DNA of 33,437 bases from a virus: positions 1 to 33,437 of IMG/VR virus record IMGVR_UViG_3300009545_000047; one strand, given 5' to 3'. Under the pieces are notes generated by a model. It made no database searches, was not told where the DNA came from, and saw nothing but the letters and a program-made list of their open reading frames with translations. Positions 1 through 33,437 of the stretch are shown here, piece by piece; position 1 is the stretch's first letter, and every line of letters starts with the position of its first letter. The position numbers and the translations under genes were made by a program.

Positions 1-113
1 CAATTCGGGTAAGCCTGCATCTGAAGTTCAATCATCCTATTCAGGCACACCCCCAAGCTTTCCAGAACAGGAATGGTCTTGTCGGTTACCTTGATCTCGG
101 GGAGGGGGATCAT
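1..113 (-). CDS. Hypothetical small protein, cut by window start
   Basis: Leftward gene starting at an ATG (113-111) that overlaps the stop of the preceding reading frame as ATGA, the coupling used throughout this operon. Thirty-seven residues are visible (begins MIPLPEIKVTDK, later LNRMIELQMQAYPN) and the frame is still open at base 1, so the C-terminus lies outside the window. No known domain is recognised. It is a late member of the operon read from the promoter near 1454-1482. A competing frame at 37-243 lacks the coupled start and is less protein-like. Confidence 0.5.
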   Translation of the reverse strand, partial: MIPLPEIKVTDKTIPVLESLGVCLNRMIELQMQAYPN

Positions 114-286
114 GCTTCACCAACCCGCGCGTTAAGCACAGTGTTAGCTTGCCGCTCGAATTGGCAGAGCTCATGGAAAGCTTCATCCCAGCGAAGCTCA
201 TCGCCAGTTCGCGCAGCATGTGCATCGGCCAACCGGCACTCACGGATGAGTTCTATGACATCGCGAAGCTAGCGTTCGTAGTCCAT
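110..286 (-). pseudogene. Small leftward gene interrupted by in-frame TAG at codon 6
   Basis: A strong Shine-Dalgarno (GGGAGG) lies 6-7 nt before an ATG at 286-284, which also overlaps the stop of the upstream gene. The frame reads MDYER, then TAG (271-269), then 52 protein-like codons (LRDVIELIRECRLADAH..., ending NARVGEA) to a TGA at 112-110 that overlaps the next start. The translation signals and the coupled stop show that the whole 59-codon frame was a gene. A single change from a sense codon such as TAC would explain the amber codon. After the TAG the first usable start is a TTG at 232. Other genes here end in TAG (capsid, protease), so genome-wide recoding is unlikely. A sequencing error or a suppressor host remains possible. 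Confidence 0.5.
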
Positions 287-552
287 CAAAGCCTCCCATA
301 TCCACGGTTGAGCGCCCGATCGGACGCAGCCAGTTCTGCGTTGAGCCGCCATCCGTCGCGCGTATGCACGACAGTTTCGTAGGCGCCGGCCTTCCCTTGG
401 ATCAGGCCAAGGTCGTAGAGTTTGCGCAGGGTTGCTCCCAGCGGAACGACCTCTCCGCTATCCATCACGCGGCATTTGACCCTCAGGCCGCCGCCATTGG
501 TGCGGCAAATCTGCGCCAAGGCTTTCGTCTGGATCTTCGTAAGGGCGTTCAC
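286..552 (-). CDS. Hypothetical basic protein, possibly winged helix
   Basis: 88 residues from a GTG at 552-550 that overlaps the upstream TGA as GTGA; a TTG further upstream (567) would give 93 residues but lacks the coupling. The sequence begins VNALTKIQTKALAQICR and continues with LRKLYDLGLIQGK and TVVHTRDGWRLNAE. Alternating short helices and a strand-turn-strand resemble a small winged-helix DNA-binding fold, but no family is recognised and this is only a visual impression. The stop overlaps the start of the amber-interrupted gene (TGATG). Likely an accessory early protein. Confidence 0.6.
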   Translation of the reverse strand: MNALTKIQTKALAQICRTNGGGLRVKCRVMDSGEVVPLGATLRKLYDLGLIQGKAGAYETVVHTRDGWRLNAELAASDRALNRGYGRL

Positions 553-770
553 CGAGTGAAATCCCAAACGATGACGCGCGGAGCCAATTCCTCGGCCTCC
601 ATTGCGCGAGCATCAGAAGCCCATACTTCCTCTGTTTCCTGCCAGAGGGTCAGGTCGATTATGGAGAGGCATTCAAGACACGTTCCGTCTTCAGCCATCT
701 CTGACATTGCTGTGCAGGTTGGGCAGTAACGGAGAGCGTTGTGTGCCTTCAGGGTGGTGGGGGCGTTCAC
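549..770 (-). CDS. Small zinc-ribbon-like protein
   Basis: 73 residues from an ATG at 770 overlapping the stop of the upstream gene (ATGA). Two CxxC pairs, CPTC at residues 16-19 and CLEC at about residues 31-34, are spaced by roughly a dozen residues as in a one-zinc ribbon. The C-terminal half is acidic (TEEVWASDARAMEAEE) and ends VIVWDFTR. Such ribbons in phage early operons often bind nucleic acid or host proteins, but no specific function can be assigned. It is the third gene of the leftward operon. Confidence 0.6.
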   Translation of the reverse strand: MNAPTTLKAHNALRYCPTCTAMSEMAEDGTCLECLSIIDLTLWQETEEVWASDARAMEAEELAPRVIVWDFTR

Positions 771-1165
771 CTGTCTTGCTCCCGAGCGATTGCCGCTGCT
801 TCGCGCAGTTTGGCCACGACCTCAGGCTGCGTCCGCTCGGCCCCGTCGTTCCAATCAACGAAATCCGAACCAACAACTTCCCTGAGCAAATCGACCGCAA
901 GGCGTGGGGTTCGCGTCGAAGTGGGCTCAAAGGTCTTCGGGTCCAGCGGGTCGGCACCAGTCACATGAGCAATGGCGCCAAGCCCGCACCAGCAAACAGG
1001 ATTGCTTGCCGCCAGTTCATCTTCGTCAAGATCAGCGCTGCCGTCAGGGTTGCGGCTGAATGCGCGCTGCGTCCAAGCACCATCCGGCTCGATCAGATCG
1101 GCAGCACGGTCCAGCACGTCCGAAACACGCATCGGTTCTTCTACAGGGTGGGAGTGAGTGGTCAT
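767..1165 (-). CDS. DUF6197-like phage protein
   Basis: 132 residues from an ATG at 1165 that overlaps the preceding stop (ATGA). The pattern VLDRAADLIEPDGAWTQRAF in the first third, then VCWCGLGAIAHVTG in the middle and a C-terminal DFVDWND segment matches what I recall of the DUF6197 family, which is common in actinobacterial and alphaproteobacterial phages and has no established function. The conserved CWCGLGAI stretch with its two cysteines is the diagnostic part. Second gene of the leftward operon. The family assignment is from memory of its motif and was not searched. Confidence 0.6.
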   Translation of the reverse strand: MTTHSHPVEEPMRVSDVLDRAADLIEPDGAWTQRAFSRNPDGSADLDEDELAASNPVCWCGLGAIAHVTGADPLDPKTFEPTSTRTPRLAVDLLREVVGSDFVDWNDGAERTQPEVVAKLREAAAIAREQDR

Positions 1166-1419
1166 GCCGAAGCCTGCTCGGCGTTGACGAGAAGGTATTT
1201 AGTGTTGCGGGTTTCGAGCCGACCGTTTGCGAGGAAGCGGATAGTGCTGGTGTGCACCCGATCGCCGTCAGAGAAGCGGCCTTTGCTGTCGTTGAAGATG
1301 CGCCCGTTTACGACCCACACGCCGTGATCGACTTGCGCCAATGACCAGTCGTGTAGCTCGGCGTCGTGCCAAGTAGCGCCCGTCGCGGATTGCTTGCGCC
1401 CTGAAACATCCTGAACCAT
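1162..1419 (-). CDS. Hypothetical protein, first gene of leftward operon
   Basis: 85 residues. The ATG at 1419 is chosen over an in-frame upstream start because GGAGG lies about 6 nt before it. The sequence begins MVQDVSGRKQSATGATW and contains VWVVNGRIFNDSKGRFSDGD and STIRFLANGRLETRNTKY, which looks like a small all-beta protein. No family is recognised. It is the promoter-proximal gene of the operon whose promoter and operators lie at 1454-1496, so it should be among the first products made when repression is lifted. Confidence 0.6.
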   Translation of the reverse strand: MVQDVSGRKQSATGATWHDAELHDWSLAQVDHGVWVVNGRIFNDSKGRFSDGDRVHTSTIRFLANGRLETRNTKYLLVNAEQASA

Positions 1420-1453
1420 ATTCCGCCTCCAACACTCTGATCGTGTTGAAGGG

Positions 1454-1482
1454 GTGGTACGATAAACGTAGCGGCCTGTCAA
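1454..1482 (-). promoter_or_regulatory. Leftward early promoter (PL-like)
   Basis: Read on the minus strand, a perfect TTGACA lies at 1482-1477. After a 17-bp spacer, TACCAC lies at 1459-1454, a weak -10 match. It is about 35 bp upstream of the first leftward gene and is flanked by two copies of the putative operator (1457-1471 over the spacer and -10, 1482-1496 touching the -35). The -35 is convincing; the exact -10 is not. Confidence 0.5.
1457..1471. promoter_or_regulatory. Putative repressor operator O1
   Basis: GTACGATAAACGTAG: the arms TACG and CGTA are inverted around an AT-rich five-base centre. It shares the arm pattern TACG-N5-CGTAG with the sites at 1482-1496 and 2188-2202. It overlaps the spacer and the start of the -10 of the leftward promoter, so occupancy should block that promoter. 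Confidence 0.55.
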
Positions 1483-1496
1483 TACGCAAATCGTAG
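1482..1496. promoter_or_regulatory. Putative repressor operator O2
   Basis: ATACGCAAATCGTAG, the second copy of the TACG-N5-CGTAG site, centred 25 bp from O1 and touching the -35 of the leftward promoter. Spacing of two sites either side of a -35 is typical of cooperative phage repressor binding. A separate short inverted repeat, GTTTG-TG-CAAAC, follows at 1496-1507. Confidence 0.55.
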
Positions 1497-1538
1497 TTTG
1501 TGCAAACCGCTTGCTAACTACATTTCTTCACACATTCG

Positions 1539-1570
1539 ACGGTGCACACCGTTCAGGCTTCAGAAAAGCC
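1539..1570. repeat. Two adjacent inverted repeats
   Basis: ACGGTG-CA-CACCGT at 1539-1552 is followed by GGCTT-CAGAA-AAGCC at 1556-1570. Neither has a T-run on either strand, so a terminator is unlikely. They lie in the non-coding stretch between the leftward promoter and the possible rightward frame at 1581. They could be protein-binding sites or a 5' leader structure. Confidence 0.35.
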
Positions 1571-1580
1571 GGGGGGTTTA

Positions 1581-1920
1581 CATGTTGGGAATGGCGGAAC
1601 AAACTACGAACATGGTAGGGAAGCCGTGCCGCGTTGAACTGGAGACGCCTGAGTGCGTAGCTGGGTGCACGCCCTGCTATCTGGATTGCGCGATGTGCCG
1701 ATTCGTTATTGTAGCGAGAGATCGCGAAATCGAGCTGCTACTGCGCGAGCGGCCACCTTTAGCGCATCCTCGCTGGCCTGAGTGGCATCAGGCTCTACAA
1801 GAAGCTGAAGCCCATAGGACAACGCTTCTGAAACGACTTCGACAGATCGCGCCGTCCGATCCCCAGGTGGAACCAGCGGCAACAGTGCGTCCAAAAGTGG
1901 CGCAAGCATTCTTGCACTAG
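1581..1920 (+). CDS. Doubtful cysteine-rich frame antisense to repressor
   Basis: An open frame of 113 residues starts at an ATG with a G-rich run (GGGGGG) 5 nt upstream. It has a cysteine cluster (CVAGCTPCYLDCAMC, about residues 26-40) followed by a charged helical tail (REIELLLRERPP, HRTTLLKRLRQIA). It looks like a protein, but its last 215 bases are antisense to the 3' half of the repressor gene. Third-position GC does not clearly favour either strand. The non-overlapping part (1581-1705) has no competing frame. Listed with low confidence as a possible real gene. Confidence 0.25.
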
Positions 1921-2164
1921 GCGGTCTGCGGGCTGTTTCTAGCCCGTAATGCTCAACCAGCTTCTTCATTTCGTCAACCGATACCCGCCGTGAGCCGGCG
2001 AAAATCTCGGCTATGCGAGACGATGGTAGGCTGAGCACGCGGGCAATCGCCGCATTGGTGGTCACGCCTTCGTTCTTAAGACGTTCCAACTCTGAGACAA
2101 GATCGGCATGGCTGAGCACATGATGATGTAGCCGTATCGGACGTAATCTGTCCGCACCGAACAT
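1706..2164 (-). CDS. Phage HTH repressor (CI-like)
   Basis: 152 residues from the ATG at 2164, which has GAGG about 10 nt upstream; longer starts at 2182 and 2224 would run into the operator and the divergent gene. A helix-turn-helix lies at about residues 35-62 (TTNAAIARVLSLPSSRIAEI then VSVDEMKKL), the XRE-like pattern. The C-terminal half is helical and ends AARFRDLSLQ. There is no LexA-type Ser/Lys autoprotease motif, so RecA-stimulated self-cleavage is not supported. It is divergent from the Cro-like gene with an operator between them, the standard immunity layout. The likely role is to bind the TACG-N5-CGTAG sites and shut both early operons. Confidence 0.7.
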   Translation of the reverse strand: MFGADRLRPIRLHHHVLSHADLVSELERLKNEGVTTNAAIARVLSLPSSRIAEIFAGSRRVSVDEMKKLVEHYGLETARRPPSARMLAPLLDALLPLVPPGDRTARSVEVVSEALSYGLQLLVEPDATQASEDALKVAARAVAARFRDLSLQ

Positions 2165-2176
2165 CGTATAAGCCTC

Positions 2177-2205
2177 TTGCATTTGTGCTACGAATAACGT
2201 AGTGT
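2177..2205 (+). promoter_or_regulatory. Rightward early promoter (PR-like)
   Basis: TTGCAT at 2177-2182, a 17-bp spacer, then TAGTGT at 2200-2205. Transcription would start about 2211-2213, at or next to the ATG of the Cro-like gene, so the transcript may be leaderless. Operator O3 covers the spacer and the first half of the -10. The match to consensus is moderate. Confidence 0.4.
2188..2202. promoter_or_regulatory. Putative repressor operator O3
   Basis: CTACGAATAACGTAG is a perfect inverted repeat, CTACG and CGTAG around AATAA, and the best of the three sites. It lies between the divergent repressor and Cro-like genes, over the -10 region of the rightward promoter. On the minus strand it also covers a possible repressor promoter (TTGCGG 2224-2219, 17 bp, TACGTT 2201-2196), which would give autoregulation. 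Confidence 0.6.
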
Positions 2206-2211
2206 GCGGAA

Positions 2212-2433
2212 ATGGCAACCGCAAACGAGATTATCGAGCGACTTGGCGGCCCCGCCGAGATCGCGCGTGAAACGGGATTCCCGCTCACCACGATAGCTAG
2301 CTGGGGTGACGCTAACTTCATCCCAGACTGGCGGCGCGACGCTCTGTCCGCCTTGGCGAACCGCAAGAGCATAGCGCTCCCGAAGTTTCCGACGCCAGAT
2401 CAACGCATACCTCGCGGTCGTGCTGCGGCATGA
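2212..2433 (+). CDS. Cro-like HTH regulator
   Basis: 73 residues. The N-terminal 45 residues (ANEIIERLGGPAEIARETGF, then PLTTIASWGDANFIPDWR) fit the small HTH pattern of Cro/YdaS-type phage regulators, with the GGPAEIARETG turn and the IPDWRRDAL end of the domain. The tail is basic. There is only a weak ribosome site, and the predicted transcript start falls on the ATG, as in leaderless phage regulators. First gene of the rightward early operon; its stop overlaps the next start (ATGA). Expected to counteract the divergent repressor. Confidence 0.65.
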   Translation: MATANEIIERLGGPAEIARETGFPLTTIASWGDANFIPDWRRDALSALANRKSIALPKFPTPDQRIPRGRAAA

Positions 2434-2705
2434 CCGATCCGGGGGGCACATTCAAACGAGCAACCGTCACGATCGATGACGAGTCCGAGCCCGGCGCTTG
2501 GCAGCGCGAGCTTTACCACAGGGCTGCGCAACGCGGCAAAATGATGTGCCCGGTCAAAGCTGGCCGTGAGTGCATTCCGGTCAACGGACGCAAGCGGTTT
2601 TGCGCACGCGTCGCGGCCGGTCGCTGTGCGCTTCAGGTCACGGAGGCGGAGCCGAATATCCCGCCGAGCAACAAACCAGCCAATCAACATGGGAAATCCT
2701 CATGA
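2430..2705 (+). CDS. Hypothetical early protein with four cysteines
   Basis: 91 residues from an ATG overlapping the Cro-like stop. It begins MTDPGGTFKRATVTIDD and contains KMMCPVKAGRECIPVNGRKR and FCARVAAGRCALQV, giving four cysteines spaced in pairs that may bind a metal. The protein is basic overall. No family is recognised. Its stop (TGA 2703-2705) overlaps the start of the next gene. Probably an early regulator or DNA-associated protein, on position only. Confidence 0.5.
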   Translation: MTDPGGTFKRATVTIDDESEPGAWQRELYHRAAQRGKMMCPVKAGRECIPVNGRKRFCARVAAGRCALQVTEAEPNIPPSNKPANQHGKSS

Positions 2706-2854
2706 GCGACTTCGCACTTCTCTGCGTCGGTGTCCCGCTTGGTGTCGGAATGTCCGCCTTTCTCGGAATGTTCCTTCAGCCGCGCGACAGCAATCGCAAC
2801 AGCTTCACCAAGCGGGATCGGGGACAACGTTCGTTCCATAGGGAGGGTAGATAA
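2702..2854 (+). CDS. Small membrane-anchored peptide
   Basis: 50 residues from an ATG with GGGA 10 nt upstream, coupled to the previous gene by ATGA. The first 26 residues (SDFALLCVGVPLGVGMSAFL onward) form one hydrophobic segment and the remainder is strongly basic (RDSNRNSFTKRDRGQR). The topology fits a single-pass inner-membrane peptide with a cytoplasmic tail. No family is recognised. Small early membrane proteins in temperate phages sometimes act in superinfection exclusion; that is only a possibility here. Confidence 0.4.
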   Translation: MSDFALLCVGVPLGVGMSAFLGMFLQPRDSNRNSFTKRDRGQRSFHREGR

Positions 2855-3334
2855 ATGGCGCACGACAGCAATGATGCTCAAACTTCGCCGATCGTATCGG
2901 ACGAACGTATCCGGAACACGTTACGGGAGCGTATTCATCGGGCAATCCATGTCGAGCGCCGCTTTACCCGCGAAACTCTCGCATCCGACAGCGGTGTTGC
3001 CCTGCATTTCATCGATTCCATAATTTCGCGGGATAAAGCCAAGCATCGCCGCGTAGCGACAGAGGATGCTTTATCACTGGCATATTGCCTAGGTGACGGC
3101 GCGATCAACGCGCTGCTTTCGCTGTTCGGATACGGCAGCGCACAGCCGATCGACACGCCGGAACCGAGCCGCCCGATGATGATCGTGGCCGGAGCCATGA
3201 AGGAACTTGCCATCATTGGCGAGGCGGCGGCGGACGATCGCATCGATCACACGGAGCAAGCGCCCGTCGCTCTGGCGGCAGATCATCTTATCGCATTGGT
3301 AACGCCGCTGTCGAGCGCTGGGAGGGCATCATGA
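2855..3334 (+). CDS. HTH-like early regulatory protein
   Basis: 159 residues, with a strong ribosome site (GGGAGG) 10-11 nt before the ATG. Residues 19-70 read as an XRE-type helical domain: RIRNTLRERIHRAIHVERR, then FTRETLASDSGVALHFIDSI and RRVATEDALSLAYCLGD. The pattern of tREtLA-sGv-hfIDsI is what one expects of an HTH. The C-terminus (EQAPVALAADHLIALVTP) is a separate helix. By position after the Cro-like gene it could be a CII-type activator or a second repressor. The HTH is inferred by eye. Confidence 0.5.
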   Translation: MAHDSNDAQTSPIVSDERIRNTLRERIHRAIHVERRFTRETLASDSGVALHFIDSIISRDKAKHRRVATEDALSLAYCLGDGAINALLSLFGYGSAQPIDTPEPSRPMMIVAGAMKELAIIGEAAADDRIDHTEQAPVALAADHLIALVTPLSSAGRAS

Positions 3335-3498
3335 ACCTCACGCGGATTGATGCTCCAGAGCTCGAGCCGAGAGAGGCCGCAATAGCCATGCGCAATCTTC
3401 CGCTCGCGCTTCGGGATAGGTTGATCGCCGATGCCCCAAACGTGATCGACGGACGCGGCAGGTATTGGCGGCGTGCCCATGGTGGAGATCCGCGATGA
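3331..3498 (+). CDS. Small hypothetical protein
   Basis: 55 residues (MNLTRIDAPELEPREAAIAM..., ending YWRRAHGGDPR). The start overlaps the upstream stop as ATGA and has GGGAGG 5 nt before it. The stop overlaps the next start in the same way. It is the first of a run of short coupled genes. No domain is seen. Confidence 0.55.
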   Translation: MNLTRIDAPELEPREAAIAMRNLPLALRDRLIADAPNVIDGRGRYWRRAHGGDPR

Positions 3499-3617
3499 CC
3501 CGGCTCCGCGTATTCCTAGCCCAGCGCAGACTGGCCCGCATGCTCCGTCAAAACAAGGCGGCAGCAGAACGCTACCGGCGCAACCGCGCTGCTCAGCTCA
3601 ATCGGAGGACTGTATGA
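3495..3617 (+). CDS. Very small arginine-rich protein
   Basis: 40 residues, about a third arginine (MTRLRVFLAQRRLARMLRQN..., ending AAQLNRRTV). It starts in an ATGA overlap with the preceding gene with GGAG about 8 nt upstream, and its own stop overlaps the next start (ATGA). The coupling on both sides argues for a real gene. The basic amphipathic helix could bind RNA or DNA, as N-type antiterminators do, but nothing more specific can be claimed. Confidence 0.45.
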   Translation: MTRLRVFLAQRRLARMLRQNKAAAERYRRNRAAQLNRRTV

Positions 3618-3946
3618 ACCTCTCAGGAAAGGCGTGGACGCCAGAAGAAATGGCCAAGATGCATCAGTTCATCGCGGATGGCCTGACGCAGACTGAGGCA
3701 TCGACCAAGTTCCCAGGCAGGACGATTGCGGCTGCTGAGCGAAAGTACCGCAAGGTTCGCTTATCGATGGGAATCATTCCGACGCCTGCCGCTCCGCGTA
3801 TGCTGTACTGCAAGCAGACGGACGCTGAAGTAGAGGCGAGCGACACCGCATATTCCCGCTGGAGGTTACGCGACGCAAAGCGCGGTTGCCGCCTACTCAA
3901 AGAGGCGATGGACCAGTATTACGCCAACCATCAGCAGGCCGCCTAG
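3614..3946 (+). CDS. SANT/Myb- or GcrA-like DNA-binding protein
   Basis: 110 residues from the ATG at 3614, chosen because CGGAGG lies 6 nt upstream; a longer in-frame start at 3473 overlaps two other genes. Residues 5-45 (KAWTPEEMAKMHQFIADGLT, then KFPGRTIAAAERKYRKVRLS) show the W-T-EE-...-G-T--A...GRT--A---K--K pattern of SANT/GcrA-like HTH domains. The C-terminal half is helical and charged (YSRWRLRDAKRGCRLLKEAM). It probably binds DNA; the partner or target is unknown. Confidence 0.5.
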   Translation: MNLSGKAWTPEEMAKMHQFIADGLTQTEASTKFPGRTIAAAERKYRKVRLSMGIIPTPAAPRMLYCKQTDAEVEASDTAYSRWRLRDAKRGCRLLKEAMDQYYANHQQAA

Positions 3947-3948
3947 AC

Positions 3949-4311
3949 ATGGCGGGGGGCACAGACATTGTGGCGCTTCCGTGGCCCCCTAGGGAGCTAC
4001 ATCCGAACACTCGACCTCATCACATGCAGCGCGCACGGGCAGCGAAGGCCTATCGCACGGTAGCCTTTTGGGCGGCCGAGATGGCAGGAGTGAGCGCGCC
4101 CACTGACGGCGAGGTCATGCTGTCGGTGACATTCAACCCGCCAGACAATCGCAAGCGCGATCTGGACGGGATGTTTTCCGCAAGCAAGTCCGGCTTCGAC
4201 GGGATCGCGGATGCGCTCCAAGTCAACGACTATCGTTTTGCCTTCACCATCCGCCGCGCAGAACCGCTCAAGGGCGGTAAGGTAGTCGTATCGATCGGAG
4301 GTGCGCAATGA
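3949..4311 (+). CDS. rusA: RusA-family Holliday junction resolvase
   Basis: 120 residues, the normal length for RusA (about 120). The signature is clear: NPPDNRKRDLDGMFSASKSG (residues 63-82) with D71 and D73, then FDGIADALQVND with D94. These match the three catalytic aspartates known in E. coli RusA (D70, D72, D91). The N-terminal PWPPRELHPN is also typical. The enzyme binds four-way junctions as a dimer and cuts them symmetrically with magnesium, resolving recombination or replication intermediates before packaging. It lies between a DNA-binding gene and the DnaA-like gene and overlaps the latter by ATGA. Confidence 0.88.
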   Translation: MAGGTDIVALPWPPRELHPNTRPHHMQRARAAKAYRTVAFWAAEMAGVSAPTDGEVMLSVTFNPPDNRKRDLDGMFSASKSGFDGIADALQVNDYRFAFTIRRAEPLKGGKVVVSIGGAQ

Positions 4312-4724
4312 TCGCGCGCCGCACCAACCCGGCAGGCTGGACACCTCGCGTGGTCGTCGCCGCACCGGTCCCACGCGTTCGGGATTACATCATCATTGAG
4401 CCGGCGCCTTCTCCTGTTCGAACCATGCCCCAGGTCCATGCGATCAAGCACGCTGTCGCATCGCACTATGGCTTGCAGATGGCAGACATGGCGACGGCTA
4501 GCCGTAAGTACACAGTTTCGCACCCGCGCCAGCTAGCGATGTATCTCAGCCGAAAGCTGACCGATCGCTCCTATCCAGAGATCGGCCGACTGTTCGGCGG
4601 CAGGGACCACACCACCGTCATGCACGCCATCCGCCAAGTGGAAGCGAGGATGGCGAAGGATCAAGAAACCCGCGCTGTAGCTGACGCGATTATCGCTCAA
4701 TTCGGGGATGGTGCTAATGGGTAA
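4308..4724 (+). CDS. Free-standing DnaA domain IV (DnaA-box binding) protein
   Basis: 138 residues. Residues 68-115 match the C-terminal DNA-binding domain of the initiator DnaA: YTVSHPRQLAMYLSRKLTDR, then SYPEIGRLFGGRDHTTVMHA. The GGRDHTTV signature (97-104) is the loop-helix that reads DnaA boxes. Domains I-III are absent: there is no Walker motif and only about 65 residues of unrelated N-terminal sequence. It therefore cannot be a full initiator. It could bind DnaA boxes in the phage origin, compete with host DnaA at oriC, or serve as a regulator. It overlaps the resolvase (ATGA) and the methyltransferase (8 nt). Confidence 0.85.
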   Translation: MIARRTNPAGWTPRVVVAAPVPRVRDYIIIEPAPSPVRTMPQVHAIKHAVASHYGLQMADMATASRKYTVSHPRQLAMYLSRKLTDRSYPEIGRLFGGRDHTTVMHAIRQVEARMAKDQETRAVADAIIAQFGDGANG

Positions 4725-5241
4725 GCGCTCATCATTCGACCGCGTGCCGCGAGACTTTTACCCGACTCCGCGTGAAGCCGTTCTGCCGCTGTTGCCACAC
4801 CTATCTCCGCACACGCTGTTCGTGGAGCCGTGCGCCGGCAATGGGGCTCTAGTGGACGCCCTGATCGCCGCAGGGCATGTTTGCGCACGGGCATGGGATA
4901 TTGAGCCCCAGCGCGACGATATCGACCAGATCGACGCCTTGACGCGCTTGGTGGGCAATATCGATTGCTTCATCACCAATCCGCCTTGGGATCGTCGGGT
5001 TCTGCATCCGATGATCGAGCATTTCAGCGATCAGCATCCGACGTGGCTTCTGTTCGACGCCGATTGGCAGCACACCCGCCAGTCTGCTCCCTACCTCCCG
5101 CGCCTCCGCAAGATCGTGAGCGTTGGACGGGTCAAGTGGATTCCTGACAGCAAGATGACGGGCAAGGACAATTGCGCCTGGCACCTATTCGATCGCCCGT
5201 CTGACGCCGCCGCGCTATTCTACGGGAGGCTTGCCGCATGA
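4717..5241 (+). CDS. SAM-dependent DNA N6-adenine-type methyltransferase
   Basis: 174 residues. The ATG at 4717 is preferred because GGGG lies 9 nt upstream; an ATG at 4708 has no spacing to it. Motifs in order: FYPTP (residues 14-18, the N-terminal motif X region), the SAM-binding FVEPCAGNGAL (35-45), the acidic WDIEP (60-64) and the catalytic NPPW (88-91), as in amino-methyltransferases acting on adenine. The protein is short and has no obvious target-recognition domain, and no restriction partner is nearby. It probably marks phage DNA to evade host restriction or to time replication. Specificity cannot be read from sequence. Confidence 0.75.
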   Translation: MGKRSSFDRVPRDFYPTPREAVLPLLPHLSPHTLFVEPCAGNGALVDALIAAGHVCARAWDIEPQRDDIDQIDALTRLVGNIDCFITNPPWDRRVLHPMIEHFSDQHPTWLLFDADWQHTRQSAPYLPRLRKIVSVGRVKWIPDSKMTGKDNCAWHLFDRPSDAAALFYGRLAA

Positions 5242-5423
5242 CCCGCTACGAAGCGCTGATCCGCGCGGCCTCTAGGGACATGCTGGAAACTATCAACGCA
5301 AGCTGGTGGTCGCGCACGTCCTTCATCCCCCTGGAGACAATCCAAGGCTGGATAGCGGCACGTATCAAGGATCTAGACGATCAGGACATCATCCGGGCTC
5401 GGCCCGAGGTGGTGCCTGAGTGA
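5238..5423 (+). CDS. Small hypothetical acidic protein
   Basis: 61 residues (MTRYEALIRAASRDMLETIN..., with WIAARIKDLDDQDIIRARPE). The start overlaps the methyltransferase stop (ATGA) and its stop overlaps the following GTG start (GTGA). Mostly helical by eye, with no recognised domain. Its fixed place between methyltransferase and initiator suggests a small replication or DNA-modification accessory factor. Confidence 0.5.
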   Translation: MTRYEALIRAASRDMLETINASWWSRTSFIPLETIQGWIAARIKDLDDQDIIRARPEVVPE

Positions 5424-6076
5424 TCGCTGAGGCGCTCCGTCACATGCTGGCTGCTGGCATGCCCCACGAATCTATCGTGGCGGCAGTGGCAGACATGGAG
5501 GCGTCCATCGCCACCACAGATCCTGTGGCCGAGAAGCGCCGTGCCTATGACCGTGAGCGTAAGCGCCTTGCCAAGATTAATCATTCCACCGGAATTCCAC
5601 CGGAGTCCGCGGAAACCGCGGAATTGGTCCCCGTCCTTGATAAAGAAACGTCCCCCAGACCCCCTAAAGAAATTAATCCTACCCCCCGGGTTATATCCAC
5701 GCTCACGCGCAAGGCTGGCGGCTTTGGACCGCCGACTGATGTTGAGTTGGGCTTGTGGAATGAGTTCTGCGGGCAGCGAAAAAAACCACTCACGCAAAAC
5801 GCCTACTCAGCGATCCTCGCCAAGCTAGCCGAGGCGGCAGAGGCTGGCTGGCCGCCCGGCGACCTGTTTGTCCGCGCCCTGGAGGGCGGTTGGGAAACAA
5901 TCTTCGTACCGAAGGAATCGAAAAATGGGCGTTCAGGATCAAACAATTTGGCAGCGAGCAATCGGCAACGTGGTTCCGATCGGCAAGACGGCTTCCTCTC
6001 TGCCATCCGGCAAGCGGCCGATAGCTTCGGACCCAACGACTGCGGAGGAATGCCGCGCGCTTCGGGCTTGGGCTGA
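5420..6076 (+). CDS. Putative phage replication initiator / replisome organiser
   Basis: 218 residues from a GTG in a GTGA overlap. The N-terminal 30 residues (AEALRHMLAAGMPHESIVAA) and the basic stretch RAYDRERKRLAK resemble proteins found at this spot in alphaproteobacterial phages. A linker at residues 52-95 is rich in P, S, T and E, and a C-terminal helical domain follows (VELGLWNEFCGQRKKPLTQN; LFVRALEGGWETIFVP). Linker-plus-helical-domain layout, and repeats inside the gene (5583-5623), parallel lambda O. The role is inferred from layout and position, with no catalytic motif. The last 152 bases overlap the next gene in another frame. Confidence 0.5.
   Translation: MIAEALRHMLAAGMPHESIVAAVADMEASIATTDPVAEKRRAYDRERKRLAKINHSTGIPPESAETAELVPVLDKETSPRPPKEINPTPRVISTLTRKAGGFGPPTDVELGLWNEFCGQRKKPLTQNAYSAILAKLAEAAEAGWPPGDLFVRALEGGWETIFVPKESKNGRSGSNNLAASNRQRGSDRQDGFLSAIRQAADSFGPNDCGGMPRASGLG
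5583..5701 (+). repeat. Iteron-like tandem repeats, candidate replication origin
   Basis: Two abutting copies of an 11-mer, ATTCCACCGGA (5583-5593 and 5594-5604), are followed by CCGCGGAA at 5607-5614 and again at 5616-5623. Downstream is a stretch with AT-rich patches (TAAAGAAATTAAT, TTATAT) between C-runs, ending in ATATCCACG (5693-5701), which matches the DnaA box TTATCCACA at 7 of 9 positions. Everything lies inside the putative initiator gene, as lambda ori lies in gene O. Suggestive only. Confidence 0.4.
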
Positions 6077-6563
6077 GAACCTGCCGACGAGCGTTCCGGT
6101 TCCAGCGACCGAAGAGCAGGCTACCCGGCATCTGGCCTTCCTCGCCTCGACACTTCCGTCGAAGAACGTTGACGAGGCCGCCGGCCGCATGCGGTTCGCC
6201 GTGTACCTGAGCATGCTTCGAGGCTACAGCGACGCCGCGCTTGCCCACATGTCGCGCCGGGTCTGCGAGACGCTCGACTGGTTCCCAACACCGCACCAAT
6301 GCTTGGAACTGGCAGGCGAATACAGGCATGCGCCATCCGAACGGGTATTGGCGCTAGCGGCATGTAATCGGTTCGACCAACAGACGTTCGAGAACTGGAT
6401 CTTGTCGCTGTCTGATGGCGACGAACCGAACCTGGACGTTCCGCCATTCTGGATCGAAAGCGCGCTCACCCGAACACTGTTGCGCAAGCTGGATGACGGA
6501 ACCGTAGTCACCCGCGCCAAGTATCGGGCGATCAACCGTATCGACACGGCCGATGCCGCGTGA
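5925..6563 (+). CDS. Hypothetical replication-associated protein
   Basis: 212 residues from an ATG with GAAGGA 8 nt upstream, inside the end of the initiator gene. The N-terminal 45 residues are low complexity. A helical domain starts near residue 65 (PATEEQATRHLAFLASTLPS, YLSMLRGYSDAALAHMSRRV) and continues with CETLDWFPTPHQCLELAGEY. By position after an initiator it may be a helicase-loader or primosome partner (lambda P analogue), but no AAA+ motif is present and the role is inferred only. The stop overlaps the next gene. Confidence 0.5.
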   Translation: MGVQDQTIWQRAIGNVVPIGKTASSLPSGKRPIASDPTTAEECRALRAWAENLPTSVPVPATEEQATRHLAFLASTLPSKNVDEAAGRMRFAVYLSMLRGYSDAALAHMSRRVCETLDWFPTPHQCLELAGEYRHAPSERVLALAACNRFDQQTFENWILSLSDGDEPNLDVPPFWIESALTRTLLRKLDDGTVVTRAKYRAINRIDTADAA

Positions 6564-6750
6564 ATGGCCAAATCACGGGCACCCGCCGAGAGACAAAACC
6601 GCCCCTCTCGGCATCCGCTGGAAGAACGGCAAGGTATCCAAGCACACCTACACCGCTGGCCAGCTCATCTGGAGACTTCGCGGAGACGATCACGACGTAC
6701 TGACTTTCTGGCGAGTTAACGGACAGGACGATTTGGAGGAAGCGAGATGA
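6553..6750 (+). CDS. Small hypothetical basic protein
   Basis: 65 residues from an ATG 11 nt before the upstream stop. The sequence PLGIRWKNGKVSKHTYTAGQ, then LIWRLRGDDHDVLTFWRVNG reads like a compact strand-rich fold. The alternative frame from an ATG at 6564 is Arg/His-rich and less protein-like, so this frame is preferred. The stop overlaps the next start (ATGA). No family is recognised. Confidence 0.5.
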   Translation: MPREWPNHGHPPRDKTAPLGIRWKNGKVSKHTYTAGQLIWRLRGDDHDVLTFWRVNGQDDLEEAR

Positions 6751-6911
6751 CGGGAGCTAATATTAAGCAAGCGGTTGGCGGGGTAATGGTCTCTGCTCCT
6801 CTATTGATACCAGCGCTAGCGTTCGGTTGGAGATGGATTGTTCTGCTGCTGATAGTAGCTGCATTATGTGTGTGGGTTGTAGTTGGTATTTCACTACTTT
6901 CCGACGACTAA
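6747..6911 (+). CDS. Small two-helix membrane protein
   Basis: 54 residues from an ATG in an ATGA overlap, with GGAGG about 9 nt upstream. Almost the whole chain is hydrophobic: VGGVMVSAPLLIPALAFGW, then WIVLLLIVAALCVWVVVGI, with a short charged end (SDD). This predicts two closely spaced membrane helices. The local base composition is lower in GC than the neighbours. Possible roles are a holin-like or superinfection-exclusion protein; nothing discriminates between them. Confidence 0.5.
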   Translation: MTGANIKQAVGGVMVSAPLLIPALAFGWRWIVLLLIVAALCVWVVVGISLLSDD

Positions 6912-6934
6912 CTCATTTCAAAGGGTGGGGTATC

Positions 6935-7507
6935 ATGGCAAAGGCAAAAGCAGGCAGGAAGCGTAAAGCTGGCGAACGCACGGCATCAGGCCGCCTGCGC
7001 CAAGCCTATGACTACGGATGCGATGGGGTGCAGCGCCGCCGCGCTCTGTACGCACGCCCCGCCAATGATGACGGCAAGGTGGTAGAGGATCACACATTCG
7101 ACGCGATCGGTCGAGCCTGGTCCGCTGGCTTGCTCGAGATCGAGGGCAAGGACGCCGCTGCCATGCGTGATGCCGGCAGGGACTATGCAGCGCTGTTCTG
7201 GCGGATCTACGGCATTGGCAAGCACAAGGACAGCCTGTCCCGGTTCGTCGCCGGCAATGGTGGATCGGGTAGCAACGAGGAAGCGCTAGAAGCCGCGTTC
7301 AACGTGCGCAACGACGCCCTTCGTGCGCTCGGCCACAACATCAAGCTATGCGTGGAAAAGCTGTGCCTGGATGATCCAGACGGCAGCGACGCGGGGCCGA
7401 GCTGGCTTGACCGGATCATCTTCAGGACGCGCGGCGGAATCGCGATCGACCCGGCCGATAAAAATATTCTCGATTGTGCGATAAAGGGGCTTGCATGTTT
7501 CGTTTGA
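6935..7507 (+). CDS. Last early-operon protein, possible late regulator
   Basis: 190 residues. The start at 6935 is chosen for its position; the upstream in-frame region overlaps the membrane-protein gene. A very basic N-terminus (AKAKAGRKRKAGERTASGRL) is followed by a helical middle (AMRDAGRDYAALFWRIYGIG; EEALEAAFNVRNDALRALGH) and a C-terminal domain (KLCVEKLCLDDPDGSDAGPS). I do not recognise a family. The place, last gene before the early terminator and just upstream of packaging genes, is that of lambda Q or other late regulators, so late-gene control is a reasonable but unproven guess. Confidence 0.45.
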   Translation: MAKAKAGRKRKAGERTASGRLRQAYDYGCDGVQRRRALYARPANDDGKVVEDHTFDAIGRAWSAGLLEIEGKDAAAMRDAGRDYAALFWRIYGIGKHKDSLSRFVAGNGGSGSNEEALEAAFNVRNDALRALGHNIKLCVEKLCLDDPDGSDAGPSWLDRIIFRTRGGIAIDPADKNILDCAIKGLACFV

Positions 7508-7540
7508 CTCTGCTACGGAACGTGCTGAAATTATATCTGT

Positions 7541-7556
7541 GGTAGGTGCGCCTGCC
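7541..7556 (+). other. Short RNA hairpin before early terminator
   Basis: GGTAGG-TGCG-CCTGCC forms a six-pair stem (one G-T pair) with a four-base loop. It lies 34 bp after the stop of the last early gene and only 8 bp before the terminator stem, so the two would be present together in the transcript end. Confidence 0.4.
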
Positions 7557-7563
7557 ACTCAAG

Positions 7564-7597
7564 GGCTCGCCGGGAAACCGCGCGGGCCTTTTTCTTT
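7564..7597 (+). terminator. Rho-independent terminator of early operon
   Basis: GGCTCGCCGG, a GAAA tetraloop, then CCGCGCGGGCC form a ten-pair stem with one bulged C and one wobble, followed by TTTTTCTTT (7589-7597). It is placed to end early rightward transcription before the packaging genes. A second stable hairpin, GGGC-TTCG-GCCC, follows at 7598-7609. Reading through it would require antitermination or a separate late promoter. Confidence 0.75.
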
Positions 7598-7684
7598 GGG
7601 CTTCGGCCCGACCAGCAAGCGTCCATCCGGCGCAGACTCATCCTCCCTATGCTGGCCTCGCGGTACGGCACTGGATGACTTGCT

Positions 7685-7873
7685 GGGTTAATCGAGTGAC
7701 CGATATGTCAAAGAACGCGCGGAAGGCGATCGGCGGAAACATTCGCCGCGTAATCATCCGTGAGCGTGGCGACATTCGGATAAAGCTTGGACACATTATC
7801 GCGATGCGCGAGGCGGCAGACGCCACGTTAGGCGACGGCGGATCTGGCTTCTAGCCACATCGGGTTAATCGAG
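7685..7873 (+). repeat. Duplicated 12-bp element before two tiny genes
   Basis: GGGTTAATCGAG occurs at 7685-7696 and again at 7862-7873, 177 bp apart. Each copy is followed by TGACCGAT or TGAGCGAT and then a start codon within about 10-20 bp. The second copy adds AGG, improving the ribosome site. The repeat may be a shared translation-initiation or regulatory element, or the trace of a duplicated gene start. The stretch 7508-7704 holds no gene apart from the hairpins described. Confidence 0.45.
7705..7854 (+). CDS. Tiny basic protein
   Basis: 49 residues from ATG 7705 (an in-frame GTG at 7696 would add three). It reads MSKNARKAIGGNIRRVIIRE, then RGDIRIKLGHIIAMREAADA, so the N-terminal half is highly basic and helical. 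It follows the first copy of the GGGTTAATCGAG element. No family is recognised. Its position between the early terminator and the packaging module suggests an early-late switch or a packaging accessory role, without proof. Confidence 0.4.
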   Translation: MSKNARKAIGGNIRRVIIRERGDIRIKLGHIIAMREAADATLGDGGSGF

Positions 7874-7882
7874 AGGTGAGCG

Positions 7883-7987
7883 ATGGACTGGCGAGGCATC
7901 ATCTGGATAGCCCTCGCTGCCGCGCTACTCGAAGCATCACGCCAGACAAGCAACATCGCTGATAAGCGCGCACGTCCGATACGGTGA
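7883..7987 (+). CDS. Tiny membrane-anchored peptide
   Basis: 34 residues with a good ribosome site (GAGAGGTGAG) before the ATG. WRGIIWIALAAALLEASRQ is one short hydrophobic helix, followed by a charged tail. The stop (TGA 7985-7987) overlaps the GTG start of the HNH nuclease, so it is translationally coupled. It follows the second copy of the GGGTTAATCGAG element. Confidence 0.4.
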   Translation: MDWRGIIWIALAAALLEASRQTSNIADKRARPIR

Positions 7988-8259
7988 CACCTACCCCAAG
8001 GCAACGCGGACGCAAAGGCGTAGAGACACGCAAGCGCCGGCTGATGGCCGAGCCGCTATGCCGGGACTGCATCGCCAAGGGCCGAGTAACGGCAAGCACG
8101 GTGCCTGACCACATCATCCCGCTCGCTAAGGGTGGGCCTGACACGGACGCCAACATCAGGTGCCTATGCGGCCCATGTCACGACGCGCGCACAGCAGAGC
8201 AGTTCGGACACAAGGTCAAGGTAGAGACGGGAGTCGATGGATGGCCGATCTCAAGCTGA
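7984..8259 (+). CDS. HNH endonuclease (packaging-associated)
   Basis: 91 residues from a GTG in GTGA overlap. A basic lead is followed by the HNH core: C26 and C29 (LCRDC), the catalytic D42-H43 (PDHIIPLAKGG), N57 in DTDANIRCLC, and C62, C65 and H66 (CGPCH). All metal and catalytic positions of the CxxC-type HNH family are present. In HK97-like cos phages an HNH protein next to the terminase genes is needed for specific cleavage at cos during packaging, and this gene sits two genes before the small terminase. That role is inferred from context. Confidence 0.85.
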   Translation: MTPTPRQRGRKGVETRKRRLMAEPLCRDCIAKGRVTASTVPDHIIPLAKGGPDTDANIRCLCGPCHDARTAEQFGHKVKVETGVDGWPISS

Positions 8260-8453
8260 TCATCAAAGCCGTCAACTCGCGATCATGCGGCGGGCCAGGG
8301 CGCAGGGCATTGGCGCTGTGCACAGAGGACGGAAAGACATTGGGTAAGCAGGTGCGATGCTCAGTCGAGAACGCAGTAGGCGAGCTGCCCACCATCACAG
8401 TGTCGTTCTACGTGGACGGTGACACCATCCGGTTCGCCGACAACGACGAGTAG
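8241..8453 (+). CDS. Small hypothetical protein between HNH and cos region
   Basis: 70 residues from an ATG that overlaps the end of the HNH gene by 19 nt, with GGGAG about 8 nt upstream. It reads MADLKLIIKAVNSRSCGGPG, later ALCTEDGKTLGKQV and VSFYVDGDTIRFADNDE, an all-beta pattern. I do not recognise it by name. Ends directly at the start of the non-coding 8454-8532 stretch. Confidence 0.55.
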   Translation: MADLKLIIKAVNSRSCGGPGRRALALCTEDGKTLGKQVRCSVENAVGELPTITVSFYVDGDTIRFADNDE

Positions 8454-8510
8454 GGGGTGGGTCAAACTCTGCAACTCGGCAGACGGACACCGCGCCCATA
8501 GCCCAGAAAC
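8454..8510. other. Candidate cos region
   Basis: A 79-bp non-coding gap (8454-8532) in a genome with almost none separates the HNH cluster from the small terminase. It begins GGGGTGGGTC and contains GACACCGCGCCCATAGCCC, so G-rich and C-rich blocks face each other around the centre. cos sites of HK97-like phages lie at this map position, and similar G-run motifs occur in related phages. No cleavage point can be assigned from sequence. Confidence 0.35.
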
Positions 8511-8532
8511 ATCGCTAATACAGGATTTGGTC

Positions 8533-9009
8533 ATGAGCCGTAAGCAGCGGATCGACAGCAATGCCGCCGCCGTGAAGGTCATGGGTTCGGCGCTGCGCAA
8601 ACTGGAGCCGCCGGCTCACGTTCGGATGCAGGAAGGCGATTGGCCGTTCTGGCATTCGGTGATCGCGGAGTTCGCACGGAGCGAGTGGACGGACCACCAG
8701 CTTGAGCTAGCCGCGATGCTGGCGCGGGCGATGGCGGATCTGGAGCGCGAGCAATACGACCTGAGGGCTGAGGGCTCGGTGATGAAATCCGAGAAGGGTA
8801 CTCCGGTGGTCAACCCACGGAAGCAAGTTGTCCAGATGCTCGCCGGCACGATCCTGTCGATGCGCCGCAGTTTGTCGCTTCACGCACGCGCGCAAGGGGG
8901 TGAGGCGCGGGACGTTGGCAAGCGACGGGGCCAGGCGAAAGAGATCGAGGCGGACAATCCGCTAGAGCAAGACGAAGGGCTGTTGGCGAGGCCGCAGACC
9001 TATAACTGA
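8533..9009 (+). CDS. terS: Terminase small subunit
   Basis: 158 residues from ATG 8533. The sequence MSRKQRIDSNAAAVKVMGSA, the helical middle (WTDHQLELAAMLARAMADLE; YDLRAEGSVMKSEKGTPVVN) and the tail (MLAGTILSMRRSLSLHARAQ) fit the P27-type small terminases: a DNA-binding head, then the conserved G-x-P-x-x-NP segment and a helical oligomerisation part. It forms a ring that recognises the packaging site and stimulates the large subunit. The gene immediately precedes terL (one-base overlap of stop and start), as in HK97-like phages. Confidence 0.75.
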   Translation: MSRKQRIDSNAAAVKVMGSALRKLEPPAHVRMQEGDWPFWHSVIAEFARSEWTDHQLELAAMLARAMADLEREQYDLRAEGSVMKSEKGTPVVNPRKQVVQMLAGTILSMRRSLSLHARAQGGEARDVGKRRGQAKEIEADNPLEQDEGLLARPQTYN

Positions 9010-10502
9010 TGACCCGAGGTGAGCGTGTCGTCGCCTTCATCGAACGCTATTGCCTAGTCCCCGAGGGCGCCAAGGTCGGTAAGCCGATCGTGCTAGCGAG
9101 GTTTCAGCGTAACTTTATTCTGGCGATCTACGATGCACCCAGGAAGGTGCGCCGCGCCTATCTCGCGATTGCCCGTAAGAACGGCAAGTCAGCGCTGATT
9201 GCCTGTATCTTGCTCGCCCATCTGGTCGGGCCGGAAGCGCAGTTGAACAGCCAGATCGTTTCCGGCGCCCGATCGCGGGAGCAGGCGGCGGTCGTGTTCA
9301 ATCTTGCCGCGAAGATGGTGCAGCTATCGCCGGACTTGCGGAAGCTGGTTCGCATCGTTCCCTCGGGCAAGCGCCTGATCGGTTTGACGATGAACACCGA
9401 ATACAAGGCGCTGGCAGCCGAGGGAACGACAGCCCACGGCCTTAGTCCGGTCCTGGCGATTCTCGATGAGGTTGGCCAGGTCAAAGGGCCGCAAGACGAT
9501 TTCATTGACGCGATCACGACGGCACAGGGTGCCCACGAGGACCCGCTGCTGATCGCGATCTCTACGCAGGCGCCGACTGACGGCGATCTGTTCTCGATAT
9601 GGCTGGACGATGCCGAGCGGTCGGCTGATCCCGGCATTGTAAGTCATGTCTATACGGCCCCCGAGGGCTGCGAGGTTGACGACGAAACGGCCTGGGCAGC
9701 GGCTAACCCCGCGCTCGGCCTGTTCCGCTCGCTGGAGGATGTGAAGGAACAGGCGGCGCAAGCGAAGCGCATGCCGTCGTCAGAGAATACGTTTCGCGTG
9801 CTGACGCTTAACCAGCGCGTGAACATGATTTCGCCGTTCGTGTCGGCGTCCGTATGGAAGGCGGGCAACGAGGCGGCGGCGGATTGGGATGGCTCCCCGA
9901 TGTACGGGGGGTTGGACCTTTCGGCCACGACCGACTTGACGGCCCTTGTGCTGACGCAGCGCCAATCTGGCGTAGTGATGGTGCAGCCGCATTTCTGGAT
10001 GCCGGAAGCAAGCGTTGCAGCGGCGGCGAAGCGGGACCGGGCACCATACGACGTTTGGGTGCGCGATGGGTTCATCCGTACCACGCCGGGCTCGGTGATC
10101 GATTACGCATTCGTAGCGCAAGACGTGGCTAACATCTGCGCCGGCCTGCCGCTGCGCAAGCTGGCGTTTGACCGCTGGCGGATGGACCGGCTGAAAGGCG
10201 AGTTGGACAAGATCGGGGTCGAACTACCGTTGGAAGAATTCGGCCAAGGGTATCAATCAATGAGCCCGGCGCTCGATGCGCTTGAGGCGGACCTGTTGCA
10301 GGAACGGGTGCGGCACGGGGGTCATCCCGCTTTGGCGATGTGTGCTGCGAACGCTGTGGTTACGCGCGATCCTGCGGGAAATCGGAAACTGGACAAGGGC
10401 AAAGCTACCGGCCGCATTGACGGCATGGTCGCCCTGGCAATGGCGGAAGGGGTTGAGGCGATGGCGCACGAAATCCCTGCCGGGGTCCAGATTTTCGTAT
10501 GA
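9009..10502 (+). CDS. terL: Terminase large subunit
   Basis: 497 residues, normal for the HK97/lambda-type family. ATPase: Walker A-like ARKNGKS (55-61), Walker B LAILDE (149-154) and coupling motif STQAP (185-189). Nuclease: GLDLSATTDL with D303 as first acidic residue, then AFDRW and GRIDGMVALAMA carrying later ones. The enzyme cuts concatemers at the packaging site and pumps DNA into the prohead. It overlaps the small terminase by one base and the portal by four. A long antisense frame here is a shadow. Confidence 0.93.
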   Translation: MTRGERVVAFIERYCLVPEGAKVGKPIVLARFQRNFILAIYDAPRKVRRAYLAIARKNGKSALIACILLAHLVGPEAQLNSQIVSGARSREQAAVVFNLAAKMVQLSPDLRKLVRIVPSGKRLIGLTMNTEYKALAAEGTTAHGLSPVLAILDEVGQVKGPQDDFIDAITTAQGAHEDPLLIAISTQAPTDGDLFSIWLDDAERSADPGIVSHVYTAPEGCEVDDETAWAAANPALGLFRSLEDVKEQAAQAKRMPSSENTFRVLTLNQRVNMISPFVSASVWKAGNEAAADWDGSPMYGGLDLSATTDLTALVLTQRQSGVVMVQPHFWMPEASVAAAAKRDRAPYDVWVRDGFIRTTPGSVIDYAFVAQDVANICAGLPLRKLAFDRWRMDRLKGELDKIGVELPLEEFGQGYQSMSPALDALEADLLQERVRHGGHPALAMCAANAVVTRDPAGNRKLDKGKATGRIDGMVALAMAEGVEAMAHEIPAGVQIFV

Positions 10503-11776
10503 GCTGGTGGGACTCGCTCCGAAATTATCTGACCGCGCGTAACGAGGTCGGTTGGGCGAGCGACCTTCCGCCTGTCACGTCCCAACAGCTTGGCGCGGGC
10601 TCGGACTTCTATCGCCTGGTTTCCGGCGCAGATGGAAAGCTGAAGTATCCGAACGAGCAGAACGCCCTGACAATCTCGGCGGTCTATGCCTGCGTCAGCC
10701 TGATCGCGGGTGCCATTTCGGCCCTGCCGATGCACATTTACCGCCGTTCGCCCGATGGCGAGCGGGACATGCTGCCGAATGACGACCTTTGGTGGCTGCT
10801 CAACGAGCAGTTCACGCCGCGTTGGTCGGCTGCGGCGGGCTGGGAGTATCTTGTCCAATCGCTGCTGATGAAGGGCGACGCCTTCGCGCCGATCCAGCGC
10901 AGCGGCGCCCAGGTCATCGGTATCGAGCCGGTGCATCCCGATCGGGTGACGGTGGCGCTCGTGCCGCAAACGAAGCGGCTGATCTATGCGGTGGCGGCCG
11001 ATCCGAACACGCCGCAAGTTGGTGGGTTCACGGTCTACGACCAAGACGACATGCTCCACATTCCCGGCTTTGGGTTTGACGGGTTGCGTGGCCTGTCGCC
11101 GCTCCAGCACCACCTTCGCATGACCGGGGCCGTAGCGCTGGCGACGCAGGATTACGCCGGCAGGTTCTTCGCGAATAGCGCTAGACCGGATATCATCATT
11201 TCGAGCGACCAAGATTTATCGCCTGACATCGCGGATGGCATCGCCGCCCGTTGGCAGGAGCGATATTCGGGCGTCGATAATAGCAGCAAGCCAGCCGTCA
11301 TGGGCAAAGGCGCGACGGTCACACCGCTGACGATGTCGTCGGAGGACTCGCAGTTCCTGGAATCGCGGCAATTCCAGATCGAGGAAATCGCCAGGATCTA
11401 CGGCGTGCCTCCGTTCATGATCGGGCACAACGAGAAAACCACTAGCTGGGGCTCGGGCGTCGAGCAGATGGGTATCGGCTTCGTCCGGTACACGCTTCGC
11501 CAGCACCTCAATAAATTTCACAATGAGATCAACCGCAAATTCTTCCGCACGTCGGCCAAGTTCGCCGAGTTCGACACGTTCGAGCTGGAGCGCGGCGACA
11601 TGCTGACAATGTTCCAAGGCTATCGCGTGGCGCTCGGCCGCGCCGGTGAAAAGCCGATCATGTCGCAAAACGAAGTGCGGGATAAATTCAATTTGAAACG
11701 GATCGACGGGGGTGACTCTTTCGAGCCTGTGGCTGGAGAGACCAATGCGCCAACTGATCAACCTTCTGCGCAATAA
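10499..11776 (+). CDS. Portal protein, HK97 family
   Basis: 425 residues. The start of the fold is typical of HK97 portals: NALTISAVYACVSLIAGAIS then ALPMHIYRR near residues 58-85. The wing and clip region follows, then EEIARIYGVPPFMIGHNEKT and the closing LTMFQGYRVALGRAG, NEVRDKFNLKRIDGGD. The portal forms the dodecameric ring at one head vertex through which DNA enters and exits and to which the connectors bind. It overlaps terL (ATGA) and its end overlaps the protease start by 32 nt. Confidence 0.92.
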   Translation: MSWWDSLRNYLTARNEVGWASDLPPVTSQQLGAGSDFYRLVSGADGKLKYPNEQNALTISAVYACVSLIAGAISALPMHIYRRSPDGERDMLPNDDLWWLLNEQFTPRWSAAAGWEYLVQSLLMKGDAFAPIQRSGAQVIGIEPVHPDRVTVALVPQTKRLIYAVAADPNTPQVGGFTVYDQDDMLHIPGFGFDGLRGLSPLQHHLRMTGAVALATQDYAGRFFANSARPDIIISSDQDLSPDIADGIAARWQERYSGVDNSSKPAVMGKGATVTPLTMSSEDSQFLESRQFQIEEIARIYGVPPFMIGHNEKTTSWGSGVEQMGIGFVRYTLRQHLNKFHNEINRKFFRTSAKFAEFDTFELERGDMLTMFQGYRVALGRAGEKPIMSQNEVRDKFNLKRIDGGDSFEPVAGETNAPTDQPSAQ

Positions 11777-12494
11777 CGCCCGAAAGGGCGAGTTTCGCGC
11801 GGAAGGCAACACCCTCTACCTGTACGACGTGATCGTCTCGTCCAAGGCCGATGCTGAGTGGCTCGGCGGCGTGGACGCGGAAACGTTCGTTCAGACCCTT
11901 CGCGATATGTCGGGTGACGTGACTGTGCGGGTCAATTCGCCGGGCGGTGACGTGTTCGCCGGCCGCGCGATGGCCCAGGCTATCCGCGACTATCCCGGCG
12001 AGGTGACGGTCCACGTGGACGGCTATGCGGCTTCCGCTGCGTCGTTCGTGACAGCGGCGGCCGATAAGGTCGTCATGGGGCAGGGGTCATTTCAGATGAT
12101 CCACAATGCCTGGACTATCGCGCTCGGCAACGCAGAAGAATTGCTGGCAACGGCGGATCTTCTGGAGAAGATCGACGGAACTATCGTGGAAACCTACGTT
12201 TCTGCGGCCGATCGGCGCGGAAAGGCGGTCGATGGCGCCAAGTTCGCCGAGTTGATGGCGGCGGAAACGTGGCTGACCGGCCAAGAGTCGATCGACCTTG
12301 GGCTTGCCGACGAACTGGCCAGCGATGCGCCCAAGGGCAAAATCGCGTGGGATATGAGCGCGTACAATACCGCGCCGGAAGCAATCACTGAACAACCCAA
12401 AATCGAAGCGGAGCCGATTGTCGAGCCCGCCAAAGAAATCGAGCAGCCGAAGCCGAATTACGCGGCGGACATGCTGCTCCGACCCGCTCCCTAG
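11745..12494 (+). CDS. ClpP-type prohead protease
   Basis: 249 residues from the ATG at 11745, which has GGAGAG upstream; the longer frame start lies deep in the portal gene. It has the ClpP/crotonase fold: VRVNSPGGDVFAGRAMAQAI (62-80), the nucleophile GYAASAAS with S97, and the MIHNAW histidine H120. These match the Ser-His pair of phage ClpP-like head maturation proteases. The C-terminal 50 residues are rich in E, P and K and may be a scaffold-like or targeting tail. It cleaves the capsid delta domain and itself during maturation. Followed by a strong hairpin before the capsid gene. Confidence 0.9.
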   Translation: MRQLINLLRNNARKGEFRAEGNTLYLYDVIVSSKADAEWLGGVDAETFVQTLRDMSGDVTVRVNSPGGDVFAGRAMAQAIRDYPGEVTVHVDGYAASAASFVTAAADKVVMGQGSFQMIHNAWTIALGNAEELLATADLLEKIDGTIVETYVSAADRRGKAVDGAKFAELMAAETWLTGQESIDLGLADELASDAPKGKIAWDMSAYNTAPEAITEQPKIEAEPIVEPAKEIEQPKPNYAADMLLRPAP

Positions 12495-12519
12495 CGCGCC
12501 GCGCAACCGGAGAACCACG

Positions 12520-12544
12520 GCCCTGCTTCGGCGGGGCTTTTTTT
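12520..12544 (+). terminator. Hairpin with T-run before capsid gene
   Basis: GCCCTGC-TTCG-GCGGGGC forms a seven-pair stem with a UUCG loop, followed directly by seven T (12538-12544). It is a textbook Rho-independent terminator in the 65-bp gap between protease and capsid genes. The capsid ribosome site begins immediately after the T-run. No clear promoter is seen between it and the capsid start. Confidence 0.75.
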
Positions 12545-12559
12545 ATGGAGAAGTGAGAG

Positions 12560-13792
12560 ATGAGCATTCAGGCTCTCCGCGAGCAGCGCGCGGCAAAGGC
12601 GAAGACGCTGAACGAACTTGTCACCAATGATAAGTGGGACGCCAAGCGCGACCAGCCGATCTATGACGCCGGCCTGCTGGAGCTTGACGCTCTGGACGCC
12701 CAGATCAAGAACATCAACGACCTGAACGCGCGTGTCGCGGAAGATGCGCTGAACGCGAACGTCATCGTCGCGGCTGAGCGTCACGCGAAGGACGACGACT
12801 CGACCGCATCGGCGGTATTCGCCAAGTGGCTGCGCAACGGCGACAAGGGCCTGACCGAAGCCGACTGGCAGGTGGTTCGCAACACCATGTCGACCACGAC
12901 CGACAGCGAAGGCGGCTACACCGTAGCCACCGAAGTCGCCAATTCGGTTCTCGACGCGCTGAAGGCCTATGGCGGCATGCGTGCGGTGGCCGAGGTCATC
13001 CGTACCTCGCAGGGTAACCCGATGCAGTTCCCGACTTCGGACGGCACTACGGAAACGGGTGAAATCGTCGCGGAGAACGGCACCGCGAGCGACGACGACA
13101 TGGACTTCGGCACCAAGGCGCTGCCGGTGTACAAGTACAGTTCGAAGGTCGTGACGGTTCCGATCGAACTGCTTCAGGACTCGAATGTCGATATCGAGGC
13201 ATTCGTTCGCGCTCGTCTCGTCACTCGCCTGGGTCGTATCACCAACACGCACTTCACGACCGGCACCGGCTCTTCGCAGCCGAATGGCATCGTGACGGCG
13301 GCGACAACTGGCGTCACTGCCGCGAATAGCACGTCGCAGGTTTCGGCGATCGTCTATGACAGCCTAGTCGACCTGGTTCACTCGGTCGATCCGGCCTATC
13401 GCGGCCCTAACTGCGTCTGGATGATGAACGACGCCAGCGTCAAGGTTCTGCGCAAGATCAAGGACAGCCAGAGCCGTCCGCTGTTCGTGCCGGGCTTCGA
13501 AGACAGCCTGCCGACCGATGGCCCCGCCGGCGGTTCGCCAGGCTCGGTTCTGGGTTATCGCATCCAGATCAATCAGGACATGGCTAGCATGGCAGCTTCG
13601 GCCAAGTCGATCGCGTTCGGCGACTTCTCATACTACAAGATCCGTGACGTGATGGCGGTGGAACTCCAGCGCTACACTGACTCGGCGTATGCGAAGAAGG
13701 GGCAGGTTGGCTTCCTCGCGTGGATGCGTTCGGGCGGCAACCTGATCGACGTGGGCGGGGCTGTGAAGCTGTTCGTCAATGCTGCCTCGTAG
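12560..13792 (+). CDS. Major capsid protein, HK97 fold
   Basis: 410 residues with a good ribosome site (GGAGAAGTGAGAG). Residues 1-70 are charged and helical (LREQRAAKAKTLNELVTN; LDALDAQIKNINDLNARVAE), the delta/scaffold domain removed by the protease. The mature part starts around residue 110 with the TTTDSEGGYTVATEVANSV pattern. Later segments (YKYSSKVVTVPIELLQDSNV; FTTGTGSSQPNGIVTA; GYRIQINQDM) are typical of HK97-type capsids. It forms the icosahedral shell. Hairpins lie immediately upstream and downstream. Confidence 0.93.
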   Translation: MSIQALREQRAAKAKTLNELVTNDKWDAKRDQPIYDAGLLELDALDAQIKNINDLNARVAEDALNANVIVAAERHAKDDDSTASAVFAKWLRNGDKGLTEADWQVVRNTMSTTTDSEGGYTVATEVANSVLDALKAYGGMRAVAEVIRTSQGNPMQFPTSDGTTETGEIVAENGTASDDDMDFGTKALPVYKYSSKVVTVPIELLQDSNVDIEAFVRARLVTRLGRITNTHFTTGTGSSQPNGIVTAATTGVTAANSTSQVSAIVYDSLVDLVHSVDPAYRGPNCVWMMNDASVKVLRKIKDSQSRPLFVPGFEDSLPTDGPAGGSPGSVLGYRIQINQDMASMAASAKSIAFGDFSYYKIRDVMAVELQRYTDSAYAKKGQVGFLAWMRSGGNLIDVGGAVKLFVNAAS

Positions 13793-13803
13793 GAGGTGAT
13801 TTT

Positions 13804-13830
13804 GGGGCGGGCTTCGGCTCGCCCCTTCTC
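13804..13830 (+). terminator. Hairpin after capsid gene
   Basis: GGGGCGGGC-TTCG-GCTCGCCCC is a nine-pair stem with one wobble and a UUCG loop, followed by TTCTC, a weak T-tract. It lies in the 55-bp gap after the capsid stop and may be a leaky terminator or a 3' end protecting capsid mRNA. It mirrors the hairpin upstream of the capsid gene. Confidence 0.6.
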
Positions 13831-13847
13831 ATTCAAAGGATACGCCC

Positions 13848-14279
13848 ATGCGCGATCAAGTTTCCGATTTCAGCGCCTTGGTGCTGATTCCTTCCGCGAC
13901 GATTTCGGCGGACAACACCCCTGCATCGATCGATCTTGCTGGCTATCAAGCCTGCACCATCCTGATCGAGGTTGGCGCTGGGGGCATTACCTTCAGCGGC
14001 ACCAACAAGGTCGAGTTCGTGCTTACTGAGTCGGACGACAACAGCACGTTCACCAATGTTGCGGCGGCGGATGTTATCCATGCGCCGATCGCCGTTACCA
14101 GCGGCATCGTCTACAATCTCATTGCTGCCCATGCGGCCGGTACGGTCGTTCGCATCGGCTACAAGGGCACCAAGCGCTATCTGAAGCTGCTTGCTGACTT
14201 CAGCGGCACCCATGGCACCGGCACGCCGATTTCGGCTGTGGCGCTGCTTGGCGAGCCCCTGACCGGCCCGGTCGCGTAA
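13848..14279 (+). CDS. Putative head decoration or structural protein
   Basis: 143 residues with AAGGA before the ATG. It is rich in A, T, G, V and I with beta-strand periodicity (LIPSATISADNTPASIDLAG; FSGTNKVEFVLTESDDNST; YLKLLADFSGTHGTGTPISA). Proteins of this type directly follow the capsid gene in many alphaproteobacterial siphophages and are annotated as structural. Decoration of the capsid surface is likely from place and composition, but no fold-defining motif was seen. Stop and next start overlap by one base. Confidence 0.55.
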   Translation: MRDQVSDFSALVLIPSATISADNTPASIDLAGYQACTILIEVGAGGITFSGTNKVEFVLTESDDNSTFTNVAAADVIHAPIAVTSGIVYNLIAAHAAGTVVRIGYKGTKRYLKLLADFSGTHGTGTPISAVALLGEPLTGPVA

Positions 14280-14857
14280 TGAAGGCGCTTTCGCCCGTCC
14301 TGGTGACGGCACCGGCAGACCCGTTGCTGACACTGGACGAGGCGAAAGCGCACCTTCGCGTCGATACGACCGATCAAGACTCCCTTATCACCGGCCTGAT
14401 TGCGGCGACGGAGAGCTATCTAGACGGCTATTCCGGCGTGCTTGGCCGGGCAATCCGGCCGCAAAGCTGGTCGGTTTCCTTCGACTTCCTTGCTGGCTGG
14501 CGGGCATGTTTGCCGCTGGGCCGCCTGATCGAGGTCGAAAGCATCACCTATTACGACCTTGACGACACGCAACAGACGTTTAGCACCTCCAATTACTACG
14601 CGATCAACGACGCGGAGGGGCCTGCGGTCATCGTGAAGAACGGTGTAGCATGGCCCGCGACGTTCGTTCGCCCGGATGCCATCACGATCCAATGGCAATG
14701 CGGGTTTGACGTGGTTCCTGTCGCTATCAAGCAAGCCGCGCTGCTTCTCATTGGCCAGTGGTTCGATAACCGCTCGGCTGTGATCGACAGCAACAAGGCG
14801 ATCGAAATGCCGTTCGTGGTTCGTGCGCTGCTGCGCCCCTTTTCGCTCATTCTCTAG
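14279..14857 (+). CDS. Head-tail connector, gp6-like adaptor
   Basis: 192 residues. The N-terminus follows the HK97 gp6-like pattern: PLLTLDEAKAHLRVDTTDQD, then SLITGLIAATESYLDGYSG, the helical bundle that binds the portal. A beta insert follows (SFDFLAGWRACLPLGRLIEV; ESITYYDLDDTQQTFSTSN) and then a closing helix (IKQAALLLIGQWFDNR). It forms the ring below the portal. Its place right after the head genes is standard. Confidence 0.82.
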   Translation: MKALSPVLVTAPADPLLTLDEAKAHLRVDTTDQDSLITGLIAATESYLDGYSGVLGRAIRPQSWSVSFDFLAGWRACLPLGRLIEVESITYYDLDDTQQTFSTSNYYAINDAEGPAVIVKNGVAWPATFVRPDAITIQWQCGFDVVPVAIKQAALLLIGQWFDNRSAVIDSNKAIEMPFVVRALLRPFSLIL

Positions 14858-14866
14858 GAGTCAGAC

Positions 14867-15277
14867 ATGACCGATCTTTCGATCACCGCCGCCAGTGTCG
14901 TTGCAGGCGCGGGCGCAACCCAGCGTCGCGGAACTGCCGGCGCAACCATTACGGCGGGGCAGACAGTGTATTTCGACAGCGCCACGTCGACCTATAAGCT
15001 GGCAGATTGCGACAGCGCCACGGCGGCAGTTCGCTCGCCAACCGGTATCGCGTTGCACGGATCTCTTTCCGGCCAGCCCTTAGCTGTGCATGATGGCGGC
15101 CCGCTTACGATCGGTGCCACGCTGACGCCCGGCGTCGCTTACTATCTGTCGGCCACACCGGGCGGCATTTGCCCCGTGGCAGATCTCAGCACTGGCGACT
15201 ATCCGGTCATTCTTGGGATCGCAACGTCGTCCACAGTGCTGAACGTTGACATTCAGCAGGCGGGCGTCGCGCTCTAA
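14867..15277 (+). CDS. Structural protein, possible head decoration
   Basis: 136 residues with TAGGAG upstream of the ATG. Beta-rich and almost free of lysine: ATQRRGTAGATITAGQTVYF, then TGIALHGSLSGQPLAVHDGG and TPGVAYYLSATPGGICPVAD. The G-Q-x-V-Y-x-D and A-L-xx-xx-G-Q-P patterns recur in phage decoration and fibre-stalk proteins of related phages. It lies between two connector genes, so a virion role is likely. The specific role is unproven. Confidence 0.5.
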   Translation: MTDLSITAASVVAGAGATQRRGTAGATITAGQTVYFDSATSTYKLADCDSATAAVRSPTGIALHGSLSGQPLAVHDGGPLTIGATLTPGVAYYLSATPGGICPVADLSTGDYPVILGIATSSTVLNVDIQQAGVAL

Positions 15278-15301
15278 TTCGTCTGTGGGAGGATGAACGA
15301 C

Positions 15302-15493
15302 ATGCAAACCGCAATCGTTGATATGCGCGACCGGATCAAGGCCACGCTTGACGATGGCGTGCCCGTCGCCGTTACGTCGGTGTCATGGCATCCTAATGGA
15401 CGCGCATACATCAAGGCCCGCCACGATGGTCCTAGCATTCCGGTCAAGGCTATTATCACCGACACCGGTTTGCATGAGTTGGCGGTAGCGTAA
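15302..15493 (+). CDS. Small hypothetical protein in connector cluster
   Basis: 63 residues. The ATG at 15302 is chosen over 15293 because GGGAGG ends 9 nt before it, whereas it directly abuts 15293. It reads MQTAIVDMRDRIKATLDDGV, later TSVSWHPNGRAYIKARHDGP. No family is recognised. Stop and next start overlap by one base, keeping it inside the head-tail joining cluster. Confidence 0.5.
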   Translation: MQTAIVDMRDRIKATLDDGVPVAVTSVSWHPNGRAYIKARHDGPSIPVKAIITDTGLHELAVA

Positions 15494-15801
15494 TGGACGC
15501 GGGCGCCCTCGATCAGCAAATCACGATCAAGGTGCGCACCGTCACACAAGACGAGCTCGGCGCAGATGTTGAAAGCTGGGACGACGACAGCACGCCTTGG
15601 GCGAAGGTCATTGAGACGCCGGGCCGCGAGTTTCTGAAGGGCGAGATACAGGCCGAAAAATTGGCCGTGTTCGTTATCCGCTGGCGGGCGCTCGATAGCA
15701 CGTACCGCGTTCTCTGGCGCGGCGCCACGTACATGATCGATGCCGTTACCGGGACGCAGCGCGAAGGCTGGACCTGGCTGCATTGCAAGGAGGTCGTATG
15801 A
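15493..15801 (+). CDS. Head-tail joining protein (stopper, gp16-like)
   Basis: 102 residues, the usual length of the SPP1 gp16 / Phage_H_T_join family. The pattern is characteristic: MDAGALDQQITIKVRTVTQD, then WAKVIETPGREFLKGEIQAE and FVIRWRALDSTYRVLWRGAT near the end, then the basic-aromatic close TWLHCKEVV. It seals the connector after packaging and links it to the tail. It overlaps the next gene by four bases. Confidence 0.82.
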   Translation: MDAGALDQQITIKVRTVTQDELGADVESWDDDSTPWAKVIETPGREFLKGEIQAEKLAVFVIRWRALDSTYRVLWRGATYMIDAVTGTQREGWTWLHCKEVV

Positions 15802-16346
15802 CCACGATGCGACTTGGCGGCGCGGCAGAGATCGAATCCCTGTTGCGCAAGCTGCCCGAAAAAGTGGCAAAGAAGGTCGTCGTGTCGTCCCTCCGTCAGG
15901 GCGGCAACGTGATCGCAAAACAGGCCAAGGTCAACCTTGCATCGCATGGTAGCGTGGTCACTGGCGCCCTGGCTGGGGCGGTTAAGACGATTACCGTCCG
16001 CAACCCTACACAGGGTGCCGCACAAGTCAAAGTAGGCATCGTGGGCAAGAAGGTGAGCGTTATTCGCCCCGGCGAAACCAAGCCGCGCAACATCGGCCCC
16101 GGCACTTACGCTAAGTGGGTCGAGTTCGGGACTGGCGAGCATCAGATCCAGCCAAAGAGCGCCGAGTACCTCGAATTCAATGTTGGAGGGCGGTCCATGT
16201 TTGGCCGTGTTGTTTGGCACCCCGGCGCGAAGGCTAAGCCGTTCATTCGGCCGGCGGTTGATACCAAGGGCGCGGCGGCGGCGCAAAAGGTTGTAGCGGC
16301 GGCGGCCAAGGGCATCGCGCGCGAAGCTGGCAAACTGGCGGGATAA
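15798..16346 (+). CDS. Tail/neck protein, HK97 gp10-like
   Basis: 182 residues with AAGGAGG before the ATG. The family pattern is visible: LRKLPEKVAKKVVVSSLRQG (an N-terminal helix), then AKVNLASHGSVVTGALAGAV, the Y-AKWVEFGTGEH turn (residues 98-108) and the C-terminal WHPGAKAKPFIRPAVDTKG with the P-x-PF-RPA signature of HK97 gp10-type proteins. It joins the head connector to the tail tube. Stop and next start overlap by one base. Confidence 0.82.
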   Translation: MTTMRLGGAAEIESLLRKLPEKVAKKVVVSSLRQGGNVIAKQAKVNLASHGSVVTGALAGAVKTITVRNPTQGAAQVKVGIVGKKVSVIRPGETKPRNIGPGTYAKWVEFGTGEHQIQPKSAEYLEFNVGGRSMFGRVVWHPGAKAKPFIRPAVDTKGAAAAQKVVAAAAKGIAREAGKLAG

Positions 16347-16750
16347 TGGCGTCGATCGAGGCGGCATTGACCGCCGCTGTCACCGGCGACGCCACGCTTG
16401 CCGGGCTCCTTGGCACGCGCTTTTTTCTGATCGGGAGCAAGCAGGGCGTCGCTTACCCCTACGCCACCTATCAGCGCATTTCGACCGCTGGGGCTGCGTA
16501 TCTGGACGGAGACGCAAACCTGGAATGGCCGCGTTTCCAGATCGACGTTTGGGCAAAGACCGCGCTTGAGGCGCTGAATATCGCAGAGTCCATCCGCTCC
16601 TTTCTGTGCCCGACGCCAACGGTCGAGATTACCGGGGCGGGCATCAGCTTCACGGCAAGTTTTCAAGATCAGCGCGGGCCGACGCTGGACGACGAAAGTC
16701 GCAATTTCGGCGTTAGCCAGGACTATTATCTAACATACGAAAGGACTTAA
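16346..16750 (+). CDS. Tail completion protein, DUF3168-like
   Basis: 134 residues. The DUF3168 pattern is present: ASIEAALTAAVTGDATLAGL, then YPYATYQRIS, RFQIDVWAKTALEALNIAES and the YYLTYERT end. Members form the terminator ring at the head-proximal end of the tail tube, setting the tail stop point. It lies between the gp10-like gene and the tail tube gene, as expected. Confidence 0.85.
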   Translation: MASIEAALTAAVTGDATLAGLLGTRFFLIGSKQGVAYPYATYQRISTAGAAYLDGDANLEWPRFQIDVWAKTALEALNIAESIRSFLCPTPTVEITGAGISFTASFQDQRGPTLDDESRNFGVSQDYYLTYERT

Positions 16751-16753
16751 ACG

Positions 16754-17176
16754 ATGGCTCTGAAGTCTCAGACCACCACCGTCCACCTGTCCAACGAGGA
16801 CGCGGACGCGACGGTATACGGCTCGGCGACGTTCGCCAAGCTCGGCGAAGTCACCAACGTTGGCGCGCCTTCGGGCGAGGCGGCGGATATCGATGTCACG
16901 CATCTGGAGAGCGAGGCCAAGGAGTACTTGGTCGGCCTGCCTGATGAGGGCTCGATCGAAATCAGCATGAACGCGATTTCGGGCGACGCCGGCCATACCG
17001 CGCTGATCGACGCCAAGGACACCCAGGAGCGCCGTTGGCTCAAGATCACCTGGTCGAACGGAGACGTTTGGTACGTCAAGGCGCTCGTCAAGAAGTACAC
17101 TTGGCAGGCCGGTGTTGATGCGAAGATCGAAGCCGCTGCTTCGTTCCGCACGTCGGGCGCGTGGACTCGCTCGTGA
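16754..17176 (+). CDS. Major tail tube protein
   Basis: 140 residues. Typical small tail tube protein: TFAKLGEVTNVGAPSGEAAD, then IDVTHLESEAKEYLVGLPDE and the SIEISMNAISGD strand, DVWYVKALVKKYTWQAGVDA and the FRTSGAW end. The T-x-LES-x-K-xYL-GL-D-G motif is highly characteristic of GTA-like and siphophage tube proteins. It stacks as hexamers around the tape measure. Its stop lies in the GTG start of the chaperone gene. Confidence 0.88.
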   Translation: MALKSQTTTVHLSNEDADATVYGSATFAKLGEVTNVGAPSGEAADIDVTHLESEAKEYLVGLPDEGSIEISMNAISGDAGHTALIDAKDTQERRWLKITWSNGDVWYVKALVKKYTWQAGVDAKIEAAASFRTSGAWTRS

Positions 17177-17538
17177 GCCTGTCTCGGGAGGACTTCCTTA
17201 AGCACGTCGATAAGCGGATTGGCCGCGTCGACGTGCCGGAAATGGGCGGTGAGGTTTGCGTTGCGAGCCTCACCGTCGCGGAAGCGGATCAGATCCGTGG
17301 ACTTGGCGAAGACGGCATTCCTGCCGGCCTCAAGATCGCGATCTTGTGCGTCTGTGATGAGGCGGGCAAGCGCCTGTTCACCATGGACGACGTGGAAGCG
17401 CTCAAGGCTATGCCTGCTACCGCGATCGGCGCGATTGCCACGGCTGCACTCAAGCACAACGGCCTTAGCGGTGACTCGCCGGAAGAGGCAAAAAACGCCT
17501 CAGGGGCAGCCGGGAGCGACGATTCCGCTTCCGACTAG
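17173..17538 (+). CDS. Tail assembly chaperone, short form (gpG-like)
   Basis: 121 residues from a GTG that overlaps the tube stop (GTGA); an in-frame GTG at 17161 is less likely. It reads VSLSREDFLKHVDKRIGRVD, then SLTVAEADQIRGLGEDG and DDVEALKAMPATAIGAIATA, as in the small tail chaperones of this family. A slippery heptamer lies 42 bases before its stop, and a -1 shift there makes the long form. It coats the tape measure during tail assembly and is not in the finished virion. Confidence 0.82.
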   Translation: MSLSREDFLKHVDKRIGRVDVPEMGGEVCVASLTVAEADQIRGLGEDGIPAGLKIAILCVCDEAGKRLFTMDDVEALKAMPATAIGAIATAALKHNGLSGDSPEEAKNASGAAGSDDSASD

Positions 17539-17807
17539 CCCTTGCCCTACATCGGACGGTAGCTGAGCTAGAGTCCACGCTGTCATCGGCCGAATACGCC
17601 GAGTGGATGGCATTTCATCGGATGGACCCATTCGGTGAATATCGCGCCGATCTTCGCATGGCTCGGTCGCTTGCATTCCAATGCAAGACACCCCCGCCAC
17701 TGGAAGATTTTGTGCTGTTCCCCGACGACAAGAACGACCTTCCCGAGGATGTTTCTGCGCACGAGCAACAATGGATGCTCGCGCTTAGCCGCAACGCTGG
17801 AGATTGA
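17173..17807 (+). CDS. Tail assembly chaperone, frameshifted long form (gpGT-like)
   Basis: Reading shifts -1 at A-AAA-AAC (17490-17496), giving about 211 residues (join of 17173-17496 and 17496-17807). There is no stop between the shift and the downstream frame, which reads RLALALHRTVAEL and continues LSSAEYAEWMAFHRMDPFGE and DVSAHEQQWMLALSRNAGD. This is the usual gpT-like domain, with the E---W-A---PFG--R-D--A pattern. The downstream frame has no good start of its own before 17607. It lies directly before the tape measure gene, as gpG/gpGT do in lambda-like phages. Confidence 0.8.
17490..17496 (+). promoter_or_regulatory. Slippery sequence for -1 frameshift
   Basis: A-AAA-AAC in the zero frame fits the X-XXY-YYZ rule exactly. 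It precedes the zero-frame stop TAG (17536-17538) by 42 bases. The following bases are GC-rich (GCCTCAGGGGCAGCCGGGAG) and could fold to stimulate the shift. Confidence 0.75.
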
Positions 17808-17810
17808 CCG

Positions 17811-20555
17811 ATGGCCGCTAGTGCGAAGATCGAAGTCGATTTCATCGCCCAGACGGCGGCGTTCAATGCGAATATCACGAAGGCCGCGCAAAACCTGAAC
17901 TCCAATGCGGCGAAGATGAATCGCTCGCTGGAATCGATCAAGTCTGGCTTTGGCGCGCTGGTCGGGGCTGGCGCAGCACTCGGCATCGTGGAGATCGGTA
18001 AGCGGCTTGCGGAAACGGCTGCGCAAGCGCTGGAATATGCCGGCTCGCTAGGCGAGGCAGCGCAACAGCTCGGCGTCAATTCTGCTGAACTGCAAATCTA
18101 TCGCCAGATCGCGAAGCAGGCCGGAATTGAGCAAGAGTCGCTGGATAAGGGCTTGCAAAAGCTCACCCGGTCGATCGGCGATGCATCAGTTGGCGCCAAG
18201 GCTCAGCAGGATGCATTCAAGGCGCTCGGCATCTCCGTTCGTGACAGCAGCGGAAACGTTAAGACTGCCGGCGATATCATCCCGGAGATCGTCAAGAAGT
18301 TCGACAGCATCACCAGTCCAGCGCAACGCGCGGCGGTCGAAGTGGCGCTGTTCGGTAAGGCTGGCCAGCAACTCGATACTCTGTTGGCTGGCGGATCTGG
18401 CGAAGTCGACGGTCTGCGGAAGCACTTGGAAGAACTCGGTGTCGTCCTAAGCGAAGACGAGATCAGAAACGCCGACAAGGCCGCTGACAAGATCGGCGAG
18501 GTAAAGTGGGTTCTTGAGCAGAGCATCGCCAAGGCTGTCTCTGAAAACGCGGCATCGATCTACGATTTCGCCAACTCGATCGAAACCCTGATCTCGAAGT
18601 TGCCGGCGGCAATCGATGGGCTGAGCCGCTTCTTCTATCAGCTTCAGTCGACGGCTGGCATGATGCAGTCGACGCTTGCCCTGTCGCAGGGGGCGAAGCA
18701 GCGCGGCCTTGAACTCCAGGCTGACGCGGCGAACAAGATTGGTATCATCGATGCTCGCGGTAAGGTCCGCGATATGCTCGGCGGGCTCAAGCCTGGCGAC
18801 CGAAAAACTGCCAATAATATCATCAAGAAATATTGGCCGGAAGATCTGCAAAAGCAGATGGGGGTTTGGGCACCGGATGGCCCGATTCACCCAACCGGAG
18901 GAACGCAGCTTCCGAATTTCAAAGCCTCGCCCAGCCCAAAAACAGCCGCCAAGCCAGAGTTGGAGGAATACCAACAGCAGCTTGCCCAGCTTAATACGCA
19001 GCTTTTGCAGGCGACGCGCGCCAACCTGACATCGGTCGACGCCCAATACAAAACCGATCTCCTTATTGCGAAGTCCGAAGAGGATCAGGTCGAAGCAAAC
19101 CTGCGCAAGAAGGCGGTGACGAACAAGATCGTCAAGGCCCATCTCGGCGAATTGCTCGGAATCGCGCAGTCGGTTGAGGCGCAGAAAGAAATAACCCTCA
19201 AGAACCAGATGCTCGACCAGCAGTCCAAGAATGCGGTCGAACTCCTGACGGCAGCGAACGACAACGCCCGCGATCTGTTGCAGGCCCAAGAGCAGACCGT
19301 TCGCACCGCTGCCGAGCGCCGTGATATCGAACTGAAGCTGCTTGAACTGGACGTGACAAATCAGCGCCTCAAGCTGCAACAGGTCATCGATAGCACGACC
19401 GCCAGTGACCAGGAGAAGAAGCTAGCCAAGCAATCTCTGGATGCGCTGGGCGATCTTGTCGATGCGCGCCGCGCTGCGGTGCTGAAGGCGACCGAAGGGC
19501 CGCTTGGCCAGTACATCAACGGCCTCCCGCAGAACCAAGGCGATGTGGTCGAGCGTCAGCAGCAGGTCATTGTCGATAAGGCAAACGAGCTGATCAGCCG
19601 CACCCACGAATTTGCCGACAGCTTCGCATCGTCCATCAGCAGCGGCGTCCAAGATTTGCTTCAGGGCAAGTCGATCATGGAATCGCTGAAGGACGTTGTG
19701 GGTGGGCTTGCTCAAGCGTTCCAAAAAGCCTTCATCATCGACCCGTTGGAGGATTTCGTCCGCAACAAGATCAGCGGACCGATCTCTGAAAAGTTGTTCG
19801 GCGCGCCGGCTGGACAACAGGGCCTTTCGCAAGCGGAAACCAATCAAGCGCTTGCGGCAGCAGGCAACGTCCAGAAGCTAACCGTATTCGGAACTGCGGT
19901 CGACGCAGCGGCAATGGCACTCCAGCGCCTGACGACCGGTAGCGTGACGATTGATGGCCTTGGTGCTGGTGCTTCGGCCATCCCGGCATCTGCGAACTAC
20001 GACGGCGTTATCATGGATAACCCGTTTGCAAGCGCAAGCGATAACCTTGGGGCACTCAGCACATCGGCAAGCCAGGTCACTAAGGCCTTTTCGGATCAAG
20101 TGCCGGCACTGGCGCAGTTCAGTGGTAGCTTGCTATCGCTCCTTGGCGGCAGTTCATCGGGTGGCGGTGGCTTCCTAAGCACCCTGTTGTCGATCGGTTC
20201 GATGGCGGCCGGTAGTATCGGCTCTACTTCCTTCGGCGGCCACGGTGGCAGTATGGCCGGCGCGGCATTCCATCCCGGAGGATTCGCTGAAGGTGGTCGT
20301 CCTCCGCTCGGCCTGCCATCATGGGTTGGCGAGCGCGGGCGTGAACTGTTCGTCCCCGATGTTCCCGGCACGATCATTCCGCACGGCGCCAGCATGCGCC
20401 TGTCGCGGATGGCTGCGAACAATAACGATCGCGGCGGAACGTATAATATCCACGTCTCGGGCGCGATGAACGACCGCGATGCGCGTCGTACCGGTGTGCA
20501 GATTGCGACAGCGATGCGCCAGGAACAGGCCCGCACGGCCAAGGCAGGCTTCTAA
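17811..20555 (+). CDS. Tape measure protein
   Basis: 914 residues, by far the longest helical protein of the window. It begins MAASAKIEVDFIAQTAAFNA and has coiled-coil stretches near residues 400-560 (LAQLNTQLLQATRANL; LELDVTNQRLKLQQVIDS). A hydrophobic region lies near residues 770-820 (LSLLGGSSSGGGGFLSTLLS). It ends with the family turn FAEGGRPPLGLPSWVGERG, then LFVPDVPGTIIPHG. It sets tail length and occupies the tube; by the usual scaling about 130-140 nm of tail is expected. Stop overlaps the DUF2460 start by one base. Confidence 0.92.
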   Translation: MAASAKIEVDFIAQTAAFNANITKAAQNLNSNAAKMNRSLESIKSGFGALVGAGAALGIVEIGKRLAETAAQALEYAGSLGEAAQQLGVNSAELQIYRQIAKQAGIEQESLDKGLQKLTRSIGDASVGAKAQQDAFKALGISVRDSSGNVKTAGDIIPEIVKKFDSITSPAQRAAVEVALFGKAGQQLDTLLAGGSGEVDGLRKHLEELGVVLSEDEIRNADKAADKIGEVKWVLEQSIAKAVSENAASIYDFANSIETLISKLPAAIDGLSRFFYQLQSTAGMMQSTLALSQGAKQRGLELQADAANKIGIIDARGKVRDMLGGLKPGDRKTANNIIKKYWPEDLQKQMGVWAPDGPIHPTGGTQLPNFKASPSPKTAAKPELEEYQQQLAQLNTQLLQATRANLTSVDAQYKTDLLIAKSEEDQVEANLRKKAVTNKIVKAHLGELLGIAQSVEAQKEITLKNQMLDQQSKNAVELLTAANDNARDLLQAQEQTVRTAAERRDIELKLLELDVTNQRLKLQQVIDSTTASDQEKKLAKQSLDALGDLVDARRAAVLKATEGPLGQYINGLPQNQGDVVERQQQVIVDKANELISRTHEFADSFASSISSGVQDLLQGKSIMESLKDVVGGLAQAFQKAFIIDPLEDFVRNKISGPISEKLFGAPAGQQGLSQAETNQALAAAGNVQKLTVFGTAVDAAAMALQRLTTGSVTIDGLGAGASAIPASANYDGVIMDNPFASASDNLGALSTSASQVTKAFSDQVPALAQFSGSLLSLLGGSSSGGGGFLSTLLSIGSMAAGSIGSTSFGGHGGSMAGAAFHPGGFAEGGRPPLGLPSWVGERGRELFVPDVPGTIIPHGASMRLSRMAANNNDRGGTYNIHVSGAMNDRDARRTGVQIATAMRQEQARTAKAGF

Positions 20556-21154
20556 TGGCATTCCTCAATCAGGGCCTGCCGACGCAGGTAGAGCAAAACG
20601 CTGTCCGTCGCGACGAAGAAGATATCGAGATCGTCACGACGGACGGCGGCTTTGAGGTTCGCAACGCGCGTTCCTCTCAGGGCTTGCGCGAGTACGATAT
20701 CAGCTTCCCGGCTGCGGTCTATGGGGATGCCGTCCACGAGGCGGTGATCGCGCTCTACAAGGTTGCGCGCGGTAAGTTGCATTCGTTCCGCTTCCGCGAC
20801 TTCACCGATTACCAGCTTGACGGCGAAGTGATCGGCACTGGCGATGCTTCCACCACTGCCTTCCAGGTCATCCAATCTTGGACGGTCGACGGCACGACCG
20901 AAACCCGCACGATCACGCGGCCTGTCTCTCCGCTAGCGGTCTATAAGGACGGCGTTCTTCAAGGCAGCGGCTACACGGTCGATTACACGACCGGCATCGT
21001 CACATTCACCAGCGCGCCCGGAACCGGCGTGGAGATCAGCGTTAGCGGGACGTTCGACGTGCCGGTGCGCTTCGATACCGTACAGACGATGACCGCACTG
21101 GATAGGCGGTTGCGGCATGTCGACACGATGACGTTGCGGGAGGTGCGGGAGTGA
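20555..21154 (+). CDS. DUF2460 distal tail protein (GTA gp12-like)
   Basis: 199 residues. DUF2460 pattern: GFEVRNARSSQGLREYDISF near the N-terminus, then HEAVIALYKVARGKLHSFRF with the RFRDFTDY core, TITRPVSPLAVYKDG and the end VPVRFDTVQTMTALDRRLRH. Members form the distal tail ring next to the tape measure, equivalent to gp12 of the Rhodobacter gene transfer agent. It is the first of the four-gene tip module. Its last base is shared with the next start. Confidence 0.88.
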   Translation: MAFLNQGLPTQVEQNAVRRDEEDIEIVTTDGGFEVRNARSSQGLREYDISFPAAVYGDAVHEAVIALYKVARGKLHSFRFRDFTDYQLDGEVIGTGDASTTAFQVIQSWTVDGTTETRTITRPVSPLAVYKDGVLQGSGYTVDYTTGIVTFTSAPGTGVEISVSGTFDVPVRFDTVQTMTALDRRLRHVDTMTLREVRE

Positions 21155-21288
21155 TGGGCATATTCTGGACATGGCCACAATGGGGCAAAGGCGCCTTCAT
21201 GATTGGCGTACTTTGTGCTGCAATCCTGTGCGGCATCTGGCTGGGCCGGGCTCTATCTCATAAAGACTTCGGGGATGGAGACGAATGA
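21154..21288 (+). CDS. Tiny membrane protein inside tail-tip module
   Basis: 44 residues with GGAG shortly before the ATG, coupled to DUF2460 upstream and DUF2163 downstream by overlaps of 1 and 4 bases. FMIGVLCAAILCGIWLGRAL is a single membrane helix, with two tryptophans before it and an acidic end (DFGDGDE). Not part of the usual tip gene order. Function unknown. Confidence 0.5.
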   Translation: MGIFWTWPQWGKGAFMIGVLCAAILCGIWLGRALSHKDFGDGDE

Positions 21289-22154
21289 GCCGCACGCTCG
21301 GCGGGCCGCTCACTTCCCACCTTGCCACCACGACCCACACCCGCGCCCGTATGCTGCGGCTGGACCTGAACGACGGGACTAGCATCGGCGTAACCACGCA
21401 CGACAAGCCACTCCTGTTCGACCTGGGCGATGGGGCAATCCTCTACTCTCCCGATACCGGCATTCTGCCCAGTTCGGTTTCGCTGTCTGAAGGCTTCGAC
21501 ACCGACAATTACGAAGTATCGGGACCGATTGGTGACACGGTAACGCGGGATGCTGTTATCGGTGGCCGGTTCAACCGCGCCCGCGCCCGGCTGTTTGAGG
21601 TGAATTGGAAGTCGCTCGGTAGCGGCGCGATCAAGCTGATGGCCGGAAACGTTGGCGAGGCTAGCGTTGATAGCGGAAAGTTTGTCCTTCAGATCCGCAG
21701 CGATCTCGACCGGTTCAATCAGACGATCGGCCGCACGCTGTCGCCATATTGCGATGCCGACTTAGGTGACGCGCGCTGCCAGGCAACATTCGTGACGATC
21801 GTTGGCACAGTGACGGCGGTTACCGACGCCATGCGGTTTACGGTATCGTTTACCGGCAGTTATGCAAACGACTTCTTCAACGCGGGCAAGGTGGTTTTCA
21901 CGTCGGGCGCGCTGGACGGTACGGCGGCGGTTGAGGTGTTCGACTGGTCGTCCGGCGGGGCAACCACCCTGTTCATGCCGCTCGCGGACGTTCCCGAAAT
22001 CGGTGACACGCTGAACATTAGCCAGGGGTGCCCGAAAACTAGGGCCGCTTGCCGGGATACGTTTGCCAACATTGATAATTTCCGTGGCTTCCCGGAAGTG
22101 CCGGGGTCCGATCAGGTTCTCAAGGCGCAGATTCCAGGCGATGCCGCAGCGTAG
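21285..22154 (+). CDS. DUF2163 tail hub protein (GTA gp13-like)
   Basis: 289 residues. Order of elements: THTRARMLRLDLNDGTSIGV, the YSPDTGILPSSVSLSEGFDT segment, and two cysteine pairs C156/C165 (SPYCDADLGDARC) and C249/C256 (GCPKTRAACRDTF), followed by NIDNFRGFPEVPGSD. The four-cysteine set with the NFRGFP-PG end is the DUF2163 hallmark. In the Rhodobacter gene transfer agent the equivalent hub protein was reported to hold an iron-sulfur cluster. It forms the hub between distal tail and tip. Confidence 0.88.
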   Translation: MSRTLGGPLTSHLATTTHTRARMLRLDLNDGTSIGVTTHDKPLLFDLGDGAILYSPDTGILPSSVSLSEGFDTDNYEVSGPIGDTVTRDAVIGGRFNRARARLFEVNWKSLGSGAIKLMAGNVGEASVDSGKFVLQIRSDLDRFNQTIGRTLSPYCDADLGDARCQATFVTIVGTVTAVTDAMRFTVSFTGSYANDFFNAGKVVFTSGALDGTAAVEVFDWSSGGATTLFMPLADVPEIGDTLNISQGCPKTRAACRDTFANIDNFRGFPEVPGSDQVLKAQIPGDAAA

Positions 22155-22563
22155 CGACATCGTCGCGGCGGCCCGCGAGTGGATCGATACCCCGTTCGTT
22201 TGGCAGGCGTCGGTGAAGGGCGTTGGGGCTGACTGCCGTGGGCTGATCTCTGGTGTGGCGCGGGACCTCGGGTTGCCGGAAGCCGATAGCTTCTACGCGC
22301 GCACCGCTGACTACGCCAAGGTCGACCCGGCATTGCTCAAGGCCGGGCTGCGTGCGGTGTTTGATCCGGCAACGGTAGAGCGGCCCGGTGACGTGCTTCT
22401 GCTCGACATCGGCGGGAAGCCACAACACTTGGCGATCTACGTCGGGTGCGGGCGGATGATCCATACCTACGGCAACAACCTCTCTCGGGTGATCGAGGTG
22501 GCCATGGGGCGAGCGTGGCGCGACAAAATCGATAGTGTCTGGACGTGGCGGGGGATTGCATGA
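22141..22563 (+). CDS. NlpC/P60 tail-tip peptidase (GTA gp14-like)
   Basis: 140 residues from an ATG overlapping the hub gene by 14 nt. NlpC/P60 core: nucleophile C32 in GADCRGLISG, histidine H96 in GKPQHLAIYVG, and a likely third residue H108 in RMIHTYGNN. The domain starts almost at residue 1 (DIVAAAREWIDTPFVWQASV). It should cut peptide stems of host peptidoglycan to let the tail penetrate during DNA delivery. Stop overlaps the next start (ATGA). Confidence 0.9.
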   Translation: MPQRSDIVAAAREWIDTPFVWQASVKGVGADCRGLISGVARDLGLPEADSFYARTADYAKVDPALLKAGLRAVFDPATVERPGDVLLLDIGGKPQHLAIYVGCGRMIHTYGNNLSRVIEVAMGRAWRDKIDSVWTWRGIA

Positions 22564-25500
22564 GCATTGATCCCGTCAGCCTTGCTATCACGGCGGCACT
22601 CACCGCCGCACAGATGGCGATGCAGGCCAGCAAGAAGATCGAAGGCCCGCGCCTTGACGACCTGAGCGTGAACGTCGCCGACTATGGCACGCCGCTGAAC
22701 TATTTCGTCGTAACCCGTCGGTTCGACGGCTGCCCGATCTTCTTCGCAGAGCCGCTTACCGAGATCAAGCAGACCCGCAAAACCAAGGGCGGCAAGTTCA
22801 CCGACTATAAATATAACGGCACCTGGGCTGTCGCGATTGCTGACCATCTGATCGACGGTGTTACCCGTATCTGGATGGACAAGCATCTCGTCTATGACGT
22901 GACGGGAGCAGGGCCTATCACGCCGTTCTCGATCGCCGATGGGTTCGACATTCAGGAAAGCATACGCTTCTACCTCGGCACGGAGGATCAAGAAGCTGAT
23001 CCTCGCATGCTGGCGACGGTCGACGCCAAAGAGGGCGCCGGCAGTTGCCCGGCCTATCGCGGTGTCGCCTATATCTTCTTTGAGAACATACCGCTCGACA
23101 AGTTCGGCAATCGCGTGCCGCAGGTTGGTGTAGAGGCGGTAACGAACGCTGCGCCACACTATCCCTACGAATCCGTCGTCGGCCGGCTCGGCAGCGTCAC
23201 CTTTTCACCCGACCTAAGCCTAATGCTTTCGGCCTATGGCGACGCCTATACGATATGGGACTGTGCATCGCGCACCACGATGCTCAGTGGTAATTTTCCC
23301 GAAGCGATCAGCGCTCCGACAATCTCGAACAACGGGACGATCTACGGAATTTCGGGTGATGCTTTTTCGGGCAGCGCGATAACTGCATTCACTCCAGACG
23401 GGCTGGCGCTGGTCAGCAGTACCCCACTTGTCGCGCTCTACCAAGCCGGCCTTGGCGTCTATAGCGATCGTAACGGTCGCGAACATGTCATAACCTTCCC
23501 GCTGGCCTTCATCACCTATTTCTACACGTTTACGCTGGACGGGCTGGGTTCGCCCGTTCTGATCGACACGGTTGACGTTGGCGACCTTGACGGATGGACC
23601 CCGCGCGGGGCCTGCACCGATAGCTACGGCGATGTGTGGGTGACTGGCAGCAAGGCGGGCTTCTTCGGTAGCTGGGATGACCTCTATCTCTATCGCGTCG
23701 TAGATACCGGCGCGCGGCCTGGCTCGATCGGGTTCGTCCATCTCAACTGCGGTCACTTCGACAACGGCGCCTCAACCGAGATCGTTCACGCAGACGGCAA
23801 GTTCTTTGTCTTCTGGGGTCATTATCGGATGATCGCGATAGACGATGAAACGATGGCGATCGTCGGTGATGTCGCGATCTCGGACAATGTCGGTGGCGGC
23901 GGAGCGCTTAATCTGCGCAATGCAAAGCCTGGATCTACCAGCGTATGGATCGGTTTTAGCGAAATCAATCTTACCGATGGCAGTACGATCCGTACGGTCG
24001 ATCCCTATGATTGGAAGACCGAGGATTCGTACGTCGGCCCGGTCTATGACCAAGTCAATAACGCGCTTGTTTCGACGCCGCAATATTCCGATTTCGTTAC
24101 GTGGCGCTACCTCGACCGCATTGCAGCCGGGACGGTGACGCTTCAGTCGGTTGTGGAGCAGGTTGCCGACCGCGCCGGGATCGCAGCCGGTAATATCGAC
24201 GCAACCGCGCTCGACCAGGCAATCAAGGGCTATTCGTGGACGCAGGGATCGGGACGTGACGTTCTCGATCCGCTCCTTGATGCCTATGACAGCTTCGTTC
24301 GGCCGCATGACTTCGGCTTGCAATTCCTTAAGCGTGGTGCATCGAGCGGCGGAACGATCCTGACGGAGAAGTTCGTCCGTAAGGGCGACAGTCGGTACAA
24401 GCTGACGATCATCCAAGACACCGATCTCCCGCGCCGCGTGTCATTCAACTTCGCCGACGTAGACGCGGACCAACAGACAAACGCAGCGGTCACGCAACGC
24501 CCGCTGGATGCCGTCGACAGTCGCCGCGATACCACGATCAACATGACGACGCTCGCGCTCGACGCGGGCACGGCAAAGGAATTGGCCGACCGCTGGTTTC
24601 GCCGTCAGTGGTTCTCGCGCACTGGCGTAGAGAACGCGCTGACGATGCAGCTTATCGGGCTTGAGCCCGGTGATGTTCGCACGCTGGATCTGGACGGTGT
24701 GGCCGGCACATACCGCCTGACCAAGATGGATATCGGCGCCGATGGCATAATTGGCGGAAAATGGGTGCTTGATGACCCGAGTGTCGCCGTTCTCTCGGGC
24801 GCTGATGGCGCGGCGATGGACGGCCGCGCAGATTCGGTCATCTCGGTTGCGGTTATCTCCAAGGGCTTCGTTCTCGATATCCCGCTGATCACTGACGCAC
24901 ACAATAGCGTCAATCCGCTGCTCTATTATGGAGCGGGGCCGTACGCTGCGGGCAGTTGGCCAGGGGCTACGGTCTATCAAGAAGTAGGCGGCGAATATAC
25001 GTCGGAATGGGCTAGCGTCCCGTCCACGGCTGGCCTGACATGGGGCTATACGACGAATGCGCTAGCGACTGCCAACCCCTGGCTTTGGGATCGCGGCAAC
25101 AGCGTCAACATCGTCGTCAAGAACGGTTCGCTTACATCCACGACTGAAGCGGTTTGCAACGCTACACCGACCGCGAATCTTTGCTTGCTTGGTGACGAGC
25201 TGTTGCAGTTCACCATGGCGACTCTGGAAATGGACGGCAGTTATACGCTGTCGGGCCTCAAGCGCGGGCGCCGTGGCACGGAGTGGGCGGTGGACGGTCA
25301 TGCCGCCGGCAATCAGTTCATCATGCTCGATTTAGCTGGCCACGTTGGACAAGGGCTAAGTGACGTAGGGACTGATCTCAGCTTCAAGGCGGCCACGTCG
25401 GGTCGTGATACCACAAGCGCCTTTCCCATCCCTGTAGCGTTCTCAGGGGCCAGCCTGAAGCCATATGCTCCTGCGTTGGTCAATGCGACCAAGGATGCTG

Positions 25501-25793
25501 GTTCAGGCGACTGGACGATCACCTGGACGCGCCGCTCGCGCATTGGCGGGGCATGGACCGGCGGGACAACTGTTCCGTTGGGCGAGGCGACCGAAGAATA
25601 TGAGGTCGATATCCTCGATAGCCTTGGCGCTGTGGTTCGCACCTATAGCGGCCTGACTTCGCCGACTGCGACCTACAGCGCGGCTGATCAAACGACTGAT
25701 GGCGGCTCCGTCGCGGTCGGGGGCTTGTACGTCAAAGTCTACCAGATTTCAGCCAGCGTCGATCGCGGCTTTGCGGCACCCGCCAGCTTCTAA
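22560..25793 (+). CDS. Tail tip / host-specificity protein (GTA gp15-like)
   Basis: 1077 residues. N-terminus: IDPVSLAITAALTAAQMAMQ, then the family segment LSVNVADYGTPLNYFVVTRR and EPLTEIKQTRKTKGGKFTDY. The middle (residues 215-515) is a beta-rich region of WD- or propeller-like strands (e.g. LSLMLSAYGDAYTIWD). The Phage-tail_3-like domain follows at about 530-760 (SFVRPHDFGLQFLKRGASS; AKELADRWFRRQWFSRTG). Towards the C-terminus are LSGLKRGRRGTEWAVDGHAA and a fibronectin-like end. It docks on the hub and contacts the host surface. The beta-rich insert is probably the receptor-facing part. Confidence 0.85.
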   Translation: MSIDPVSLAITAALTAAQMAMQASKKIEGPRLDDLSVNVADYGTPLNYFVVTRRFDGCPIFFAEPLTEIKQTRKTKGGKFTDYKYNGTWAVAIADHLIDGVTRIWMDKHLVYDVTGAGPITPFSIADGFDIQESIRFYLGTEDQEADPRMLATVDAKEGAGSCPAYRGVAYIFFENIPLDKFGNRVPQVGVEAVTNAAPHYPYESVVGRLGSVTFSPDLSLMLSAYGDAYTIWDCASRTTMLSGNFPEAISAPTISNNGTIYGISGDAFSGSAITAFTPDGLALVSSTPLVALYQAGLGVYSDRNGREHVITFPLAFITYFYTFTLDGLGSPVLIDTVDVGDLDGWTPRGACTDSYGDVWVTGSKAGFFGSWDDLYLYRVVDTGARPGSIGFVHLNCGHFDNGASTEIVHADGKFFVFWGHYRMIAIDDETMAIVGDVAISDNVGGGGALNLRNAKPGSTSVWIGFSEINLTDGSTIRTVDPYDWKTEDSYVGPVYDQVNNALVSTPQYSDFVTWRYLDRIAAGTVTLQSVVEQVADRAGIAAGNIDATALDQAIKGYSWTQGSGRDVLDPLLDAYDSFVRPHDFGLQFLKRGASSGGTILTEKFVRKGDSRYKLTIIQDTDLPRRVSFNFADVDADQQTNAAVTQRPLDAVDSRRDTTINMTTLALDAGTAKELADRWFRRQWFSRTGVENALTMQLIGLEPGDVRTLDLDGVAGTYRLTKMDIGADGIIGGKWVLDDPSVAVLSGADGAAMDGRADSVISVAVISKGFVLDIPLITDAHNSVNPLLYYGAGPYAAGSWPGATVYQEVGGEYTSEWASVPSTAGLTWGYTTNALATANPWLWDRGNSVNIVVKNGSLTSTTEAVCNATPTANLCLLGDELLQFTMATLEMDGSYTLSGLKRGRRGTEWAVDGHAAGNQFIMLDLAGHVGQGLSDVGTDLSFKAATSGRDTTSAFPIPVAFSGASLKPYAPALVNATKDAGSGDWTITWTRRSRIGGAWTGGTTVPLGEATEEYEVDILDSLGAVVRTYSGLTSPTATYSAADQTTDGGSVAVGGLYVKVYQISASVDRGFAAPASF

Positions 25794-25804
25794 GGGAAAC
25801 ACGA

Positions 25805-26884
25805 ATGAGCAATACGCCGCGCGGCGCCCCTGAGTTGGCGTCGGGACAAGCTGTGCCCGAAACGACCGTCAACGAGCAAATCCGCCGCACGGAAGCGGGG
25901 GCGGGCCGCTACACCATAGCGGATCGTGTCACCGCGCCTCCGGGGACATGCGCGGACGGCGCCTGCTACATCATCATCGCGACGGCGACCGGCGCGTTTG
26001 CGAGCAAGGAAGGCCAGATTGCCATTGCGGTTGGCGTCAATGCCGCGAACGGATGGCTATATCGTGTTCCCGGCACGCTTGACGAGGGCCTTACCGCCTA
26101 CGTCCAAGATGAAGACGTTACATACCAATGGTCGGGAACTGCCTGGGCTCCAGCAGTTTCTCCCGGCGTCGGCACGGTGGCCGCACTCGATTATGATACT
26201 GACGGCACACTGGCAGCGAACAGCGACAGCAAGATCGCAACGCAAAAGGCGACCAAGACTTATGTCGACGCGGCGGTTGCTAGCGCAGGCAGCGGCGACA
26301 TGCTGGCCTCGAACAACCTATCGGACGTGGCGAATGCCGCAACGGCAGCACATAATCTAGGTCTAGGAACGGCGGACTCCCCGCAGTTTACGGCCCTGAA
26401 TATAGGACATGCTTCGGATACTACTGTCACGCGGACAGGTGCAGGAGATATCGCGGTCGAGGGCAACGCTATCTACCGAGCCGGTGGAACCGATGTTTCC
26501 GTGACGGATGGTGGCACCGGTGCTTCTACTGCCGCTGCCGCCCGGACCAACCTCGACGCAGCCTGCCGAACACCGCAGATACAGTCAGTTTCGTCGTCCG
26601 CGACGGTCACCCCGACCTTCGCCGATGATCAGGTCATCATCACCGCCCAGGCGGCTGGACTGACGCTCGCCAATCCGACCGGCACTGCGCTGGACGGCTG
26701 GGGCATCGTCATCCGCATCAAGGACAACGGCACCGCGCGGTCGATCACGTTCGGGTCGCAATATCGCGCGATCGGCGTGACGCTGCCGACAACGACGGTT
26801 ATCAGCAAGACGCTCTATTTGGGTTGCATCTGGAACGCGGCAGACACAAAGTTCGATGTCGTCGCCGTGGCACAGGAGGCCTGA
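25805..26884 (+). CDS. Tail fibre with DUF2793 domain
   Basis: 359 residues. The N-terminal part (about 1-118) is DUF2793: RYTIADRVTAPPGTCADGAC, then NAANGWLYRVPGTLDEGLTA and QDEDVTYQWSGTAW. The shaft carries tail-fibre repeats (DSKIATQKATKTYVDAAVA; NNLSDVANAATAAHNLGLGT; GTDVSVTDGGTGASTAAAA). The C-terminal domain (SITFGSQYRAIGVTLPTTT) is a compact beta head. It probably trimerises and binds the host. Follows the tip gene by 11 bp. Confidence 0.82.
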   Translation: MSNTPRGAPELASGQAVPETTVNEQIRRTEAGAGRYTIADRVTAPPGTCADGACYIIIATATGAFASKEGQIAIAVGVNAANGWLYRVPGTLDEGLTAYVQDEDVTYQWSGTAWAPAVSPGVGTVAALDYDTDGTLAANSDSKIATQKATKTYVDAAVASAGSGDMLASNNLSDVANAATAAHNLGLGTADSPQFTALNIGHASDTTVTRTGAGDIAVEGNAIYRAGGTDVSVTDGGTGASTAAAARTNLDAACRTPQIQSVSSSATVTPTFADDQVIITAQAAGLTLANPTGTALDGWGIVIRIKDNGTARSITFGSQYRAIGVTLPTTTVISKTLYLGCIWNAADTKFDVVAVAQEA

Positions 26885-26887
26885 TCG

Positions 26888-27547
26888 GTGCGTCCGTTTC
26901 AGGCCTTGCGGATGCGTAACCCCGTGGCGGGGCCCAGCCTGTTGACCGCGATCCGCGATACAAAGGTCGTTTATGTAAACAATGCGAACTCTTGCATCGT
27001 CCCCTTACCGACTGGCTCCATCGCTACCGATACGATCGTTGTATTCTGCGCCCATTACTGGGGAGCCAGCTCGATCACTCACGGCGGTGGAGCCTCAGGT
27101 ACGTTTGTCAATCTAACCGGATCGTTCTACAACGGTGTGACCTATTTGGTAGATCTTACGTCTACCGACATATCTACTGGCTCAGTTACCGTTAGCTTTG
27201 CGGGAATTGGATATGGACACGTGGTTTGTGTCGGGCTGATTAACGGCGGTGCCCGAGCTTATCGCGATGCCCAAGGCACGAGAAATTCCACGGGCGCTGC
27301 TAGTCGCACCGTCTCCACGACCTCCGCGCCGCACGCGGGCGATCTGCTGCTCCTGTTCGGGGGCTGCCGTGGGGGGTCGGGTGCGTCATCGTCGGATTTG
27401 TCGCTGACCTTGGCGACAGATGCACAAGCCAACGCGGACGCCGTATGCCGTGCGGGCGTAGCGGCCGCTTCAGGGGTGCAGACGGCAACGGTCAATTACG
27501 CTGGCTCTCCAACTGGAGACTATCAGGTTATGATGGTTATCTCTTAG
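26888..27547 (+). CDS. Tail fibre tip or minor tail protein
   Basis: 219 residues from a GTG three bases after the fibre stop. Beta-rich and Gly/Ser/Thr-rich: SIATDTIVVFCAHYWGASSI, then GTFVNLTGSFYNGVTYLVDL and VTVSFAGIGYGHVVCVGL. Resembles small beta-sandwich proteins that follow fibre genes in related phages. A receptor-binding or fibre-attached role is inferred only from position and composition. Confidence 0.55.
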   Translation: MRPFQALRMRNPVAGPSLLTAIRDTKVVYVNNANSCIVPLPTGSIATDTIVVFCAHYWGASSITHGGGASGTFVNLTGSFYNGVTYLVDLTSTDISTGSVTVSFAGIGYGHVVCVGLINGGARAYRDAQGTRNSTGAASRTVSTTSAPHAGDLLLLFGGCRGGSGASSSDLSLTLATDAQANADAVCRAGVAAASGVQTATVNYAGSPTGDYQVMMVIS

Positions 27548-27622
27548 CCACCCATTAGATCGAAATCAGGTGCGTCGCTCGACTAAGCACACGCACTCGT
27601 CATCGCGCTTGGATTGGTGTAA

Positions 27623-28561
27623 ATGTTGCCGATGGGGCGGATTCAATCGGTGCAGATATTGCGGTTCGTTGCAGCGGTAATGGTAGTCTTGCTGCACGCA
27701 TCTCCTAATTTTGGCATTGGTGCTGCTGGGGTAGATATATTTTTCGTTATCTCTGGCTTCATCATCGCTCGGGCATCTGCCGGAAAGAACGTAGAAGCCT
27801 TCATCGCAGATCGAGTGCGGCGGATATATCCGATCTATTGGCTCGCCGCATTGCCGATGAGCATCGCGATTATACATGTGGAAGGGTTCAAACTATCGCG
27901 CGTGCTGACGAGTTTGATGCTCTTGCCCATTTTTGGTGGATCGCCTCGGCCTTATCTCGCCGTGGCTTGGACGCTATGCTTCGAAGTTTTCTTTTATGCC
28001 GCCTTCGCAGTATTCCTGTGGTGGAGGGCAACTTGGAAGGGGTTATTGGTCTGTTATTTTGTCGTCTTGATAATCGGCTTGATATCACGATGGCACCCCG
28101 CCACCTTTTTCGGAAGCCCGATCATAATCGAATTCGGATTAGGTGTGTTGCTAACTAGACTGAGGGCGGTGGGGGAATGGGCGGGGCTATGCCTGATAGT
28201 TGCGGGCGCTATCGTCATCATCGCGACTGCACCCTGGTCAATTCCCATGGGCATGTCGTTCTGGCTTGGCCTTGGTGCGCTGGCTAGAGTAGTATTTTGG
28301 GGACTGCCGGCCGCAGCGATATTGTTCGGTGCACTTCAATTGGAGGTGCGGACGATCGGTCGAGTGGGATCGATATTCGCCTATTTGGGCGATGCGTCTT
28401 ATTCGATCTACCTAACACATTACTTTCCGGTGCTGGTGATGGCATGGCTGATGCCTGGTCCGGTAGCGGCATTCGTCGCCGTGTTTTTCGGTGTTGGCGT
28501 CCATCGCTATATCGAGGTGCCCTTATTGAAGCTGATTGGCCGCAGCCGACCAGCCCCCTAG
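27623..28561 (+). CDS. Membrane acyltransferase (OafA/acyltransferase-3 family)
   Basis: 312 residues, slightly short for the family. Motifs: RIQSVQILRFVAAVMVVLLH-A with the catalytic-type histidine near residue 26, then GVDIFFVISGFIIARAS, the basic DRVRRIYPIYWLAALP, and C-terminal SYSIYLTHYFPVLVMAWLM. About nine to ten membrane helices. Such enzymes O-acylate surface polysaccharide; in temperate phages they alter receptors (serotype conversion) and block superinfection. It is a cargo gene between tail and lysis modules, with GC near 50% at its start versus about 60% around it. An ATG at 27632 is an alternative start. Confidence 0.85.
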   Translation: MLPMGRIQSVQILRFVAAVMVVLLHASPNFGIGAAGVDIFFVISGFIIARASAGKNVEAFIADRVRRIYPIYWLAALPMSIAIIHVEGFKLSRVLTSLMLLPIFGGSPRPYLAVAWTLCFEVFFYAAFAVFLWWRATWKGLLVCYFVVLIIGLISRWHPATFFGSPIIIEFGLGVLLTRLRAVGEWAGLCLIVAGAIVIIATAPWSIPMGMSFWLGLGALARVVFWGLPAAAILFGALQLEVRTIGRVGSIFAYLGDASYSIYLTHYFPVLVMAWLMPGPVAAFVAVFFGVGVHRYIEVPLLKLIGRSRPAP

Positions 28562-28690
28562 CACGATAGCAAGGGTGCACCCCGCGCACGCCGACTGTCT
28601 TGGCTCCCATCCTCCGAGCGCGTTACCGTAGTAGCGACATACCTTCGCGCCGTCCTGCACGTCCTCGTCGCACTCAGTGCACTTTTTCAC
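28523..28690 (-). CDS. Small zinc-ribbon protein, degenerate second pair
   Basis: 55 residues from a GTG at 28690 (in-frame starts further out give up to 69). KKCTECDEDVQDGAKVCRYY matches the common small zinc ribbon KKCPEC-E-VQD-AKVCR-CG except that the last cysteine is tyrosine (CRYYG). Two more cysteines follow (CAGC), then a mildly hydrophobic end (TLAIVLGGWSAAANQL). It is convergent with the acyltransferase and overlaps its 3' end by 39 bp. Function unknown; the ribbon may be impaired or use CAGC instead. Confidence 0.5.
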   Translation of the reverse strand: MKKCTECDEDVQDGAKVCRYYGNALGGWEPRQSACAGCTLAIVLGGWSAAANQLQ

Positions 28691-28782
28691 GCACGCAGTG
28701 TGACACATCTGGCGCTCAATACAACCCCGCAACGACCCATGATGGAGAACGCCATGCGCCTAGCATCGGTGAACAAAGACGC

Positions 28783-29010
28783 ATGAGCGCAGGTACGCCA
28801 GCCGAAAAGCTCGGCCGCATTGAGGCGATCCTGGAGCGCGTCGAACAACGCACCGCACGGATAGAGGAAGCGCAGAATAAGGACATCGCGGACCTTGCCG
28901 CGCTGAAGAACAGGGGCACCGGCATATTGATCGGTGTCGCCATTGCTGCCGGTGTCGTGGGCGCAAAGCTCGCCGCGATCCTTGCCGCGATCACAGCCGC
29001 GTTCAAATAG
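28783..29010 (+). CDS. Coiled-coil membrane protein, possible holin
   Basis: 75 residues. The first 45 are a charged heptad-like helix (KLGRIEAILERVEQRTARIE, EAQNKDIADLAALKN). The rest is one membrane helix, GTGILIGVAIAAGVVGAKLA, with a short lysine-ended tail. Single-helix proteins with a coiled-coil head next to lysis genes are sometimes holins or antiholins. A 15-codon frame (28739-28786) ends in an ATGA overlap with this start but lacks a ribosome site. The 28562-28782 stretch otherwise holds only the minus-strand ribbon gene. Confidence 0.5.
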   Translation: MSAGTPAEKLGRIEAILERVEQRTARIEEAQNKDIADLAALKNRGTGILIGVAIAAGVVGAKLAAILAAITAAFK

Positions 29011-29030
29011 CAACAGCATAGGGAGGCATT

Positions 29031-30236
29031 GTGGCCATACCGAGCGAAGACGATCTTCGCGCGGCTGCGGAAGCGGCTGCGTCGTACCCAACGAAACAGG
29101 CTGCGGCCGATGCGTTGAAACTACCGGTCACGACGTTTAAGGACCGGCTGAAGGCTGCGGCTCGCAAAGGCATCGCGCCGGGCCATTGGAACGGCGGAGT
29201 TGCGCCAGGCTATTTGATGGGCAAGGTGACGGTCCATCGGAAAGATGGCGGTGTCATTGAAACTTGGGAGCGCCAGCATCCCGATCAAGACTTCTACGAA
29301 GCAATCCAGTCTGGCATCGCTGCGTTTGTAGCCGATCAACCCCCAATGGCTATTCCGAGCGTGGCGCCGAAATCCCGCGACAAGGATGTCATCCCCTTCA
29401 TCCAGATCGGCGACGCCCATTTCGGCATGCTGGCGCACGAAGCGGAAACCGGCGCCAACTTCGACTTGAAGATTGCCGAGCGTGAAATGCTCGCGGGGTT
29501 CAGCACCCTCATCGATGAAAGCGAGCCGACCGAGCGCCTGTTTATCAACGACGTTGGCGACTTCACGCACTACGAAAACATGAAGGGCGAGACGGAGGCC
29601 AGCGGGCACAAGCTGGATTACGACGGCCGCTTCCCGAAGATGATCGACGTGTACGCGCGCACCATGCGGGCTCTGGTCGATAAGGCGCTCTCCAAAGCCC
29701 AGGTCGTGGATATCGCGATCAACCAGGGCAACCATAGCCGAACCAACGATATCTGGATGGCGACGCTGCTGCGCGAAGTCTATGGCCACACCGGCCGCGT
29801 CAACGTCCTGAACAACCGCACGCCGTTCATTGCCTATCGCATGGGCAACACGTTCGTGATGACGCACCATAGCGACAAGTGCAAGCCGGCGCGCCTCGCG
29901 CACGTCATGGCCACGGACTTCCGGCAGGATTGGGGCGAAACGCGATATCGATATATCGATATCGGCCACATTCACCACAACATGGTATCCAAGGAGCATC
30001 CCGGCGCACAAATCGAAAGCTGGAACCAGCTCGCCAACAAAGACCAGTGGGCATCCGACAACGGCTATCGCGCCAGGCAGTCCATATCCGTCGTAGAGCG
30101 CAGCCGCACCTACGGTGAGCGCCGCCGCCGCCTGCTCACCATTGACGAGATCCGAGACGGCATCGAGGCCGCGTGCCGGAAGCGTGGCGATGTCATTCCC
30201 TACCGTCCGGCAGAGATAAGGGCATTCGCAGCATGA
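29031..30236 (+). CDS. HTH-calcineurin-like metallophosphoesterase
   Basis: 401 residues from a GTG with AGGGAGG 5 nt upstream. Residues 5-50 look like an HTH (YPTKQAAADALKLPVTTFKD). The phosphoesterase core follows: D128 and H130 (IGDAHFG), D177 (VGDFTH), N234 and H235 (QGNHS), H279-H280 (MTHHS) and G312-H313-x-H315 (DIGHIHHN). All two-metal ligands of the family are present. Members hydrolyse phosphodiesters of nucleic acids or nucleotides. The HTH suggests a DNA target, but substrate and role are unknown. A long antisense frame over it is a shadow. A 22-bp palindrome lies at 29943-29964. Confidence 0.75.
   Translation: MAIPSEDDLRAAAEAAASYPTKQAAADALKLPVTTFKDRLKAAARKGIAPGHWNGGVAPGYLMGKVTVHRKDGGVIETWERQHPDQDFYEAIQSGIAAFVADQPPMAIPSVAPKSRDKDVIPFIQIGDAHFGMLAHEAETGANFDLKIAEREMLAGFSTLIDESEPTERLFINDVGDFTHYENMKGETEASGHKLDYDGRFPKMIDVYARTMRALVDKALSKAQVVDIAINQGNHSRTNDIWMATLLREVYGHTGRVNVLNNRTPFIAYRMGNTFVMTHHSDKCKPARLAHVMATDFRQDWGETRYRYIDIGHIHHNMVSKEHPGAQIESWNQLANKDQWASDNGYRARQSISVVERSRTYGERRRRLLTIDEIRDGIEAACRKRGDVIPYRPAEIRAFAA
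29943..29964. repeat. 22-bp perfect palindrome inside phosphoesterase gene
   Basis: The half CGATATCGATA is followed immediately by its exact reverse complement with no spacer. It encodes the RYRYIDI part just before the GHIHH metal motif. It is an unusually long perfect palindrome for coding DNA at this GC content. Confidence 0.6.
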
Positions 30237-30508
30237 GCGACGCAATCTCATACCTCGAACGCGCCGAGGAACTTCTAGGCGAGCGCGGCCAGACCTACGA
30301 CAAGCCGACAGGTGAGCGGTACATGGTCAATGCCGTCACCGCGTTTAACGCGATCACTGGAAACAAGCTGTCCGAGGGAGACGGCTGGCTGTTCATGCAG
30401 ATCGTGAAGGATGCGCGGCAGTGGCAGCGGCCAGAGTACCACAGGGATTCCGCCGTCGATTGTGTCGCATATGCAGCGCTGAAGGCTGAAGCGCTCGGCT
30501 GCGCGTAA
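30233..30508 (+). CDS. DUF6378-like phage protein
   Basis: 91 residues from an ATG in an ATGA overlap. The pattern RAEELLGERGQTYDKPTGER, then FNAITGNKL, FMQIVKDARQWQRPEYHRDS and VDCVAYAALKAEALG is what I recall of DUF6378, small helical phage proteins distantly MazG-like. The conserved D-x-x-VD-x-x-YAAL end is the diagnostic part. No function has been settled. Family recalled from motif, not searched. Confidence 0.6.
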   Translation: MSDAISYLERAEELLGERGQTYDKPTGERYMVNAVTAFNAITGNKLSEGDGWLFMQIVKDARQWQRPEYHRDSAVDCVAYAALKAEALGCA

Positions 30509-30523
30509 CCAAAGGATTCACCC

Positions 30524-30958
30524 ATGACGCCCTCGAAAGCATGCGAGGCCCTTATCAAGGGCTTCGAACAATGCCGGCTGACCTCGTACATGCCGACAGC
30601 GCACGACGTTCCTACGATCGGCTGGGGCTCGACAGGCCCCGACATCCACATGGGCATGACTTGGACGCAGGAACAGGCCGATGCGCGGTTTGCAACGGAT
30701 CTCAATCGCTTTGCGAACAGCGTTGAAGCGATGCTGGCAGGCTCGAAAACGACGCAGGGACAGTACGATGCGATGTGCAGCCTCGCGTACAATATCGGAG
30801 CTGAGAACTTCCGAAAATCCACACTACGTCGCCTTCATCTTGCGGGGAAGAGCGATCAGGCGGCTGCGCAATTCGACGTCTGGAACAAGCAGGCGGGAGT
30901 AGTTCTGAAAGGGCTGGTCCGTCGCCGCGCTGCCGAGAAGGCGATGTACCTGTCATGA
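30524..30958 (+). CDS. Endolysin, GH24 lysozyme
   Basis: 144 residues. T4-type lysozyme pattern: catalytic E15 in IKGFEQCRLTSY, then the VPTIGWGSTG turn with T31, and AMCSLAYNIGAENFRKSTLR and GLVRRRAAEKAMYLS. No signal peptide or SAR helix is obvious, so export depends on the holin. It cuts peptidoglycan glycan strands at the end of infection. Stop overlaps the holin start (ATGA). Confidence 0.9.
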   Translation: MTPSKACEALIKGFEQCRLTSYMPTAHDVPTIGWGSTGPDIHMGMTWTQEQADARFATDLNRFANSVEAMLAGSKTTQGQYDAMCSLAYNIGAENFRKSTLRRLHLAGKSDQAAAQFDVWNKQAGVVLKGLVRRRAAEKAMYLS

Positions 30959-31302
30959 AACCACAGCCCGCAACCTACGCGGAACGCCTGCGGGGCACGA
31001 TGAGCTGGGCTTTGTTCGGCGCCGGGCTCGTCTGTACGGCCATGTCTATCGGCGTTGACCTAGTCGTCTGGCTTGGCCCGTGGCCGGCAGGCACCGAGCA
31101 TCAACGCCTGTCCATTCTCGGCTGGTCGTTGCTCGGCACGTTGGCGGGCATGCTTGCCGTCATCATCTCGCTAGCGATCGGCGGCCCTGTCGGGCGCTTC
31201 CGCGCAAACGTCGGACGCACTGGCCTTGGCCTGGAAGCCGAGGATCACGACCAGCCGCCCGCTGCGACTGTCACCACCACAACGAAGGTAGAGACGCCAT
31301 GA
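30955..31302 (+). CDS. Holin, two membrane helices
   Basis: 115 residues. Two hydrophobic segments, WALFGAGLVCTAMSIGVDLV (about 18-40) and LGWSLLGTLAGMLAVIISLA (about 55-75), are followed by a polar tail rich in D, P and T. It lies between the endolysin and Rz, ATGA-coupled to both, which points to a holin although the family is not named by any motif. It would make the inner-membrane lesion that releases the endolysin. Confidence 0.65.
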   Translation: MKPQPATYAERLRGTMSWALFGAGLVCTAMSIGVDLVVWLGPWPAGTEHQRLSILGWSLLGTLAGMLAVIISLAIGGPVGRFRANVGRTGLGLEAEDHDQPPAATVTTTTKVETP

Positions 31303-31838
31303 TGGCCCTGGAAACCGCCCTGTCGTTCGCCTGGCGCCACTGGAAAGCATTCCTGAGTGTCGGGCTCGCTATCGCCGTGCTGGGCTATATCGGCATCCTG
31401 AAGGGCGACGTATCCCACTACAAGAAGCTGTCCACCCAGCTCGCCGAGCAAAACAGAATGCTCGAAGCGACGTACACGGCAGCCCAGCAAACCGCCCGCG
31501 CAAACAATATCGAGGCGGTTCGCAGGGTCGAAGCTGACACGACGAAAATCTCAGAGGACAAGCAACATGAAATTGAAGCGCAGTTGGCTGGCGCCCGCGC
31601 TCTTGCTGACGCTTATCTTAAGCGCCTGCGGGGAGCATCCGGCGACACTCAAGGTCATCCCGGACAAGCCGGCCTATCCGAAGCTACCGGCGCCCCCGGC
31701 GATCCTGGCGGAACCAATCGAGTGCCCGTCGTGGATGCTGGAGACGTGCAAGTCTGCACCAAAAACACCGTCGTCGCGCTAGGCTACCAGCGGTTTTACG
31801 GAGAGGTCCGCGCTCGTTACGACGCTCTCACGCAATAG
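31299..31838 (+). CDS. Rz: Inner-membrane spanin (Rz-like)
   Basis: 179 residues from an ATG in ATGA overlap with the holin. An N-terminal membrane helix (FLSVGLAIAVLGYIGILKG) is followed by a long periplasmic coiled coil (LSTQLAEQNRMLEATYTAAQ; DKQHEIEAQLAGARALADAY), then a Gly/Pro-rich tail and CTKNTVVALGYQRFYGE. The Rz1-type lipoprotein is encoded inside it in another frame. Together they bridge and fuse inner and outer membranes in the last lysis step. Confidence 0.82.
   Translation: MMALETALSFAWRHWKAFLSVGLAIAVLGYIGILKGDVSHYKKLSTQLAEQNRMLEATYTAAQQTARANNIEAVRRVEADTTKISEDKQHEIEAQLAGARALADAYLKRLRGASGDTQGHPGQAGLSEATGAPGDPGGTNRVPVVDAGDVQVCTKNTVVALGYQRFYGEVRARYDALTQ
31567..31782 (+). CDS. Rz1: Outer-membrane spanin lipoprotein (Rz1-like), embedded in Rz
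   Basis: 71 residues wholly inside the Rz gene in another frame, with GAGG 9 nt before its ATG. Signal peptide KLKRSWLAPALLLTLILSAC with lipobox LSAC at 18-21, so C21 should be lipidated. The mature part is proline-rich (PDKPAYPKLPAPPAILAEP), as in known Rz1 proteins. The embedded arrangement matches lambda Rz/Rz1 exactly. Confidence 0.85.
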   Translation: MKLKRSWLAPALLLTLILSACGEHPATLKVIPDKPAYPKLPAPPAILAEPIECPSWMLETCKSAPKTPSSR

Positions 31839-31873
31839 GCGACGTGGACACGAGGAAAGTAACGACTCAAGCA

Positions 31874-31896
31874 GAATGCCCACGGCTTGGGTGTTT
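31874..31896 (+). terminator. Possible terminator at end of late operon
   Basis: GAATGCCCA-CGGCT-TGGGTGTTT can form a nine-pair stem with three G-T pairs, followed by only a few pyrimidines. It lies between the end of Rz and the converging gene, where a late terminator is expected. The wobble pairs make it usable only for plus-strand transcripts. Confidence 0.3.
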
Positions 31897-32159
31897 CAGG
31901 CCGATTCTTCCAACAAAGCAAGTTCGGCCTTTTCCAGTTCGGCGCGACCGCGTTCGGTCAGCGTCACCCGCCAGCCAGCGGGGTCGTCGTCCTTGCTGAA
32001 TCCTGTCAGCAGGCCCGGACGGGTTCGGTTGATGATCGCCAGCGTAAATGCGCGCGGTTCCAAACCGGTGAAAGTCTGGGTCGCGTATCCTCCGTCGCCA
32101 GCATCGCGCACTGCCTGAAGAGCGCTGATCTGCTCAGGTCGGAAATCAATCGTGGCCAT
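31896..32159 (-). CDS. Hypothetical winged-helix-like protein
   Basis: 87 residues with AAGGAG before the ATG. FRPEQISALQAVRDAGDGGY, then LAIINRTRPGLLTGFSKDDD, WRVTLTERGRAELEKAE resembles a small winged helix in which LTERGRAELE is the common terminal helix. Last gene of the leftward block, convergent with Rz. The family is inferred by eye. Confidence 0.6.
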   Translation of the reverse strand: MATIDFRPEQISALQAVRDAGDGGYATQTFTGLEPRAFTLAIINRTRPGLLTGFSKDDDPAGWRVTLTERGRAELEKAELALLEESA

Positions 32160-32209
32160 GTGTTACACCTTACTCCTTTCCTCTACCGAACGCTACCGAT
32201 TGGCCTATC

Positions 32210-32428
32210 TCAGGGATTGGGAGAGACAGTGGGGTTGGGTCCATAGTGCCAGTTCCAGTACCCGGTGATGGGGCAACGCTCTCGGCGTTCCAGCTTCCAA
32301 GCGCCCTTGCGCACCAGTTCTTTGACATTCCAACCTGGCGTTCCATAGGCGACGTTCGTCAAGTCTGACAGGATCGCAAAGCCCTTATCGGCCAGCGCGA
32401 TTTGCTCGTCAGTCAGGTCGTATTCCAT
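32210..32428 (-). CDS. Small hypothetical protein
   Basis: 72 residues from the ATG at 32428, chosen because AGGAGG lies 8 nt upstream; an ATG at 32434 has only 2 nt spacing. It reads MEYDLTDEQIALADKGFAIL, then PGWNVKELVRKGAWKLERRE and a Trp/Tyr/Pro-rich tail (YWNWHYGPNPTVSPNP). No family is recognised. A gap of 50 bp to the next gene holds only its ribosome site. Confidence 0.55.
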   Translation of the reverse strand: MEYDLTDEQIALADKGFAILSDLTNVAYGTPGWNVKELVRKGAWKLERRERCPITGYWNWHYGPNPTVSPNP

Positions 32429-32499
32429 CACCATCTCCTCCTCACCCAATGTATAGCAGCAGCAGATCATGGTTTAGCGCATCGCTATGCGACCGGGCT

Positions 32500-32940
32500 C
32501 TATTCGCTTCGCTCACCAAGCCCCTTTGGGTCTTGGCCTTCGGTGACGATCCCTTGCGCGGCAAGTCGAAGCAACGCTTGCTTGTGCAGCGCGTCGGTCA
32601 ACTCCATCGCCTTTTCGGTCCGATTATACGACTGCATCGGCTCGACATTAAGCCAGCTGCCCTGTCGCTTGACCTCCTCCATTTCTTCATCGGTCAATAG
32701 ACGCGAGCGCAACGCCCACCAAAGGTCGCGCCGCTCCTGTTCCCACTCGCGCTGGCGTTTCAGCGAGGCCTCGTCTACGATCCATTGCCATTTCTCCGGC
32801 TCAACTTCTTCCTTGCGATATGGCGTTCCGTTTATGTTGAGATTGTTGTTGAACTCCCAATAAGGGCTGCTTTTGTCAGGTGGTGCTGTATCCGGCCACT
32901 TGTGTTCTATGGCTGGCGTCCGTTTTGGAAACAGCGACAT
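32500..32940 (-). CDS. Hypothetical charged protein
   Basis: 146 residues. Tryptophan- and charge-rich: IVDEASLKRQREWEQERRDL, then WWALRSRLLTDEEMEEVKRQ and KAMELTDALHKQALLRLAAQ. Predominantly helical in the second half; the first third is proline-rich and probably extended. No family is recognised. It is a middle gene of the leftward block. Confidence 0.55.
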   Translation of the reverse strand: MSLFPKRTPAIEHKWPDTAPPDKSSPYWEFNNNLNINGTPYRKEEVEPEKWQWIVDEASLKRQREWEQERRDLWWALRSRLLTDEEMEEVKRQGSWLNVEPMQSYNRTEKAMELTDALHKQALLRLAAQGIVTEGQDPKGLGERSE

Positions 32941-32952
32941 ATCAAGAATCCT

Positions 32953-33057
32953 TTATGCGTTAGCTCGATTGAAGCGCGTAGCGGCAAGACGCGCAAGCGG
33001 CTTGATCCGAAGGACGAAAGCGACGGTTCCGCGCAGCGGAAAACGCCATAACTTCAT
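32953..33057 (-). CDS. Tiny very basic protein
   Basis: 34 residues, eight of them arginine or lysine (MKLWRFPLRGTVAFVLRIKP..., ending RLAATRFNRANA). Its ATG overlaps the stop of the DUF551-like gene (ATGA), so it is translationally coupled. Too short for a family call. A longer frame through 33219 overlaps the DUF551 gene and is rejected. Confidence 0.4.
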   Translation of the reverse strand: MKLWRFPLRGTVAFVLRIKPLARLAATRFNRANA

Positions 33058-33437
33058 GACTCTGGTATCGGCGCTACGTCGAGCATGGCGGCGGGAGGGG
33101 CTGGAAGCGGTTGCCAGTGGGTCGGGAAGCCTTGCGGCGTACCTGTCACGCTCGAAAGATACCCCTGCCTGTGCTGCCCGCCAACCGGCACGAAACCCGG
33201 TTCGTCCGAATTGTCCCAATAGGCGGCCATCATGTACTCGCCTACCATCCGCTCATTCGGCTTCCAGATTAGTATCGGCTCACCATCCTTCGGCGCCGTC
33301 TCGATCGGTCTCCACCCCTCTGGCTGCTGTGCAAAGGCGACAGCAAGCTCGATAGCATCGCTGGCGAGGATGAAGATGTCACGGCCCTGAGTTGAAAAAG
33401 CATGGCTCGCCACACTCGAATAGCGACCTGACTCAGC
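33054..33437 (-). CDS. DUF551-like protein, probably cut by window end
   Basis: A GTG at 33413 would give 119 residues, but the frame stays open to base 33437 with protein-like residues (AESGRYSSVASHAFST), so the true start may lie outside the window. The core QPEGWRPIETAPKDGEPILI and the close PTHWQPLPAPPA match DUF551, short phage and host proteins with the W-P-I-xx-APKDG motif and HW-PLP end, function unknown. It is the first visible gene of the leftward block. If the ends join, it follows the gene at 1-113. Confidence 0.7.
   Translation of the reverse strand, partial: AESGRYSSVASHAFSTQGRDIFILASDAIELAVAFAQQPEGWRPIETAPKDGEPILIWKPNERMVGEYMMAAYWDNSDEPGFVPVGGQHRQGYLSSVTGTPQGFPTHWQPLPAPPAAMLDVAPIPES

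Follow-up and report, generated by a model that had tools for sequence, protein, structure and literature searches.

What use would a phage have for the DNA-reading domain of the bacterial initiator DnaA if the rest of DnaA is missing? The question is raised by IMG/VR record IMGVR_UViG_3300009545_000047, positions 1 to 33,437, a virus DNA of 33,437 bp that is referred to here in its entirety as the window. From the letters alone, one of its genes had been predicted to encode DnaA domain IV without the ATPase, next to a possible replication origin, and its product was proposed either to load host replication factors on phage DNA or to displace host DnaA. The features discussed below are collected in Table 1, and genomes and loci compared with the window are given by L numbers.

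Table 1. Coordinates of the features at the DnaA-IV locus of the window
Feature	Position	Strand	Basis or remark
RusA-like Holliday junction resolvase gene, immediately preceding DnaA-IV	3949-4311	+	phrog_34, E 2.2e-20
DnaA domain IV-only protein (DnaA-IV)	4308-4724	+	138 aa; Pfam PF08299, 1J1V match, dN/dS
DNA methyltransferase-like gene, directly downstream of DnaA-IV	4717-5241	+	phrog_799, E 2.7e-35
61-aa gene	5238-5423	+	92-98% identical in L003 and L004
O-like replication initiator gene	5420-6076	+	phrog_678, E 2.4e-8 over second half
Phage-specific repeats, putative initiator sites	5583-5627		two ATTCCACCGGA copies followed by an inverted pair of TTCCGCGG type
45-bp conserved DNA core of putative origin	5636-5680		~21 contigs, two frames, low duplex stability
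ATATCCACG, 7-of-9 DnaA-box-like site	5693-5701	+	rejected as chance

A phage gene for domain IV of DnaA

The Pfam family Bac_DnaA_C (PF08299) matched residues 44 to 111 of the 138-aa protein (E 1.2e-28), and the Pfam scan returned no other domain, with AAA+ domain III and domain I both absent. The protein also contains the motif GGRDHTTV, and its description in the original prediction as a domain IV lacking domains I to III was confirmed. The model TIGR00362 aligned only at positions 345 to 435 of 437, with a score far below its cut-off. Domain IV spans residues 43 to 117 (approximately 4434 to 4658 of the window), and the best PDB match by sequence was E. coli DnaA domain IV (1J1V; 38% identity). 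Structure prediction, which had been suggested as a check, gave the same answer: the AlphaFold model (pLDDT 90) fitted 1J1V with an rmsd of 0.6 Å and a TM score of 0.97 (by target length). Residues 1 to 42 are a conserved tail in which no helix or strand was predicted, and an extra C-terminal helix follows the domain at residues 119 to 135. The ATG of the ORF overlaps the stop of the RusA-like gene. Genome-contig matches to the protein proved to be host DnaA and not phage genes. Some long ORFs carrying DnaA-IV resembled fusions, but many of these were early alternative starts in GC-rich DNA.

The window protein keeps the equivalents of all four base-contact residues that we checked, R399, D433, H434, and T435 (E. 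coli numbering); D433 and H434 contact bases in the 1J1V complex. R399 and T435 have been cited as DnaA base-contact residues (PMC9638019). The scan that yielded the first 63 viral relatives was partly seeded with the peptide DHTTVMHA, which biases the DHTT conservation seen among them. Among the 16 distinct relatives found without this peptide, D433 and H434 were invariant and R399 was kept in 15; at the T435 position, 11 have T and 5 have S or A. Comparison of the gene with its nearest relative, that of L003 (76% identical), gave a dN/dS of 0.21 overall, with 0.17 for domain IV and 0.19 for the tail. The ORF is a selected gene with a seemingly intact DNA reader, and we infer that its product should still read canonical DnaA boxes.

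The window protein is like bacterial DnaA domain IV in its fold, its sequence, and the four contact residues but differs from bacterial DnaA in lacking domains I to III; it therefore has no ATPase, forms no oligomer, and cannot load the helicase in the DnaA manner. Like it, the small alphaproteobacterial HdaB/GafY and the GafA N terminus consist essentially of a DnaA-IV-like domain. The protein first named HdaB was thought to act on DnaA control and was later found to be GafY (PMC9632790, PMC11150451); its renaming as a gene transfer agent activator cautions against assuming a replication role for the DnaA-IV protein. GafY and the GafA N terminus activate gene transfer agent genes (PMC9632790, PMC11150451, PMC9638019), and the window protein might similarly employ the domain IV fold to bind DNA and switch promoters of the phage or the host, possibly together with a partner, a role that its early-operon position would suit. 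We regard such a regulator as unlikely here. The window protein scored 106.9 bits with the DnaA model but 30.5 bits with the best of the PRK06030-type small-protein models, which we assumed to cover HdaB/GafY and whose cut-off is 136. Moreover, it keeps R399 and T435 where GafA has E8 and S43, and a Pfam scan of the genes from 3617 to 7507 detected no GafZ-like partner (DUF6456), either fused or adjacent.

Solitary DnaA-IV proteins are already annotated as "DnaA-like" in several phages, with the same domain beside replication genes: RHph_N28_2 and RHph_TM3_3_3 (Rhizobium), AmM-1 (Aurantimonas), ctOK67, and BiPBO1 (ORF77), in which the DnaA-like product was noted (PMC4729917). Their domains are 37 to 49% identical to that of the window protein (BiPBO1 lay outside this comparison), and some of the proteins are larger, that of AmM-1 reaching approximately 396 aa. 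In the full-text literature, with few subscription papers covered, we found phage-coded DnaA-IV proteins studied for function only within gene transfer agent work.

A putative in-gene origin and its conserved core

The proposed origin had been placed about 1 kb downstream of the DnaA-IV gene, inside a putative initiator gene, on the strength of tandem repeats and a DnaA-box-like site. The gene at 5420 to 6076 does match phrog_678, replication initiation O-like, in agreement with that assignment. The usual N-terminal domain of the O-like initiator went unrecognized, since the profile matched from position 202 on only, and the AlphaFold model of the protein (pLDDT 62) was too poor for a fold search. 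The tandem repeats were confirmed as two perfect 11-bp copies of ATTCCACCGGA at 5583 to 5604.

The box-like site is present but could not be upheld as a DnaA box. Sites with two or fewer mismatches to the DnaA box numbered 54 in the window, compared with 47.8 expected from shuffles; ATATCCACG itself occurs four times; and neither L003 nor L004, the nearest relatives, has the site at the corresponding position. The exact box TTATCCACA is absent from the 33,437-bp window, and the two one-mismatch sites, at 12097 and 19571, are far from 5693 to 5701. Likewise, the surroundings of phage DnaA-IV genes, 0.66 Mb in all, held no clear excess of TTATCCACA and its one-mismatch variants over permuted 9-mers in counts that weak or degenerate sites would escape; 12 to 15% of the permutations scored as high. 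An early count of 4 exact boxes against 0.9 expected proved to be at chance level once compared with permuted 9-mers. Near origins, carriers of the DnaA-IV gene did not differ from noncarriers in their DnaA boxes.

The repeats at 5583 to 5627 are nearly identical in L167, and related phages carry other repeat sequences at the corresponding place, where L003 and L004 have no copy of ATTCCACCGGA. Examples upstream of the core are CGTCAC, present six times in L159, and TCCGCA, present four times in L164. The number of repeated 6-mers exceeded that of all of approximately 400 control segments at 5 of 15 loci and was not above chance in the window's own origin copy. The repeats are putative, candidate sites for binding of the initiator.

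Directly behind the repeats, the initiator genes share a short element at the DNA level. The initiators of the window and L004 are only approximately 42% identical over 98 aa, yet a 63-bp DNA stretch is 98% identical. Scans of IMG/VR with a core pattern (CTTGATAAAGAAA, two C-rich blocks, and AAAGAAATTAA) located the core in mid-gene in initiator-like genes of approximately 21 contigs, uncultured or prophage; 11 of the hits from a less strict scan proved to be unrelated DNA and were discarded. The element was absent from INPHARED phages, PLSDB plasmids, and 385 genomes of the class of L080. Third positions carried G or C in 4 to 6 of 15 codons inside the core, compared with fractions of 0.57 to 0.79 in the flanks. 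L183, L187, and L191 translate the core nucleotides in a different frame (L183, for instance, encodes FPQTPFKEIKP where the window encodes SPRPPKEINP), and the C-terminal modules behind the core match different families, namely O-like, primosomal, and DnaD-like. Low third-position G+C content, two reading frames, and differing C-terminal modules together suggest that the core DNA itself is under selection.

The lambda origin lies in an initiator gene, with mid-gene repeats followed by an unstable stretch. The window is similar, with candidate repeats ahead of an unstable stretch: in the core at 5663, a stretch ranks 23 of 33,422 in the window for low duplex stability. The cumulative GC-skew minimum, at 6669, is 1 kb from the core. 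The window differs from the lambda-O type in sequence and in having a core that is common to phages with different C-terminal modules. We infer that 5583 to 5680 is a putative lambda-type in-gene origin without DnaA boxes and that the core is probably a phage origin in its own right. Of the predicted origin, the position inside the neighboring initiator gene is well supported, now on the basis of phage-specific repeats and a conserved core; a DnaA box as its foundation is not.

The core alone might instead be a recombination joint at which initiator genes exchange their halves. The C-terminal halves do change right behind it, and the window and L167 are alike before the core and unlike after it, whereas L167 and L004 are alike after it. 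However, a joint would need neither the upstream repeats that surpass all controls at a third of the loci nor an unstable stretch with a GC-skew minimum nearby, and we consider it improbable that the core is a joint and not an origin, although the two roles can coexist. No description of the 45-bp element was found in the full-text literature, with few subscription papers covered. The core offers a specific candidate replication origin in a phage group that is largely uncultured, and it points to a way in which initiator genes could swap domains yet keep their origin.

Candidate targets of the DnaA-IV protein

If the origin is without DnaA boxes, does the DnaA-IV protein nevertheless serve it? 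The protein could be an origin accessory that binds near the O-type origin, with its N-terminal tail or C-terminal helix helping the initiator to open DNA or recruit host helicase. In 8 of approximately 19 loci found by the DNA element alone, no more than 1 kb separates the core from a DnaA-IV gene upstream of it (the window, L004, L153, L155, L156, L158, L162, and L165). DUF1376 adjoins DnaA-IV in two Rhizobium phages, and the neighbors of DnaA-IV elsewhere include a "DNA replication protein" (Leeuwenhoekiella phage), a replisome organizer (ctOK67), and a primase (AmM-1). Purifying selection on the tail would also agree with an accessory role. Against it, L167 resembles the window in its RusA (92%), its methyltransferase (81%), the first part of its initiator, and its repeats, yet no DnaA-IV gene was found in its 38,380-bp record, where the methyltransferase directly follows RusA. 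The gene is therefore not required for a lambda-type origin with the core. Conversely, in L003 the DnaA-IV and 61-aa genes persist with a DnaD/O-like initiator of another type. The 11-bp repeat was rejected as the target of the DnaA-IV protein on the same comparison, as it is absent from the carriers L003 and L004 and present in the noncarrier L167. These comparisons and the lack of a DnaA-box excess near the origins of carriers weaken the idea that the protein binds the phage repeats.

The distribution of the gene also bears on this question. DnaA-IV relatives are spread over phages whose initiators are of O, DnaD, or primosomal type and, beside MuB, over Mu-like phages: MuB lies 0.3 to 3 kb upstream of the DnaA-IV gene in 11 of 50 viral records, and Pfam confirmed MuB in four of these 11, also detecting MuA in L012 and Gam in L010. 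Because phages of the Mu type use transposition to replicate, one shared job at a phage origin is unlikely. Given this and the evidence from L167, L003, and the box counts, we rate the origin accessory as rather doubtful.

The lack of a box excess in the window, in viral DnaA-IV loci, and at carrier origins makes targets on phage DNA improbable. An intact reader that has no DnaB-loading domains and that is carried by phages with differing replication modes fits action on host boxes, and such phages, the Mu-like ones included, have no common origin but do have a common host. Our favored but tentative explanation, possible though short of probable, is that the DnaA-IV protein acts in trans on host DnaA boxes. 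A phage early gene would supply DnaA domain IV alone, while phage replication would start at the in-gene O-type origin, served by the O-like initiator and without DnaA boxes. The DnaA-IV protein would target DnaA boxes of the host chromosome, at oriC and at DnaA-controlled promoters, and would occupy them while itself carrying neither the ATPase domain nor domain I, which binds DnaB. Host DnaA activity might then be damped or shifted at a time when phage DNA synthesis draws on the host's replication proteins.

The prophage protein YfdR, which interferes with DnaA by another route, is a precedent for phage interference (PMC4776307). The strong linkage to initiator and origin at 8 of approximately 19 loci suggests a more local job and speaks against host boxes as the target. 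By analogy, so does GafY, a protein of the same fold that activates transcription and binds a site other than a DnaA box. Among the readings, the proposed displacement of host DnaA is nevertheless the one that the evidence contradicts least. In a broader and distinctly speculative form, which we think rather unlikely, unrelated temperate and transposable phages would repeatedly have kept domain IV as a host-box decoy; in one group, the gene would travel with an in-gene origin whose 45-bp core is fixed while initiator domains are exchanged. If the DnaA-IV protein does compete with host DnaA, phages would have a ready-made means of controlling host initiation, in the form of a copy of the DNA-reading part of the initiator itself.

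Neighboring genes and other conserved stretches

The 61-aa gene stays adjacent to the DnaA-IV gene in both L003 and L004, whereas the methyltransferase-like gene is missing at the corresponding place in L003. In Mu-like phages, the DnaA-IV proteins of L010 (5638 to 6750) and L019 (5580 to 6335) have an extended C-terminal part with a four-cysteine, zinc-finger-like motif at its end.

Several stretches outside the locus were also conserved. The 42 bp at 6902 to 6943, ahead of the gene at 6935, match L003 exactly over 39 bp and are 98% identical in L004; the genes behind them differ between phages, and the stretch is perhaps a shared leader or regulatory site. The segment at 7559 to 7696 is 78 to 80% conserved in L003 and L004 and has a G+C-rich hairpin-like part, no convincing gene, and no match in Rfam; Rfam and tRNA scans found nothing. 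Two stretches, 6 to 114 (109 bp) and 1406 to 1454 (49 bp), are 100% identical to L003 in diverged surroundings, suggesting mosaic exchange. The large terminase (9009 to 10502) is approximately 60% identical to HK022-type coliphage terminases, whereas the early region resembles phages of alphaproteobacteria. Finally, a membrane protein gene at 27623 to 28561, between the tail and lysis genes, appears by eye to belong to the acyltransferase-3 family and is possibly an extra surface-modifying gene.
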